Shown here piece by piece: positions 1 to 35,868 of a DNA stretch of 35,868 nt (positions within the stretch are counted from its first letter, which is position 1; each line of letters opens with the position of its first letter). The stretch is from Gammaproteobacteria bacterium (lineage in GTDB: Bacteria > Pseudomonadota > Gammaproteobacteria > UBA6429 > Thiohalophilaceae): the NCBI GenBank assembly GCA_024641475.1, contig JAHECZ010000027.1, forward strand, positions 1-35,868, read 5' to 3'. A program made the position numbers and the translations under genes. The notes below the pieces were generated by a model. That model made no database searches, was not told the origin of the DNA, and saw only the letters and a program-made list of their open reading frames with translations.

Positions 1-605
1 TCGCCAATGACCAGGTTAATTTGTCGTTGCAATTCAGTTGCGTCAGCAGACAATGTCCAATTTATCCTCGTGCCAAATTGCGCCAGGGTTTGCGCATAGA
101 CCTGATAGCTGGCGGTTTCGGTAACCGGATTGGAGATGAACAATCGTACTTCCTTGCGCCGCAGATCCGCGATGCTGCGAATTTGTTTTGGGTTGCCGGC
201 ACGCACCAGCAACACATTGCCGCGACTTCGCATGAAGGCGTGATGTTGCGCGACATAACCATCGGTTTTGAGTGAGGCAAAGATGTTCGGTGGACTGATG
301 AATAAATGTGGCGTGATGTTCAATAACAGATTACCCAACTGCACGCCACCGTGTTTAAGTAAATTTAATAACACCGCGGGTGGCGTGGTCGCGTAAAAAA
401 TATCAGTGACGCCTGGATGTTGGTCGTAAAAAGCGCGCAGGCTCTCGGCAAGCGCCATGTGATGATTGCCATCCGAGAACACCACCAGTTTGGCGCGTAG
501 TGGATCGCCGTGAAAATCCAGGCACAAATTGGATAATGGCTGTGCCCAGGCGAAGGCCTCGGTTTGATCCCGTGCGGATTCGACAGGCCACACTAGTGTC
601 TTCAT
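1..605 (-). CDS. ModA-like periplasmic-binding-fold protein without signal peptide (3' end outside window)
   Basis: I translated this minus-strand frame from the ATG at 605; it stays open for 201 codons to the window edge, so the C-terminus is missing. The fold resembles molybdate/tungstate-type binding proteins: an early strand KLVVFSDGNHHMALAESL, then LFISPPNIFASL, then NVLLVRAGNPKQIRSIADL followed by VRLFISNPVTETASYQVYA, which matches the ModA pattern of a GNP segment and a 'SLADL' helix before the second lobe. No signal peptide or lipobox is present; the protein begins MKTLVWPVESARD, so it is probably cytoplasmic or the true start differs. Its ATG overlaps the stop of the upstream membrane gene (ATGA), indicating translational coupling. 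The ligand is unknown, and a role as a sensor rather than a transporter component is my inference. Confidence 0.6.
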   Translation of the reverse strand, partial: MKTLVWPVESARDQTEAFAWAQPLSNLCLDFHGDPLRAKLVVFSDGNHHMALAESLRAFYDQHPGVTDIFYATTPPAVLLNLLKHGGVQLGNLLLNITPHLFISPPNIFASLKTDGYVAQHHAFMRSRGNVLLVRAGNPKQIRSIADLRRKEVRLFISNPVTETASYQVYAQTLAQFGTRINWTLSADATELQRQINLVIG

Positions 606-862
606 CGTTGCCAGCTGGAGAAATCGGTGAGTAGCGCGACAATCAATAAGCAAACCAGAAATATCACAAAGGTAATCCAGTAGCGCAACAAGTATTTGCG
701 CGCCACGGCTGGCAGCAATCGATATGGGGGGAAACTGAATATCGTGCTGAGGGTGCCTTCTTTGAGTTGGTTGTGCATTTCGTAATGATGTTTGATCATC
801 AGACGGTAGAAAATCAGAACATAACCACTCAGTATCATTAATACGCCAAATAGAATACGCAT
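602..862 (-). CDS. small two-helix membrane protein
   Basis: An 86-residue protein starting MRILFGVLMILSGYV. A longer reading frame extends upstream but would run back into the regulator gene, so I chose the ATG at 862, five bases after the regulator's stop. Two hydrophobic segments are visible, near residues 3-22 (ILFGVLMILSGYVLIFYRL) and 60-80 (YWITFVIFLVCLLIVALL), with a charged stretch HHYEMHNQLKEG between them, suggesting a hairpin in the inner membrane. Its stop overlaps the start of the ModA-like gene by four bases. No family was recognised. The genetic coupling suggests it works with the regulator or with the binding-fold protein, but this is inference only. Confidence 0.6.
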   Translation of the reverse strand: MRILFGVLMILSGYVLIFYRLMIKHHYEMHNQLKEGTLSTIFSFPPYRLLPAVARKYLLRYWITFVIFLVCLLIVALLTDFSSWQR

Positions 863-866
863 GTGA

Positions 867-1625
867 CTAGTCGGGTAAAAAGCTGGAATTGCTGGAGGGT
901 AATATCGCATCCTGATTTTCTGCAGCAAGACTATATAGTAATTTCTCACTCTGGATTTGTATACCTTGTCGATTCATCGTTAACAACCCCTGTCTCTTCA
1001 GTTCATTAATGACGCTGTTAGCGGATTGGCGGGTGGTGCCAACCATGTCGGCGATTTCCTGATGGGTGAGATGAATATCGATCAGGCAGGTGTCATTGCC
1101 TTGGGGTTTGCCATAACGGCCACGTAGCCGCATTAATAATTTAATCACGCGCGTGGTGACGTCATCATTGGTGAGATTGACGATCATGTCGGTGAGACCG
1201 CGCAACCGGCAACTCAATAGATCCATGATGAGCAAGGCGGTTCCCGGCTGGCTTTCAATTAAGTTAATAAAGATTTGCTGCGGGATGACCAACACCGAGG
1301 AATCAGCACACGCCTCGGCAGTAACTTCACGCCGCGCCGCACGGGTAATTTCCGCCAAACCAAAAATTTCTCCCGGGAAACAAAACCATAAAATTACGGT
1401 TTTACCTAAGGAAGACAGCGCAAAAATCTTAATGCGTCCTTCGAGAAGGATATACACATTATTGGCGTCGGCCCCTGTGCTGAAAATGGTCGAGTGTTTG
1501 GCGTAAGAAACCCGGTGACCAGCATTGAGCATGGCAGCGCGTGATGCATCACTCAAACGTCCCCAGAAATCCGAGGGAGGAATAAACCAAGGTGTTGGCA
1601 AAGTTGTCGCTACAGGAGTGTGCAT
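867..1625 (-). CDS. Crp/Fnr-family transcriptional regulator
   Basis: A 252-residue protein with an N-terminal cyclic-nucleotide-binding-like beta barrel (about residues 30-145, including GADANNVYILLEGRIKIFAL and FPGEIFGLAEI) and a C-terminal winged helix-turn-helix (about 170-235). The recognition helix region is LTHQEIADMVGTTRQSANSV. I chose the ATG at 1625 because it follows a purine-rich AGAGAAAC; an in-frame TTG lies nine codons upstream. The N-terminal cysteine cluster of true FNR is absent, so iron-sulfur oxygen sensing is unlikely; the effector is unknown. It is divergent from the DASS permease gene and heads the minus-strand set with the two-helix and ModA-like proteins, so control of the shared intergenic region is a reasonable inference. 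Confidence 0.88.
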   Translation of the reverse strand: MHTPVATTLPTPWFIPPSDFWGRLSDASRAAMLNAGHRVSYAKHSTIFSTGADANNVYILLEGRIKIFALSSLGKTVILWFCFPGEIFGLAEITRAARREVTAEACADSSVLVIPQQIFINLIESQPGTALLIMDLLSCRLRGLTDMIVNLTNDDVTTRVIKLLMRLRGRYGKPQGNDTCLIDIHLTHQEIADMVGTTRQSANSVINELKRQGLLTMNRQGIQIQSEKLLYSLAAENQDAILPSSNSSFLPD

Positions 1626-1707
1626 TAGTGTTTCTCTATATAGATGATTCAAACGTTTGTCGTCTGGATGACAGAATAAATCAAGATGGAATGATTATAT
1701 ATCTATG

Positions 1708-1761
1708 TGTGATCAGCGTGACAATGTCAATGATTGGTTCCGGACTGTTAATGTCTATACT
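1708..1761 (+). promoter_or_regulatory. candidate promoter and Crp-like site for the DASS permease gene
   Basis: In the divergent gap, TGTGATCAGCGTGACA (1708-1723) resembles the CRP consensus TGTGA-N6-TCACA with one mismatch in the right half. Downstream, TTGGTT (1734-1739) and TATACT (1756-1761) are spaced by 16 bases; the second is a good -10 but the first a poor -35, as expected of an activated promoter. The site would centre near -52. A separate perfect ten-base palindrome CAAACGTTTG lies at 1650-1659 close to the regulator start. All are pattern matches only. Confidence 0.3.
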
Positions 1762-1793
1762 TTAAAAATACTATATTAACGAGGGTGATTGAG

Positions 1794-3341
1794 ATGACAT
1801 CTTCAAGCAGCTTTCAAAGCGGTCCATTAGCCTATTTATCACGAAATATTGAAGCCAGTGGCCGTAATCCAAAAAGGGTATTAATCGGATTTGCCGCAGC
1901 GTGGATCGCGTTTGCAGTAGTGTTGTGGTTAGTGCCGACGCCAGCAGGTCTTTCGCACGAAGGGATGACGGTGTTGGCGATCGTGGTATGGGCTAGCATC
2001 ATGTGGGTGGCCGAGGCCATGCCAGTCGGCATCACGGGTATCAGTATCCCTACCTTATTAATTATTACGCACGCCCTGATATGGAAAGATGGCAAGCCGC
2101 CAATGGGTGAAGTATTTAAGGGCTTTACCAACCATGTCGTGTGGTTGTTATTGTTCGCGTTGTTTGTCGGTGGGTTGATGCAGTTACTCAAACTCGATCG
2201 GCGTATCGCACTGTCGATTCTCGACAAGATTAAAGCCTCCAACGTCGGCCGGGTGATCTGGGGATTTTTCGGCGTGAATGTGGTGTTGTCATTTTTAATT
2301 CCGGCTGCAGTGGCGCGTGCGGCGACGTTGTTGCCGATTGTGCGCGGCATTACTGATCTGCTCGGTGATAGCGAGCGCGAACGCGAAGCGAAAAAAGCTA
2401 TCGTGATTCAGACGCTGGTCTACGGTAGCATGATTACCGGTATGTTCATCATGACCGCGCATTTGCCCAACATGATCCTGGTGGAATTGTTCGGCAAGAA
2501 TGGTTTTAGCATCGGTTATCTGGATTGGATGTTATTGCAGTTTCCCTATCTGGGCATGTTCGCGTTGACGCAATGGTGGGTGCGCTATCACTTCAAGACC
2601 GACGGTGTGGTGATTGCCGGAGGCCACAGTGCGATCGCGGGTATGCATAAGGAATTAGGCAAGACGTCGTCGGGTGAATGGTTATTGCTAATGGTATTTG
2701 CCGGTGTGGCACTGTTCTTTATGTTAGGTAAAGGCAGTCCAATCTATCAATTACATAAATACCAACTGGGTATCGTTAGTCTGGTCGGTATCCTGGTGTT
2801 GTTTATTCCCGGGCTATTTTCTTTTAAATGGAAAGAAGTACAGGACCGCACCATGTGGGGTACGTTCCTGTTGCTCGGTGGTGCCTTGACGTTGACGGGT
2901 GCGATGACGCAATCCGGTTTGGCGAAATATCTTTCCGATGGGATTCATGGTCTGGTCGCCGGGCATAACTGGTGGCTGGTGTTGCTGATGATGATGGTCG
3001 GCACACATGTGATTCGTATCGGCATGTTATCCAATGTGGCGGCGGTAACGATGCTGGCACCGATCCTGTTTGAATTGGGCAAATCATTACATTTGCATCC
3101 GGTTGCTTTTACGATGCTGGTGGCCGATACCGATACGTTTGCCTACCTCCTGCCAACCCAAATTACCGCGGCGGTGATTGCCTACGGTACTGACACATTC
3201 AGTACCTCGGATTACGCGCGAGTCGGTTGGGTGAGTGTGCTGATCGCAATCGCGTTTGGCATTCTGATCATGGCGCCGTGGTATGCCTTCTTAGGCATGC
3301 CGGTATGGGATGCGGCCGCTGCCTGGCCTTTTGCCAAGTAA
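1794..3341 (+). CDS. DASS/SLC13-family divalent anion permease
   Basis: A 515-residue polytopic membrane protein with about 11-12 hydrophobic segments, of the divalent anion:sodium symporter class (dicarboxylates, sulfate or related anions). I chose the ATG at 1794 because GAGG lies nine bases upstream; an in-frame GTG at 1785 is less likely. The C-terminal half has the family's Ser-Asn motif (IGMLSNVAAVTMLAPI, near residue 410) and the loop DTDTFAYLLPTQITAAVIAY. The matching N-terminal repeat reads FLIPAAVARAATLLPIV (near residue 170), where the usual Ser-Asn-Thr is replaced by Ala-Ala-Val. It is followed after 28 bases by the DUF3604 gene and is divergent from the Crp/Fnr-type gene, which suggests regulated uptake of an anionic compound that the next gene acts on. 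Substrate not predictable. Confidence 0.85.
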   Translation: MTSSSSFQSGPLAYLSRNIEASGRNPKRVLIGFAAAWIAFAVVLWLVPTPAGLSHEGMTVLAIVVWASIMWVAEAMPVGITGISIPTLLIITHALIWKDGKPPMGEVFKGFTNHVVWLLLFALFVGGLMQLLKLDRRIALSILDKIKASNVGRVIWGFFGVNVVLSFLIPAAVARAATLLPIVRGITDLLGDSEREREAKKAIVIQTLVYGSMITGMFIMTAHLPNMILVELFGKNGFSIGYLDWMLLQFPYLGMFALTQWWVRYHFKTDGVVIAGGHSAIAGMHKELGKTSSGEWLLLMVFAGVALFFMLGKGSPIYQLHKYQLGIVSLVGILVLFIPGLFSFKWKEVQDRTMWGTFLLLGGALTLTGAMTQSGLAKYLSDGIHGLVAGHNWWLVLLMMMVGTHVIRIGMLSNVAAVTMLAPILFELGKSLHLHPVAFTMLVADTDTFAYLLPTQITAAVIAYGTDTFSTSDYARVGWVSVLIAIAFGILIMAPWYAFLGMPVWDAAAAWPFAK

Positions 3342-3369
3342 TGCTTGTGTTAACCAATCGGGAGTTGTT

Positions 3370-5754
3370 ATGAAGAAGAAGTCCGATGCCGAATTGAAGG
3401 CCGCACTGGGTGATTACATTGCACCACAGGGCTTGTATCACAAGACCAAGGATATGCCGTTTCTGGGCAAGGTCAGTTGCAATGTCGAATCGATCGAAGC
3501 CGGTTCGTGGCAGGAAATTATTATCGACTATGAGTTGGGCGCCTCCGGCATGGCCGATGGATCCTGGTTCAAGGCCACTTTCCGTTTTTATTCCGATTGG
3601 GCGCTGTTCCAAACTACGGATCCGGCCGGTGCCAATTATGTCAGCGCGGAATATCATGCCGGTGGACTGGTGCCCGGGCAATCACCGGCAACCGTGCAAT
3701 ATCTGAAAGTGCGGTTTGATCAAAAAGGTCATGAGCGGCCATTTCAGAAAGCGGTGATCATCGATACGTTTGACGGTTATCTCAAAGCGGGCGATCACAT
3801 CATCATTCGTCTGGGTGATCGGCGTTTCGGCGGTGCCGGTACACGCGTGCAAACCTTTGTCGAAGAAAATTTCCGTTTCCGTTGTTATGTCGATCCGCTT
3901 GGTACCTCGCGCTTCGCCGCCGTAAATCCGGATTTGATCATTCAGATCGTGCCCGGTGCCCCGGCGCAATTACAATTCGCGGCATCGCGTATTGTCAAAC
4001 AAGGCGAAAAGATCCCATTACGCGTGCGCAGCGAAGATCAATGGGGTAACACCTGTTGGGATCGACCGGACAAGGTTGCATTAACAGCGACACTGGATGG
4101 TCAGCCCTGTTATAAAAAAGAATTGCAGTTGGCCAATAAAGGTTGGGCGGTCACATTGCTGGATGATCTGCCCACCGATAAACCCGGTGAGATGATAATT
4201 ACGGCGTCATTACCGGAACATCCCTGGGTTAAACCGCAAACATTTTATGTCACCGTCGACAAGGCCTTGGCGATACCGCGCATCTTCTATTGTGATTTGC
4301 ATGTGCACTCCGAAGACACCATCGGCACGAACTCCACAGTGTATAACCTGACCTACGGTCGCGATGTCACGGGTCTGGATGTGTTGGCGTTTGCACATAA
4401 TGATTTCAATATCACTGCCGAGCGTTGGCAAAGTACGGTTGAACTGATCCGCAAGATTTCCACTGATGGCAGTTTCGTTGCCTATCCCGGTACCGAGTGG
4501 TGTGGTTCGAGTTGTGCCGGTGGCGATCATAATGTGATCTTTCTGCACGATAGCGAACCGGAATTTCCCTTTTTGAAAACCGGTGAGCATGTGCGTTCGG
4601 TCGACTGGAATGAAGATACTAAAGGTTCGTCGGTCGAACCTGGTGCCTGGCCACTGGAAGAATTATGGGCAGCGTATGCGAAAGATCCGGAAGGACATTT
4701 ACTGATCCCGCATGTTGGTGGACGGCGTTGTATTCTGGATTGGCATTATCCCAAGCTGGAACGCTTGATCGAAATTGGATCGTCATGGGGACATTTTGGC
4801 TGGTTGTATCAGGAAGCGATGGAACGTGGTTACAAGATTGGCGCCACGATGGCCGGTGATGAGCATCGCGGCCGATGCGGTGGTGGTGTGCCCGGTACGG
4901 CGGTGTTTGGTACCAAAGGCGGTATCGCTGGATTGATTGCGCCAACCTTATCACGCCAGGCAGTGGCCAAGGCATTACGTGAACGGCATACCTTCGCTTC
5001 AACCGGTGAACGCACCTTCGGTATGTTGCATTGTGGCAAGCACATCATGGGGGATGAGTTTAATCATAAAGGACCCGCGACACTGGAATACCGTTTTCTT
5101 GGTGATGCTGGTTGGGATGAGATCGTGGCGTTTGATCATACCGGTGAAATCTGGCGGCGTAATCTGCAACAGGAACTGGGATATTCGGATCGCAAGATCC
5201 GTTTCCGTTGGGGCGGTGCGCGCGTGAAGGATCGCTATCGTTGGGCGGTGTGGAAAGGCAAAGTAACCATCACCAATGCGGTGATTAATGATTTTGTTGG
5301 TTTGGGTTTTGAACATCGTGAAGAAACCTGCTGGCGGGAGAATGCCACAACGATCGGATTCAAGAGCGATACCTATGGTGACGTCGATTCGATCGAGATC
5401 GATGTGTCGCATCTGAAAACCGCCCGGATCCGTATCGAAGGCACGATTGATGGTTATGTCAAAGTCGGCGATCCACTCAAAGGTAATCCGTTTGTACATT
5501 GCCCGACATTTGTCTGGGAAATCACGGGCGAGGAATTGCTCAACAACAGCCGTCTCAAACATGATTTGCCCGGTGTCGAAATGTTTCTGGCGATGGAACG
5601 CATGAGCGAATTCCCCGCGCCGCGTGATGTCTCCGGACAACTCGAAATCGGTGCGAAAAACGGCCCACATGGTCACCGGCCGGTGTATCTGTTTGCCCGC
5701 CAGGTCGATGACGCCAAAATCTGGACTTCAGGTCTGTTTATCACCTTCACATAA
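3370..5754 (+). CDS. DUF3604-family protein with PHP-like metal site
   Basis: A 794-residue protein. I chose the ATG at 3370 because GGGAG lies just upstream; the open frame extends further but would overlap the permease gene. The N-terminal third (about 1-310) is beta-rich and binding-like. The centre has a PHP-like start, FYCDLHVHSEDTIGTNS (about 317-333), then DVLAFAHND, YPGTEWCGSSCAGGDHNVIF and LLIPHVGGRR, all rich in His/Asp residues suited to metal binding, and later ATMAGDEHRGRCGGGVPGTA. This arrangement matches DUF3604, thought to be related to PHP hydrolases. There is no signal peptide, so it is probably cytoplasmic. Cotranscription with the anion permease suggests it acts on the imported compound. 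Reaction unknown; metallohydrolase activity is an inference from the motifs. Confidence 0.82.
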   Translation: MKKKSDAELKAALGDYIAPQGLYHKTKDMPFLGKVSCNVESIEAGSWQEIIIDYELGASGMADGSWFKATFRFYSDWALFQTTDPAGANYVSAEYHAGGLVPGQSPATVQYLKVRFDQKGHERPFQKAVIIDTFDGYLKAGDHIIIRLGDRRFGGAGTRVQTFVEENFRFRCYVDPLGTSRFAAVNPDLIIQIVPGAPAQLQFAASRIVKQGEKIPLRVRSEDQWGNTCWDRPDKVALTATLDGQPCYKKELQLANKGWAVTLLDDLPTDKPGEMIITASLPEHPWVKPQTFYVTVDKALAIPRIFYCDLHVHSEDTIGTNSTVYNLTYGRDVTGLDVLAFAHNDFNITAERWQSTVELIRKISTDGSFVAYPGTEWCGSSCAGGDHNVIFLHDSEPEFPFLKTGEHVRSVDWNEDTKGSSVEPGAWPLEELWAAYAKDPEGHLLIPHVGGRRCILDWHYPKLERLIEIGSSWGHFGWLYQEAMERGYKIGATMAGDEHRGRCGGGVPGTAVFGTKGGIAGLIAPTLSRQAVAKALRERHTFASTGERTFGMLHCGKHIMGDEFNHKGPATLEYRFLGDAGWDEIVAFDHTGEIWRRNLQQELGYSDRKIRFRWGGARVKDRYRWAVWKGKVTITNAVINDFVGLGFEHREETCWRENATTIGFKSDTYGDVDSIEIDVSHLKTARIRIEGTIDGYVKVGDPLKGNPFVHCPTFVWEITGEELLNNSRLKHDLPGVEMFLAMERMSEFPAPRDVSGQLEIGAKNGPHGHRPVYLFARQVDDAKIWTSGLFITFT

Positions 5755-5788
5755 CGGAAAATCTCCCTCCTCCAGGATGTGGAAGGTC

Positions 5789-5813
5789 ACCGCCCGGCAC
5801 GGGCGGTTTTTTA
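5789..5813 (+). terminator. rho-independent terminator after the DUF3604 gene
   Basis: A perfect eight-pair stem ACCGCCCG/CGGGCGGT with the three-base loop GCA is followed by a run of T. It lies 34 bases after the DUF3604 stop and separates this operon from the convergent dctM. Confidence 0.93.
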
Positions 5814-5848
5814 TTGTGAAGAAAATTCAGTGTACATAAAAATTAATA

Positions 5849-7231
5849 TTACAACTTGGATGGAAGCCAAGTCGCCAACTCCGGCCAGAGCACGACAATG
5901 AGTAATGCCAGTAATTGCAATAGAATATACGGCACCACACCTTTATAGATTGCACGAGTAGAAATCTCCGGCGGCGCGACGCCACGCAAATAAAACAAGG
6001 CAAAACCGAATGGGGGTGTCAGAAAGGAAGTCTGCAAATTAATGGCGAGTAATACCGCCAACCAGATAGGATTAACGTCCATGCGAAACAGCACGGGTGC
6101 AATGATCGGGATGACAACCAGGGTGATCTCGATGAAATCAATAATGAATCCAAGCAGAAAGACCACCAGCAATACGACAAACAGCGCACCGTATTTACCT
6201 CCGGGTAAATCACTGAGCATGTCGATTACCAGGATATCACCACCATAACCGCGGAAAGTGGCGGTAAATAACGCGGCGCCAATGAAAATCAAAAATACCA
6301 TCGAGGTGATACGTAAAGTGCTGCGCATGACTTCATTGAGAATTTTTATATTCAGTTGACGATGAGTTGTGGCCAGGAATATCGCACCGATTGCACCGAC
6401 CGAAGCAGAGAGTGTAGGTGGAGCAAAGCCGGATAATATCGAGCCCAGTACGGCAAGTATCAATAATAACGGAGGCAGTAACACGGTAAGTGTACGCCAC
6501 AATAATTCGCGTTTGTTAAAGTTGCGTTCTTCCTGGGGAATTGCCGGAACCAATTTTGGCTTAAAAATGGCGAGATATATCATGTACAACATATACAACA
6601 GTACCAGTAACAATCCCGGGATTAATGCCCCGGCAAATAACTCACCAGCAGCAAACGATTCGGGATTAAAGTTGCCCATCTCACGTTGCACGTCGGCATA
6701 TTGCGAAGAAAGTTGATCGGCCAGCAAGATTAAAATAATCGACGGCGGAATGATTTGGCCGAGCGTGCCGGAAGCGCAAATAGTGCCAGCTGCGACACTT
6801 GGATCATAATTGCGTTTGAGCATGGTGGGGAGAGACAACAATCCCATCGTGACAATCGTGGCGCCAACGATGCCGGTACTGGCTGCCAATAACATGCCGA
6901 CCAGGGTGATCGATATGCCCAGACCGCCACGCATGGGGCCAAACAACATGCCCATGGTATCGAGCAGATCTTCGGCGACCTTGGATCGTTCCAGCATGAC
7001 ACCCATAAAGACGAATAGAGGCACGGCCATTAATTCATCTTTGATCATCAATGCGAACAAACGATTGTGAGCGGTATTGAGAAAACTGACATCAAATGTG
7101 CCAGGCATGAACATTACGCCAATTGCGCTAAAGACTAATGCAGTGCCTGCGTAAGTTAAAGCGGCCGGATAGCCACTTAGCAGCACCGCGATGACGCTGA
7201 GAATCAGCAGGATTGCCATCAATTCAGACAT
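5849..7231 (-). CDS. dctM: TRAP transporter large permease DctM
   Basis: A 460-residue membrane protein with about 12 hydrophobic segments; DctM forms the translocation path of sodium-driven TRAP importers. Family features are the N-terminal LSGYPAALTYAG, the pattern VPLFVFMGVMLERSKVAEDLL, GIVGATIVTMGLLSLPTML, the GTLGQIIPPSIILI segment, and the C-terminal LQTSFLTPPFGFALFYLRGV. A hydrophilic stretch around residues 170-245 makes it longer than the usual ~430, as in the mannitol/chloroaromatic-type branch. It starts three bases after dctQ ends, so the two form an operon. No dctP gene is present in the window, so the solute and binding protein are unknown. Confidence 0.92.
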   Translation of the reverse strand: MSELMAILLILSVIAVLLSGYPAALTYAGTALVFSAIGVMFMPGTFDVSFLNTAHNRLFALMIKDELMAVPLFVFMGVMLERSKVAEDLLDTMGMLFGPMRGGLGISITLVGMLLAASTGIVGATIVTMGLLSLPTMLKRNYDPSVAAGTICASGTLGQIIPPSIILILLADQLSSQYADVQREMGNFNPESFAAGELFAGALIPGLLLVLLYMLYMIYLAIFKPKLVPAIPQEERNFNKRELLWRTLTVLLPPLLLILAVLGSILSGFAPPTLSASVGAIGAIFLATTHRQLNIKILNEVMRSTLRITSMVFLIFIGAALFTATFRGYGGDILVIDMLSDLPGGKYGALFVVLLVVFLLGFIIDFIEITLVVIPIIAPVLFRMDVNPIWLAVLLAINLQTSFLTPPFGFALFYLRGVAPPEISTRAIYKGVVPYILLQLLALLIVVLWPELATWLPSKL

Positions 7232-7234
7232 GAA

Positions 7235-7810
7235 TTACAAATCCTGCATATCGTGTTCTGGGTGGATAATGGTTTCTTCTTCACGAATCACCAGGACGCA
7301 GCGCAGTATCACCGCGATACCCTGCAGTGCCAGCAATACCGGCATGATGAGCATGACAGTTTTGAGCAGGAAAATTAATTCCAGGCCACTATTACTGATC
7401 GAGCCTTCATGAATTGCCCAGGAGTCGAGCACATAGCGCCATGAGTTGATAAAAATAAACAGACACATTGGCAGTAAGAAAAGCAGCGATCCGCACAAAT
7501 CAATCCATGCCTGGGTTTTTGCTGAAAACTTTTGGTAGAAAATATCAACCCTTACATGTGAGTCATGCTTGAGCGTGTAGGCGATGCCGAACATAAACAG
7601 ACAGGCATGGAAATACAGGGCCAGGTCATAGCTTTTTTGCAGATTGATATTCAGAAACTTCTGGGCAAGCACCACAGTGAAAGCAAGTATAACCATGCCC
7701 AGTGCGAGCCAACTGGTTAGGCGGCCGGTGCATTCACTCAGATTCTCCAGACGACGCAGCCAGCGATGCAATATTGGTGAAGCAGAAGGAGTGGTTCCGG
7801 GATTGTGCAT
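7235..7810 (-). CDS. dctQ: TRAP transporter small permease DctQ
   Basis: A 191-residue protein with four hydrophobic segments: MVILAFTVVLAQKFLNI, YFHACLFMFGIAYTL, LCGSLLFLLPMCLFIFI and LIFLLKTVMLIMPVLLAL. The central segment with HVRVDIFY between helices 2 and 3 is typical of DctQ (usually H-x-R-V-D). DctQ pairs with DctM in the inner membrane. The gene is first in the two-gene minus-strand operon. Its upstream gap of about 280 bases carries a seven-base inverted repeat that may be an operator. Confidence 0.9.
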   Translation of the reverse strand: MHNPGTTPSASPILHRWLRRLENLSECTGRLTSWLALGMVILAFTVVLAQKFLNINLQKSYDLALYFHACLFMFGIAYTLKHDSHVRVDIFYQKFSAKTQAWIDLCGSLLFLLPMCLFIFINSWRYVLDSWAIHEGSISNSGLELIFLLKTVMLIMPVLLALQGIAVILRCVLVIREEETIIHPEHDMQDL

Positions 7811-7963
7811 AGCAAGCTTGTCGTTATGATTTGTCGCCTATCCTAGCATTACCTAACTTATACACACGCTTTGGAAATCAACAGGTTACATGGCAGATAT
7901 TTGACAGAGCAGACATATTTTTGCTTGAAAATACTTAACATATTGATTTATATAGTGATGTAG

Positions 7964-7981
7964 ATGTCATGTAAATGACAT
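7964..7981. promoter_or_regulatory. inverted repeat upstream of dctQM (possible operator)
   Basis: ATGTCAT-GTAA-ATGACAT is a perfect seven-base inverted repeat in the AT-rich region 5' of dctQ. It sits about 155 bases from the dctQ start, in the stretch expected to hold its promoter. It is a plausible binding site for a dimeric regulator; it has no T-run and is not a terminator. The rest of the 7811-8089 gap shows only AT-rich sequence and the DnaA box listed separately. Confidence 0.35.
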
Positions 7982-8044
7982 GCATTCTCATTACTTGTCA
8001 ATACTGTAGGCGCTGTAACATAAAAATAATTGCTGTCCACAAAG

Positions 8045-8053
8045 TTATCCACA
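8045..8053 (+). promoter_or_regulatory. perfect DnaA box
   Basis: TTATCCACA matches the strong DnaA box consensus exactly. A second, weaker copy CTGTCCACA (two mismatches) lies at 8033-8041 in the same orientation. Both are in the gap between the DUF2782 gene and dctQ. No origin-like AT-rich 13-mers or further boxes accompany them, so this is not oriC; a DnaA-controlled promoter or titration site is possible, as is chance. Confidence 0.45.
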
Positions 8054-8089
8054 GTACTGACGGACAGAAATTTCACAGTAAGGACTGAC

Positions 8090-8530
8090 TTACCACTCCA
8101 TCAAAATCCATTGATTCAACGGCGGATTTTCCAGATCGTTATAGCGTGTGTCGAGGGTGCCATCGCCATCGGTATCAACGAAGTAATACGGTTTGCCTAT
8201 CTTGGGAATGATTTTGGCATAACGTAAGCGTCCACCAATTCGATATTCCTCAACCGTGGCATCGTCGCGATGGATAATATTCACTTCTGGTTTAATGGGA
8301 TCGCGGCTATCCGACTCTTTAGGAAGGTCAGGCGGAACAATCACGTCCGGATGTGATTCCGGTGCAGAGCTTGGCGCAGGAGAGGAGTCTGTGCCGGGTG
8401 GTGGTGGAACATCCGCGCTATAGGACGGCATGCTTACTGCCAAGCAGGTCAGCAGAGTCAGTGCGGCGTGGTTACAGGTAAGAAAGAATCTCAACTTCTT
8501 CTGCTGAGGGTTCGAAACCGCGGGATTCAT
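8090..8530 (-). CDS. DUF2782 exported protein
   Basis: A protein of about 146 residues with a hydrophobic N-terminal stretch (AALTLLTCLAVSMPSYSA) predicted to end in a signal cleavage after SYSA, then a Pro/Ser-rich linker and a C-terminal domain. That domain has DDATVEEYRIGGRLRYAKI and KIGKPYYFVDTDGDGTLDTR, the hallmark of DUF2782. Such genes commonly lie beside polA in gammaproteobacteria, as here. The ATG at 8530 overlaps the end of the LOG-family gene by 59 bases; a TTG at 8494 preceded by AGAAGAAG is an alternative that reduces the overlap and still gives a signal peptide. Function unknown. Confidence 0.8.
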   Translation of the reverse strand: MNPAVSNPQQKKLRFFLTCNHAALTLLTCLAVSMPSYSADVPPPPGTDSSPAPSSAPESHPDVIVPPDLPKESDSRDPIKPEVNIIHRDDATVEEYRIGGRLRYAKIIPKIGKPYYFVDTDGDGTLDTRYNDLENPPLNQWILMEW

Positions 8531-9194
8531 AATGTTCAAAGATAGCATCCAGCACGTCCTTGGGAGTTTCGCCTATTTTAATCAGGTTAAGATCATCAGG
8601 GCTAATCATTTTTTGATCGACCAGCGTTGTTGAGAACCAGTTCAACAATCCATCCCAAAACGGTTTATTCACCATGATGATGGGAATACGTCGGGTTTTG
8701 GCAGTCTGTACCAAAGTAAGAATTTCAGCCAGCTCATCGAGTGTGCCAAATCCGCCTGGCAATACCACATAGGCTGAGGCATATTTTACAAACATGACTT
8801 TGCGGGAGAAAAAATGCCGAAAGGTCAATGAAACATCCTGATAGGAATTACCGGACTGTTCATGAGGTAGCTGGATATTTAATCCAATGCTGGGCGAGCG
8901 TCCACCAAACGCCCCTTTATTGGCGGCTTCCATAATGCCGGGTCCACCGCCGCTGACCACAGAGAAGCCCGCATCAGAAAGAGTCCGGGCGATATCCACG
9001 GCTAATTTATAATTCGGGTGATCTTCGGGGGTGCGGGCCGAACCAAAGATACTTACAGAGGGTTTGATGCGCGCGAGGCGTTCAAAGCCTTCGACAAACT
9101 CTGCCATGATTTGAAAAATTTTCCACGATTCACGCGATAGCGCGCTGTCATCGATGGGAGCGAGGCGTGAGGAATTGTTGGAAAAACGTGTCAT
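8472..9194 (-). CDS. LOG-family (TIGR00730) Rossmann-fold protein
   Basis: A 240-residue protein of the lysine-decarboxylase-like LOG family; characterised members are nucleotide 5'-monophosphate phosphoribohydrolases that release a base from AMP-type nucleotides. Motifs are SVSIFGSARTPEDHPNYKLA, VVSGGGPGIMEAANKGAFGG and VVLPGGFGTLDELAEILTLV; the last is the signature PGGxGTxxE loop. I chose the ATG at 9194; the open frame extends 28 codons upstream into the shared polA promoter region without a convincing start. It is divergent from polA and overlaps the DUF2782 gene at its 3' end. The exact substrate cannot be assigned. No adjacent cytokinin-pathway gene is present. Confidence 0.88.
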   Translation of the reverse strand: MTRFSNNSSRLAPIDDSALSRESWKIFQIMAEFVEGFERLARIKPSVSIFGSARTPEDHPNYKLAVDIARTLSDAGFSVVSGGGPGIMEAANKGAFGGRSPSIGLNIQLPHEQSGNSYQDVSLTFRHFFSRKVMFVKYASAYVVLPGGFGTLDELAEILTLVQTAKTRRIPIIMVNKPFWDGLLNWFSTTLVDQKMISPDDLNLIKIGETPKDVLDAIFEHYESRGFEPSAEEVEILSYL

Positions 9195-9271
9195 GATGAA
9201 TGCTTCTGAATGTGTTGCATGGCCAGAGTGTATCGTGCACACGATGAAAACGCCAGTCGACGCCACTGGTT

Positions 9272-9288
9272 GTAACAACGTATGTTAC
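9272..9288. promoter_or_regulatory. palindrome in the LOG/polA divergent promoter region
   Basis: GTAACA-ACGTA-TGTTAC is a perfect six-base inverted repeat ending ten bases before the polA ATG. TATGTT within it could serve as a -10. polA has no clear Shine-Dalgarno sequence in the remaining ten bases, so a very short leader is possible. Operator function is a guess. Confidence 0.25.
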
Positions 9289-9298
9289 GCTAGCGGTT

Positions 9299-12019
9299 AT
9301 GGCTAAACCCGAAACTAAACCGCAATTAATTCTTGTCGATGGTTCTTCGTATCTGTTTCGCGCCTATCACGCGATGCCTGACTTGACCAATTCAAAGAAA
9401 GAGCCTACCGGCGCCATTTATGGTGTGGCGAATATGTTGCGTAAGTTGATCAAGGAATATCCACAGACGCCGGTTGTGGTCATCTTTGATGCCAAAGGCA
9501 AGACGTTTCGCAATGATATGTTTCCGGCATACAAGGCACACCGCCCACCGATGCCTGAAGATTTACAACAACAAATCGAGCCAATTCACGCCATCATTCG
9601 TGCCATGGGCATGCCACTGCTCTGTATTTCAGGTGTGGAAGCCGATGATGTAATTGGCACGCTGGCTGTGCAGGCGACCGACGCACAAATGGATACGCTC
9701 ATATCTACTGGCGATAAAGATTTGGCCCAGTTAGTGTCGCCGCACGTCACGCTGGTGAATACCATGACGGACACCTATCTGGATCGACAAGGCGTGATCG
9801 ACAAGTTTGGTATTCCACCCGAACGTATCATCGATTTTCTCGCATTGACCGGTGATAGTGCCGACAATATTCCCGGTGTTAATGGTGTGGGTGACAAGAC
9901 CGCGCTTAAATGGTTGTCACAATATGGATCGTTAGATGCAATCGTTACGCATGCAGATGAAGTGAAAGGCAAGATTGGCGAAAAGTTGCGTGCGGCACTG
10001 CCAGAAATACCTTTATATAAACAATTAGTCACGATCAAATGCGATGTACCATTACAAGCAACACCCCAATCATTGCAAATGTCACCAGCGGATGTGTCGG
10101 CGTTGCAACAATGGTATGAGAGATATAATTTCAAAAGCTGGTTGGCGGAACTAAGTCACTCAACTGTCGATTCAAAAGAATTACCTGAATATCCTGCAGC
10201 AGCACCAGCAAAGGATGTGCAGTACGAAACGATATTGGAAATGGCTGCACTGGAACGCTGGCTGGTAAAACTCCGGGCCGCGCCCTTGTTTGCCTTTGAT
10301 ACTGAAACCACCGGCCTGAATTATATGCAGGCAGAACTGGTTGGTATTTCATTTGCGGTAAAAAGTGGTGAAGCTGCTTATTTACCATTGGCGCACGCCT
10401 ACGCAGGTGCGCCAGCTCAACTTGATCGCCTGGAAGTTTTGCAACGTTTTAAACCGTTATTGGAAAATCCACAAGCCGCGAAGCTGGGCCAACATCTCAA
10501 ATACGACATGAACGTACTGGCGCGGTATGGCATCGACATGCAAGGTGTGGCGCACGATACCATGTTGGAATCGTATGTGCTTGATAGTACCACGCGCCAT
10601 GACATGGATACGCTGGCACTGACTTATCTGAATCACACCACGATCAGTTATGAAGATGTCGCAGGCAAGGGCGCCAAGCAAATCTGTTTTGATCAGGTCG
10701 CCATCGATGTGGCAGCTGAATATGCTGCCGAGGATGCAGATATTACTTTGCGCTTGCATGAGGCCTTATGGCCACAATTGCAGAAAACCCCAAGCCTGCA
10801 ATCTGTTTATGCAAACATCGAGATACCTCTGATTCCGGTGTTGGCGCGAATGGAACGGCGCGGCGTGTTAATCGATCGGGAAAAATTACGGCAACAGAGT
10901 GTGCGCCTTGATCAGGAATTATTAGCGATCGAGCAGCGCGCTTATAGCGAAGCAGGACAAAAATTTAATCTGGGTTCGCCGAAACAAATCCAGGCCATCC
11001 TGTTTGATAAAATGCAAATTCCGGTGCTGGAGAAAACGCCGACCGGACAACCTTCCACGGCTGAGTCTGTTTTGCAGGAGCTGGCGTACAGTTACGCATT
11101 GCCCAAACTCATTCTTGAGTATCGTACATTAAGTAAACTCAAATCGACTTATACGGATAAATTGCCGGAGATGATCGATCCGGTAACCGGGCGAGTACAC
11201 ACTTCCTATCATCAAGCCGTGGCAGCAACGGGACGTTTATCTTCATCGGATCCCAATCTGCAAAACATTCCCATACGTAGCGAAGAAGGGCGGCTTATCC
11301 GGCAAGCCTTTATTGCGGCAGAAGGCTATCAAATTGTGGCGGCGGATTATTCGCAAATTGAACTGCGCATCATGGCGCATCTCTCGGGCGATCGCGGCTT
11401 GCTGGATGCATTTGCACAAGGTCAGGATATTCATCGCGCCACTGCGGCCGAAGTGTTTGGCGTATCACCGCAAGAGGTCAGCGTTGATCAACGTCGTTCC
11501 GCCAAGGCGATCAACTTTGGTTTGATTTACGGCATGTCTGCTTTCGGGTTGGCGCGGCAATTGGAAGTCGAACGCAGTGTGGCGCAATCCTATATCGATT
11601 TATATTTTTCACGCTATCCAGGCGTGAAGGCCTATATGGATCGCACTCGCGAGTTGGCGCGTGAACAAGGTTATGTCGAAACATTATTTGGGCGGCGTTT
11701 GTATCTTCATGAGATAAAAGCTGCCAATGCCCAACGGCGCCAATACGCCGAACGTACCGCAATCAATGCACCCATGCAGGGAACCGCCGCCGATATCATC
11801 AAACGCGCCATGATTACCCTCGATATTGCCATGCGTGAAAGTTATCCAAACGCGCACATGATCATGCAAGTGCATGACGAACTTGTATTTGAAGTGACTG
11901 CACAGGATCAGGATAAATTTATTTCACTCATTCGTGACACGATGAGTCAAGCGGTAACATTACACGTACCATTAATCGTGGATATCGGTGTTGGTGACAC
12001 GTGGGAAAGTGCACATTAA
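9299..12019 (+). CDS. polA: DNA polymerase I
   Basis: A 906-residue three-domain enzyme for Okazaki-fragment maturation and repair synthesis. The N-terminal 5' nuclease (about 1-290) has LILVDGSSYLFRAYHAM, SGVEADDVIG, STGDKDLAQLV and the helix-hairpin segment GDSADNIPGVNGVGDKTA. The 3'-5' exonuclease (about 315-515) keeps its acidic residues in FAFDTETTGLNY, GQHLKYDMNVLARYGI and YAAEDADITLRL, so proofreading should be active. The polymerase domain has motif A DYSQIELRIMAHL (near 682), motif B RRSAKAINFGLIYGMSAFG (near 732) and motif C MQVHDELVFEV (near 857). Length is close to the E. coli enzyme (928). It is transcribed toward the small-RNA region that separates it from engB. Confidence 0.98.
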   Translation: MAKPETKPQLILVDGSSYLFRAYHAMPDLTNSKKEPTGAIYGVANMLRKLIKEYPQTPVVVIFDAKGKTFRNDMFPAYKAHRPPMPEDLQQQIEPIHAIIRAMGMPLLCISGVEADDVIGTLAVQATDAQMDTLISTGDKDLAQLVSPHVTLVNTMTDTYLDRQGVIDKFGIPPERIIDFLALTGDSADNIPGVNGVGDKTALKWLSQYGSLDAIVTHADEVKGKIGEKLRAALPEIPLYKQLVTIKCDVPLQATPQSLQMSPADVSALQQWYERYNFKSWLAELSHSTVDSKELPEYPAAAPAKDVQYETILEMAALERWLVKLRAAPLFAFDTETTGLNYMQAELVGISFAVKSGEAAYLPLAHAYAGAPAQLDRLEVLQRFKPLLENPQAAKLGQHLKYDMNVLARYGIDMQGVAHDTMLESYVLDSTTRHDMDTLALTYLNHTTISYEDVAGKGAKQICFDQVAIDVAAEYAAEDADITLRLHEALWPQLQKTPSLQSVYANIEIPLIPVLARMERRGVLIDREKLRQQSVRLDQELLAIEQRAYSEAGQKFNLGSPKQIQAILFDKMQIPVLEKTPTGQPSTAESVLQELAYSYALPKLILEYRTLSKLKSTYTDKLPEMIDPVTGRVHTSYHQAVAATGRLSSSDPNLQNIPIRSEEGRLIRQAFIAAEGYQIVAADYSQIELRIMAHLSGDRGLLDAFAQGQDIHRATAAEVFGVSPQEVSVDQRRSAKAINFGLIYGMSAFGLARQLEVERSVAQSYIDLYFSRYPGVKAYMDRTRELAREQGYVETLFGRRLYLHEIKAANAQRRQYAERTAINAPMQGTAADIIKRAMITLDIAMRESYPNAHMIMQVHDELVFEVTAQDQDKFISLIRDTMSQAVTLHVPLIVDIGVGDTWESAH

Positions 12020-12060
12020 AAAATCAATACGCAGGGAAATAAATTTAAAAATTAAAAAAT

Positions 12061-12089
12061 TTGAATTTGTACCGAAATCGGTTATCTTA
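12061..12089 (+). promoter_or_regulatory. candidate sigma70 promoter for the polA-engB small RNA
   Basis: TTGAAT (12061-12066) and TATCTT (12084-12089) are separated by 17 bases, each matching four of six consensus positions. An A/T-only run at about 12040-12060 lies directly upstream, like an UP element. Transcription would start near 12096. A second possible -10, TATATT, is at 12092-12097. Confidence 0.4.
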
Positions 12090-12218
12090 CGTATATTGTT
12101 TGTTTGGAAAGATTGCGCTCATCAAGAAACCGATGAGGGAACTTTTAGTCAGCCCGCCCGACTAATGGTTTTAGTGGTAAGTTTCCCGCGCAATCCCCCT
12201 CCCTGGCGGGAAATTTAT

Positions 12219-12246
12219 ACACCCGAACCCCAAAGTCGGGTGTTTT
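12219..12246 (+). terminator. terminator-like hairpin 1 in the small-RNA region
   Basis: An eight-pair perfect stem ACACCCGA/TCGGGTGT with nine-base loop ACCCCAAAG. Only about four T follow, so termination may be partial and read-through to the next hairpin is possible. Confidence 0.5.
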
Positions 12247-12249
12247 ATG

Positions 12250-12285
12250 CCCCAGGTAGTCTTCCCCCATTACCTGGGGTTTTTT
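12250..12285 (+). terminator. rho-independent terminator 2 in the small-RNA region
   Basis: A perfect nine-pair stem CCCCAGGTA/TACCTGGGG with a 12-base loop holding CTTCCCCC, followed directly by six T. It begins four bases after hairpin 1. Confidence 0.85.
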
Positions 12286-12329
12286 CTGTCCGATATCTTT
12301 AATTCCAACTATTCGTCTCTACTATTGTA

Positions 12330-12442
12330 TTCAACGCGCCTTGCTCCTTCCCTGGCGAGGTTTGTCCTGTCTCCCCGACAGGATATGCGATTCGCCCCGG
12401 CCAATTTCGACCCCCCATATCCCTAAAGCCGGGGCGTTTTTT
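12330..12442 (+). ncRNA. second putative C-rich-loop small RNA (or distal part of the first)
   Basis: After terminator 2 the same design repeats. Stem CCTTGC/GCGAGG (12339-12360, one G-U pair) has loop TCCTTCCCTG. Stem TCCTGTC/GACAGGA (12365-12383) has loop TCCCC. The terminator stem CGCCCCGGC/GCCGGGGCG has a 26-base loop containing ACCCCCC. The loop TCCTTCCC is complementary to purine-rich ribosome binding sites. TACTAT at 12320-12325 could be a -10, but I see no good -35, so it could instead be read-through from the first unit. Ends are estimated. Confidence 0.5.
12393..12442 (+). terminator. rho-independent terminator 3, abutting engB
   Basis: A perfect nine-pair GC-rich stem CGCCCCGGC/GCCGGGGCG with an unusually long 26-base C-rich loop and six T. 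The T-run overlaps the engB stop codon. The T-run is only on the plus strand, so it serves transcripts coming from the polA side and not engB. Confidence 0.8.
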
Positions 12443-13070
12443 ATAGCGCTAGCCAGTTAGCGATAACTTCGCGGGCCTGTTCAATCGAGGCGGGTTGTGC
12501 AGTAGAAAATAGCTGCACGATCACATCTTTAACACCGGTTAATTCCTGGTTTACCTTGTTTAGCGTAGCGTGGGCTTCACGGCGGGTAAGTTTATCCGCC
12601 TTGGATAGCAAGATAAGCAGCGGGAGTGCTTTTGACTGGCACCAGTGCAGCATCTGCCAGTCAAATTCAGTCAAGGGATGGCGACTATCCATCAGTAAAA
12701 TCATGCCGCGGAGGGCCTGACGTTGATTGAGAAAGGTATCGAGAGTGTGATGCCACTGTGCTTTAAGATTGGCGCTGACTTTGGCGTAGCCATATCCGGG
12801 CAAATCAATCAAACGGCGTTGTTCGTCCACCTCAAAGAATACCAGGGCCTGGGTTCGCCCCGGGGTTTTACTGGTCCGGGCCAAGCCCTTGTGACCCACC
12901 AGGGCATTGATTGCGCTGGATTTTCCGGCATTGGAACGGCCTGCAAAGGCGACTTCCCTGCCGGAATCCAGCGGGACGTGATCCATATCAGGCGAGAGCA
13001 GCATAAAACGGGTATGCTGCAACGGATTTTTCGCCTGGCTGGTATTGGGAGGTTTTGCTTGACCACTCAT
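12441..13070 (-). CDS. engB: ribosome biogenesis GTPase EngB (YihA/YsxC)
   Basis: A 209-residue TRAFAC-class GTPase needed for assembly of the large ribosomal subunit. Visible motifs are G1 GRSNAGKS (44-51), G2 region TSKTPGRTQ, G3 DLPGYGYA (89-96) and G4 SKAD (156-159), where Ser replaces the usual Thr/Asn as in many EngB proteins. Length matches the family. It is convergent with polA across the small-RNA region and divergent from the cytochrome c5-like gene. The gene order polA-engB-cytochrome is typical of gammaproteobacteria. Confidence 0.96.
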   Translation of the reverse strand: MSGQAKPPNTSQAKNPLQHTRFMLLSPDMDHVPLDSGREVAFAGRSNAGKSSAINALVGHKGLARTSKTPGRTQALVFFEVDEQRRLIDLPGYGYAKVSANLKAQWHHTLDTFLNQRQALRGMILLMDSRHPLTEFDWQMLHWCQSKALPLLILLSKADKLTRREAHATLNKVNQELTGVKDVIVQLFSTAQPASIEQAREVIANWLAL

Positions 13071-13194
13071 GCGTCAGTTGGTATACAAGTGCCCCAATTT
13101 TAGGGGGTTTCAGTGTTGTATTGTGGTCCTTCAAACACAATAGCAAGAAGCTGAGACCTGAATCAAATCCATTTTGTTATTTGAGGAGTTAAGT

Positions 13195-13509
13195 ATGAAA
13201 AAAGTAATTATTGTAGCCGCCGCACTGGCGTTGGTATCAGCTTCAGCTTTGGCTGCCAAAAGTGGCGATAAGGTCTATACCGAAGTTTGTGCAGTCTGTC
13301 ATGCCGCTGGCGTTGCCGGTGCACCCAAGTTCGGTGATAAGGCTGGCTGGAAAGATCGTATCGCGCAAGGCAACACCGTATTGCACGATCATGCTATCAA
13401 AGGTTATCAGGGTAAAGCGGGCTTCATGCCAGCCAAAGGCGGTCGTGCCGATTTAAGCGATGCTGAAGTAACCGCCGCTGTCGATCATATGGTTTCCAAG
13501 GCCAAGTAA
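13195..13509 (+). CDS. cytochrome c5-like monoheme protein
   Basis: A 104-residue exported cytochrome. I chose the ATG at 13195 because GAGGAG lies seven bases upstream. The signal peptide MKKVIIVAAALALVSASALA precedes the mature part. Heme attaches at C32-A-V-C-H36, and M78 in GFMPAKGG is the likely axial ligand, as in the c5/c555 class. It is a probable periplasmic electron carrier. Its stop abuts the cytochrome c4 start (TAAATG), so the two are cotranscribed, and the ccm operon that would attach their hemes lies immediately beyond. Confidence 0.92.
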   Translation: MKKVIIVAAALALVSASALAAKSGDKVYTEVCAVCHAAGVAGAPKFGDKAGWKDRIAQGNTVLHDHAIKGYQGKAGFMPAKGGRADLSDAEVTAAVDHMVSKAK

Positions 13510-14124
13510 ATGAGATTGCATGGCATCGTAATTGGTATGTGGGCGCTGGGCTTTGCGTTCTCGGCATCGGCTGCGGGAACCGCAACCGCTGGCAAGAGCA
13601 AGGCCCAGGTTTGTATGGGTTGTCACGGTCCTGACGGCAATGGTGTCGGTACCTTCCCCAAATTAGCTGGTCAACATGCCAGTTATATTGCACAGCAACT
13701 GCACAACTTTAAATCCGGCTTGCGTAAGGATCCGATCATGACCGCTCAGGTTGCCAACCTGAAAGATCAGGATATGGAAGATCTGGCCGCATTTTTCTCT
13801 GCCAACAAGGTGAGTCTTGGCGGTGTTGAAAAAACCAAAAAGGAATTAGGTGAGCGGATTTATCGCGGTGGCAACCAGGCCAAGAGCGTGCCTGCTTGCA
13901 TGGGCTGCCATGGACCTAACGGTGTGGGTAATGCACCAGCGAAATTTCCTTCGTTGAGTGGTCAAACCACTGCCTATGTAGAAAAGACCATGAAAGACTT
14001 CCATGATGGTCGTCGCGGTAATGAGGATAAGGACAGCAACGGCAAAATCATGCGTGATATTGCGGCACGAATGAGCGATGCTGAAATTGCCGCAGTTGCA
14101 TCTTATGTGTCGGGTTTACATTAA
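13510..14124 (+). CDS. cytochrome c4 (diheme)
   Basis: A 204-residue exported diheme cytochrome. The signal peptide (about 1-22, GFAFSASAAG) is followed by two homologous domains, each starting with CMGCHGP(D/N)G: C35-M-G-C-H39 and C130-M-G-C-H134. Met residues in DPIMTAQ (M77) and NGKIMRDIAARM are likely axial ligands. Cytochrome c4 is a periplasmic donor to terminal oxidases, often cbb3-type. It starts directly after the c5-like stop and is followed by a strong terminator. Both are clients of the adjacent ccm system. Confidence 0.95.
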   Translation: MRLHGIVIGMWALGFAFSASAAGTATAGKSKAQVCMGCHGPDGNGVGTFPKLAGQHASYIAQQLHNFKSGLRKDPIMTAQVANLKDQDMEDLAAFFSANKVSLGGVEKTKKELGERIYRGGNQAKSVPACMGCHGPNGVGNAPAKFPSLSGQTTAYVEKTMKDFHDGRRGNEDKDSNGKIMRDIAARMSDAEIAAVASYVSGLH

Positions 14125-14145
14125 GCGATACTGCTAAGTAGTAAT

Positions 14146-14175
14146 AAATAGCGGCCCTCGGGCCGCTATTTTTTT
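14146..14175 (+). terminator. rho-independent terminator after cytochrome c4
   Basis: An eleven-pair perfect stem AAATAGCGGCC/GGCCGCTATTT with a CTCG tetraloop and a T-run. It stands between the convergent cytochrome operon and ccmI, and may act on both strands, although the minus-strand T-run is interrupted. The remaining bases up to 14224 show nothing further. Confidence 0.9.
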
Positions 14176-14224
14176 GAGCAGAATAATTACAACAACAGCA
14201 ATAGATCAATGGTCGCCTGAATGG

Positions 14225-15901
14225 TCAGGGCACTTTTTGGTTAATCGTAATTGTTAAAGGTTTGGACTGATGTGGATTCAGTGGGCCAACTTCCCCAAAC
14301 AAATCTCCTGACTGCGCAGTTGGACTGCCACCGCGAGAAATACGTGCAACAATTTTCACACTGTCGTATTGAGATAATTTTAACTGCGGGCTCATCGCAC
14401 TGCTGTCATCCAGCGTAATAGCAAGCGGGAGTTCTCCGGCAGTTTTGCGTACGGCGGCAAGCGGCATTGGCGGTCCATTGGCAGCGCGGGCAAAAATAAA
14501 GAGTGTTTCATCGGGTTTAACCTGTTTGGCCAGGTCAGCAGAAAGCTCTACGTTAAGCTTGAGTTGCACTGCGCCTGATGTCGTGGTTGGGGACTTGCTG
14601 GACGGTTTGGGCGTCATCGCTGCACGTGGTTGTGCTGCTTTGGCTTGTCCTGGTACCTGTTTATTGATAGTCAGTTGCAAGGCAGAAGTGGTATGTGGAT
14701 CAAACGGTCCTGCTTCACCATACCAATCGCCAGGTTGTGCCATGACTTCGCCTGACAACGAAACGCGTGCGACAACCTGTACTTGTTTGTATTGCGATAA
14801 TTTCAGTTGTGGATCCATGGCATTGCTATCATCCATCGTCATCACCAGCGGCAGATCGCTAACCGTGCGGCGTAGCACTGCCAATGGCATGCTTGGACCG
14901 TTGATAGCACGAGCAAAAATAAATATCGTATCCGTCGGCTTCACTTTTTGTTTTGCTTGTGGCGATAAATCTACTGTGACATTCACTGACGTAATAGTGG
15001 AAGAGTTGCTTGTCGGGGCAGACGCCGGTGACTCGGGAGTGGTCGGCAGGGCTGTATTGGTCGGTGCTGCACCACTACTCTTTTGTTGTTCCGCCCTGGT
15101 GATCAAGGTGCTGAGATTCGCATATTCCGGTGAATCGGCTTTGGTATTCGCACGAGCCCGTGCCCACAGTGAAATCGCGTAGTCATACTGACCGTGTTGC
15201 ATTTGTACCAGGCCCGACCATACCAGGGTACGACTACTGTTGGGTTCCATCGCTAAGGCGCGTGCAATCAAATCGGCGGGTTGTCCTTCAAGTGACCCGT
15301 TTTGCGACATCGCGACGACTTGGGCTTGTTGTAGTAATAAACCGGGAGATTCCCCACCCAATGTTAAGGCTCGTCCAAACGCTTGCATGGCTGCATCGGG
15401 ACGATCCATTTGCATAAACGACTGTCCAAATTGTTCCCATAAAGCAGGATTATTAATGTCGCGGCGCAATTGTTCGGCGATCACCGGCAAGGCGTTATGA
15501 GCAGCTTGTGCGGCAGCGGAACTTGAACCTTGTTCAACATCCTGGAAAATAATTTGGGAGCTTAATAAACGGTAGACACCAAACGTCAGCAACGCGATGA
15601 GAACGACTGCCGCGCCTGTAACCAGATACAGTTGCTTGCGTGGGGCTTCGGTTGAGCTTGCCTGTGCATTCTTGATGTCCTGTAACAGTGCCGCCGCCAA
15701 TTCTTCTTTGGCCTCGGCAAATTGTTCGGGTAGCAAAGTGCCTTGCTGCGCGTCGCGTTTTAGTTCTTCCAGTCGATCGCGATAGACCACGAGATTCAAT
15801 GAGCGCGATGTGGTGCCGGCCGCATGTTTGCGCATCAACAGAAAATAAATCGGCCAGCCCAGTGCCAGCACGAATAAAATCGAAATAATTATCCAGAACA
15901 T
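14225..15901 (-). CDS. ccmI: cytochrome c maturation factor CcmI with duplicated C-terminal domain
   Basis: A 558-residue protein, clearly longer than the usual ~400-430. CcmI chaperones apocytochrome to the CcmFH heme lyase. The N-terminus has two membrane segments (about 1-22 and 94-113, LYLVTGAAVVLIALLTFGVY). A TPR region follows (about 135-270; NPALWEQFGQSFMQMDRPDA, SRTLVWSGLVQMQHGQYDYA). The periplasmic C-terminal domain then occurs twice, at about 303-419 and 444-558. Both copies share (T/E)(I/L)FIFARA.NGP.MPLA, LP(L)...DDS.AM.PQLKLSQY and a GD-(W/L)-(Y/F)-GE segment, joined by a Ser/Thr/Pro-rich linker. It is the last gene of the ccm operon, five bases after ccmH. Confidence 0.93.
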   Translation of the reverse strand: MFWIIISILFVLALGWPIYFLLMRKHAAGTTSRSLNLVVYRDRLEELKRDAQQGTLLPEQFAEAKEELAAALLQDIKNAQASSTEAPRKQLYLVTGAAVVLIALLTFGVYRLLSSQIIFQDVEQGSSSAAAQAAHNALPVIAEQLRRDINNPALWEQFGQSFMQMDRPDAAMQAFGRALTLGGESPGLLLQQAQVVAMSQNGSLEGQPADLIARALAMEPNSSRTLVWSGLVQMQHGQYDYAISLWARARANTKADSPEYANLSTLITRAEQQKSSGAAPTNTALPTTPESPASAPTSNSSTITSVNVTVDLSPQAKQKVKPTDTIFIFARAINGPSMPLAVLRRTVSDLPLVMTMDDSNAMDPQLKLSQYKQVQVVARVSLSGEVMAQPGDWYGEAGPFDPHTTSALQLTINKQVPGQAKAAQPRAAMTPKPSSKSPTTTSGAVQLKLNVELSADLAKQVKPDETLFIFARAANGPPMPLAAVRKTAGELPLAITLDDSSAMSPQLKLSQYDSVKIVARISRGGSPTAQSGDLFGEVGPLNPHQSKPLTITINQKVP

Positions 15902-15906
15902 AGGGG

Positions 15907-16392
15907 TTACTTTTTGGGTGAGGAAGTAGAAACGGGGGGGCGGCGCAGCTCTTCAGTTAAAGCCTGTTTATCCGCATCGCTAAGGTGAGTAGGTTGGGCT
16001 GCTCGTCTGCGTATCAGAACAACAAAGCCAACTACCGCCAACAGCAAGGCGGCAAATGGACCTACCCAAAGAATATAAGTGGCACGTTCGAAACGCGGTT
16101 TGTACAACACAAACTCGCCATAGCGATCCACCAGGTGTTGGGTTATTTGCGCATCGGTTTTACCTTGCTGCATCATTTCCAGTATTTCACGGCGCAGATC
16201 CTTTGCCAGGGAGGCATGCGAGTCAGCCAGATTTTGATTCTGGCAAACAGTGCAGCGTAAATCCTGAATCAGGGTCTTAAAGCGTTCTTTTTGTGCGTTG
16301 GTGGCAAATTCATCGGGGGCTATATCCGGGCTTTCGATAATTGCCTGGGCCAGGCCGACCTGCAACAGACACAATAACAGTAACAAGCGCAT
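15907..16392 (-). CDS. ccmH: cytochrome c maturation protein CcmH
   Basis: A 161-residue membrane-anchored thioredoxin-like oxidoreductase that keeps apocytochrome cysteines reduced for heme ligation. The signal peptide MRLLLLLCLLQVGLAQA is followed by the redox motif LRC47TVC50QNQNLADSHA and the conserved DLRREILEMMQQGKTDAQI. One transmembrane segment near residues 107-127 (YILWVGPFAALLLAVVGFVV) follows RYGEFVLYKP. It is the short single-domain form (CcmL type), consistent with a separate ccmI. Start and ccmG stop share TAATG. Confidence 0.96.
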   Translation of the reverse strand: MRLLLLLCLLQVGLAQAIIESPDIAPDEFATNAQKERFKTLIQDLRCTVCQNQNLADSHASLAKDLRREILEMMQQGKTDAQITQHLVDRYGEFVLYKPRFERATYILWVGPFAALLLAVVGFVVLIRRRAAQPTHLSDADKQALTEELRRPPVSTSSPKK

Positions 16393-16922
16393 TAACCGGG
16401 TTCCTTGTTTAGTTGTGCGATCAGTGGCGCGATACTTTTTGTCCAGGCTTCGGCAGTGATGGGGCCGAACTGTTTGTAGCGAATAACACCTTTCTTATCC
16501 ACTAAAAAACTTTCCGGTGTGGCAACCACACCCCAGTCAATGCCGACACGACCGCTAATATCATGGCCATTTATGACATAAGGGTTACCCAATTGAGATA
16601 AGTAACTCAAGGCATCTTCCTTGGCATCTTTGTAATTGATGCCATAGATTTGCACACCGTCTTTGGCGAGTGACATCAACAAGTGATGTTCACTGCGACA
16701 GCTGACACACCAGGACGCCCAGGCGTTAACGAGGGTAACCTTGCCAAGCAGCATTTGCTTGTTGAGTTGGGCGTCGGGTTTCTGCAATTGTGGCAAGGAA
16801 AATTCCGGTGCAGGTTTGCCAAGTAACGGCGAGGGAATCTCGCGGGGATCCAGACTCAACCCTTTGTAGAGCAATATGGCTAGCAGGATAAAAATGATCA
16901 GGGGTATGGCGCTGCGTAACAT
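16392..16922 (-). CDS. ccmG: thiol:disulfide oxidoreductase CcmG/DsbE
   Basis: A 176-residue periplasmic thioredoxin anchored by an N-terminal helix (about 5-21). Its active site is WASWC72VSC75RSEH, and the cis-proline region is GVVATP136ESFLVDKKGVI, slightly different from the common G-x-x-G-x-P-E-T. It delivers reductant, usually from DsbD/CcdA, to CcmH and apocytochromes. It lies three bases after ccmF and overlaps ccmH. No dsbD or ccdA gene lies in the window. Confidence 0.95.
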   Translation of the reverse strand: MLRSAIPLIIFILLAILLYKGLSLDPREIPSPLLGKPAPEFSLPQLQKPDAQLNKQMLLGKVTLVNAWASWCVSCRSEHHLLMSLAKDGVQIYGINYKDAKEDALSYLSQLGNPYVINGHDISGRVGIDWGVVATPESFLVDKKGVIRYKQFGPITAEAWTKSIAPLIAQLNKEPG

Positions 16923-16925
16923 GGT

Positions 16926-18950
16926 TTAACCTTTCACGGTACTGGGTCCGAGCAATTCATCTAACAGTTGCTGTGCCAGAACATTATCCTGGACAGTTTG
17001 CTTTTGACGCTGCCGATAACGCCGATCGGTTGCAGCAAGCAAACCGCCAAAGGCCATCAGGAGTGCCGCCAGCCAGATCCAGCGCTGGAATGGTTTGTAA
17101 TATATGCGCATTAACCAGGCGCCATCCTGCGGCGAGCCCAGCGATTCACCTAAAGAGACGTATAAATCTCGGAATAAATTGCCATCAATGGCGGCTTCGG
17201 TCATCGGCATGGTATTGACCAGGTAAACCCGTTTTTCCGGATTGAGCGTGGTCATGAACTTGTCGTTGCGACTGACACTTATTGCGCCACGCTGCGCCAT
17301 ATAGTTGGGACCACGGTGTTGGGATACGCCTTCAAAGCGGAAATTGTAACCGCCGATTTCCACCTGCTGGCCAGGTACGACACGAAGATCGTCATCAAGC
17401 TGATAGGTGCTGACAATGGTGACACCAATGACAAATACAGCAATACCAAAATGCGCAAACAACATTCCATAGTAACTGACACCCAGTGATTTGAGCGCCG
17501 CGATAGAAAATGCACGATGTTGGAATTTTTCCCGCACACTCACTACCAGTGATGCAAATACCCAGAGCCCCAGCATGATGCCCATCGCTGTCATAGCGAG
17601 GTGACCTTTTTTACTTGCCGTAAGTAACAACATGGCCAACACAAATCCTGCTGCGCTGACAATCAGTGGAATGCGTAACTGTTTGATCAGTTCCGGAATG
17701 TCTTGCGCTTTCCAGCGCACCAGTGGACCCAGTGCGATCAGCACCACTAACGGCGCCATCAATAAGATAAAGACCAAATTGAAATACGGGGGACCGACGG
17801 AAATTTTTTCACCCGTGAAAGCATCGAGTATCAAGGGATACAATGTACCCAACAAGATAAAAAATGCCGTGACCACCAATAAGACGTTGTTGAGTAACAT
17901 CAGGCTTTCACGTGAAACCAGAGCGAAGCGTCCGAACGAACGAATCTGCGCACCACGCCAGGCATACAGTGCCAAAGAGCCACCGATGACAATTCCGAGG
18001 AATACCAGGATAAACAAGCCGCGTTCCGGATCGCTGGCAAAGGCGTGTACTGACGTCAGTACACCCGAACGCACCAGGAATGTTCCCAGCAGGCTCAATG
18101 AGAATGCCACAATGGCGAGTAACACAGTCCAGGCTTTAAAGGTGTCACGTTTTTCGGTTACCGCAAGAGAATGGATTAATGCAGTGCCGACCAGCCAGGG
18201 CATGAACGAGGCATTTTCTACCGGATCCCAAAACCACCAGCCACCCCAACCTAATTCGTAATACGCCCACCAGCTGCCCAGGCCGATGCCAATCGTGAGG
18301 AACATCCAGGCAACAGTAGTCCAGGGACGTGACCAGCGTGCCCATGCGGCATCAAGGCGGCCACTGATCAGCGCGGCTAACGCAAACGCAAACGCGACCG
18401 AGAAGCCAACATAACCGGTGTAAAGCATCGGCGGATGAATGGCCAAACCGGGATCCTGTAATAAAGGGTTTAATTCACGACCTTGATTGGGTGCGGGGAA
18501 AATTTGTTGAAAGGGATTAGAGGTAAACAACAAGAAGCAGCTAAAACCAATACTGACCATACCCATGATACTGAGTGCACGGGCGATGTATTCTTCGGGC
18601 AGTCCACGTGAGAAAAAGGTAACTGCCAGCGTCCAGATCGACAAAATAAATAACCAGAGCAACAGCGAACCCTCATGTGCGCCCCACACAGCGCTGAATT
18701 TATAAATGTTCGGCATCTGTGTATTGGAATTTTGCGCGACATACACCAGGCTGAAGTCGTCCGTGAGAAACGCATAAGCCAGCGAGGCAAAGGCAATCGC
18801 GACCAGTACAAATTGCGCTTGTGCGGCTGGTCGGGCCATTGCCATCCAGGCGCGGTTGCCGGTAAACGAACCGATCATCGGTACGATGGCCTGTAACATG
18901 GCCATGCCTAACGCGAGTATCAGTGCGAAGTGACCTATTTGGGTAATCAT
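16926..18950 (-). CDS. ccmF: cytochrome c heme lyase subunit CcmF
   Basis: A 674-residue inner-membrane protein with about 14-15 hydrophobic segments; with CcmH and CcmI it ligates heme to apocytochromes. The tryptophan-rich heme-handling motif GWGGWWFWDPVENASFMPWL is near residues 230-250, preceded by LLQDPGLAIHPPMLYTGYVG with its conserved His. The periplasmic domain near the C-terminus (about 515-620) includes QLDDDLRVVPGQQVEIGGYN. Length is slightly above the usual ~650. Its ATG overlaps the ccmE stop (ATGA). Confidence 0.97.
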   Translation of the reverse strand: MITQIGHFALILALGMAMLQAIVPMIGSFTGNRAWMAMARPAAQAQFVLVAIAFASLAYAFLTDDFSLVYVAQNSNTQMPNIYKFSAVWGAHEGSLLLWLFILSIWTLAVTFFSRGLPEEYIARALSIMGMVSIGFSCFLLFTSNPFQQIFPAPNQGRELNPLLQDPGLAIHPPMLYTGYVGFSVAFAFALAALISGRLDAAWARWSRPWTTVAWMFLTIGIGLGSWWAYYELGWGGWWFWDPVENASFMPWLVGTALIHSLAVTEKRDTFKAWTVLLAIVAFSLSLLGTFLVRSGVLTSVHAFASDPERGLFILVFLGIVIGGSLALYAWRGAQIRSFGRFALVSRESLMLLNNVLLVVTAFFILLGTLYPLILDAFTGEKISVGPPYFNLVFILLMAPLVVLIALGPLVRWKAQDIPELIKQLRIPLIVSAAGFVLAMLLLTASKKGHLAMTAMGIMLGLWVFASLVVSVREKFQHRAFSIAALKSLGVSYYGMLFAHFGIAVFVIGVTIVSTYQLDDDLRVVPGQQVEIGGYNFRFEGVSQHRGPNYMAQRGAISVSRNDKFMTTLNPEKRVYLVNTMPMTEAAIDGNLFRDLYVSLGESLGSPQDGAWLMRIYYKPFQRWIWLAALLMAFGGLLAATDRRYRQRQKQTVQDNVLAQQLLDELLGPSTVKG

Positions 18951-19414
18951 GGTTTGGCTTTCTCCCTTGCCATTTCGTGTTGGGGCATGGCACCGGCTTT
19001 CTTTAATGAAGCAGCGACTTCCGGCGGCATGTAATTTTCATCATGTTTAGCCAGGACTTCTTTGGCGGTGAATACGCCGTTGGTGCCCAGGGTGCCATTG
19101 GCAATAATGCCCTGACCTTCGCGAAACAGATCCGGCAGGATACCTTTGTACTGTACGACCATGTCTTGCAGCGTATCTGTGATAGTGAATTGCACAGTGA
19201 CACCATCACCTTCACGGACGACCGATCCGGTTTTTACCAATCCGCCAGAGCGAAAACTCCGGTTAGTCGGTGCCTTGCCGGCATGGACTTCAGAAGGGGT
19301 GTAGTAGTACATCAGATTTTGACGGAAGGCCATTAATGCCAGGGCAACAGCAGCGCCAACTCCAATAACTAAAATTACAACAAACATCAAACGGCGACGA
19401 CGGGTAGGATTCAT
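18947..19414 (-). CDS. ccmE: heme chaperone CcmE
   Basis: A 155-residue periplasmic heme carrier with an N-terminal anchor (about 10-30) and an OB-fold domain. The heme-binding motif VLAKH124DENY128MPPEV is intact; H124 is the covalent heme ligand and Tyr128 the axial one. Upstream it shows FRSGGLVKTGSVVREGDGV and KGILPDLFREGQGIIANG, typical of CcmE. It overlaps ccmD at its start and ccmF at its end by four bases each. Confidence 0.96.
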   Translation of the reverse strand: MNPTRRRRLMFVVILVIGVGAAVALALMAFRQNLMYYYTPSEVHAGKAPTNRSFRSGGLVKTGSVVREGDGVTVQFTITDTLQDMVVQYKGILPDLFREGQGIIANGTLGTNGVFTAKEVLAKHDENYMPPEVAASLKKAGAMPQHEMAREKAKP

Positions 19415-19581
19415 GATGTGCCTCGATTGTCACGACGGTGTTTCTGGGCGATTTCGCGTATCAGGCGTTTCTCTTTGCGATACGCCACAATGGTAAGGGT
19501 AATCAGGACCACGGCGGTGATCGCATAACACCAGAGTATAAAAGGCGTCCATTTACCAAAATCCAATAAATCATGCTGCAT
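19411..19581 (-). CDS. ccmD: cytochrome c maturation protein CcmD
   Basis: A 56-residue protein that I translated from the ATG at 19581, starting MQHDLLDFGKWTPFILWCYA. One transmembrane helix (about 13-33) is followed by a basic tail with YRKEKRLIREIAQKHRR. This matches CcmD, the small subunit that helps release holo-CcmE from CcmC. The start lies inside the end of ccmC (11-base overlap) and the stop overlaps the ccmE ATG. Position, topology and charge make the call secure despite the low sequence conservation of CcmD. Confidence 0.93.
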   Translation of the reverse strand: MQHDLLDFGKWTPFILWCYAITAVVLITLTIVAYRKEKRLIREIAQKHRRDNRGTS

Positions 19582-20323
19582 GTTGTTTTACCATTTCCTT
19601 GACCCAGGCGTTGTTGCGTTCGCCGTCCAGTAACAGGCAACGGGTGTATTTCAACAATAACTGGGCATATAACATCGCAAAGGCTCCCATCATCACGAAC
19701 AACGGATAACGCATGCTGGGATCAATGGTTGCCGCAAATTGTGTACCGCGGGTGGTGGAGCCTTGGTGGAGTGATGTCCACCATTCGACGGAGTAATGAA
19801 TGATGGGGATGTTTACCACACCGACCAGTGCTAATACCGCTGCGGCACGCGCCGCACGACGCCGATCTTCGTAGGCGGAATTCAGCGCCATGTATCCTAG
19901 GTACAAAAAGAACAGAATAAGTTCCGACATTAATCGTGGATCGCTCCATTCCCAATAGGTATTGCCCCACATGGTACGACCCCATAAAGAGCCCGTGATT
20001 AAGGCTATAAACGTATACGCCGCTCCGATAGGTGCCGATGCCGAGGCGACCAAATCCGCTAATTTGATTCGCCAGATCAGCGTCACCGCACTGGCCATTG
20101 CCATGACCATGTAGATCGACATAGAGAACATCGAAGCCGGGACATGGACATACATGATCCGCGAAGTCTCGGATTGCTGATAATCCGACGGTGCAATGTA
20201 CAACCCCCAAACTACTCCGACGCTGAATAAAATCAGCGTCAGTACCGCCAACCACGGCAACACAATGGTGGAAAAGCGGTAAAAATACGGGGGTGAACCA
20301 AGCTTATGAAACCAAACCCACAT
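19571..20323 (-). CDS. ccmC: heme handling protein CcmC
   Basis: A 250-residue protein with six hydrophobic segments that transfers heme to CcmE. It has YVHVPASMFSMSIYMVMA with the conserved His, and the second His in IPIIHYSVEWWTSLHQG. The tryptophan-rich motif reads MWGNTYWEWSDPRLMSEL, starting at W119; compared with the common WGTWWVWDARL or WGTYWQWDPRL it has two extra residues, including a Ser between the last Trp and the Asp. I confirmed this in the DNA at 19931-19969. The start is two bases after ccmB ends. Confidence 0.95.
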   Translation of the reverse strand: MWVWFHKLGSPPYFYRFSTIVLPWLAVLTLILFSVGVVWGLYIAPSDYQQSETSRIMYVHVPASMFSMSIYMVMAMASAVTLIWRIKLADLVASASAPIGAAYTFIALITGSLWGRTMWGNTYWEWSDPRLMSELILFFLYLGYMALNSAYEDRRRAARAAAVLALVGVVNIPIIHYSVEWWTSLHQGSTTRGTQFAATIDPSMRYPLFVMMGAFAMLYAQLLLKYTRCLLLDGERNNAWVKEMVKQHAA

Positions 20324-20325
20324 GC

Positions 20326-20994
20326 TTACTCCAAACTAATACGTAATGCGCCTGCTATCGCCAACGGCGCAAGTGTCAAGGCTAACACCAGAATAGCGCC
20401 CATAAAGAGCACCGGTCCACGAATCGCCAATCCCAGGCTGGCGTCCCACACGGATCCGGCACCAAAGATGAGTACCGGTATATATAAAGGTAACACCAAG
20501 AGGGAGACAAGCACACCTCCACGACGCAAACTGACGGTCAGAGCAACGCCAATGGCGCCAATAAGACTTAATACCGGCGTGCCTAATAACAAGGTCAGCA
20601 TCAGGGCGCGAATTCCTTCTGGCGGTATATTGAACATCATGCCTAACAGTGGCGCCATGATCACGATGGGAATGCCCGTCACCAGCCAATGCACCAGGAC
20701 CTTTATTGTGACCAGTGCGGATAATGGCCAGGGCAATAATCCAATTTGTTCCAGGGTTCCGTCTTCCATATCGCTGCGAAATAAATTATCCAGGGACAAC
20801 ATGGAGGCCAGCAAGGCGGCAACCCAGATAACCGCAGAACCCATCATCGGCAGAAACTGACTATCGGGTTTCAAACCCATCGGAAACAAGCTGACCACAA
20901 TCAAAAAGAAGATGAGTGGGTTAACCAAATCGTTCGGATGGCGAAAGGCCAGTAACAGGTCACGTTTCAATAAGATTAACAGGGCGTGACGCAT
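20326..20994 (-). CDS. ccmB: heme exporter permease subunit CcmB
   Basis: A 222-residue membrane protein with six hydrophobic segments, the permease partner of CcmA. I chose the ATG at 20994 (MRHALLILLKRDLLLAFRHP), one base after the ccmA stop; a longer frame would overlap ccmA. Family features are the N-terminal KRDLLLAFRHPNDLVNPLIF, the segment LFRSDMEDGTLEQIGLLPWP and the late PLYIPVLIFGAGSVW. The CcmAB ATPase drives release of holo-CcmE. Confidence 0.96.
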   Translation of the reverse strand: MRHALLILLKRDLLLAFRHPNDLVNPLIFFLIVVSLFPMGLKPDSQFLPMMGSAVIWVAALLASMLSLDNLFRSDMEDGTLEQIGLLPWPLSALVTIKVLVHWLVTGIPIVIMAPLLGMMFNIPPEGIRALMLTLLLGTPVLSLIGAIGVALTVSLRRGGVLVSLLVLPLYIPVLIFGAGSVWDASLGLAIRGPVLFMGAILVLALTLAPLAIAGALRISLE

Positions 20995-20995
20995 T

Positions 20996-21634
20996 TTATT
21001 CCAATGCCAGCCGGTTAATGGCGACATCCTGCAGAATCACCGGTTGATGTGAGGTCAGTACCACCAATCCGCCCTGGAGCAGATGCGCGGCCAGTAACTC
21101 GCTCAAGCGCTGATTGCCGGCGCGATCCAATGCGGTAAAAGGTTCGTCCAGAATCCACAGCTGAGATTTATCCAGTATTAACCGTGCCAGGGCCACACGG
21201 CGACGCTGCCCTGCAGATAAATGCCGGCAGGGTGTATCTTCAAAACCGTAGAGACCAATCGCATCGAGCGCATTGAGCAGGTCATTTTGAGAGATTGATT
21301 GCCCGCGCAGCCCCTGCGAAAAGGCCAGATTTTCTCGAGGCGAAAGTTCCAGTTTTATTCCGGGCAGATGGCCGATATAACTTAGCTGGGCGTGATAACT
21401 CGCCGGATCGGCATGAATCGATTGTCCGCACCAGTTGATATTTCCGGCGGTCGATTCAAATAAACCGCACAGGGTCCGGAGCAGTGTGGTTTTACCGCTG
21501 CCATTGGCGCCCTCGATCTGCAAGAGTTGCCCGGCAGCAACCTGGAAATTTAACCCTTCGAACAAGGTGCGATCACCGCGCTCACAACGCAGATTCAATG
21601 TTTCAAGAGAAGTGGGTGAGGCCGGTGTGCTCAT
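20996..21634 (-). CDS. ccmA: heme exporter ATP-binding subunit CcmA
   Basis: A 212-residue ABC ATPase. Walker A is GANGSGKT (42-49), the signature is LSAGQRRRVALARL, Walker B is LWILDEPFTALD, and the switch His is in LTSHQP. It is the first gene of the nine-gene ccmABCDEFGHI operon, which runs without meaningful gaps to 14225. No clear Shine-Dalgarno sequence precedes the ATG (the upstream bases are GCCCCTCTT), and a promoter-like -10 lies only about 13 bases away, so its mRNA leader may be extremely short. Confidence 0.96.
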   Translation of the reverse strand: MSTPASPTSLETLNLRCERGDRTLFEGLNFQVAAGQLLQIEGANGSGKTTLLRTLCGLFESTAGNINWCGQSIHADPASYHAQLSYIGHLPGIKLELSPRENLAFSQGLRGQSISQNDLLNALDAIGLYGFEDTPCRHLSAGQRRRVALARLILDKSQLWILDEPFTALDRAGNQRLSELLAAHLLQGGLVVLTSHQPVILQDVAINRLALE

Positions 21635-21646
21635 AAGAGGGGCGGT

Positions 21647-21676
21647 ATTGTAGCCAAGGTCGGAGCCCTACGCCAA
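21647..21676 (-). promoter_or_regulatory. candidate promoter of the ccm operon
   Basis: Read on the minus strand, TTGGCG (21676-21671) and TACAAT (21652-21647) are spaced by 18 bases, with four of six and five of six matches to the sigma70 consensus. The start would be around 21640, only some six bases before the ccmA ATG. The rest of the 215-base gap to dsbA has a plus-strand TTGACA at 21746-21751, but no well-spaced -10 that I can support. Confidence 0.35.
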
Positions 21677-21849
21677 ATACGGTTCACGATTTTTGCTCTA
21701 AATTGTCTGAAATGGCTGTGTAACTTAACCTATTCTGAACCATAGTTGACAGTAATGTGATTAATTGCAGGAAACTTGCGGAGGCTTGTTGCATCTAATA
21801 ACCTAACTGCTTAGTCTCGGACTCATACTAACTCGAAGGAAGGCACTCT

Positions 21850-22479
21850 ATGTACGCGCGTTTTGTTCTCATCGTCAGTCTGTTAATTGGTATATCAGTT
21901 TCGTCGGTGTATGCCGGAATGGATGAAGGTATTGAGTATTTTCGTCTGTCCACTCCAGTTGCCACCGCGAACAAAAATAAAGTTGAAGTGCTCGAAGCAT
22001 TCTCCTATGGCTGCCCGCATTGTTTTCATTTTGAACCACTCGTCGCGGCATGGAAGAAAAATCTGCCGTCGAATGCAGAGTTTGTGCGTTTTCATGTCAT
22101 TTTTGAAGGTAACCCGGCATGGGAATTACTGGCTCGGACGTATTACACCGCCGAGACCATGGGCGTGGTAGAAAAAATTCATCAGGCATTGTTCAGCGCA
22201 CTCCATGAGAAAAATCGAATTCTCGATACGGAAGCGAAAATGGCGGAATTTATCGCTGAACAAGGGGTAGACAAAAAAGCCTTTCTCGATACGCTGCATT
22301 CATTTACGGTAGATAACAAAGTGCGTCGCGCCGCTGAACTGACCAAGCGTTATGGGGTTGATGGGGTGCCATCAATGGTAGTGAACGGGAAATTCCGCAC
22401 CTCAGCACGCTATGCGGGTAACAATGAAGCACTGCTCAAAGTAGTGGATAAGTTGGTGCTCGACGAGCTGAAGAAGTAA
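21850..22479 (+). CDS. dsbA: thiol:disulfide interchange protein DsbA
   Basis: A 209-residue periplasmic oxidase that introduces disulfides into exported proteins. The signal peptide MYARFVLIVSLLIGISVSSV ends near YAG. The active site is FSYGC55PHC58FHFEP, with the CPHC dipeptide of classic DsbA, and the cis-proline loop is GVDGVPSMVVNG. The start has a strong AAGGAAGG ribosome binding site. It is divergent from the ccm operon, and in Pseudomonas dsbA directly follows cytochrome c4, so here the ccm operon has been placed in between. Its partner DsbB is not in the window. Confidence 0.96.
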   Translation: MYARFVLIVSLLIGISVSSVYAGMDEGIEYFRLSTPVATANKNKVEVLEAFSYGCPHCFHFEPLVAAWKKNLPSNAEFVRFHVIFEGNPAWELLARTYYTAETMGVVEKIHQALFSALHEKNRILDTEAKMAEFIAEQGVDKKAFLDTLHSFTVDNKVRRAAELTKRYGVDGVPSMVVNGKFRTSARYAGNNEALLKVVDKLVLDELKK

Positions 22480-22518
22480 GCCAGAAATACCTCTGGTGCT
22501 TATTGCCGGTCTATCCTA

Positions 22519-22589
22519 AGGTTATCGGCGGCAGTCGGTTTAATTTTTCGGCGCAAAGGTAAAGCCCGATGGGAAACCGCCGATAGCCT
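22519..22589 (+). promoter_or_regulatory. structured RNA leader upstream of the TPP-enzyme gene
   Basis: AGGTTATCGGCGG (22519-22531) pairs with CCGCCGATAGCCT (22577-22589) in a 13-pair stem with a single G-U pair. It encloses a 45-base interior with GTCGG/CCGAT pairing potential and unpaired CGGCGCAAAGGTAAAGC. No T-run follows; the AAGGAG ribosome binding site lies 21 bases beyond the stem. Known classes that I compared by eye (c-di-GMP-I, FMN, TPP, cobalamin, ZTP, THF, SAM-II) do not fit as a whole. It could be a riboswitch, a protein-bound leader or a processing site. Confidence 0.45.
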
Positions 22590-22624
22590 GAGTGTTGCAG
22601 GATTCACGTCAAGGAGTAAGACCC

Positions 22625-24259
22625 ATGAAGGCTTCAGAATTGTTCGTCCGCTGCCTGGAAACCGAAGGCGTCGAGTATATATTTGGTATCCCTGGCGAGG
22701 AAAACCTCGACATGATGGATGCCTTGCTGGATTCCAAGATTAAATTCGTCACCGTGCGTCATGAGCAAGGCGCCGCCTTCATGGCTGATGTTTATGGCCG
22801 CCTCACCGGCAAGGCCGGGGTGTGTTTATCGACGCTCGGACCTGGAGCCACAAATTTGATCACTGGCGTAGCGGATGCCAACATGGACCACGCCCCGTTA
22901 GTAGCGATTGCCGGTCAGGCCAGTACGCATCGATTGCACAAGGAATCGCATCAGGTGCTGGATCTGGAAGAAATGTTTCGCGCCGTCACCAAATATTCGT
23001 CGCGCTTATTGACGCCAAATATCATTGCCGAGGTAGTGCGCAAAGCCTTCAAGCTATCGCAAAGTGAAAAATACGGCGCAACATTTATCGAATTCCCGGA
23101 AAATATCGCGGAAATGGAAGTCGAGGATCAGGAACCACTGCCTGCCCGTTTTCCTCATGCGCCCGAACCACCAGCAGAACGGATTGATAAAGCGGCAGAG
23201 ATTATTTCGAGTGCCAAGAATCCTATCATTTTGGCGGGTAATGGAGTAATTCGTAACAAGGCCTGGAAGCAATTGGCCCAGTTCGCTGAGGAGTTGCGTA
23301 TCCCCGTGGCCAATACCTTTATGGCCAAGGGCGTGGTGCCGTTCAAACATCCGATGGCGTTGGGCAGTGCGGGACTGCAAGCCAAAGATTATGTGAGTTG
23401 TGGTTTTAGTCGCGCCGATGTGATCATTTGCGTCGGATACGATCTCGTGGAATATCACCCTTACCTGTGGCATCCGACCAAGGACCGTACCATTATTCAC
23501 ATCGACAGTGCACCAGCCGAAGTCGATGCCTATTACAACGTGAGCGTCGGCGTCATTGGCGATCTTAAACATTCGCTGTTGCGTATTATGAAAGTGGCCA
23601 GTCCGCATACGGGTACGGCGATGCGTGGCTTGCGCGCGGCGCTGATTGAAGATATGGATCAACATAAGGATGATAATTCCATTCCCGTGAAGCCGCAGAA
23701 AATAATCTGGGATTTGCGTACGGCCATGGATATGGAAGGTATCGCGATTTGCGATGTCGGCGCCCACAAAATGTGGATGGCACGAATGTTCCGCTGCGAG
23801 TATCCCAACACCTGTATCATTTCCAATGGTTTTGCCAGCATGGGTATTGCCGTGCCTGGTGCTCTGGCGGCGAAGCTGGCCTTTCCGGAAAGGCAGGTTG
23901 TGGCAGTGACCGGTGATGCCGGGTTTTTGATGAATTGTCAGGAAATCGAAACCGCGATGCGTATGAAGACAGCGTTTGTGATCCTGATTTGGAACGACAG
24001 TGCGTATGGTTTGATTGAATGGAAGCAAATGAATTATTTCGGGCGTAAGTCGCATGTGGATTTTACTAACCCGGATTTTGTCAAACTGGCGGAATCATTT
24101 GGCGCGAAAGGTTATCGTATCACTCGCGGCGAGGATCTATTACCAACATTAAAACAGGCGCTAGCAGATAACACCGTCAGTATTATCGATTGCCCGGTCG
24201 ACTACAGCGAGAATCTCAAACTCACTGCCAAGCTGGGTGAAATGGTTTGTCCGATTTAA
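22625..24259 (+). CDS. acetolactate-synthase-like TPP enzyme (catabolic AlsS type likely)
   Basis: A 544-residue ThDP-dependent enzyme. I chose the ATG at 22625, which follows AAGGAG. The N-terminal domain has FGIPGEENLDMMDALLDS and the catalytic Glu in VRHEQGAAFMADVYGR. The ThDP-binding domain has VTGDAGFLMNCQEIETAMRM and LIWNDSAYGLIEWKQ. Family members condense two pyruvates to acetolactate. No regulatory small subunit (ilvH/ilvN) or other branched-chain gene is adjacent, which points to a catabolic or orphan enzyme; no acetolactate decarboxylase is present either, so the product's fate is open. Related 2-oxoacid-using TPP enzymes remain possible. A structured leader precedes it. Confidence 0.82.
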   Translation: MKASELFVRCLETEGVEYIFGIPGEENLDMMDALLDSKIKFVTVRHEQGAAFMADVYGRLTGKAGVCLSTLGPGATNLITGVADANMDHAPLVAIAGQASTHRLHKESHQVLDLEEMFRAVTKYSSRLLTPNIIAEVVRKAFKLSQSEKYGATFIEFPENIAEMEVEDQEPLPARFPHAPEPPAERIDKAAEIISSAKNPIILAGNGVIRNKAWKQLAQFAEELRIPVANTFMAKGVVPFKHPMALGSAGLQAKDYVSCGFSRADVIICVGYDLVEYHPYLWHPTKDRTIIHIDSAPAEVDAYYNVSVGVIGDLKHSLLRIMKVASPHTGTAMRGLRAALIEDMDQHKDDNSIPVKPQKIIWDLRTAMDMEGIAICDVGAHKMWMARMFRCEYPNTCIISNGFASMGIAVPGALAAKLAFPERQVVAVTGDAGFLMNCQEIETAMRMKTAFVILIWNDSAYGLIEWKQMNYFGRKSHVDFTNPDFVKLAESFGAKGYRITRGEDLLPTLKQALADNTVSIIDCPVDYSENLKLTAKLGEMVCPI

Positions 24260-24371
24260 TGACTAGTATCCAGTGACTTGTAGCGAGTGACCGGGATGGA
24301 AAAAGAATTCTAGTTGTTAAACATAATTTTAGGGTGCTCGTTACTTGTAACTTGTCACTCATCACTGGTTT
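24260..24371. repeat. inverted pair of degenerate seven-base repeat arrays
   Basis: Directly after the TPP-enzyme stop come five phased heptamers (24260-24294): TGACTAG, TATCCAG, TGACTTG, TAGCGAG, TGACCGG. After a 42-base AT-rich spacer, the opposite-strand pattern follows (from 24337): CTCGTTA, CTTGTAA, CTTGTCA, CTCATCA, CTGG. The two arrays face each other and can fold into an imperfect long hairpin. No genes lie within. The EEP-family ATG at 24375 is only a few bases beyond. Confidence 0.6.
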
Positions 24372-24374
24372 AAA

Positions 24375-25148
24375 ATGAGCGGTCAACACATAAAAATTAT
24401 GAGTTACAACGTACAGGTGGGGATCAATACTCGCTTCCCGCACCAGTACATTACGCATAGCTGGAAACACCTGTTTCCCCACACACAACGCTTGTCGAAT
24501 TTGGATAAGGTGGCGCAACTCATGAGCGATTGCGATATCGTCGGAGTTCAAGAGGTGGATGCAGGATCCTTGCGGAGCAATTACATCAACCTGGTTGAGT
24601 ATATGGCACTTAAGGCCGGTCAACCCTACTGGTATCACCAGGTAAATCGTAATCTCGGGCGACTGGCACAACACAGCAACGGTCTGTTGAGTCGTTTTTA
24701 TCCAACGCGAATCGAAGATATTTCTTTGCCAGCACTGATTCCCGGGCGCAATGCCATCCTGGCTTGTTATGGCAAAGAGGAGCAGGGCATTGCGGTGGTT
24801 ATCGCGCACCTGTCGCTGAGTATGCGGGCGCGCTTGCGACAAATCGAATACATCAGTGAACGTATCAGCGGCTTACGCCACGTCATTCTGATGGGAGATT
24901 TGAATTGCAAACCCGACAGCAAGGAAATGAATTTATTATTCCGGCTTACGCGTTTGCACGAACCGATCGAAGAGACCTTAACCTTCCCAAGCTGGCGGCC
25001 GCAGCATAGTATTGACCATATTCTGGTCACGCCGGAGTTTAAGGTCCAAAAGGTGACGGCGCTAAATCATGCCTACTCAGATCACTTACCGATTTTGATG
25101 GAGTTAGGGCTGCCCGAGGGTATCGAAATGGCGCGGTTAGCAGCATGA
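24375..25148 (+). CDS. endonuclease/exonuclease/phosphatase (EEP) family protein
   Basis: A 257-residue protein of the DNase I/exonuclease III-like metal-dependent phosphoesterase fold. Conserved points are the N-terminal Asn in MSYNVQVG, the metal Glu in IVGVQEVDAGS, VIAHLSLSMRARLRQIEYIS, the Asp/Asn pair in ILMGDLNCKP, and the C-terminal SIDHILVTPEF and YSDHLPILMEL. There is no signal peptide. It could act on nucleic acids, phospholipids or sugar phosphates; the sequence does not decide. It occupies the same slot as the EEP gene between dsbA and dgcP in Pseudomonas. There is no clear Shine-Dalgarno sequence, and the repeat arrays abut its start. Confidence 0.88.
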   Translation: MSGQHIKIMSYNVQVGINTRFPHQYITHSWKHLFPHTQRLSNLDKVAQLMSDCDIVGVQEVDAGSLRSNYINLVEYMALKAGQPYWYHQVNRNLGRLAQHSNGLLSRFYPTRIEDISLPALIPGRNAILACYGKEEQGIAVVIAHLSLSMRARLRQIEYISERISGLRHVILMGDLNCKPDSKEMNLLFRLTRLHEPIEETLTFPSWRPQHSIDHILVTPEFKVQKVTALNHAYSDHLPILMELGLPEGIEMARLAA

Positions 25149-25241
25149 TTTTGCGACGCAGTACGCCGATTCACTCCGGCAGAACGATTTTAATATAGAG
25201 TCAGGCGGGCGGCCCCGCCTTGCGCAGATAAATATTATAAG

Positions 25242-27215
25242 ATGGCACAACCCGATAAAGACCCGCTGGACCCGACGCTACGCTGGAAGACGCGTTACTA
25301 CGAAGCGCTCGGCGAACTGGAGCAAAAAGAGAAGGCCTGGCGTGACGTCGAGCGCTTGCTTCGCCACCTAACCTCGCGTTTGACATTGGCAGCGGATAGC
25401 CGTCACCCTCCCTTATCCCAGTCACTGGCGACATTACGTAATGAGATTCGCGACGGCAAAGATATTGCCAACTTGCGTTCTCTGATTGAAACCATCAGCC
25501 TGCAAATTGGGGAACTGGATCAAATCCGCAGCGATCGGCAAAGTTTGCGTAGCCCGGCGCGCATTCTGCAAACACTGTTACTGCGCTTGAAAATGCCTGA
25601 GGCGTTAGCAAAACAACATAAAGATGTCGACAAGCACATCCAAAACATGGATGAATTTGCTGACATCAATGTTGCGATAAATCAGGTAGCCGTATTGCTT
25701 AAGCAAATGCTCGAAGTTGAACGGCCGCAGGCGACTCCAGAAGACAGTAAAGATGCAGACGCGCCGCGTGAAGAACGCCGCATGAAATTACTGGAACGGA
25801 TCTTCGCCCGCCACAGCAGCCATGCTGCCAAAAAAACCGCAAATAAACCCGCTGAGTCCGGCAATAGTACGAATGAGGCAGCGGACCATATCGCGAATAA
25901 AGATCAAAATGGGGACAACGACGGCGCTATACCCTATACGCCCAAGACAATCGCCCCTGCCGTCGGGGATTTGTTGTTGCAACTGTCGATGCGTTTGCCA
26001 AATGAAGTGAAACGGCGAATTAATTTTCGGACATTAAAAAGTCACATTAACAAGGCGCGCAAACGTAAAGACCTGTTACCGATTATTGATGTCATCGCAC
26101 AAAATATTTCTGCGGCTTATCATGTTGATTCACCCGGAGATATCACGCTGGATGCCGATTCCATCGCCGTGCTTGCCGATGCGATCAAGGAACTGATTAA
26201 CCAGCTTAAACCCCCGGGTGATTTGCTGCCCAAGGTCGCTGAACTCGAAGCTGAATTCAGTGCGCAGTCCAATAAAGTGGATGGGCTGGTACATTGTTTA
26301 AACTCGCTGGCAAATGTCGTTGCCGAGATATGCAAACGGCTGAGTGTGCAGCGTCAGGAGTTGGAAGGATTCTTCGAAAAACTGGCTGCCCGATTGCAAG
26401 AGCTGGATCAGGATTTGCAAACTTCCGGTACATTGCGTCACGTTACCCATGAACAAGTGATCAGCATGGAGCGAGAAGTCAGAAGTGAAATTCAGGATAT
26501 CCGCACCAGTATGCAAAGCTTGCTGGAGCTTGAGCAACTTAAACACACCGTTGATACCCGCCTGGACGGGCTCGATACACGCATCCGGCAATTTCGTGAA
26601 AACGAAGAAGAGCGCTATCAATATGCCCAATCCTTGATCCAGCAATTAACTTTCAAGGTCCAGGCGCTGGAACAGGATGGTGAGCAATTGCGTGAACGCA
26701 TGGCACAAACGCAACAGGCGGCGATGCTGGATCCGCTTACCGGATTACCCAATCGCAAAGCATATGAAGAACGTGTCACTACCGAAGTCGCACGTTGTCG
26801 ACGTTACCCTACACCATTGACAATGGCGGTCTGGGATGTCGATTTGTTTAAATCCATTAATGACAACTACGGTCATGCAGCAGGCGACCGGGTGTTGCGA
26901 GTTATCGGAGAATTATTAGGCAGTAATATTCGTGAGACCGATTTTGTGGCGCGCTATGGCGGCGAGGAATTTGTATTACTATTGCCGCAAACGACTATCG
27001 ATGTCGCCAACACTGTTTGTGACAAATTGCGACAACTCATCGCGGAAACACCGTTTCATTTTCAGGATAAACCGGTAACCATCACCGTGTCCTGCGGACT
27101 GGCTCAATTACAAGACACGGAAACGGTACTTGCTTTATTTGAACGTGCGGATGCCGCTATGTATCAGGCCAAGCAGGCCGGGCGTAATCGCATTGAAATT
27201 GCCAAAACCGGTTAG
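25242..27215 (+). CDS. dgcP: diguanylate cyclase, DgcP-like
   Basis: A 657-residue soluble protein. The N-terminal two thirds is helical and charged, with likely coiled coils (about 365-490; LEGFFEKLAARLQELDQDLQ), and an acidic/polar linker near 165-225. The C-terminal GGDEF domain (about 497-655) begins DPLTGLPNRKAYEERV and carries the active loop RYGGEEF (GGEEF at 573-577), so it should make c-di-GMP. RETD (564-567) lies exactly five residues before it and forms the inhibitory I-site for product feedback. Length, layout and gene order match Pseudomonas DgcP, which localises to cell poles through FimV. A hairpin AGGCGGG/CCCGCCT lies 22 bases before the ATG. Confidence 0.88.
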   Translation: MAQPDKDPLDPTLRWKTRYYEALGELEQKEKAWRDVERLLRHLTSRLTLAADSRHPPLSQSLATLRNEIRDGKDIANLRSLIETISLQIGELDQIRSDRQSLRSPARILQTLLLRLKMPEALAKQHKDVDKHIQNMDEFADINVAINQVAVLLKQMLEVERPQATPEDSKDADAPREERRMKLLERIFARHSSHAAKKTANKPAESGNSTNEAADHIANKDQNGDNDGAIPYTPKTIAPAVGDLLLQLSMRLPNEVKRRINFRTLKSHINKARKRKDLLPIIDVIAQNISAAYHVDSPGDITLDADSIAVLADAIKELINQLKPPGDLLPKVAELEAEFSAQSNKVDGLVHCLNSLANVVAEICKRLSVQRQELEGFFEKLAARLQELDQDLQTSGTLRHVTHEQVISMEREVRSEIQDIRTSMQSLLELEQLKHTVDTRLDGLDTRIRQFRENEEERYQYAQSLIQQLTFKVQALEQDGEQLRERMAQTQQAAMLDPLTGLPNRKAYEERVTTEVARCRRYPTPLTMAVWDVDLFKSINDNYGHAAGDRVLRVIGELLGSNIRETDFVARYGGEEFVLLLPQTTIDVANTVCDKLRQLIAETPFHFQDKPVTITVSCGLAQLQDTETVLALFERADAAMYQAKQAGRNRIEIAKTG

Positions 27216-27279
27216 TAGCGAATTAACACTACCCGTTCTCTGCACTAAAACCCGGTTATTTTTCTAAGGAGCAACTGAC

Positions 27280-27486
27280 ATGCGCTATATTTCGATTCTT
27301 ATTACGCTGGCGCTTATCGCCGGTATGACCGTGTGGTATATGAAATCTGGCGCATTGTCGACCTCACAAGGCGAGGGTGCGACGCATACTACGCCACAAC
27401 AAACCGTGAAACAGGCCGAAGATGCCGCGAAAGTCTTGCAGCAGACTCTTCAACAGCAGCAACAGCAGATAGAACAGCAAAAGTAA
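27280..27486 (+). CDS. small membrane-anchored Gln-rich protein
   Basis: A 68-residue protein with a good AAGGAG site nine bases before the ATG. Residues 3-21 (YISILITLALIAGMTVWYM) form a single membrane anchor or uncleaved signal. The tail, from about residue 40, is a predicted coiled coil rich in Gln (QTVKQAEDAAKVLQQTLQQQ). No family is recognised. It follows dgcP by 64 bases on the same strand and may be cotranscribed with it. Confidence 0.65.
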   Translation: MRYISILITLALIAGMTVWYMKSGALSTSQGEGATHTTPQQTVKQAEDAAKVLQQTLQQQQQQIEQQK

Positions 27487-27590
27487 AACTACGAAAGTTA
27501 TTTACCGTTATTCCCGTGCATGATTAACTGCCTCATTCCATCGCCCACATCCGTGTAAGCGATTGCCAGAATGGCGAATGAGTCAGTAGC

Positions 27591-28109
27591 TTACTGGAAA
27601 TTCTTGGATGGTGGTCCAAACGAGTGGCGTTGGCTGTTATCCGTTTCCGTACTACGCGTTGCGTCGGCACTGGCAGTTTGCTTGCCTTTGGAAAAATTCC
27701 AGTTCTTTTCACCATCGAAATCAAATTTTCCGACATAACTTAATGATGAAACCCGGGTATCGGTTTTCTCAAAACGTTTGTCACGAAAATTTAACTGGTA
27801 GCGATCGCCGTTGTTATCGACCAGCAGATAATCCTGCGCATCTTTTTTATAAAGTTTCACCTTGGCTTTACCATTCATGCCGTCTTTGAGGCTGGCAGAA
27901 AATAATTGTTTGTCGCCTTCAGAAGCCGTGACGATGCGTTCTTTTACCGTAGCCTTGTCATCGGCAGTGGCGACTTTCATGGTCACCGCCATTGCGGAGT
28001 TAGGTAACTTGAATTCTGCTTGTTGGGCGACATCAGTCTTGGAGCAGGCAAACAGCAGCCCGGCTATTGCGATGCCCAGAATTGCCGACAGGTATTTAAA
28101 ATATTGCAT
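27591..28109 (-). CDS. putative lipoprotein of unknown function
   Basis: A 172-residue protein with a lipoprotein signal: MQYFKYLSAILGIAIAGLLF followed by the lipobox Cys in LFACSK at residue 22. A GGGGAG ribosome binding site precedes the ATG. The mature part is charged and beta-like, with repeated Lys/Asp pairs (AKVKLYKKDAQDYLLVDNNG and GDRYQLNFRDKRFEK) and a Ser/Thr-rich tail. Asp at +3 after the Cys (C-S-K-T-D is +4) does not give a clear retention signal. No family recognised. It converges on the small Gln-rich gene across about 100 bases with an imperfect CTCATTC/GAATGAG hairpin (27532-27582). Confidence 0.72.
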   Translation of the reverse strand: MQYFKYLSAILGIAIAGLLFACSKTDVAQQAEFKLPNSAMAVTMKVATADDKATVKERIVTASEGDKQLFSASLKDGMNGKAKVKLYKKDAQDYLLVDNNGDRYQLNFRDKRFEKTDTRVSSLSYVGKFDFDGEKNWNFSKGKQTASADATRSTETDNSQRHSFGPPSKNFQ

Positions 28110-28148
28110 GAATTTTCTCCCCGTAAATAAAAAAATTATTGTAACTAA

Positions 28149-29357
28149 TTAATTCCCCGATTTTATCCGTTTTTGTACTACCTGATAATAACGGCGCATA
28201 TCGGTCCTGGCCAGCGCGAGATCCTTGAGTAGCGTGTCAATCGTAACCAGGTCCTGGCTGGGGCGACCAAACATTTCCTGTTGCGCACCGTGGCGGATAA
28301 TCGTGATTTGTCCGCCGCGAATTTCCAGTATCGCACCGATCAATGGTGGCTTGCCATACCGCTTAATCATGGTTTGCAGTAACTGCCGTTGTTTTTGTGG
28401 CGATAATGATTCTTTGGAATAAGGCGACAGCACTGCCAGTTCATCATCAAAAATATCCGCAAGTCTCAGCAGGACTGTGGGGCGAACCTGTTTTAATGCC
28501 GCGACATAAGCATCACTGGTCAGGCGTAAATAGGCTTGCCCGGCATCAGTTTCCAGAAACTTTATATAAATGCCCAGTTCATCCACAATCATGTCACGGT
28601 AGGTGCCGGCAAACAGGTGTGGCAACAGCTGCTGGGTAAGTCCATCCATACGCGTGCGGGAGAGCTTTACTGCCTGTTCGAGTTCTTTAGGTGAGGTACG
28701 CTCGGTCGGTGGTTTGATGCCGTTATTAACCACCAGATAAAATTCGACGGTTTCGGTGATCATCTTGGCGGTGCTGGCGAAGGCAACCTTGTCGTAGCGT
28801 TTGTATAATTGCTCACGCTCTTTGGAGAAATTAGGCGCCTTTAACGGAATGGTGCGTTCCAGTTCGTTATATTGCAATGGCGGTGCTTTCGATTCGGCTT
28901 CGCGAACCTTTTTACCGAAAGGCGAATCCAGCCATTTGACGATCTCGGCCAGCTGTTCGGGCTTGCCCGTTTTGGCAATATATTCTTCAAATAATCCGGG
29001 TATGGGATCAAATGCCTGACCGAGTACGCCATTAATTTTTTCCGCCATGGGTTTATCGATCGATATCGACAATTGGCTATCACCACCACTGAGACCGCTC
29101 TTGAGCTGTGTAAGGGTTTTATCACCATTGGTGAATAGCCAGATTTTGTGCGCCAGTTCGGCTGGGCTGCCTGCAGCATGTTTGACTGCGGGGTTGGGTG
29201 ACGGGGGCACTATCGCAGGTGCGGGAGTGGCAAGTGGTGCATGCTGTGTGGCAGTAGTTGCCGGTTTGGTTGGTGCGGTTTGGGCGCTGACAATCGGTAA
29301 ATTGCCAAGTAATAATCCAAGAATGGCCGTGCGCGAAATGTATTGCAATAACAACAT
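28149..29357 (-). CDS. exported protein with two DUF2059-like segments
   Basis: A 402-residue protein. The signal peptide (about 1-25, ending IVSAQ) is followed by an Ala/Pro/Thr-rich linker (to about 70). Two helical stretches recall the DUF2059 pattern of a helix, F/W-x-x-S/T-P/A-x-G-x-x: LAEIVKWLDSPFGKKVREAE (about 137-156) and LGIYIKFLETDAGQAYLRLT (about 262-281). The C-terminal part continues with DIFDDELAVLSPYSKES and GGQITIIRHGAQQEMFGRPS. The function of DUF2059 proteins is not established. It lies 24 bases downstream of the PDC-sensor-like gene on the same strand, so the two may be an operon. Assignment is tentative. Confidence 0.6.
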   Translation of the reverse strand: MLLLQYISRTAILGLLLGNLPIVSAQTAPTKPATTATQHAPLATPAPAIVPPSPNPAVKHAAGSPAELAHKIWLFTNGDKTLTQLKSGLSGGDSQLSISIDKPMAEKINGVLGQAFDPIPGLFEEYIAKTGKPEQLAEIVKWLDSPFGKKVREAESKAPPLQYNELERTIPLKAPNFSKEREQLYKRYDKVAFASTAKMITETVEFYLVVNNGIKPPTERTSPKELEQAVKLSRTRMDGLTQQLLPHLFAGTYRDMIVDELGIYIKFLETDAGQAYLRLTSDAYVAALKQVRPTVLLRLADIFDDELAVLSPYSKESLSPQKQRQLLQTMIKRYGKPPLIGAILEIRGGQITIIRHGAQQEMFGRPSQDLVTIDTLLKDLALARTDMRRYYQVVQKRIKSGN

Positions 29358-29381
29358 GAAATGAGTCCTTGTGTGTATTGT

Positions 29382-30350
29382 TTAATTTTTTGTGCTTGTC
29401 GAATCAGTTAGCGCAGCAGTAGGTAGTGGCATGCCAAGCCAGTGGTGTAATTCCTGATTTAAAAATTCGTCGGCGGACATAAAACAGGTGCCATCACTGA
29501 CAAAACTCAGGCTAACCATTGAGTTGACGATATTAAAGGAAGCCGAGCGTAACATGTTCGCGTCACTGATTTCCCGCAAGGTTTTGATTTGCGCCAGTAC
29601 CTGTGGAATTTTCTCTGTGTTAATGCTCGCCTGTGCACAGTAGGCTTGTTTGGGATATTGCACAAATAATTCGGGCTTGAGCAGATCGGCCACATCATGC
29701 AGATGGTAATTCAGCGGATCGGCACTTGACCATAGCACGCAGCGGGCGCTATTAAAGTGCAATTGGAATTGGAATACACCATGTTCCTGTAAGAGCGTAA
29801 TCAGGATGTAGGTCAGATAATCCAGATGATCATCCGCTGCGCTGATAATCGCGGCAGGTTTATTTTCGCGTCCTTGTTGCGTGCTTTGGCGTAACATGCG
29901 TCGTAAGGCCGGTGCAGAGATTTCCGGCAGCTCTTTCAGGCTGAAATCAGCGGCAATGAAACCCAACAGGCTGTTCTGATGACGAATGGCCTGCAAGGCA
30001 GTAATACAGGGTTGCATACTGCGTGCGCTCAGGTAGGCAGCTGACAATGTCATGCCTCGATAAGGCAGATTGCCCTGCAGGTATGGCCGTGTCGAAAGGT
30101 CCTGACCCTGCCAGGTATTATCTATGAGCTGTCGATTCACATTCGCGCTAATTTGCCGACCCGTTGTGTCCAGAACATACAATAACTGGCAATGCGGCAG
30201 TCGACGAAACTCTTGTTGTAAATTCTGCGTAAGCGCATCGGTGGAACCCCAGAGTGGACCGCAGGCAATAGCCAGCTGTTCCAGCGGAGCCTTTACCAGG
30301 CTGGCGAGAAATTTTTTCTTGTGCGATACCGTATCGTCGAACAGAGCCAT
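29382..30350 (-). CDS. soluble PDC-sensor-like (Cache fold) protein
   Basis: A 322-residue protein without signal peptide or membrane segment. Residues about 45-150 read like a PDC/Cache ligand-binding domain: CQLLYVLDTTGRQISANVNR, GQDLSTRPYLQGNLPYRGMT, SLLGFIAADFSLKELPE. In most proteins this fold is extracytoplasmic and linked to a signalling output; here no output domain (GGDEF, kinase, methyl-accepting) is visible, and the C-terminal half is unassigned. It is divergent from the lipoprotein gene at 30564. The ATG at 30350 was chosen as first in frame. Its role is unknown; a cytoplasmic small-molecule sensor is inferred. Confidence 0.62.
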   Translation of the reverse strand: MALFDDTVSHKKKFLASLVKAPLEQLAIACGPLWGSTDALTQNLQQEFRRLPHCQLLYVLDTTGRQISANVNRQLIDNTWQGQDLSTRPYLQGNLPYRGMTLSAAYLSARSMQPCITALQAIRHQNSLLGFIAADFSLKELPEISAPALRRMLRQSTQQGRENKPAAIISAADDHLDYLTYILITLLQEHGVFQFQLHFNSARCVLWSSADPLNYHLHDVADLLKPELFVQYPKQAYCAQASINTEKIPQVLAQIKTLREISDANMLRSASFNIVNSMVSLSFVSDGTCFMSADEFLNQELHHWLGMPLPTAALTDSTSTKN

Positions 30351-30563
30351 AAATACCGTGTGATTTAGTAGTCAGTGGATAACATCCCATTATTAGAAGC
30401 GAAATTAGCCTGTCAATACCGTGATTAATACCGCATCCGGCCAATAGCCTCCATTATAATAGTGTTTATAGCCAAAACAGCCGTGAATGGGATTGTGGCG
30501 GGTCTGCCAAGTAACGCACAAGGGATGGGGGTTTTTCAGACGGGAGTTTGGCATAATGCCAGC

Positions 30564-31070
30564 ATGCTTATCCAGTTCCCCAAAATACTGTTGTTCTGCG
30601 CCATCTTGCTGCTCAGTGGCTGCAGTTGGTTATCCTGGTTCAATACGGAAAAACCCGCAGATGCCATTACCATCGTAAACCGTCTGAATGAAGCTGCAGC
30701 AGCGCAAACTGGCGCGAAGCCGCCGCATGTTGATTTACCGGTACGCGTCAATTATTCATTCAAGTCTAAACCAGCGGTGGCCACCGACCTTGAAGTGGAA
30801 ATTGAGTACATGGCGCTCAAGCCCATCGATGAGCTTATGGTTGGTTACACTACCGGTGATGGTTTGGCATTGGCAGAAGGTGCCGCTCCGCGGACCTATA
30901 CTGCGCTCAAACAATTCGATGTCATTACGCGACGTGTGATCGTGGTTCCGAGCCAGGAGAATCGTTTTGTTCTTAGTCTCTATGTCGTGACCAAGGTTGC
31001 TGACGAAGAACGCGGTGAACAAATTACCGTTCCCATTGCAGTGGGCAGATATAGTCTGCAAGCGCCATAA
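30564..31070 (+). CDS. putative lipoprotein of unknown function
   Basis: A 168-residue protein. I chose the ATG at 30564 because it gives a clear lipoprotein signal, MLIQFPKILLFCAILLLSGC, with the lipobox LSGC at residues 17-20; the longer in-frame start would bury the signal inside. After the Cys the sequence is SWLSWFN with no Asp at +2, suggesting the outer membrane by the classical rule. The mature domain is beta-rich (VRVNYSFKSKPAVATDLEVE, YTALKQFDVITRRVIVVPSQ) and resembles no family I can name. It is followed after three bases by the 78-residue gene. Confidence 0.72.
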   Translation: MLIQFPKILLFCAILLLSGCSWLSWFNTEKPADAITIVNRLNEAAAAQTGAKPPHVDLPVRVNYSFKSKPAVATDLEVEIEYMALKPIDELMVGYTTGDGLALAEGAAPRTYTALKQFDVITRRVIVVPSQENRFVLSLYVVTKVADEERGEQITVPIAVGRYSLQAP

Positions 31071-31073
31071 GTC

Positions 31074-31310
31074 ATGCGTGGTTTTGTCCCGCCTGATCCG
31101 GAAACCTCTGTTTCAGAGATGCGCTATGCGGTGATCATGACCAGGCGCACCGATCGCAAACGTTATCCCGCCGGCTGTGTGGAGATTGTCGCAGATGCAG
31201 ACGCTGCGCTGACTGGTGCACAACCAGGCCAGCAATTTGCTGCGCGTGTGTTAGGGCCATCAAAATCTTCGGAAGGCCAATACATTTATTATCTGATGGA
31301 GTGGTTGTGA
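31074..31310 (+). CDS. small hypothetical protein coupled to the upstream lipoprotein
   Basis: A 78-residue protein starting three bases after the lipoprotein stop. It is mixed in charge with a short C-terminal aromatic stretch (YIYYLMEWL) and has no signal peptide or membrane helix. The core VSEMRYAVIMTRRTDRKRYP and CVEIVADADAALTGAQPG look like a compact alpha/beta fold. An internal ATG at residue 16 is an alternative start. No family recognised. Tight spacing suggests cotranscription with the lipoprotein gene. Confidence 0.6.
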   Translation: MRGFVPPDPETSVSEMRYAVIMTRRTDRKRYPAGCVEIVADADAALTGAQPGQQFAARVLGPSKSSEGQYIYYLMEWL

Positions 31311-31363
31311 ATTGATTTTCACAAGTATCTAGCCAGAAAAATAGATTTCTTTACTAAACCATA

Positions 31364-32113
31364 ATGGCCCTCATCTTTGAAAAACATCACAATGGCAAGC
31401 AGTACGAAGTTCGTAGTGCTGGTCTGGCGCGACGGTTATATACCGATGGCGTATTTCATACCCAGGTTCATCCACAACGATTTTTCACTGCGAATGTTTG
31501 GGACTGTCTGAGTTTAACCAGCTTGTTCCTGGCGCCAACCCAGGTGCGTCGCGTGTTGGTGTTAGGCGTGGGTGGTGGCGCGGTGATTCGCCAGATTGGG
31601 CAATTATTTCCGCAAGCACAGTTCGTGGGTGTTGAACTCGATAAGGTCCATCTGCAATTGGCCAGGCGCTTTTTCGGATTAGCATCCAGGCGGATCACGT
31701 TGCTCCATGCGGATGCGCTAGAGTGGGTGGCGCAATATCGCGGTCCCAAATTTGATCTGATCATTGAAGATTTGTTTACAGAGGCAAAGAGGCAGCCCGA
31801 GCGAGTACGCGTTGCCGACCGTAGCTGGTTTGTGCAGTTATCACGGCACCTGACGCGACGTGGTGCGCTGGTTTTCAATTTTATATCGCCACGCGAAATG
31901 CAGCGCTGTAGTTTTTTTCAGGACCGTGCCAGCCGAAGTGAATTCAACTCGGTTTGCCGGTTTACGTTGCAAGTCTATGAGAATGCGGTGGGTATCTTCA
32001 TGCGACATACCGCGACATTGGCAGATTGGCACACACACTTGGCGCGGCATCCCGCGGTGCTACGCGAATTTAGCCAGCATAAGCATAAATATCGATTGCG
32101 AAAATTAGCCTGA
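31364..32113 (+). CDS. spermidine-synthase-fold methyltransferase-like protein
   Basis: A 249-residue Rossmann-fold protein of the SpeE-like group. It has the nucleotide-binding glycine loop VLVLGVGGGAVIRQI (about 66-80), VGVELDKVHLQLARRFF and ITLLHADALEWVAQY. Where true spermidine synthases carry the catalytic DSxDP, this has KFDLIIEDLFTEAKRQ, so aminopropyl transfer is doubtful and it is better seen as an SAM-dependent enzyme of unknown substrate. The N-terminus HHNGKQYEVRSAGLARRLYT resembles the short beta domain of the family. There is no evident Shine-Dalgarno sequence before ATG 31364. Possible link with the methionine salvage genes downstream is only by proximity. Confidence 0.75.
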   Translation: MALIFEKHHNGKQYEVRSAGLARRLYTDGVFHTQVHPQRFFTANVWDCLSLTSLFLAPTQVRRVLVLGVGGGAVIRQIGQLFPQAQFVGVELDKVHLQLARRFFGLASRRITLLHADALEWVAQYRGPKFDLIIEDLFTEAKRQPERVRVADRSWFVQLSRHLTRRGALVFNFISPREMQRCSFFQDRASRSEFNSVCRFTLQVYENAVGIFMRHTATLADWHTHLARHPAVLREFSQHKHKYRLRKLA

Positions 32114-32114
32114 C

Positions 32115-32274
32115 TTACTTTGCCTGTGACAGGCGGAGCAGAAAATGTTGGTATTCATCGCTATCCCAGGCGCGGCCTCCCAACGCCATATAACGAATCG
32201 AGCAGGTGCTCGGCCCGCACGCTGGAGAGCGGGGCGAGTAACAGCAGCAGGTACAGATAACGGTAATATTTCAC
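32115..32274 (-). pseudogene. possible frameshifted small secreted-protein gene
   Basis: A GTG at 32274 opens a signal-peptide-like start, KYYRYLYLLLLLAPLSSVRA, followed by EHLLDSLYG and an early stop at 32161. One frame over, the sequence reads SIRYMALGGRAWDSDEYQHF LLRLSQAK and then stops at 32115. Joined near the DS residues, this gives a plausible ~54-residue exported peptide. It may be a broken gene, a sequencing error or chance. The rest of the 32114-32381 gap holds nothing else that I can support. Confidence 0.28.
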
Positions 32275-32381
32275 GCGGGGATTCTCTGGCAAGGTTGTAG
32301 CGCTACACAGTAGAATAGCGGCAAGTGTAACAGCTTGCCATCGTCGTGAGCGATGTTGCTGAATTGACAAGTGGATTGAGA

Positions 32382-32984
32382 ATGACAGATTTTAATATAC
32401 GCGCTGCCGAGTTGTGTGAAGCTGGAAAAACCATGTATGCCATGGGCATGGTACCGGCGACTTCCGGCAATTTTTCGGCGAGATTAAATGATGGCAGTAT
32501 CGCAATTACCATTTCCGGTCGGCACAAAGGTCAGCTGACCCCGTCCGATATCATGCGCATCGACGTGCAGGGTAAGCCGATCGATCCGCAACGGCCCTCG
32601 GCAGAAACGGCACTGCATACCCAGATTTATGCGCGTTACCCGGAGATTGGCGCGGTACTGCATCCGCATCCGATGAATGCCACGTTAGTGTCACGCCGCT
32701 GGAAAGAATTTATCGATTTACGTGATTATGAATTATTAAAGGCCTTTCCTGGGATCACCACGCATGCGACGAACGTGAATGTACCGATCTTTGATAACGA
32801 TCAGGATATTCCACGGCTGGCTGTACAAGTGGATGCCTATCTGGAGGAGAACTCGCCAGTATTTGGTTATATCATTCGTAGCCATGGGTTATATACGTGG
32901 GGCAATACCATTGCCGATGCCATGCGGCATATTGAGGCGTTCGATTATTTATTTGGCTGTGAACTGCAACTAAAGGGGAAGTGA
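32382..32984 (+). CDS. mtnB: methylthioribulose-1-phosphate dehydratase
   Basis: A 200-residue class II aldolase-fold enzyme of methionine salvage, converting 5-methylthioribulose-1-phosphate to the diketo phosphate. Zinc ligands are H94 and H96 in LHPHPMNATL and H168 in IIRSHGLYTWG; E117 in RDYELLK is the likely catalytic acid/base. The N-terminal MVPATSGNFSARL is typical of the fold. I chose the ATG at 32382; an open frame extends 12 codons upstream without a better site. It is first in the mtnB-mtnD-mtnC operon, ending one base before mtnD. Confidence 0.95.
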   Translation: MTDFNIRAAELCEAGKTMYAMGMVPATSGNFSARLNDGSIAITISGRHKGQLTPSDIMRIDVQGKPIDPQRPSAETALHTQIYARYPEIGAVLHPHPMNATLVSRRWKEFIDLRDYELLKAFPGITTHATNVNVPIFDNDQDIPRLAVQVDAYLEENSPVFGYIIRSHGLYTWGNTIADAMRHIEAFDYLFGCELQLKGK

Positions 32985-32985
32985 C

Positions 32986-33546
32986 ATGACGACATTGACC
33001 ATCTGTAATGCTGATAACAGCGGTAAAACGGAAGTGCTGCGTGAATTCAATGCCATCGCAGCGAAATTAAAATCCATCGGGGTACAATTCGAAAAATGGC
33101 AGGCCAATAAAATCCTGGCCAAGGATGCCGATCAGGCGGCGGTGCTGGAGGCATATCAAGAGTCCGTCGACAAATTAAACAAGCAATACGGATTCAAATC
33201 CATCGACGTGGTGAGTTTGTTGCCGGATAACCCCAAGAAAGAGGAATTCCGCCAGAAATTTCTGGCCGAACATACCCATGCGGATTTCGAAGTACGCTTC
33301 TTTGTCGATGGCAGTGGTTTGTTTTATCTCCACGTTAATGGCAAGGTGTATATGGTGGTGTGCGAGAAGGGTGATTTAATCAGTGTCCCGGCCAACACCA
33401 CGCACTGGTTCGACATGGGCGAGAAGCCGTATTTCAAATGCATTCGGTTCTTTACCACGCCCGAAGGCTGGCTGGGTAATTTCACCGGTAATGATATTGC
33501 CACGAAATTCCCCAGCTTCGACCAGCACCTTTCCGCCGTGGCATGA
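32986..33546 (+). CDS. mtnD: acireductone dioxygenase
   Basis: A 186-residue cupin enzyme that splits acireductone to the methionine precursor 4-methylthio-2-oxobutanoate and formate (with Fe) or to an off-pathway product (with Ni). Metal ligands are visible: H96, H98 and E102 in [17 protein letters not shown], and H140 in [13 protein letters not shown]. The C-terminal [19 protein letters not shown] is typical. Length agrees with bacterial ARD (~180). Its stop overlaps the mtnC start (ATGA). Confidence 0.97.
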
Positions 33547-34223
33547 TCAAAGCGATTGTCACCGACATCGAGGGCACGACCTCGTCACTGTCCTTCGTCA
33601 AAGATGTTCTGTTTCCGTACGCGCGCCAACACATGGAAGTGTTCGTGCACAGTCACGAAAACGATCCGCAGGTTGGAAAATTGCTTAACGAAGTCCGTCA
33701 GCTGGCGGGTAATGCCAGCTTGGTCCTGGATGATGTCATTGCGCAATTAATCCGGTGGATCGATCAGGATAAAAAAATCACGCCACTCAAAGCCCTGCAA
33801 GGATTGATCTGGGAACAAGGTTATGCCAATGGCGATTTTCATGGGCATGTGTATGCCGACGCCGTGGCGCAATTACGTCACTGGCATGCGGCAGGAATAA
33901 AACTGTATGTGTATTCCTCCGGTTCAGTCTATGCGCAGAAACTGTTGTTTGCGCATACGGCATTCGGTGACTTGACGCCGTTGTTTTCCGGATACTTTGA
34001 TACCAATATCGGCGCCAAGCAGGAAACCCGGTCTTATCAAAATATTGCGCAGAATATTGGTATTAGACCCGAGGATTGCCTGTTTCTTTCTGATATCCAG
34101 GGAGAACTCGACGCTGCGCATCAGGCAGGTATGCAGACCTGCCTGCTAATGCGTGATGGTATTGGCGGGCAGCACGGCACGCAGTCTGCCGTTGCCGACT
34201 TTAATGCGATCCAGTTTAAGTAA
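33543..34223 (+). CDS. mtnC: enolase-phosphatase E1
   Basis: A 226-residue HAD-superfamily bifunctional enzyme that enolises and then dephosphorylates 2,3-diketo-5-methylthiopentyl-1-phosphate to acireductone, between MtnB and MtnD. The first HAD motif is [20 protein letters not shown] with D-x-E in place of D-x-D, as in all MtnC; motif II is [15 protein letters not shown], and motif IV is [17 protein letters not shown]. The operon lacks mtnA and mtnP, which must lie elsewhere. The gap to the next gene (34224-34399) shows AT-rich sequence and a weak AGACT/AGTCT repeat but no clear terminator. Confidence 0.97.
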
Positions 34224-34399
34224 GTCACTGAATTCCAGAGCCGCTCCCTCTTGTGTTAAGACTAGCTTAAGTCTGCTGCAGGATGTGACTCCTGACACAA
34301 TTAAGTATTAAACTTTTTGTCTGATTCAGCTTCTAACCCCGTCCATATGCAATGATCAACTAATTAGGCACGCAAGCATTATTTTTATAGTGGGGAAAT

Positions 34400-35731
34400 A
34401 TGACTGAGCACGTCATCACGACCGAACCGCGCAATGATATTTGGGACTTCGCTATACAAGCCGGTATCGTCTTTTTGTTGGCATTTATCATTGCCATCAG
34501 TTGGCAAGGCAATATTTTCGATCCGGTATTACAGGCCTTTTTTAATAATGAGTGGTTGTCCGTGGCAATTCGCCCCAGTGTGTTGTGGATTACCATGGGT
34601 TTATTGATGTTGTCGTTCCGCACCGTGTTATGGTTTCGTTATCGTCCCTTTCCATTAGCAACCCATAGCGACGCCCCCCAACTCACGGTGATTATTCCGG
34701 CGTTCAACGAAGGTGCAATGGTGGAAAAAACCATCGACTCGGTCGTCGCCGCAGATTATCCACGCGATCGTTTACAAGTGATCGTGGTCGATGACGGTAG
34801 CCGTGATGACACCTGGAGTTATATTCAAAATGCGGCACAACGGCATCACGAGGTTGTTACCAGCATCAGGTTTGAAAAAAATAAAGGCAAGCGAGAAGCA
34901 CTGGCAGCCGGACTGCAAAAAGCCAATGGCGCAATCGTTATCACGATTGATTCCGACAGTTATATTGACCGGCAGACTTTATTGGCAATGGTTGCACCGT
35001 TTCGTCACGAACGCGTGGGTGCTGTGGCAGGCAAAGTGTTGGTGTATAACCGCCATGAAGGCATCATTCCGCGCATGCTACATGTACGTTTCCTGCTCGC
35101 GTTTGATTTTTTACGTGCCACCCAATCAACATACGGCACGGTGTATTGCACGCCGGGCGCGCTGTCAGCATATCGCATGAGTGTCGTGAATAAAGTGCTG
35201 GATAAATGGTTGCACCAACAATTTCTCGGTGTGCGAGTCACGTATGGCGAGGATCGCGCCATGACGAATTATATTCTGGATCAGGGTTATGACAGTGTCT
35301 ATCAGCGTACCGGCGTGGTTCACACGATAGTGCCGACGACGTATACCAAGCTCTGCAAAATGTACATGCGCTGGGATCGCAGTTATATCCGCGAAGAAAT
35401 CCGTTTTATGCGCATCGTCTGGAAGCGACCCTGGAAATCCATGTTAATCGCTGCGGTTGACAATATCATTACCAACCTGCGTTACCCGGTGATGTATACC
35501 TCGCTAGTGTTGCTGGTGGTAGTTGTGTTCAATGATCCGTTGGCCTTGCTGCGCACCTTGTTTGCCATTGGGATTATTTCGCTGTTTTATATGTTGTATT
35601 ACCTGCGCAGCGAGCGTTCCTGGGATGTCGTGTTTGGGGTTATCTACGCATATTTTGCGTTTTTCGGCCTGTGGTGGATCTTTTTATATGCCGCGATGAC
35701 GTTACGTTCCCGTTCCTGGATGACACGCTAA
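34400..35731 (+). CDS. membrane-bound family 2 glycosyltransferase
   Basis: A 443-residue processive-type glycosyltransferase. Two N-terminal membrane segments (about 15-35 and 55-75) precede the GT-A domain, which has LTVIIPAFNEGAMVEKTIDS, VVDDGSRDDTW (first Asp pair near 130), ITIDSDSYIDR (DSD near 183), CTPGALSAYR and GEDRAMTNYILDQGY (acceptor-site ED near 283). The product-binding motif reads KMYMRWDRSYIREE, related to the QxxRW of chitin/hyaluronan synthases and NodC but lacking the Gln. Three or four C-terminal membrane segments follow. It probably adds beta-linked sugars to a surface polysaccharide or glycolipid; no polysaccharide operon is visible nearby. Confidence 0.88.
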   Translation: MTEHVITTEPRNDIWDFAIQAGIVFLLAFIIAISWQGNIFDPVLQAFFNNEWLSVAIRPSVLWITMGLLMLSFRTVLWFRYRPFPLATHSDAPQLTVIIPAFNEGAMVEKTIDSVVAADYPRDRLQVIVVDDGSRDDTWSYIQNAAQRHHEVVTSIRFEKNKGKREALAAGLQKANGAIVITIDSDSYIDRQTLLAMVAPFRHERVGAVAGKVLVYNRHEGIIPRMLHVRFLLAFDFLRATQSTYGTVYCTPGALSAYRMSVVNKVLDKWLHQQFLGVRVTYGEDRAMTNYILDQGYDSVYQRTGVVHTIVPTTYTKLCKMYMRWDRSYIREEIRFMRIVWKRPWKSMLIAAVDNIITNLRYPVMYTSLVLLVVVVFNDPLALLRTLFAIGIISLFYMLYYLRSERSWDVVFGVIYAYFAFFGLWWIFLYAAMTLRSRSWMTR

Positions 35732-35746
35732 ACTCAAAATGCAATG

Positions 35747-35771
35747 TTGGATCAGTTAACCTGATCCAATA
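35747..35771. terminator. probable bidirectional terminator after the glycosyltransferase gene
   Basis: A perfect nine-pair stem TTGGATCAG/CTGATCCAA with a five-base loop TTAAC, extendable by a G-U and a T-A pair. It lies 16 bases after the glycosyltransferase stop and just before the end of a convergent frame. T-runs are short on both sides, so efficiency is uncertain. Confidence 0.6.
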
Positions 35772-35777
35772 TTTGAA

Positions 35778-35868
35778 TTAATAAGCAGTAAGATTTGTTC
35801 CACTGGCGCCCACCACACTATAGCCATAATTGCCATGTGCGACAGCGAATAAGGAACTGCTGGTTCCG
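35778..35868 (-). CDS. C-terminal end of an unidentified protein (5' part outside window)
   Basis: The minus strand is open from the window edge to a TAA at 35778-35780 and ends with AHGNYGYSVVGASGTNLTAY. The Gly/Ser/Thr/Tyr-rich composition would suit a secreted or surface protein, and a stem-loop separates it from the convergent glycosyltransferase. Only about 29 residues are visible, so the family cannot be named and the frame itself is not certain. Confidence 0.4.
   Translation of the reverse strand, partial: GTSSSLFAVAHGNYGYSVVGASGTNLTAY

Follow-up and report, generated by a model that had tools for sequence, protein, structure and literature searches.

The stretch of DNA analysed here (the window, 35,868 nucleotides) carries polA, encoding DNA polymerase I, on the plus strand at 9299-12019 as a 906-amino-acid open reading frame whose product was assigned from an earlier note on this DNA together with the sequence. 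Downstream, engB (yihA) converges on it from the minus strand at 12441-13070 as an open reading frame of 209 amino acids. Among the 40 genomes of the same family, 37 have a polA orthologue, and an engB orthologue is present in 234 of 274 genomes of the class. The gap between the two genes measures 421 bases, and folding places three stable hairpins within 12182-12280 and another three within 12338-12436, each set leading to a G+C-rich stem and six T residues. The folds were compared with shuffled sequences, giving z values of -5.45 for 12090-12290 and -3.84 for the second stretch, with none of 200 shuffles reaching either. No Rfam family matched anywhere in the window at its gathering score.

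The first of the two units (unit 1) lies on the plus strand at about 12171-12287, with its start placed by the promoter described below and its end by the T run. Two covariance models built in this study, R1 and R2, matched it at 107.5 bits and at 87.5 bits (E = 7.6e-22), respectively, and both spanned 12177-12287. Hairpin 1 (12182-12213) presents the loop GCAATCCCCCTCCCTG and hairpin 2 (12219-12243) the loop ACCCCAAAG, both drawn from the fold and from covariation. Hairpin 3 and the terminator occupy 12249-12286, comprising a stem at 12249-12280 with the loop CTTCCCCC and then TTTTTT at 12280-12285, for which the fold, a terminator scan and covariation agree. The loop GCAATCCCCCTCCCTG includes CCTCC, a motif that forms the anti-Shine-Dalgarno core at the end of 16S rRNA.

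Unit 2, a paralogue of unit 1 on the same strand at about 12332-12443, was absent from the R2 training set and was matched by R2 at 46.2 bits (E = 7.3e-11); the R1 score was 27.9 bits. Its hairpins, delineated by the fold and R2, comprise hairpin 1 at about 12338-12361 with a C-rich loop around CTCCTTCCCTGG, hairpin 2 at 12363-12385 with the loop TCCCC, and hairpin 3 with its terminator at 12393-12442, where a stem (12393-12436) enclosing a 26-base loop with CCCCCC is followed by TTTTTT (12437-12442). A third R2 match in the same genome (G000) was weaker than E ~1e-6. Comparison with relatives shows each unit to be a predicted RNA of about 110-120 bases, with three hairpins and an intrinsic terminator. 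The polA-engB gap very probably contains a tandem pair of similar small RNA genes, one of which has an envelope-stress (sigma-E) promoter.

The earlier note, made from the letters of the window, had already placed small RNAs in this slot and proposed a second tandem unit, and the covariance models, which match both units, together with compensatory changes among relatives, bear this out. It described at least seven consecutive stems, and of the seven listed, six lie where it had put them and with the loops that it gave; they form two units rather than one run, and the first stem is part of the promoter. It also judged three of the stems terminator-like, two with six T residues. The two six-T ends stand, whereas the stem ending at about 12246, the middle stem of unit 1, has only four T residues and is not a terminator; relatives use the equivalent stem as the middle of three hairpins. 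Accordingly, of the transcript ends anticipated at 12246, 12285 and 12442, only two are supported, at about 12286 and 12443, and the single RNA of 150-190 bases gives way to conserved units of about 110-120 bases each.

For the family sample, 40 genomes from the order to which the window belongs were used, and all of them fall in one family. Sequence following polA was retrieved at 37 loci, and EngB lay inside the fetched stretch in 14 besides the window. A common layout was evident at 19 loci, the window included: a promoter-like block, hairpins whose loops include CCCTCCCT, TCCCCAAG and TTCCCCC, and a T run. R1, a model from an eight-sequence family seed, detected the RNA in 31 of the 40 family genomes (17 of 18 genera) and in 50 of the 274 gammaproteobacterial genomes, where most loci adjoin EngB or PolA. 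The broader model R2, derived from 52 sequences, was searched genome-wide across the class at a cut-off of E <= 0.01 and located the RNA in 158 of the 274 genomes, which represent 131 of the 221 genera, its E-values being rough owing to a shortened calibration. EngB or PolA was located within about 550 bases at 31 of 40 sampled R2 loci from outside the training set. Because the searches are blind to position and the RNA nonetheless lies mostly beside EngB or PolA, we counted this as support for its identity. By comparison, Rfam cut-offs recognise only 2 of 40 scanned class loci.

In several family genomes (G010, G009, G007, G012, G013 and G002), polA and engB are separated or further apart, and the RNA is kept within a few kilobases of polA. 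Together with a locus at which the RNA sits beside EngB (L145), these genomes suggest that the RNA moves with engB rather than with polA. R2 also matched six alphaproteobacterial genomes; these matches were weak, their best E-values ranging from 1.6e-4 to 0.33, and were set aside.

Covariation supports the three-hairpin structure. In the 52-sequence alignment, all 27 base pairs show changes on both sides, comprising all 6 pairs of helix 1 (96.4% of cells paired), all 9 of helix 2 and all 12 of helix 3. The proportion of paired cells was 94.3%, compared with 64% for shuffled partners and 34-54% for partners slid by one to three columns, and the covariation score was 0.723, with 0.185 and no more than 0.101 in these controls. 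Fitting the alignment to the model favours the structure of the latter, but both controls fall far below. The loops behave in the opposite way, holding their sequence while the stems change compensatorily: of the 52 sequences, 51 have CTCCC in loop 1, 49 have CCCC in loop 2 and 45 have CCC in loop 3. The alignment of relatives that the earlier note had called for thus yielded both covarying stems and C-rich loops. Its argument that so many C-rich loops would hardly arise by chance holds through this conservation. Within the window alone, the C-richness exceeds chance only moderately. No fewer C-rich loops than in unit 1 itself were seen in 2 of its 300 shuffles; the corresponding figures, again out of 300, were 49 for unit 2 and 18 for the whole stretch, so that it is conservation that carries the argument.

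These patterns also bear on simpler accounts of the gap. The hairpins might be mere terminators or leftover repeats that shield polA and engB from read-through, and the gap indeed has two intrinsic terminators. We regard this as very improbable: hairpins 1 and 2 covary no less strongly than hairpin 3 even though a long T run follows neither, the loop sequence is conserved, the unit has a sigma-E promoter in front of it throughout the class, and the RNA persists in some genomes where it was not found beside polA or engB. It is scarcely credible, in our view, that the unit is a small-protein gene or a dual-function RNA, in the way that Spot 42 is annotated (spfP). A 104-codon open frame does span 11988-12302, and the E. 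coli spf annotation includes a 15-codon protein gene, but no open frame is common to the 19 relatives, whose longest frames vary in length, place and sequence, and the changes in the stems are compensatory.

Upstream of unit 1, we identified a putative promoter of the sigma-E (RpoE/AlgU) type on the plus strand. Its -35 element, GGAACTT (12138-12144), falls in a gapless alignment of 19 of 19 family loci, and its -10 element, GACTAA (12160-12165), corresponds to GTCATA, GTCTTA or GTCTGA in relatives; all 19 loci have GAAC(T/C)T, 16 bases and then a TCnnA-like -10. A weight matrix constructed from 17 of the 19 loci, leaving out the window's own genus, scored GGAACTTT at 12138 with GACTAA at 12160-12165 at 13.2 bits. 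Among 40 independent loci of other families, 34 reached at least 10 bits, compared with 1.2% of dinucleotide shuffles, and their matches had a spacer of nearly always 16 bases and lay about 42-56 bases 5' of the model start. The genome itself encodes an RpoE orthologue (303.9 bits, above the curated cut-off), and the region upstream of this rpoE gene has the same promoter layout (CGAACTCT ... GTCTTA, 13.4 bits). Autoregulation of rpoE is established in E. coli and Pseudomonas, and the rpoE promoter found here fits that expectation. Judged by sequence, the conserved sigma-E-type promoter and the layout in common with rpoE make unit 1 most likely an envelope-stress RNA. Neither this promoter nor the wide occurrence of the RNA among Gammaproteobacteria had been recognised in the earlier note.

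The spacer and -10 element of this promoter coincide with an inverted repeat, TTAGTC/GACTAA with the loop AGCCCGCCC, at 12145-12165 on the plus strand. Because of this overlap, the stem probably lies outside the main RNA. A further inverted repeat at 12118-12137 lies above the promoter. Both genomes of the genus have inverted repeats at and upstream of the promoter; repeats of other sequence occupy both places in G001, G017 has one, in the spacer, and most other family members have none. Such repeats could have arisen by chance, or could serve as an operator or as leader sequence in a longer transcript. A single longer transcript, starting from a promoter at about 12060-12090 and using all stems, including the leader hairpins 12118-12137 and 12145-12165, as functional RNA, would account for the good fold of 12090-12290 and for the presence of both leader stems, in different sequence, in the second of the two genomes of the genus. 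We nevertheless consider it unlikely, given that most other family members are without both leader stems and align there only in the promoter elements, that a promoter scan of the stretch returned no qualifying sigma-70 site, and that the sigma-E element overlaps the second leader stem.

Two units with the first under sigma-E control, the reading that we prefer, raise the question of how unit 2 is expressed. TACTAT at 12320-12325 on the plus strand is its probable sigma-70-type -10 element. Second units are also present in G004, G005, G006, G020, G048 and G051 (in G006, for example, at 54.3 bits with R1), and TAnnnT stands at the matching -10 place in all of these. The sigma-E matrix score did not exceed 1.8 bits ahead of unit 2 of the window or ahead of the second units of these genomes. 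In total, the sigma-E promoter is missing from second units at seven loci of the family and at one locus of another family (L171), where copy 1 has a sigma-E block and copy 2 has TTGACT-16-TATAAT.

Many relatives carry two to four copies, and the tandem organisation is thus not the unusual feature that it had seemed in the window alone. The maximum that we saw was four tandem copies between polA and engB (L147, 1080-1822), each behind a GGAAC-type block and GTCTGA, one of these scoring only 7.0. In G016 (L120, 100-1000), polA is followed by a tandem array of three nearly identical repeats, each about 320 bases long, all with a sigma-E block and with degraded, less C-rich loops; this array may be decaying or re-targeted. 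All four copies in L147 and all three in L120 have a block of the GGAAC or TGAAC type, after which comes GTCTGA or GTCTTA. These arrays, with sigma-E blocks on every copy, indicate that tandem copies are recurrent and that the promoter split is a pattern of the window's own family and no rule for the class.

RNAs on the polA side have so far been known lineage by lineage, as Spot 42, ErsA and sX13. The likeness to such RNAs that the earlier note had drawn applies to sX13 and ErsA and does not extend to Spot 42, and in the Rfam comparison that it had recommended, the Spot 42 and ErsA models both scored under their cut-offs. ErsA of Pseudomonas targets algC, oprD, amrZ and anr. Its model (RF01719, Pseudomon-1) reached 24.8 bits on the window, with a gathering score of 50. 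ErsA and the window RNA have in common the polA-engB slot and a sigma-E/sigma-22 promoter, which for the window is a prediction and in the ErsA locus of G200 reads TGAACTT ... GTCATA. The ErsA of G200 likewise has C-rich loops on its second and third hairpins, but is without the CCUCCC loop of hairpin 1. This locus scored 121.3 bits with RF01719 and, at the same place, 31.3 bits with R2 (E = 6e-8 in 3.1 kb). RF01719 and R2 match the same places in many genomes, RF01719 only weakly, and the divergence is too great for a tree. By model, place and promoter, ErsA looks like a divergent relative. ErsA is 132 nt long (PMC5819304), and its expression is sigma-22 dependent (PMC8575079; PMC5819304).

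The nearest studied RNA is sX13 of Xanthomonas. The part of the published account used here (PMC3771888) describes an RNA of about 115 nt downstream of polA, with an unstructured 5' region and three stems whose loops have 4C, 4C and 5C. According to the same part, the mRNAs repressed by sX13 bear G-rich motifs close to the start, activity is lost when the sX13 loops are mutated, and Hfq is dispensable (PMC3771888). The units of the window, compared with sX13 by description only, too have three C-loop stems 3' of polA. In contrast to the class-wide RNA studied here, that part reports sX13 to be restricted to Xanthomonadaceae, and sigma-E control is not described in it; its authors raised the question of similar RNAs at other polA loci (PMC3771888). 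No family named sX13 was among the Rfam matches to the window up to E 10.

Among other families, the anti-hemB model (Burkholderia RNA 7, RF02837; gathering score 49.5) gave 28.5 bits on unit 1 and 27.8 bits on unit 2, and class relatives exceeded its cut-off in L148 (56.4 bits) and L146 (51.7 bits). Anti-hemB has the same three-hairpin plan and a CCUCCCU loop in hairpin 1, whereas its model is shorter and the loops of hairpins 2 and 3 are unlike those of the window units. The best sub-threshold Rfam match in the window was the alphaproteobacterial ar14 (RF02344; 38.5 bits, E = 1e-5, gathering score 58.8), which rests on CCUCC-type loops and the terminator. The betaproteobacterial toxic small RNA model gave 25.2 bits, under its cut-off. 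Spot 42 (RF00021; gathering score 80) shares the polA-yihA (engB) slot and a terminator hairpin, and scored 13.1 bits (E = 8.5) on unit 2. Kinship with it was not supported, as its R2 score of 16.1 bits ranked third in 200 kb of E. coli, under DsrA (23.8 bits) and a terminator beside hspQ (23.7 bits). The DsrA match (L254, 25222-25318) probably reflects a general resemblance of terminator regions.

From the loop sequences and the example of sX13, we propose how the RNAs may act. Unit 1 would be turned on by RpoE under envelope stress, and unit 2 would be transcribed from its sigma-70-type promoter. The loops CCCUCCC, ACCCCAAAG and UUCCCCCA, exposed on strong stems, could pair with G-rich Shine-Dalgarno or near-start sites of several mRNAs (AGGGAGG, UUGGGGU and GGGGGAA), and this pairing would block translation. 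The RNA would then serve as a sigma-E-linked translation brake on chosen mRNAs, with the second copy constitutive or differently regulated. The C-rich loops thus probably block ribosome-binding sites. A target scan of about 250 kb of the genome plus the window said little beyond a mild excess for loop 1: across 260 genes, 6-base complements of loop 1 occurred in 24 start regions compared with 6, 13 and 14 in control stretches, an excess that arises partly because these complements contain the Shine-Dalgarno core. Complements of loops 2 and 3 showed no clear enrichment at the starts of the same 260 genes. The genome encodes Hfq (101.9 bits); hfq itself was rejected as a target, as its start has no G-rich motif, unlike the sX13 target.

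The same two RNAs might instead act mainly by binding protein, as CsrB-type RNAs do with CsrA. Multiple hairpins with conserved loops recall sponge RNAs, and the target scan returned no confident mRNA targets. However, the conserved loops are C-rich (CUCCC, CCCC) and not the GGA bound by CsrA/RsmA in the portion of the literature drawn on here (PMC4894983), and sX13 needs C-rich loops and G-rich targets in the corresponding part of its report (PMC3771888). We therefore think protein binding quite unlikely as the main mode of action. The explanation as a whole, two paralogous trans-acting RNAs of which unit 1 is RpoE-driven and whose loops block translation, appears to us likely.

A broader evolutionary reading has, in our judgement, about even chances. 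It supposes an ancestral gammaproteobacterial sigma-E RNA gene beside polA, with three anti-Shine-Dalgarno-like loops and present in more than half of genera, of which ErsA, anti-hemB and perhaps sX13 would be local descendants; tandem duplication in the window's family and at least one other would have split the copies between envelope-stress and housekeeping promoters. In the present analysis, a single structural model and a single promoter motif join loci in more than half of the sampled Gammaproteobacteria. If this is correct, many little-studied bacteria have a common RNA regulator as part of their envelope stress response, and tandem copies with different promoters provide a natural test of a target split between stress and normal growth. 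As a minor observation, two loci of one genus (L131 and L129, genus g14) have repeats downstream of the RNA, CTGCGCGGGCTGAGAAGCGGG ... CCCTCC ... CTCCCGCTTCTCAGCCCGCGCAG, which apparently represent another inverted repeat element with C-rich stretches.

Follow-up and report, generated by a model that had tools for sequence, protein, structure and literature searches.

The gap of 115 nt between a thiamine-pyrophosphate (TPP) enzyme gene and an endonuclease/exonuclease/phosphatase gene contains two facing arrays of seven-base units within the window, the whole stretch of 35,868 nt of gammaproteobacterial DNA that was analyzed. The feature is probably a worn copy, specific to this lineage, of an intergenic repeat that is dispersed in the genome and composed of inverted arms of stacked KRACNAG heptamers; it is most likely near-neutral. 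Comparison within this genome and with others establishes its membership in this repeat family, the convergent layout of the arrays, their mostly intergenic position and direction away from the adjacent gene, their patchy presence among relatives, a length difference of one whole unit at one locus, and homogenization of the arms in one genome. The element would have arrived as a small palindromic unit once this lineage and the sister species had separated, after which point mutation and slippage in steps of 7 nt would have altered its arms. It would be transcribed together with both genes as an imperfect hairpin, most likely with no maintained function.

Facing heptamer arrays between two genes

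The upstream gene (22592–24259, plus strand) encodes a TPP enzyme of the acetolactate synthase type with three TPP_enzyme domains, and the downstream gene (24375–25148, plus strand) a protein of the endonuclease/exonuclease/phosphatase family that starts at the same codon as in the sister species. The left array (24260–24294, plus strand; TGACTAG, TATCCAG, TGACTTG, TAGCGAG, TGACCGG) abuts the TAA stop codon of the upstream gene (24257–24259) and is followed by a 42-nt spacer without strand assignment (24295–24336). The right array (24337–24371, minus strand; AAACCAG, TGATGAG, TGACAAG, TTACAAG, TAACGAG) ends 3 nt from the ATG at 24375; its outermost unit, AAACCAG, is worn and the other four are good. 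A first-pass annotation had described facing seven-base arrays directly after the stop codon and before the ATG, and this description is confirmed, with five units on the left and four good units plus the worn one on the right.

The seven-base phasing is clearest in the right arm, where 19 of 28 positions match at lag 7, compared with 13 of 29 in the left arm; lag 7 ranks highest among lags 4–11 in both. None of 2000 dinucleotide shuffles of the gap reached the autocorrelation of the right arm. That of the left arm was reached by 498 of 2000, so the left arm alone is not significant. A facing-array score based on unit weights reached 75 at 24260–24371, the highest value among 40 shuffled windows being 37.5, a comparison that is partly circular because the weights were picked after the unit was known. 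An initial scan of the window that allowed three mismatches gave 200 matches where 231 were expected, which is no more than chance.

The gap strand is predicted to fold into an imperfect hairpin of −32.3 kcal/mol (shuffle mean −25.4, sd 3.2), a value equaled by 5 of 200 shuffles, in agreement with the hairpin proposed earlier. The accompanying suggestion that it might end transcription was not borne out: no intrinsic terminator, defined as a GC-rich stem with a T run, was detected in 24200–24420, and no T run lies 3′ of the right arm. A promoter scan of the gap was likewise empty, and neither the gap nor the whole window matched an Rfam family. The idea that the arrays supply stop codons in every frame was dropped, because the right arm lacks any stop on the coding strand.

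A dispersed family with a convergent layout

In what follows, G000 denotes this genome, G001 the sister species, and the other G numbers compared genomes. The exact two-unit pattern TRACNAGTRACNAG has 16 matches elsewhere in G000, none inside the window, and its reversed control has none. The search for further copies that had been proposed as a check was thus positive, and supports the earlier assignment to a repeat family with seven-base phasing. Allowing one mismatch makes the pattern far less specific (73 matches in G000, 54 for the control), and many of these matches, when the loci were read, stand single and look like chance. A lone intergenic two-unit match with one mismatch (TGACAAG TAATGAG) lies within the window at 7987–8000 on the minus strand; it may be due to chance, since 0.94 one-mismatch matches to a similar pattern are expected per window. 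Facing arrays occur at several other gaps of G000, for example the dnaK–dnaJ gap (L007) and a gap that separates two tRNA genes (L053).

The KRACNAG family is patchy among relatives. Within the GTDB family, exact-pattern counts (reversed control in brackets) range from 64 (1) in G028, 56 (7) in G023, 36 (1) in G019, and 28 (2) in G018, through 14 (1) in G009, 13 (2) in G022, and 8 (4) in G002, to 1 (1) in the sister species. Three exact KRACNAG units were matched in 24 of 369 genomes sampled from the class. Twenty stretches from four of these 24 genomes, all in other families, comprise the dialects TGACGAG, GAACTAG, GAACCAG, and TGACAAG, several of them as facing pairs. In 400 kb of G002, chosen mostly by expected synteny, a period of seven accounts for more tandem arrays than any other (42 of 123, with another 12 at period 14), and these period-7 arrays belong to several unit families. 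One 20-kb stretch of the same genome (L259, G002:C2:340000-359999) holds 20 tandem arrays whose period is 7 or 14 and among which several unlike heptamers occur.

The elements share a constant plan: CAG or AAG, KRACNAG repeats, often GAAA, a locus-specific spacer, and then the mirror image, so that the inner edges are often GAAA...TTTC. Median spacer length is 29.5 nt in G000 (10 pairs), 61 nt in G028 (18 pairs), and 118 nt in G019 (13 pairs). The arrays encountered form convergent pairs: among neighboring arrays no more than 200 nt apart, 35 face each other (><), none point apart (<>), and six share a strand, as counted from exact units in five sets of loci, four of which had been picked for holding arrays. 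Arrays are mostly intergenic and read away from the adjacent gene, whatever its orientation. Of the two edges of an array, the outer one is the closer to a gene in 15 of 22 arrays of G000, 26 of 34 of G028, and 25 of 32 of G019. Gene positions were taken from a simple codon-usage gene caller written for this analysis, and arrays that lacked a neighbor or fell within an ORF call were omitted (3 of 25, 11 of 45, and 13 of 45, respectively). In G000, G028, and G019 the median distance is 0, 6, and 10.5 nt at gene 3′ ends and 46.5, 28, and 108.5 nt at gene 5′ ends; adjacency at 5′ ends is weak in G019, where none of 10 arrays lies within 15 nt. Runs range from two to more than 10 units, the commonest being four in G019 (26 of 48) and G028 (16 of 38) and two in G000 (14 of 23).

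At the gap under study, inspection by eye showed no arrays in any of 29 relatives, 27 of which have the two genes next to each other. The corresponding gap of the sister species measures 47 nt, and an identical gap sequence is present in the record JACQBC010000011.1 from a groundwater gammaproteobacterium. Given this absence from all relatives, the element was probably gained in this lineage, although loss elsewhere could still account for the pattern. The spacer weakly resembles the native gap of the sister species, but not to a significant degree (p = 0.064 for the spacer and 0.117 for the gap as a whole); its origin as native gap sequence was considered on this suggestive match and set aside at that p value.

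Other orthologous gaps were compared as well. Between atpG and atpD, arrays are present in G028 and G018, in decayed form in G011, and possibly decayed in G012; in the remainder of the 26 gaps read by eye no arrays were evident. At the same position in G022 (L220) another heptamer, GATACAA, faces itself where relatives have KRACNAG arrays. The dnaK–dnaJ gap carries arrays in G000 (L007), G018 (L199), G028 (L149), and G163 (L282), spanning three genera of the family plus another family, to which G163 belongs; worn heptamers may be present at this gap in other genomes. In G163 the stop codon of dnaK appears to come from the first unit, and a hairpin lies between the arrays. Between the congeners G019 and G002, both arrays of L181 have been retained, the right one being longer by exactly one unit in one of the two genomes; at L178 arrays are present in both genomes with changed units, and at L163 and L164 the gap aligns too poorly to compare. 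The unit-number comparison suggested in the first-pass annotation therefore gave a whole-unit change at L181. Further copies, this length change, and strong within-arm homogenization in G028 having been found, the earlier interpretation as a phased repeat family stands.

Arm evolution and competing explanations

The two arms of one element resemble each other no more than they resemble the arms of other elements, according to nine tests in G000, G028, and G019 (p from 0.15 to 0.997); the upper value comes from G028 arms anchored at their inner end, where own pairs are worse than shuffled pairs (p = 0.997). There is hence no sign that pairing is maintained, and coupling of the arms as a stem was rejected on these tests in the three genomes. 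In G028, the first two bases of neighboring units in one arm agree in 82 of 119 comparisons, compared with 96 of 356 between an element's own left and right arms and 5098 of 11202 between units of different elements, which indicates that each arm is homogenized singly, as by slippage. G000 (2 of 16) and G019 (16 of 43) are without such homogenization. Together with the one-unit difference between congeners, the strong effect in G028 agrees with the slippage origin that had been proposed for the arrays.

Predicted folds are significantly better than those of shuffles for 38 of 41 elements, as must be expected of any inverted repeat. The same result, the low frequency of shuffles that equal the window fold, and the many copies at gene 3′ ends would also fit an RNA hairpin under selection, one that protects the two messages or keeps them apart in the manner of intercistronic REP elements. 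Such selection is nevertheless improbable. The arms are uncoupled, and in G028 a T-type arm often meets a G-type arm, which costs one pair in seven; in G011 the fold of the orthologous element is gone (z −0.9), arrays flank tRNA genes as well, no terminator is present, and the gap is without the element in all 29 relatives. The stabilization of mRNA suggested earlier is conceivable, but there is no sign of maintained pairing, own arms matching no better than foreign ones and one ortholog having lost its fold. A protein of the nucleoid or a global regulator that reads about four heptamers could explain why four-unit runs are commonest in G019 and G028 and why pairs are convergent, and regulator binding is what has been proposed for the paired repeats of Geobacter (PMC2700814). 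However, the unit varies freely from genome to genome and inside each genome, run length is highly variable, presence at a given gap is not conserved, and no protein was identified, all of which makes this reading quite improbable.

Two further explanations concern how the arrays come about. In REP/RAYT systems a tetranucleotide guide lies at the foot of the hairpin. Mobilization of a REP-type palindrome by a RAYT (Y1 transposase) would suit short, dispersed intergenic palindromes, and Y1_Tnp matches were indeed obtained in G028 (7) and G019 (3). None was found in G000, whose assembly is 97.4% complete, or in G018 and G023, despite 16, 28, and 56 pattern matches, whereas G015 and G016 have 7 and 8 Y1_Tnp matches with only 3 and 1 pattern matches; the explanation is thus largely refuted. 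Nor was a target-site duplication, as expected of a MITE, detected in 41 pairs (direct flank match 3.0, shuffled 2.88; p = 0.198). Since neither a duplication nor a mobilizing enzyme was found, insertion as a unit is something that we infer. Alternatively, the arrays may be born in place without any insertion of a unit, heptamers growing by polymerase slippage and the inverted partner arising by template switching in a hairpin. G002 carries several heptamer families that are unrelated to one another, with seven as its prevailing period, a different heptamer shows the same facing layout at atpG–atpD of G022, and the G163 arrays surround the hairpin of the dnaK–dnaJ gap, all of which speak for birth in place. 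Against it, a recent inverted copy should make own arms closer than foreign ones, which they are not, and unrelated gaps of a single genome repeatedly show one and the same unit consensus with shared edges, so that this origin appears unlikely.

The uncoupled arms, together with the absence of a target duplication, a Y1 transposase, a terminator, and an Rfam family, are the reasons for which the element is held to be a near-neutral dispersed palindromic repeat. Several results count against this preferred reading. The good folds are what a selected hairpin would also produce, the four-unit peak in G019 and G028 is not predicted by plain neutral slippage, and within-arm homogenization is seen in G028 and not in G000 or G019. 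Finally, the non-significant spacer likeness to the sister species and the bracketed hairpin of G163 would fit arrays that grow around native DNA.

Relation to published heptamer repeats

Heptanucleotide repeats are known from other bacteria, including the heptanucleotide STRRs of cyanobacteria. Among the papers listed in a search of the literature, none described KRACNAG arrays. The paired intergenic heptamer layout itself is already published for the Xanthomonas repeat GGGAATC (Rehm et al. 2015, PMC4692102), and the addition made here is that units mostly unable to form quadruplexes keep it. In that paper the 7-nt unit is described as intergenic and dispersed, usually in four copies, with about 70 convergent pairs per genome; it lies near the ORF on its 5′ side in any ORF orientation (mean 28 versus 160 nt), its length differs between related species, and the authors found no link to mobile elements. 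The present arrays resemble it in the tandem 7-nt unit, the dispersed intergenic copies, the convergent pairs, and the direction away from genes. In contrast to the Xanthomonas unit GGGANTN, which is discussed there as quadruplex-forming, KRACNAG units are mostly unable to form quadruplexes: the motif fits 7 of 95 arrays of at least four units and does not fit those of the window, and the layout therefore does not need quadruplexes.

Other published cases were compared too. Paired repeats of Geobacter metallireducens (PMC2700814) consist of 7- or 8-nt units in tandem, placed on the two strands with a varying distance between them, and also occur as single sets of four GGGACCG units; their opposite-strand tandem layout is like that of the KRACNAG arrays, and the units differ. 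The gammaproteobacterial TAACTGA repeat of Beggiatoaceae (MacGregor 2015, PMC4679880) is intergenic, starts with TAAC, and is variable in copy number, with 169 direct sets and one indirect set that adjoin start codons and a unit that varies little, whereas another unit and a paired inverted rather than direct layout are found here. Heptamer repeats also form part of a stem-loop in P6b of the cyanobacterial tRNA-Leu intron (PMC4476775), which is one locus in a group I intron and not a dispersed intergenic family.

That the same layout, with a four-unit preference in two genomes, is found without quadruplex-capable units points to the making of arrays rather than to quadruplex function. More speculatively, and rather improbably, a single process independent of unit sequence and of G-quadruplexes might lay about four heptamers convergently at gene edges in unrelated bacteria. 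If so, the 7-nt length, the roughly four units, and the direction away from genes would be the footprint of an enzyme, and the unit could be replaced as a whole while the layout stays: KRACNAG here, GAACTAG or TGACAAG in other gammaproteobacterial families, GATACAA at the atpG–atpD gap of G022, and GGGAATC in Xanthomonas. The interest lies in why such different heptamers share one layout, and the lineages named above are those where array-making can be examined.

Two observations lie outside this argument. In G019, the spacers of L159, L162, L164, L168, L171, L181, and L185 hold other repeated palindrome-like sequences between the facing arrays, such as CCCTCCCC...GGGAGGG, CACGAAG...CTTCGTG, and GTAGGAGCG...CGCTCCTAC, which looks like one palindrome nested inside another. 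Elsewhere in the window, the gap between polA and an oppositely oriented engB-like gene (12020–12440), which matched no Rfam family, contains several hairpin-like stretches with T runs; in enterobacteria, Spot 42 RNA lies between polA and the engB-like gene.
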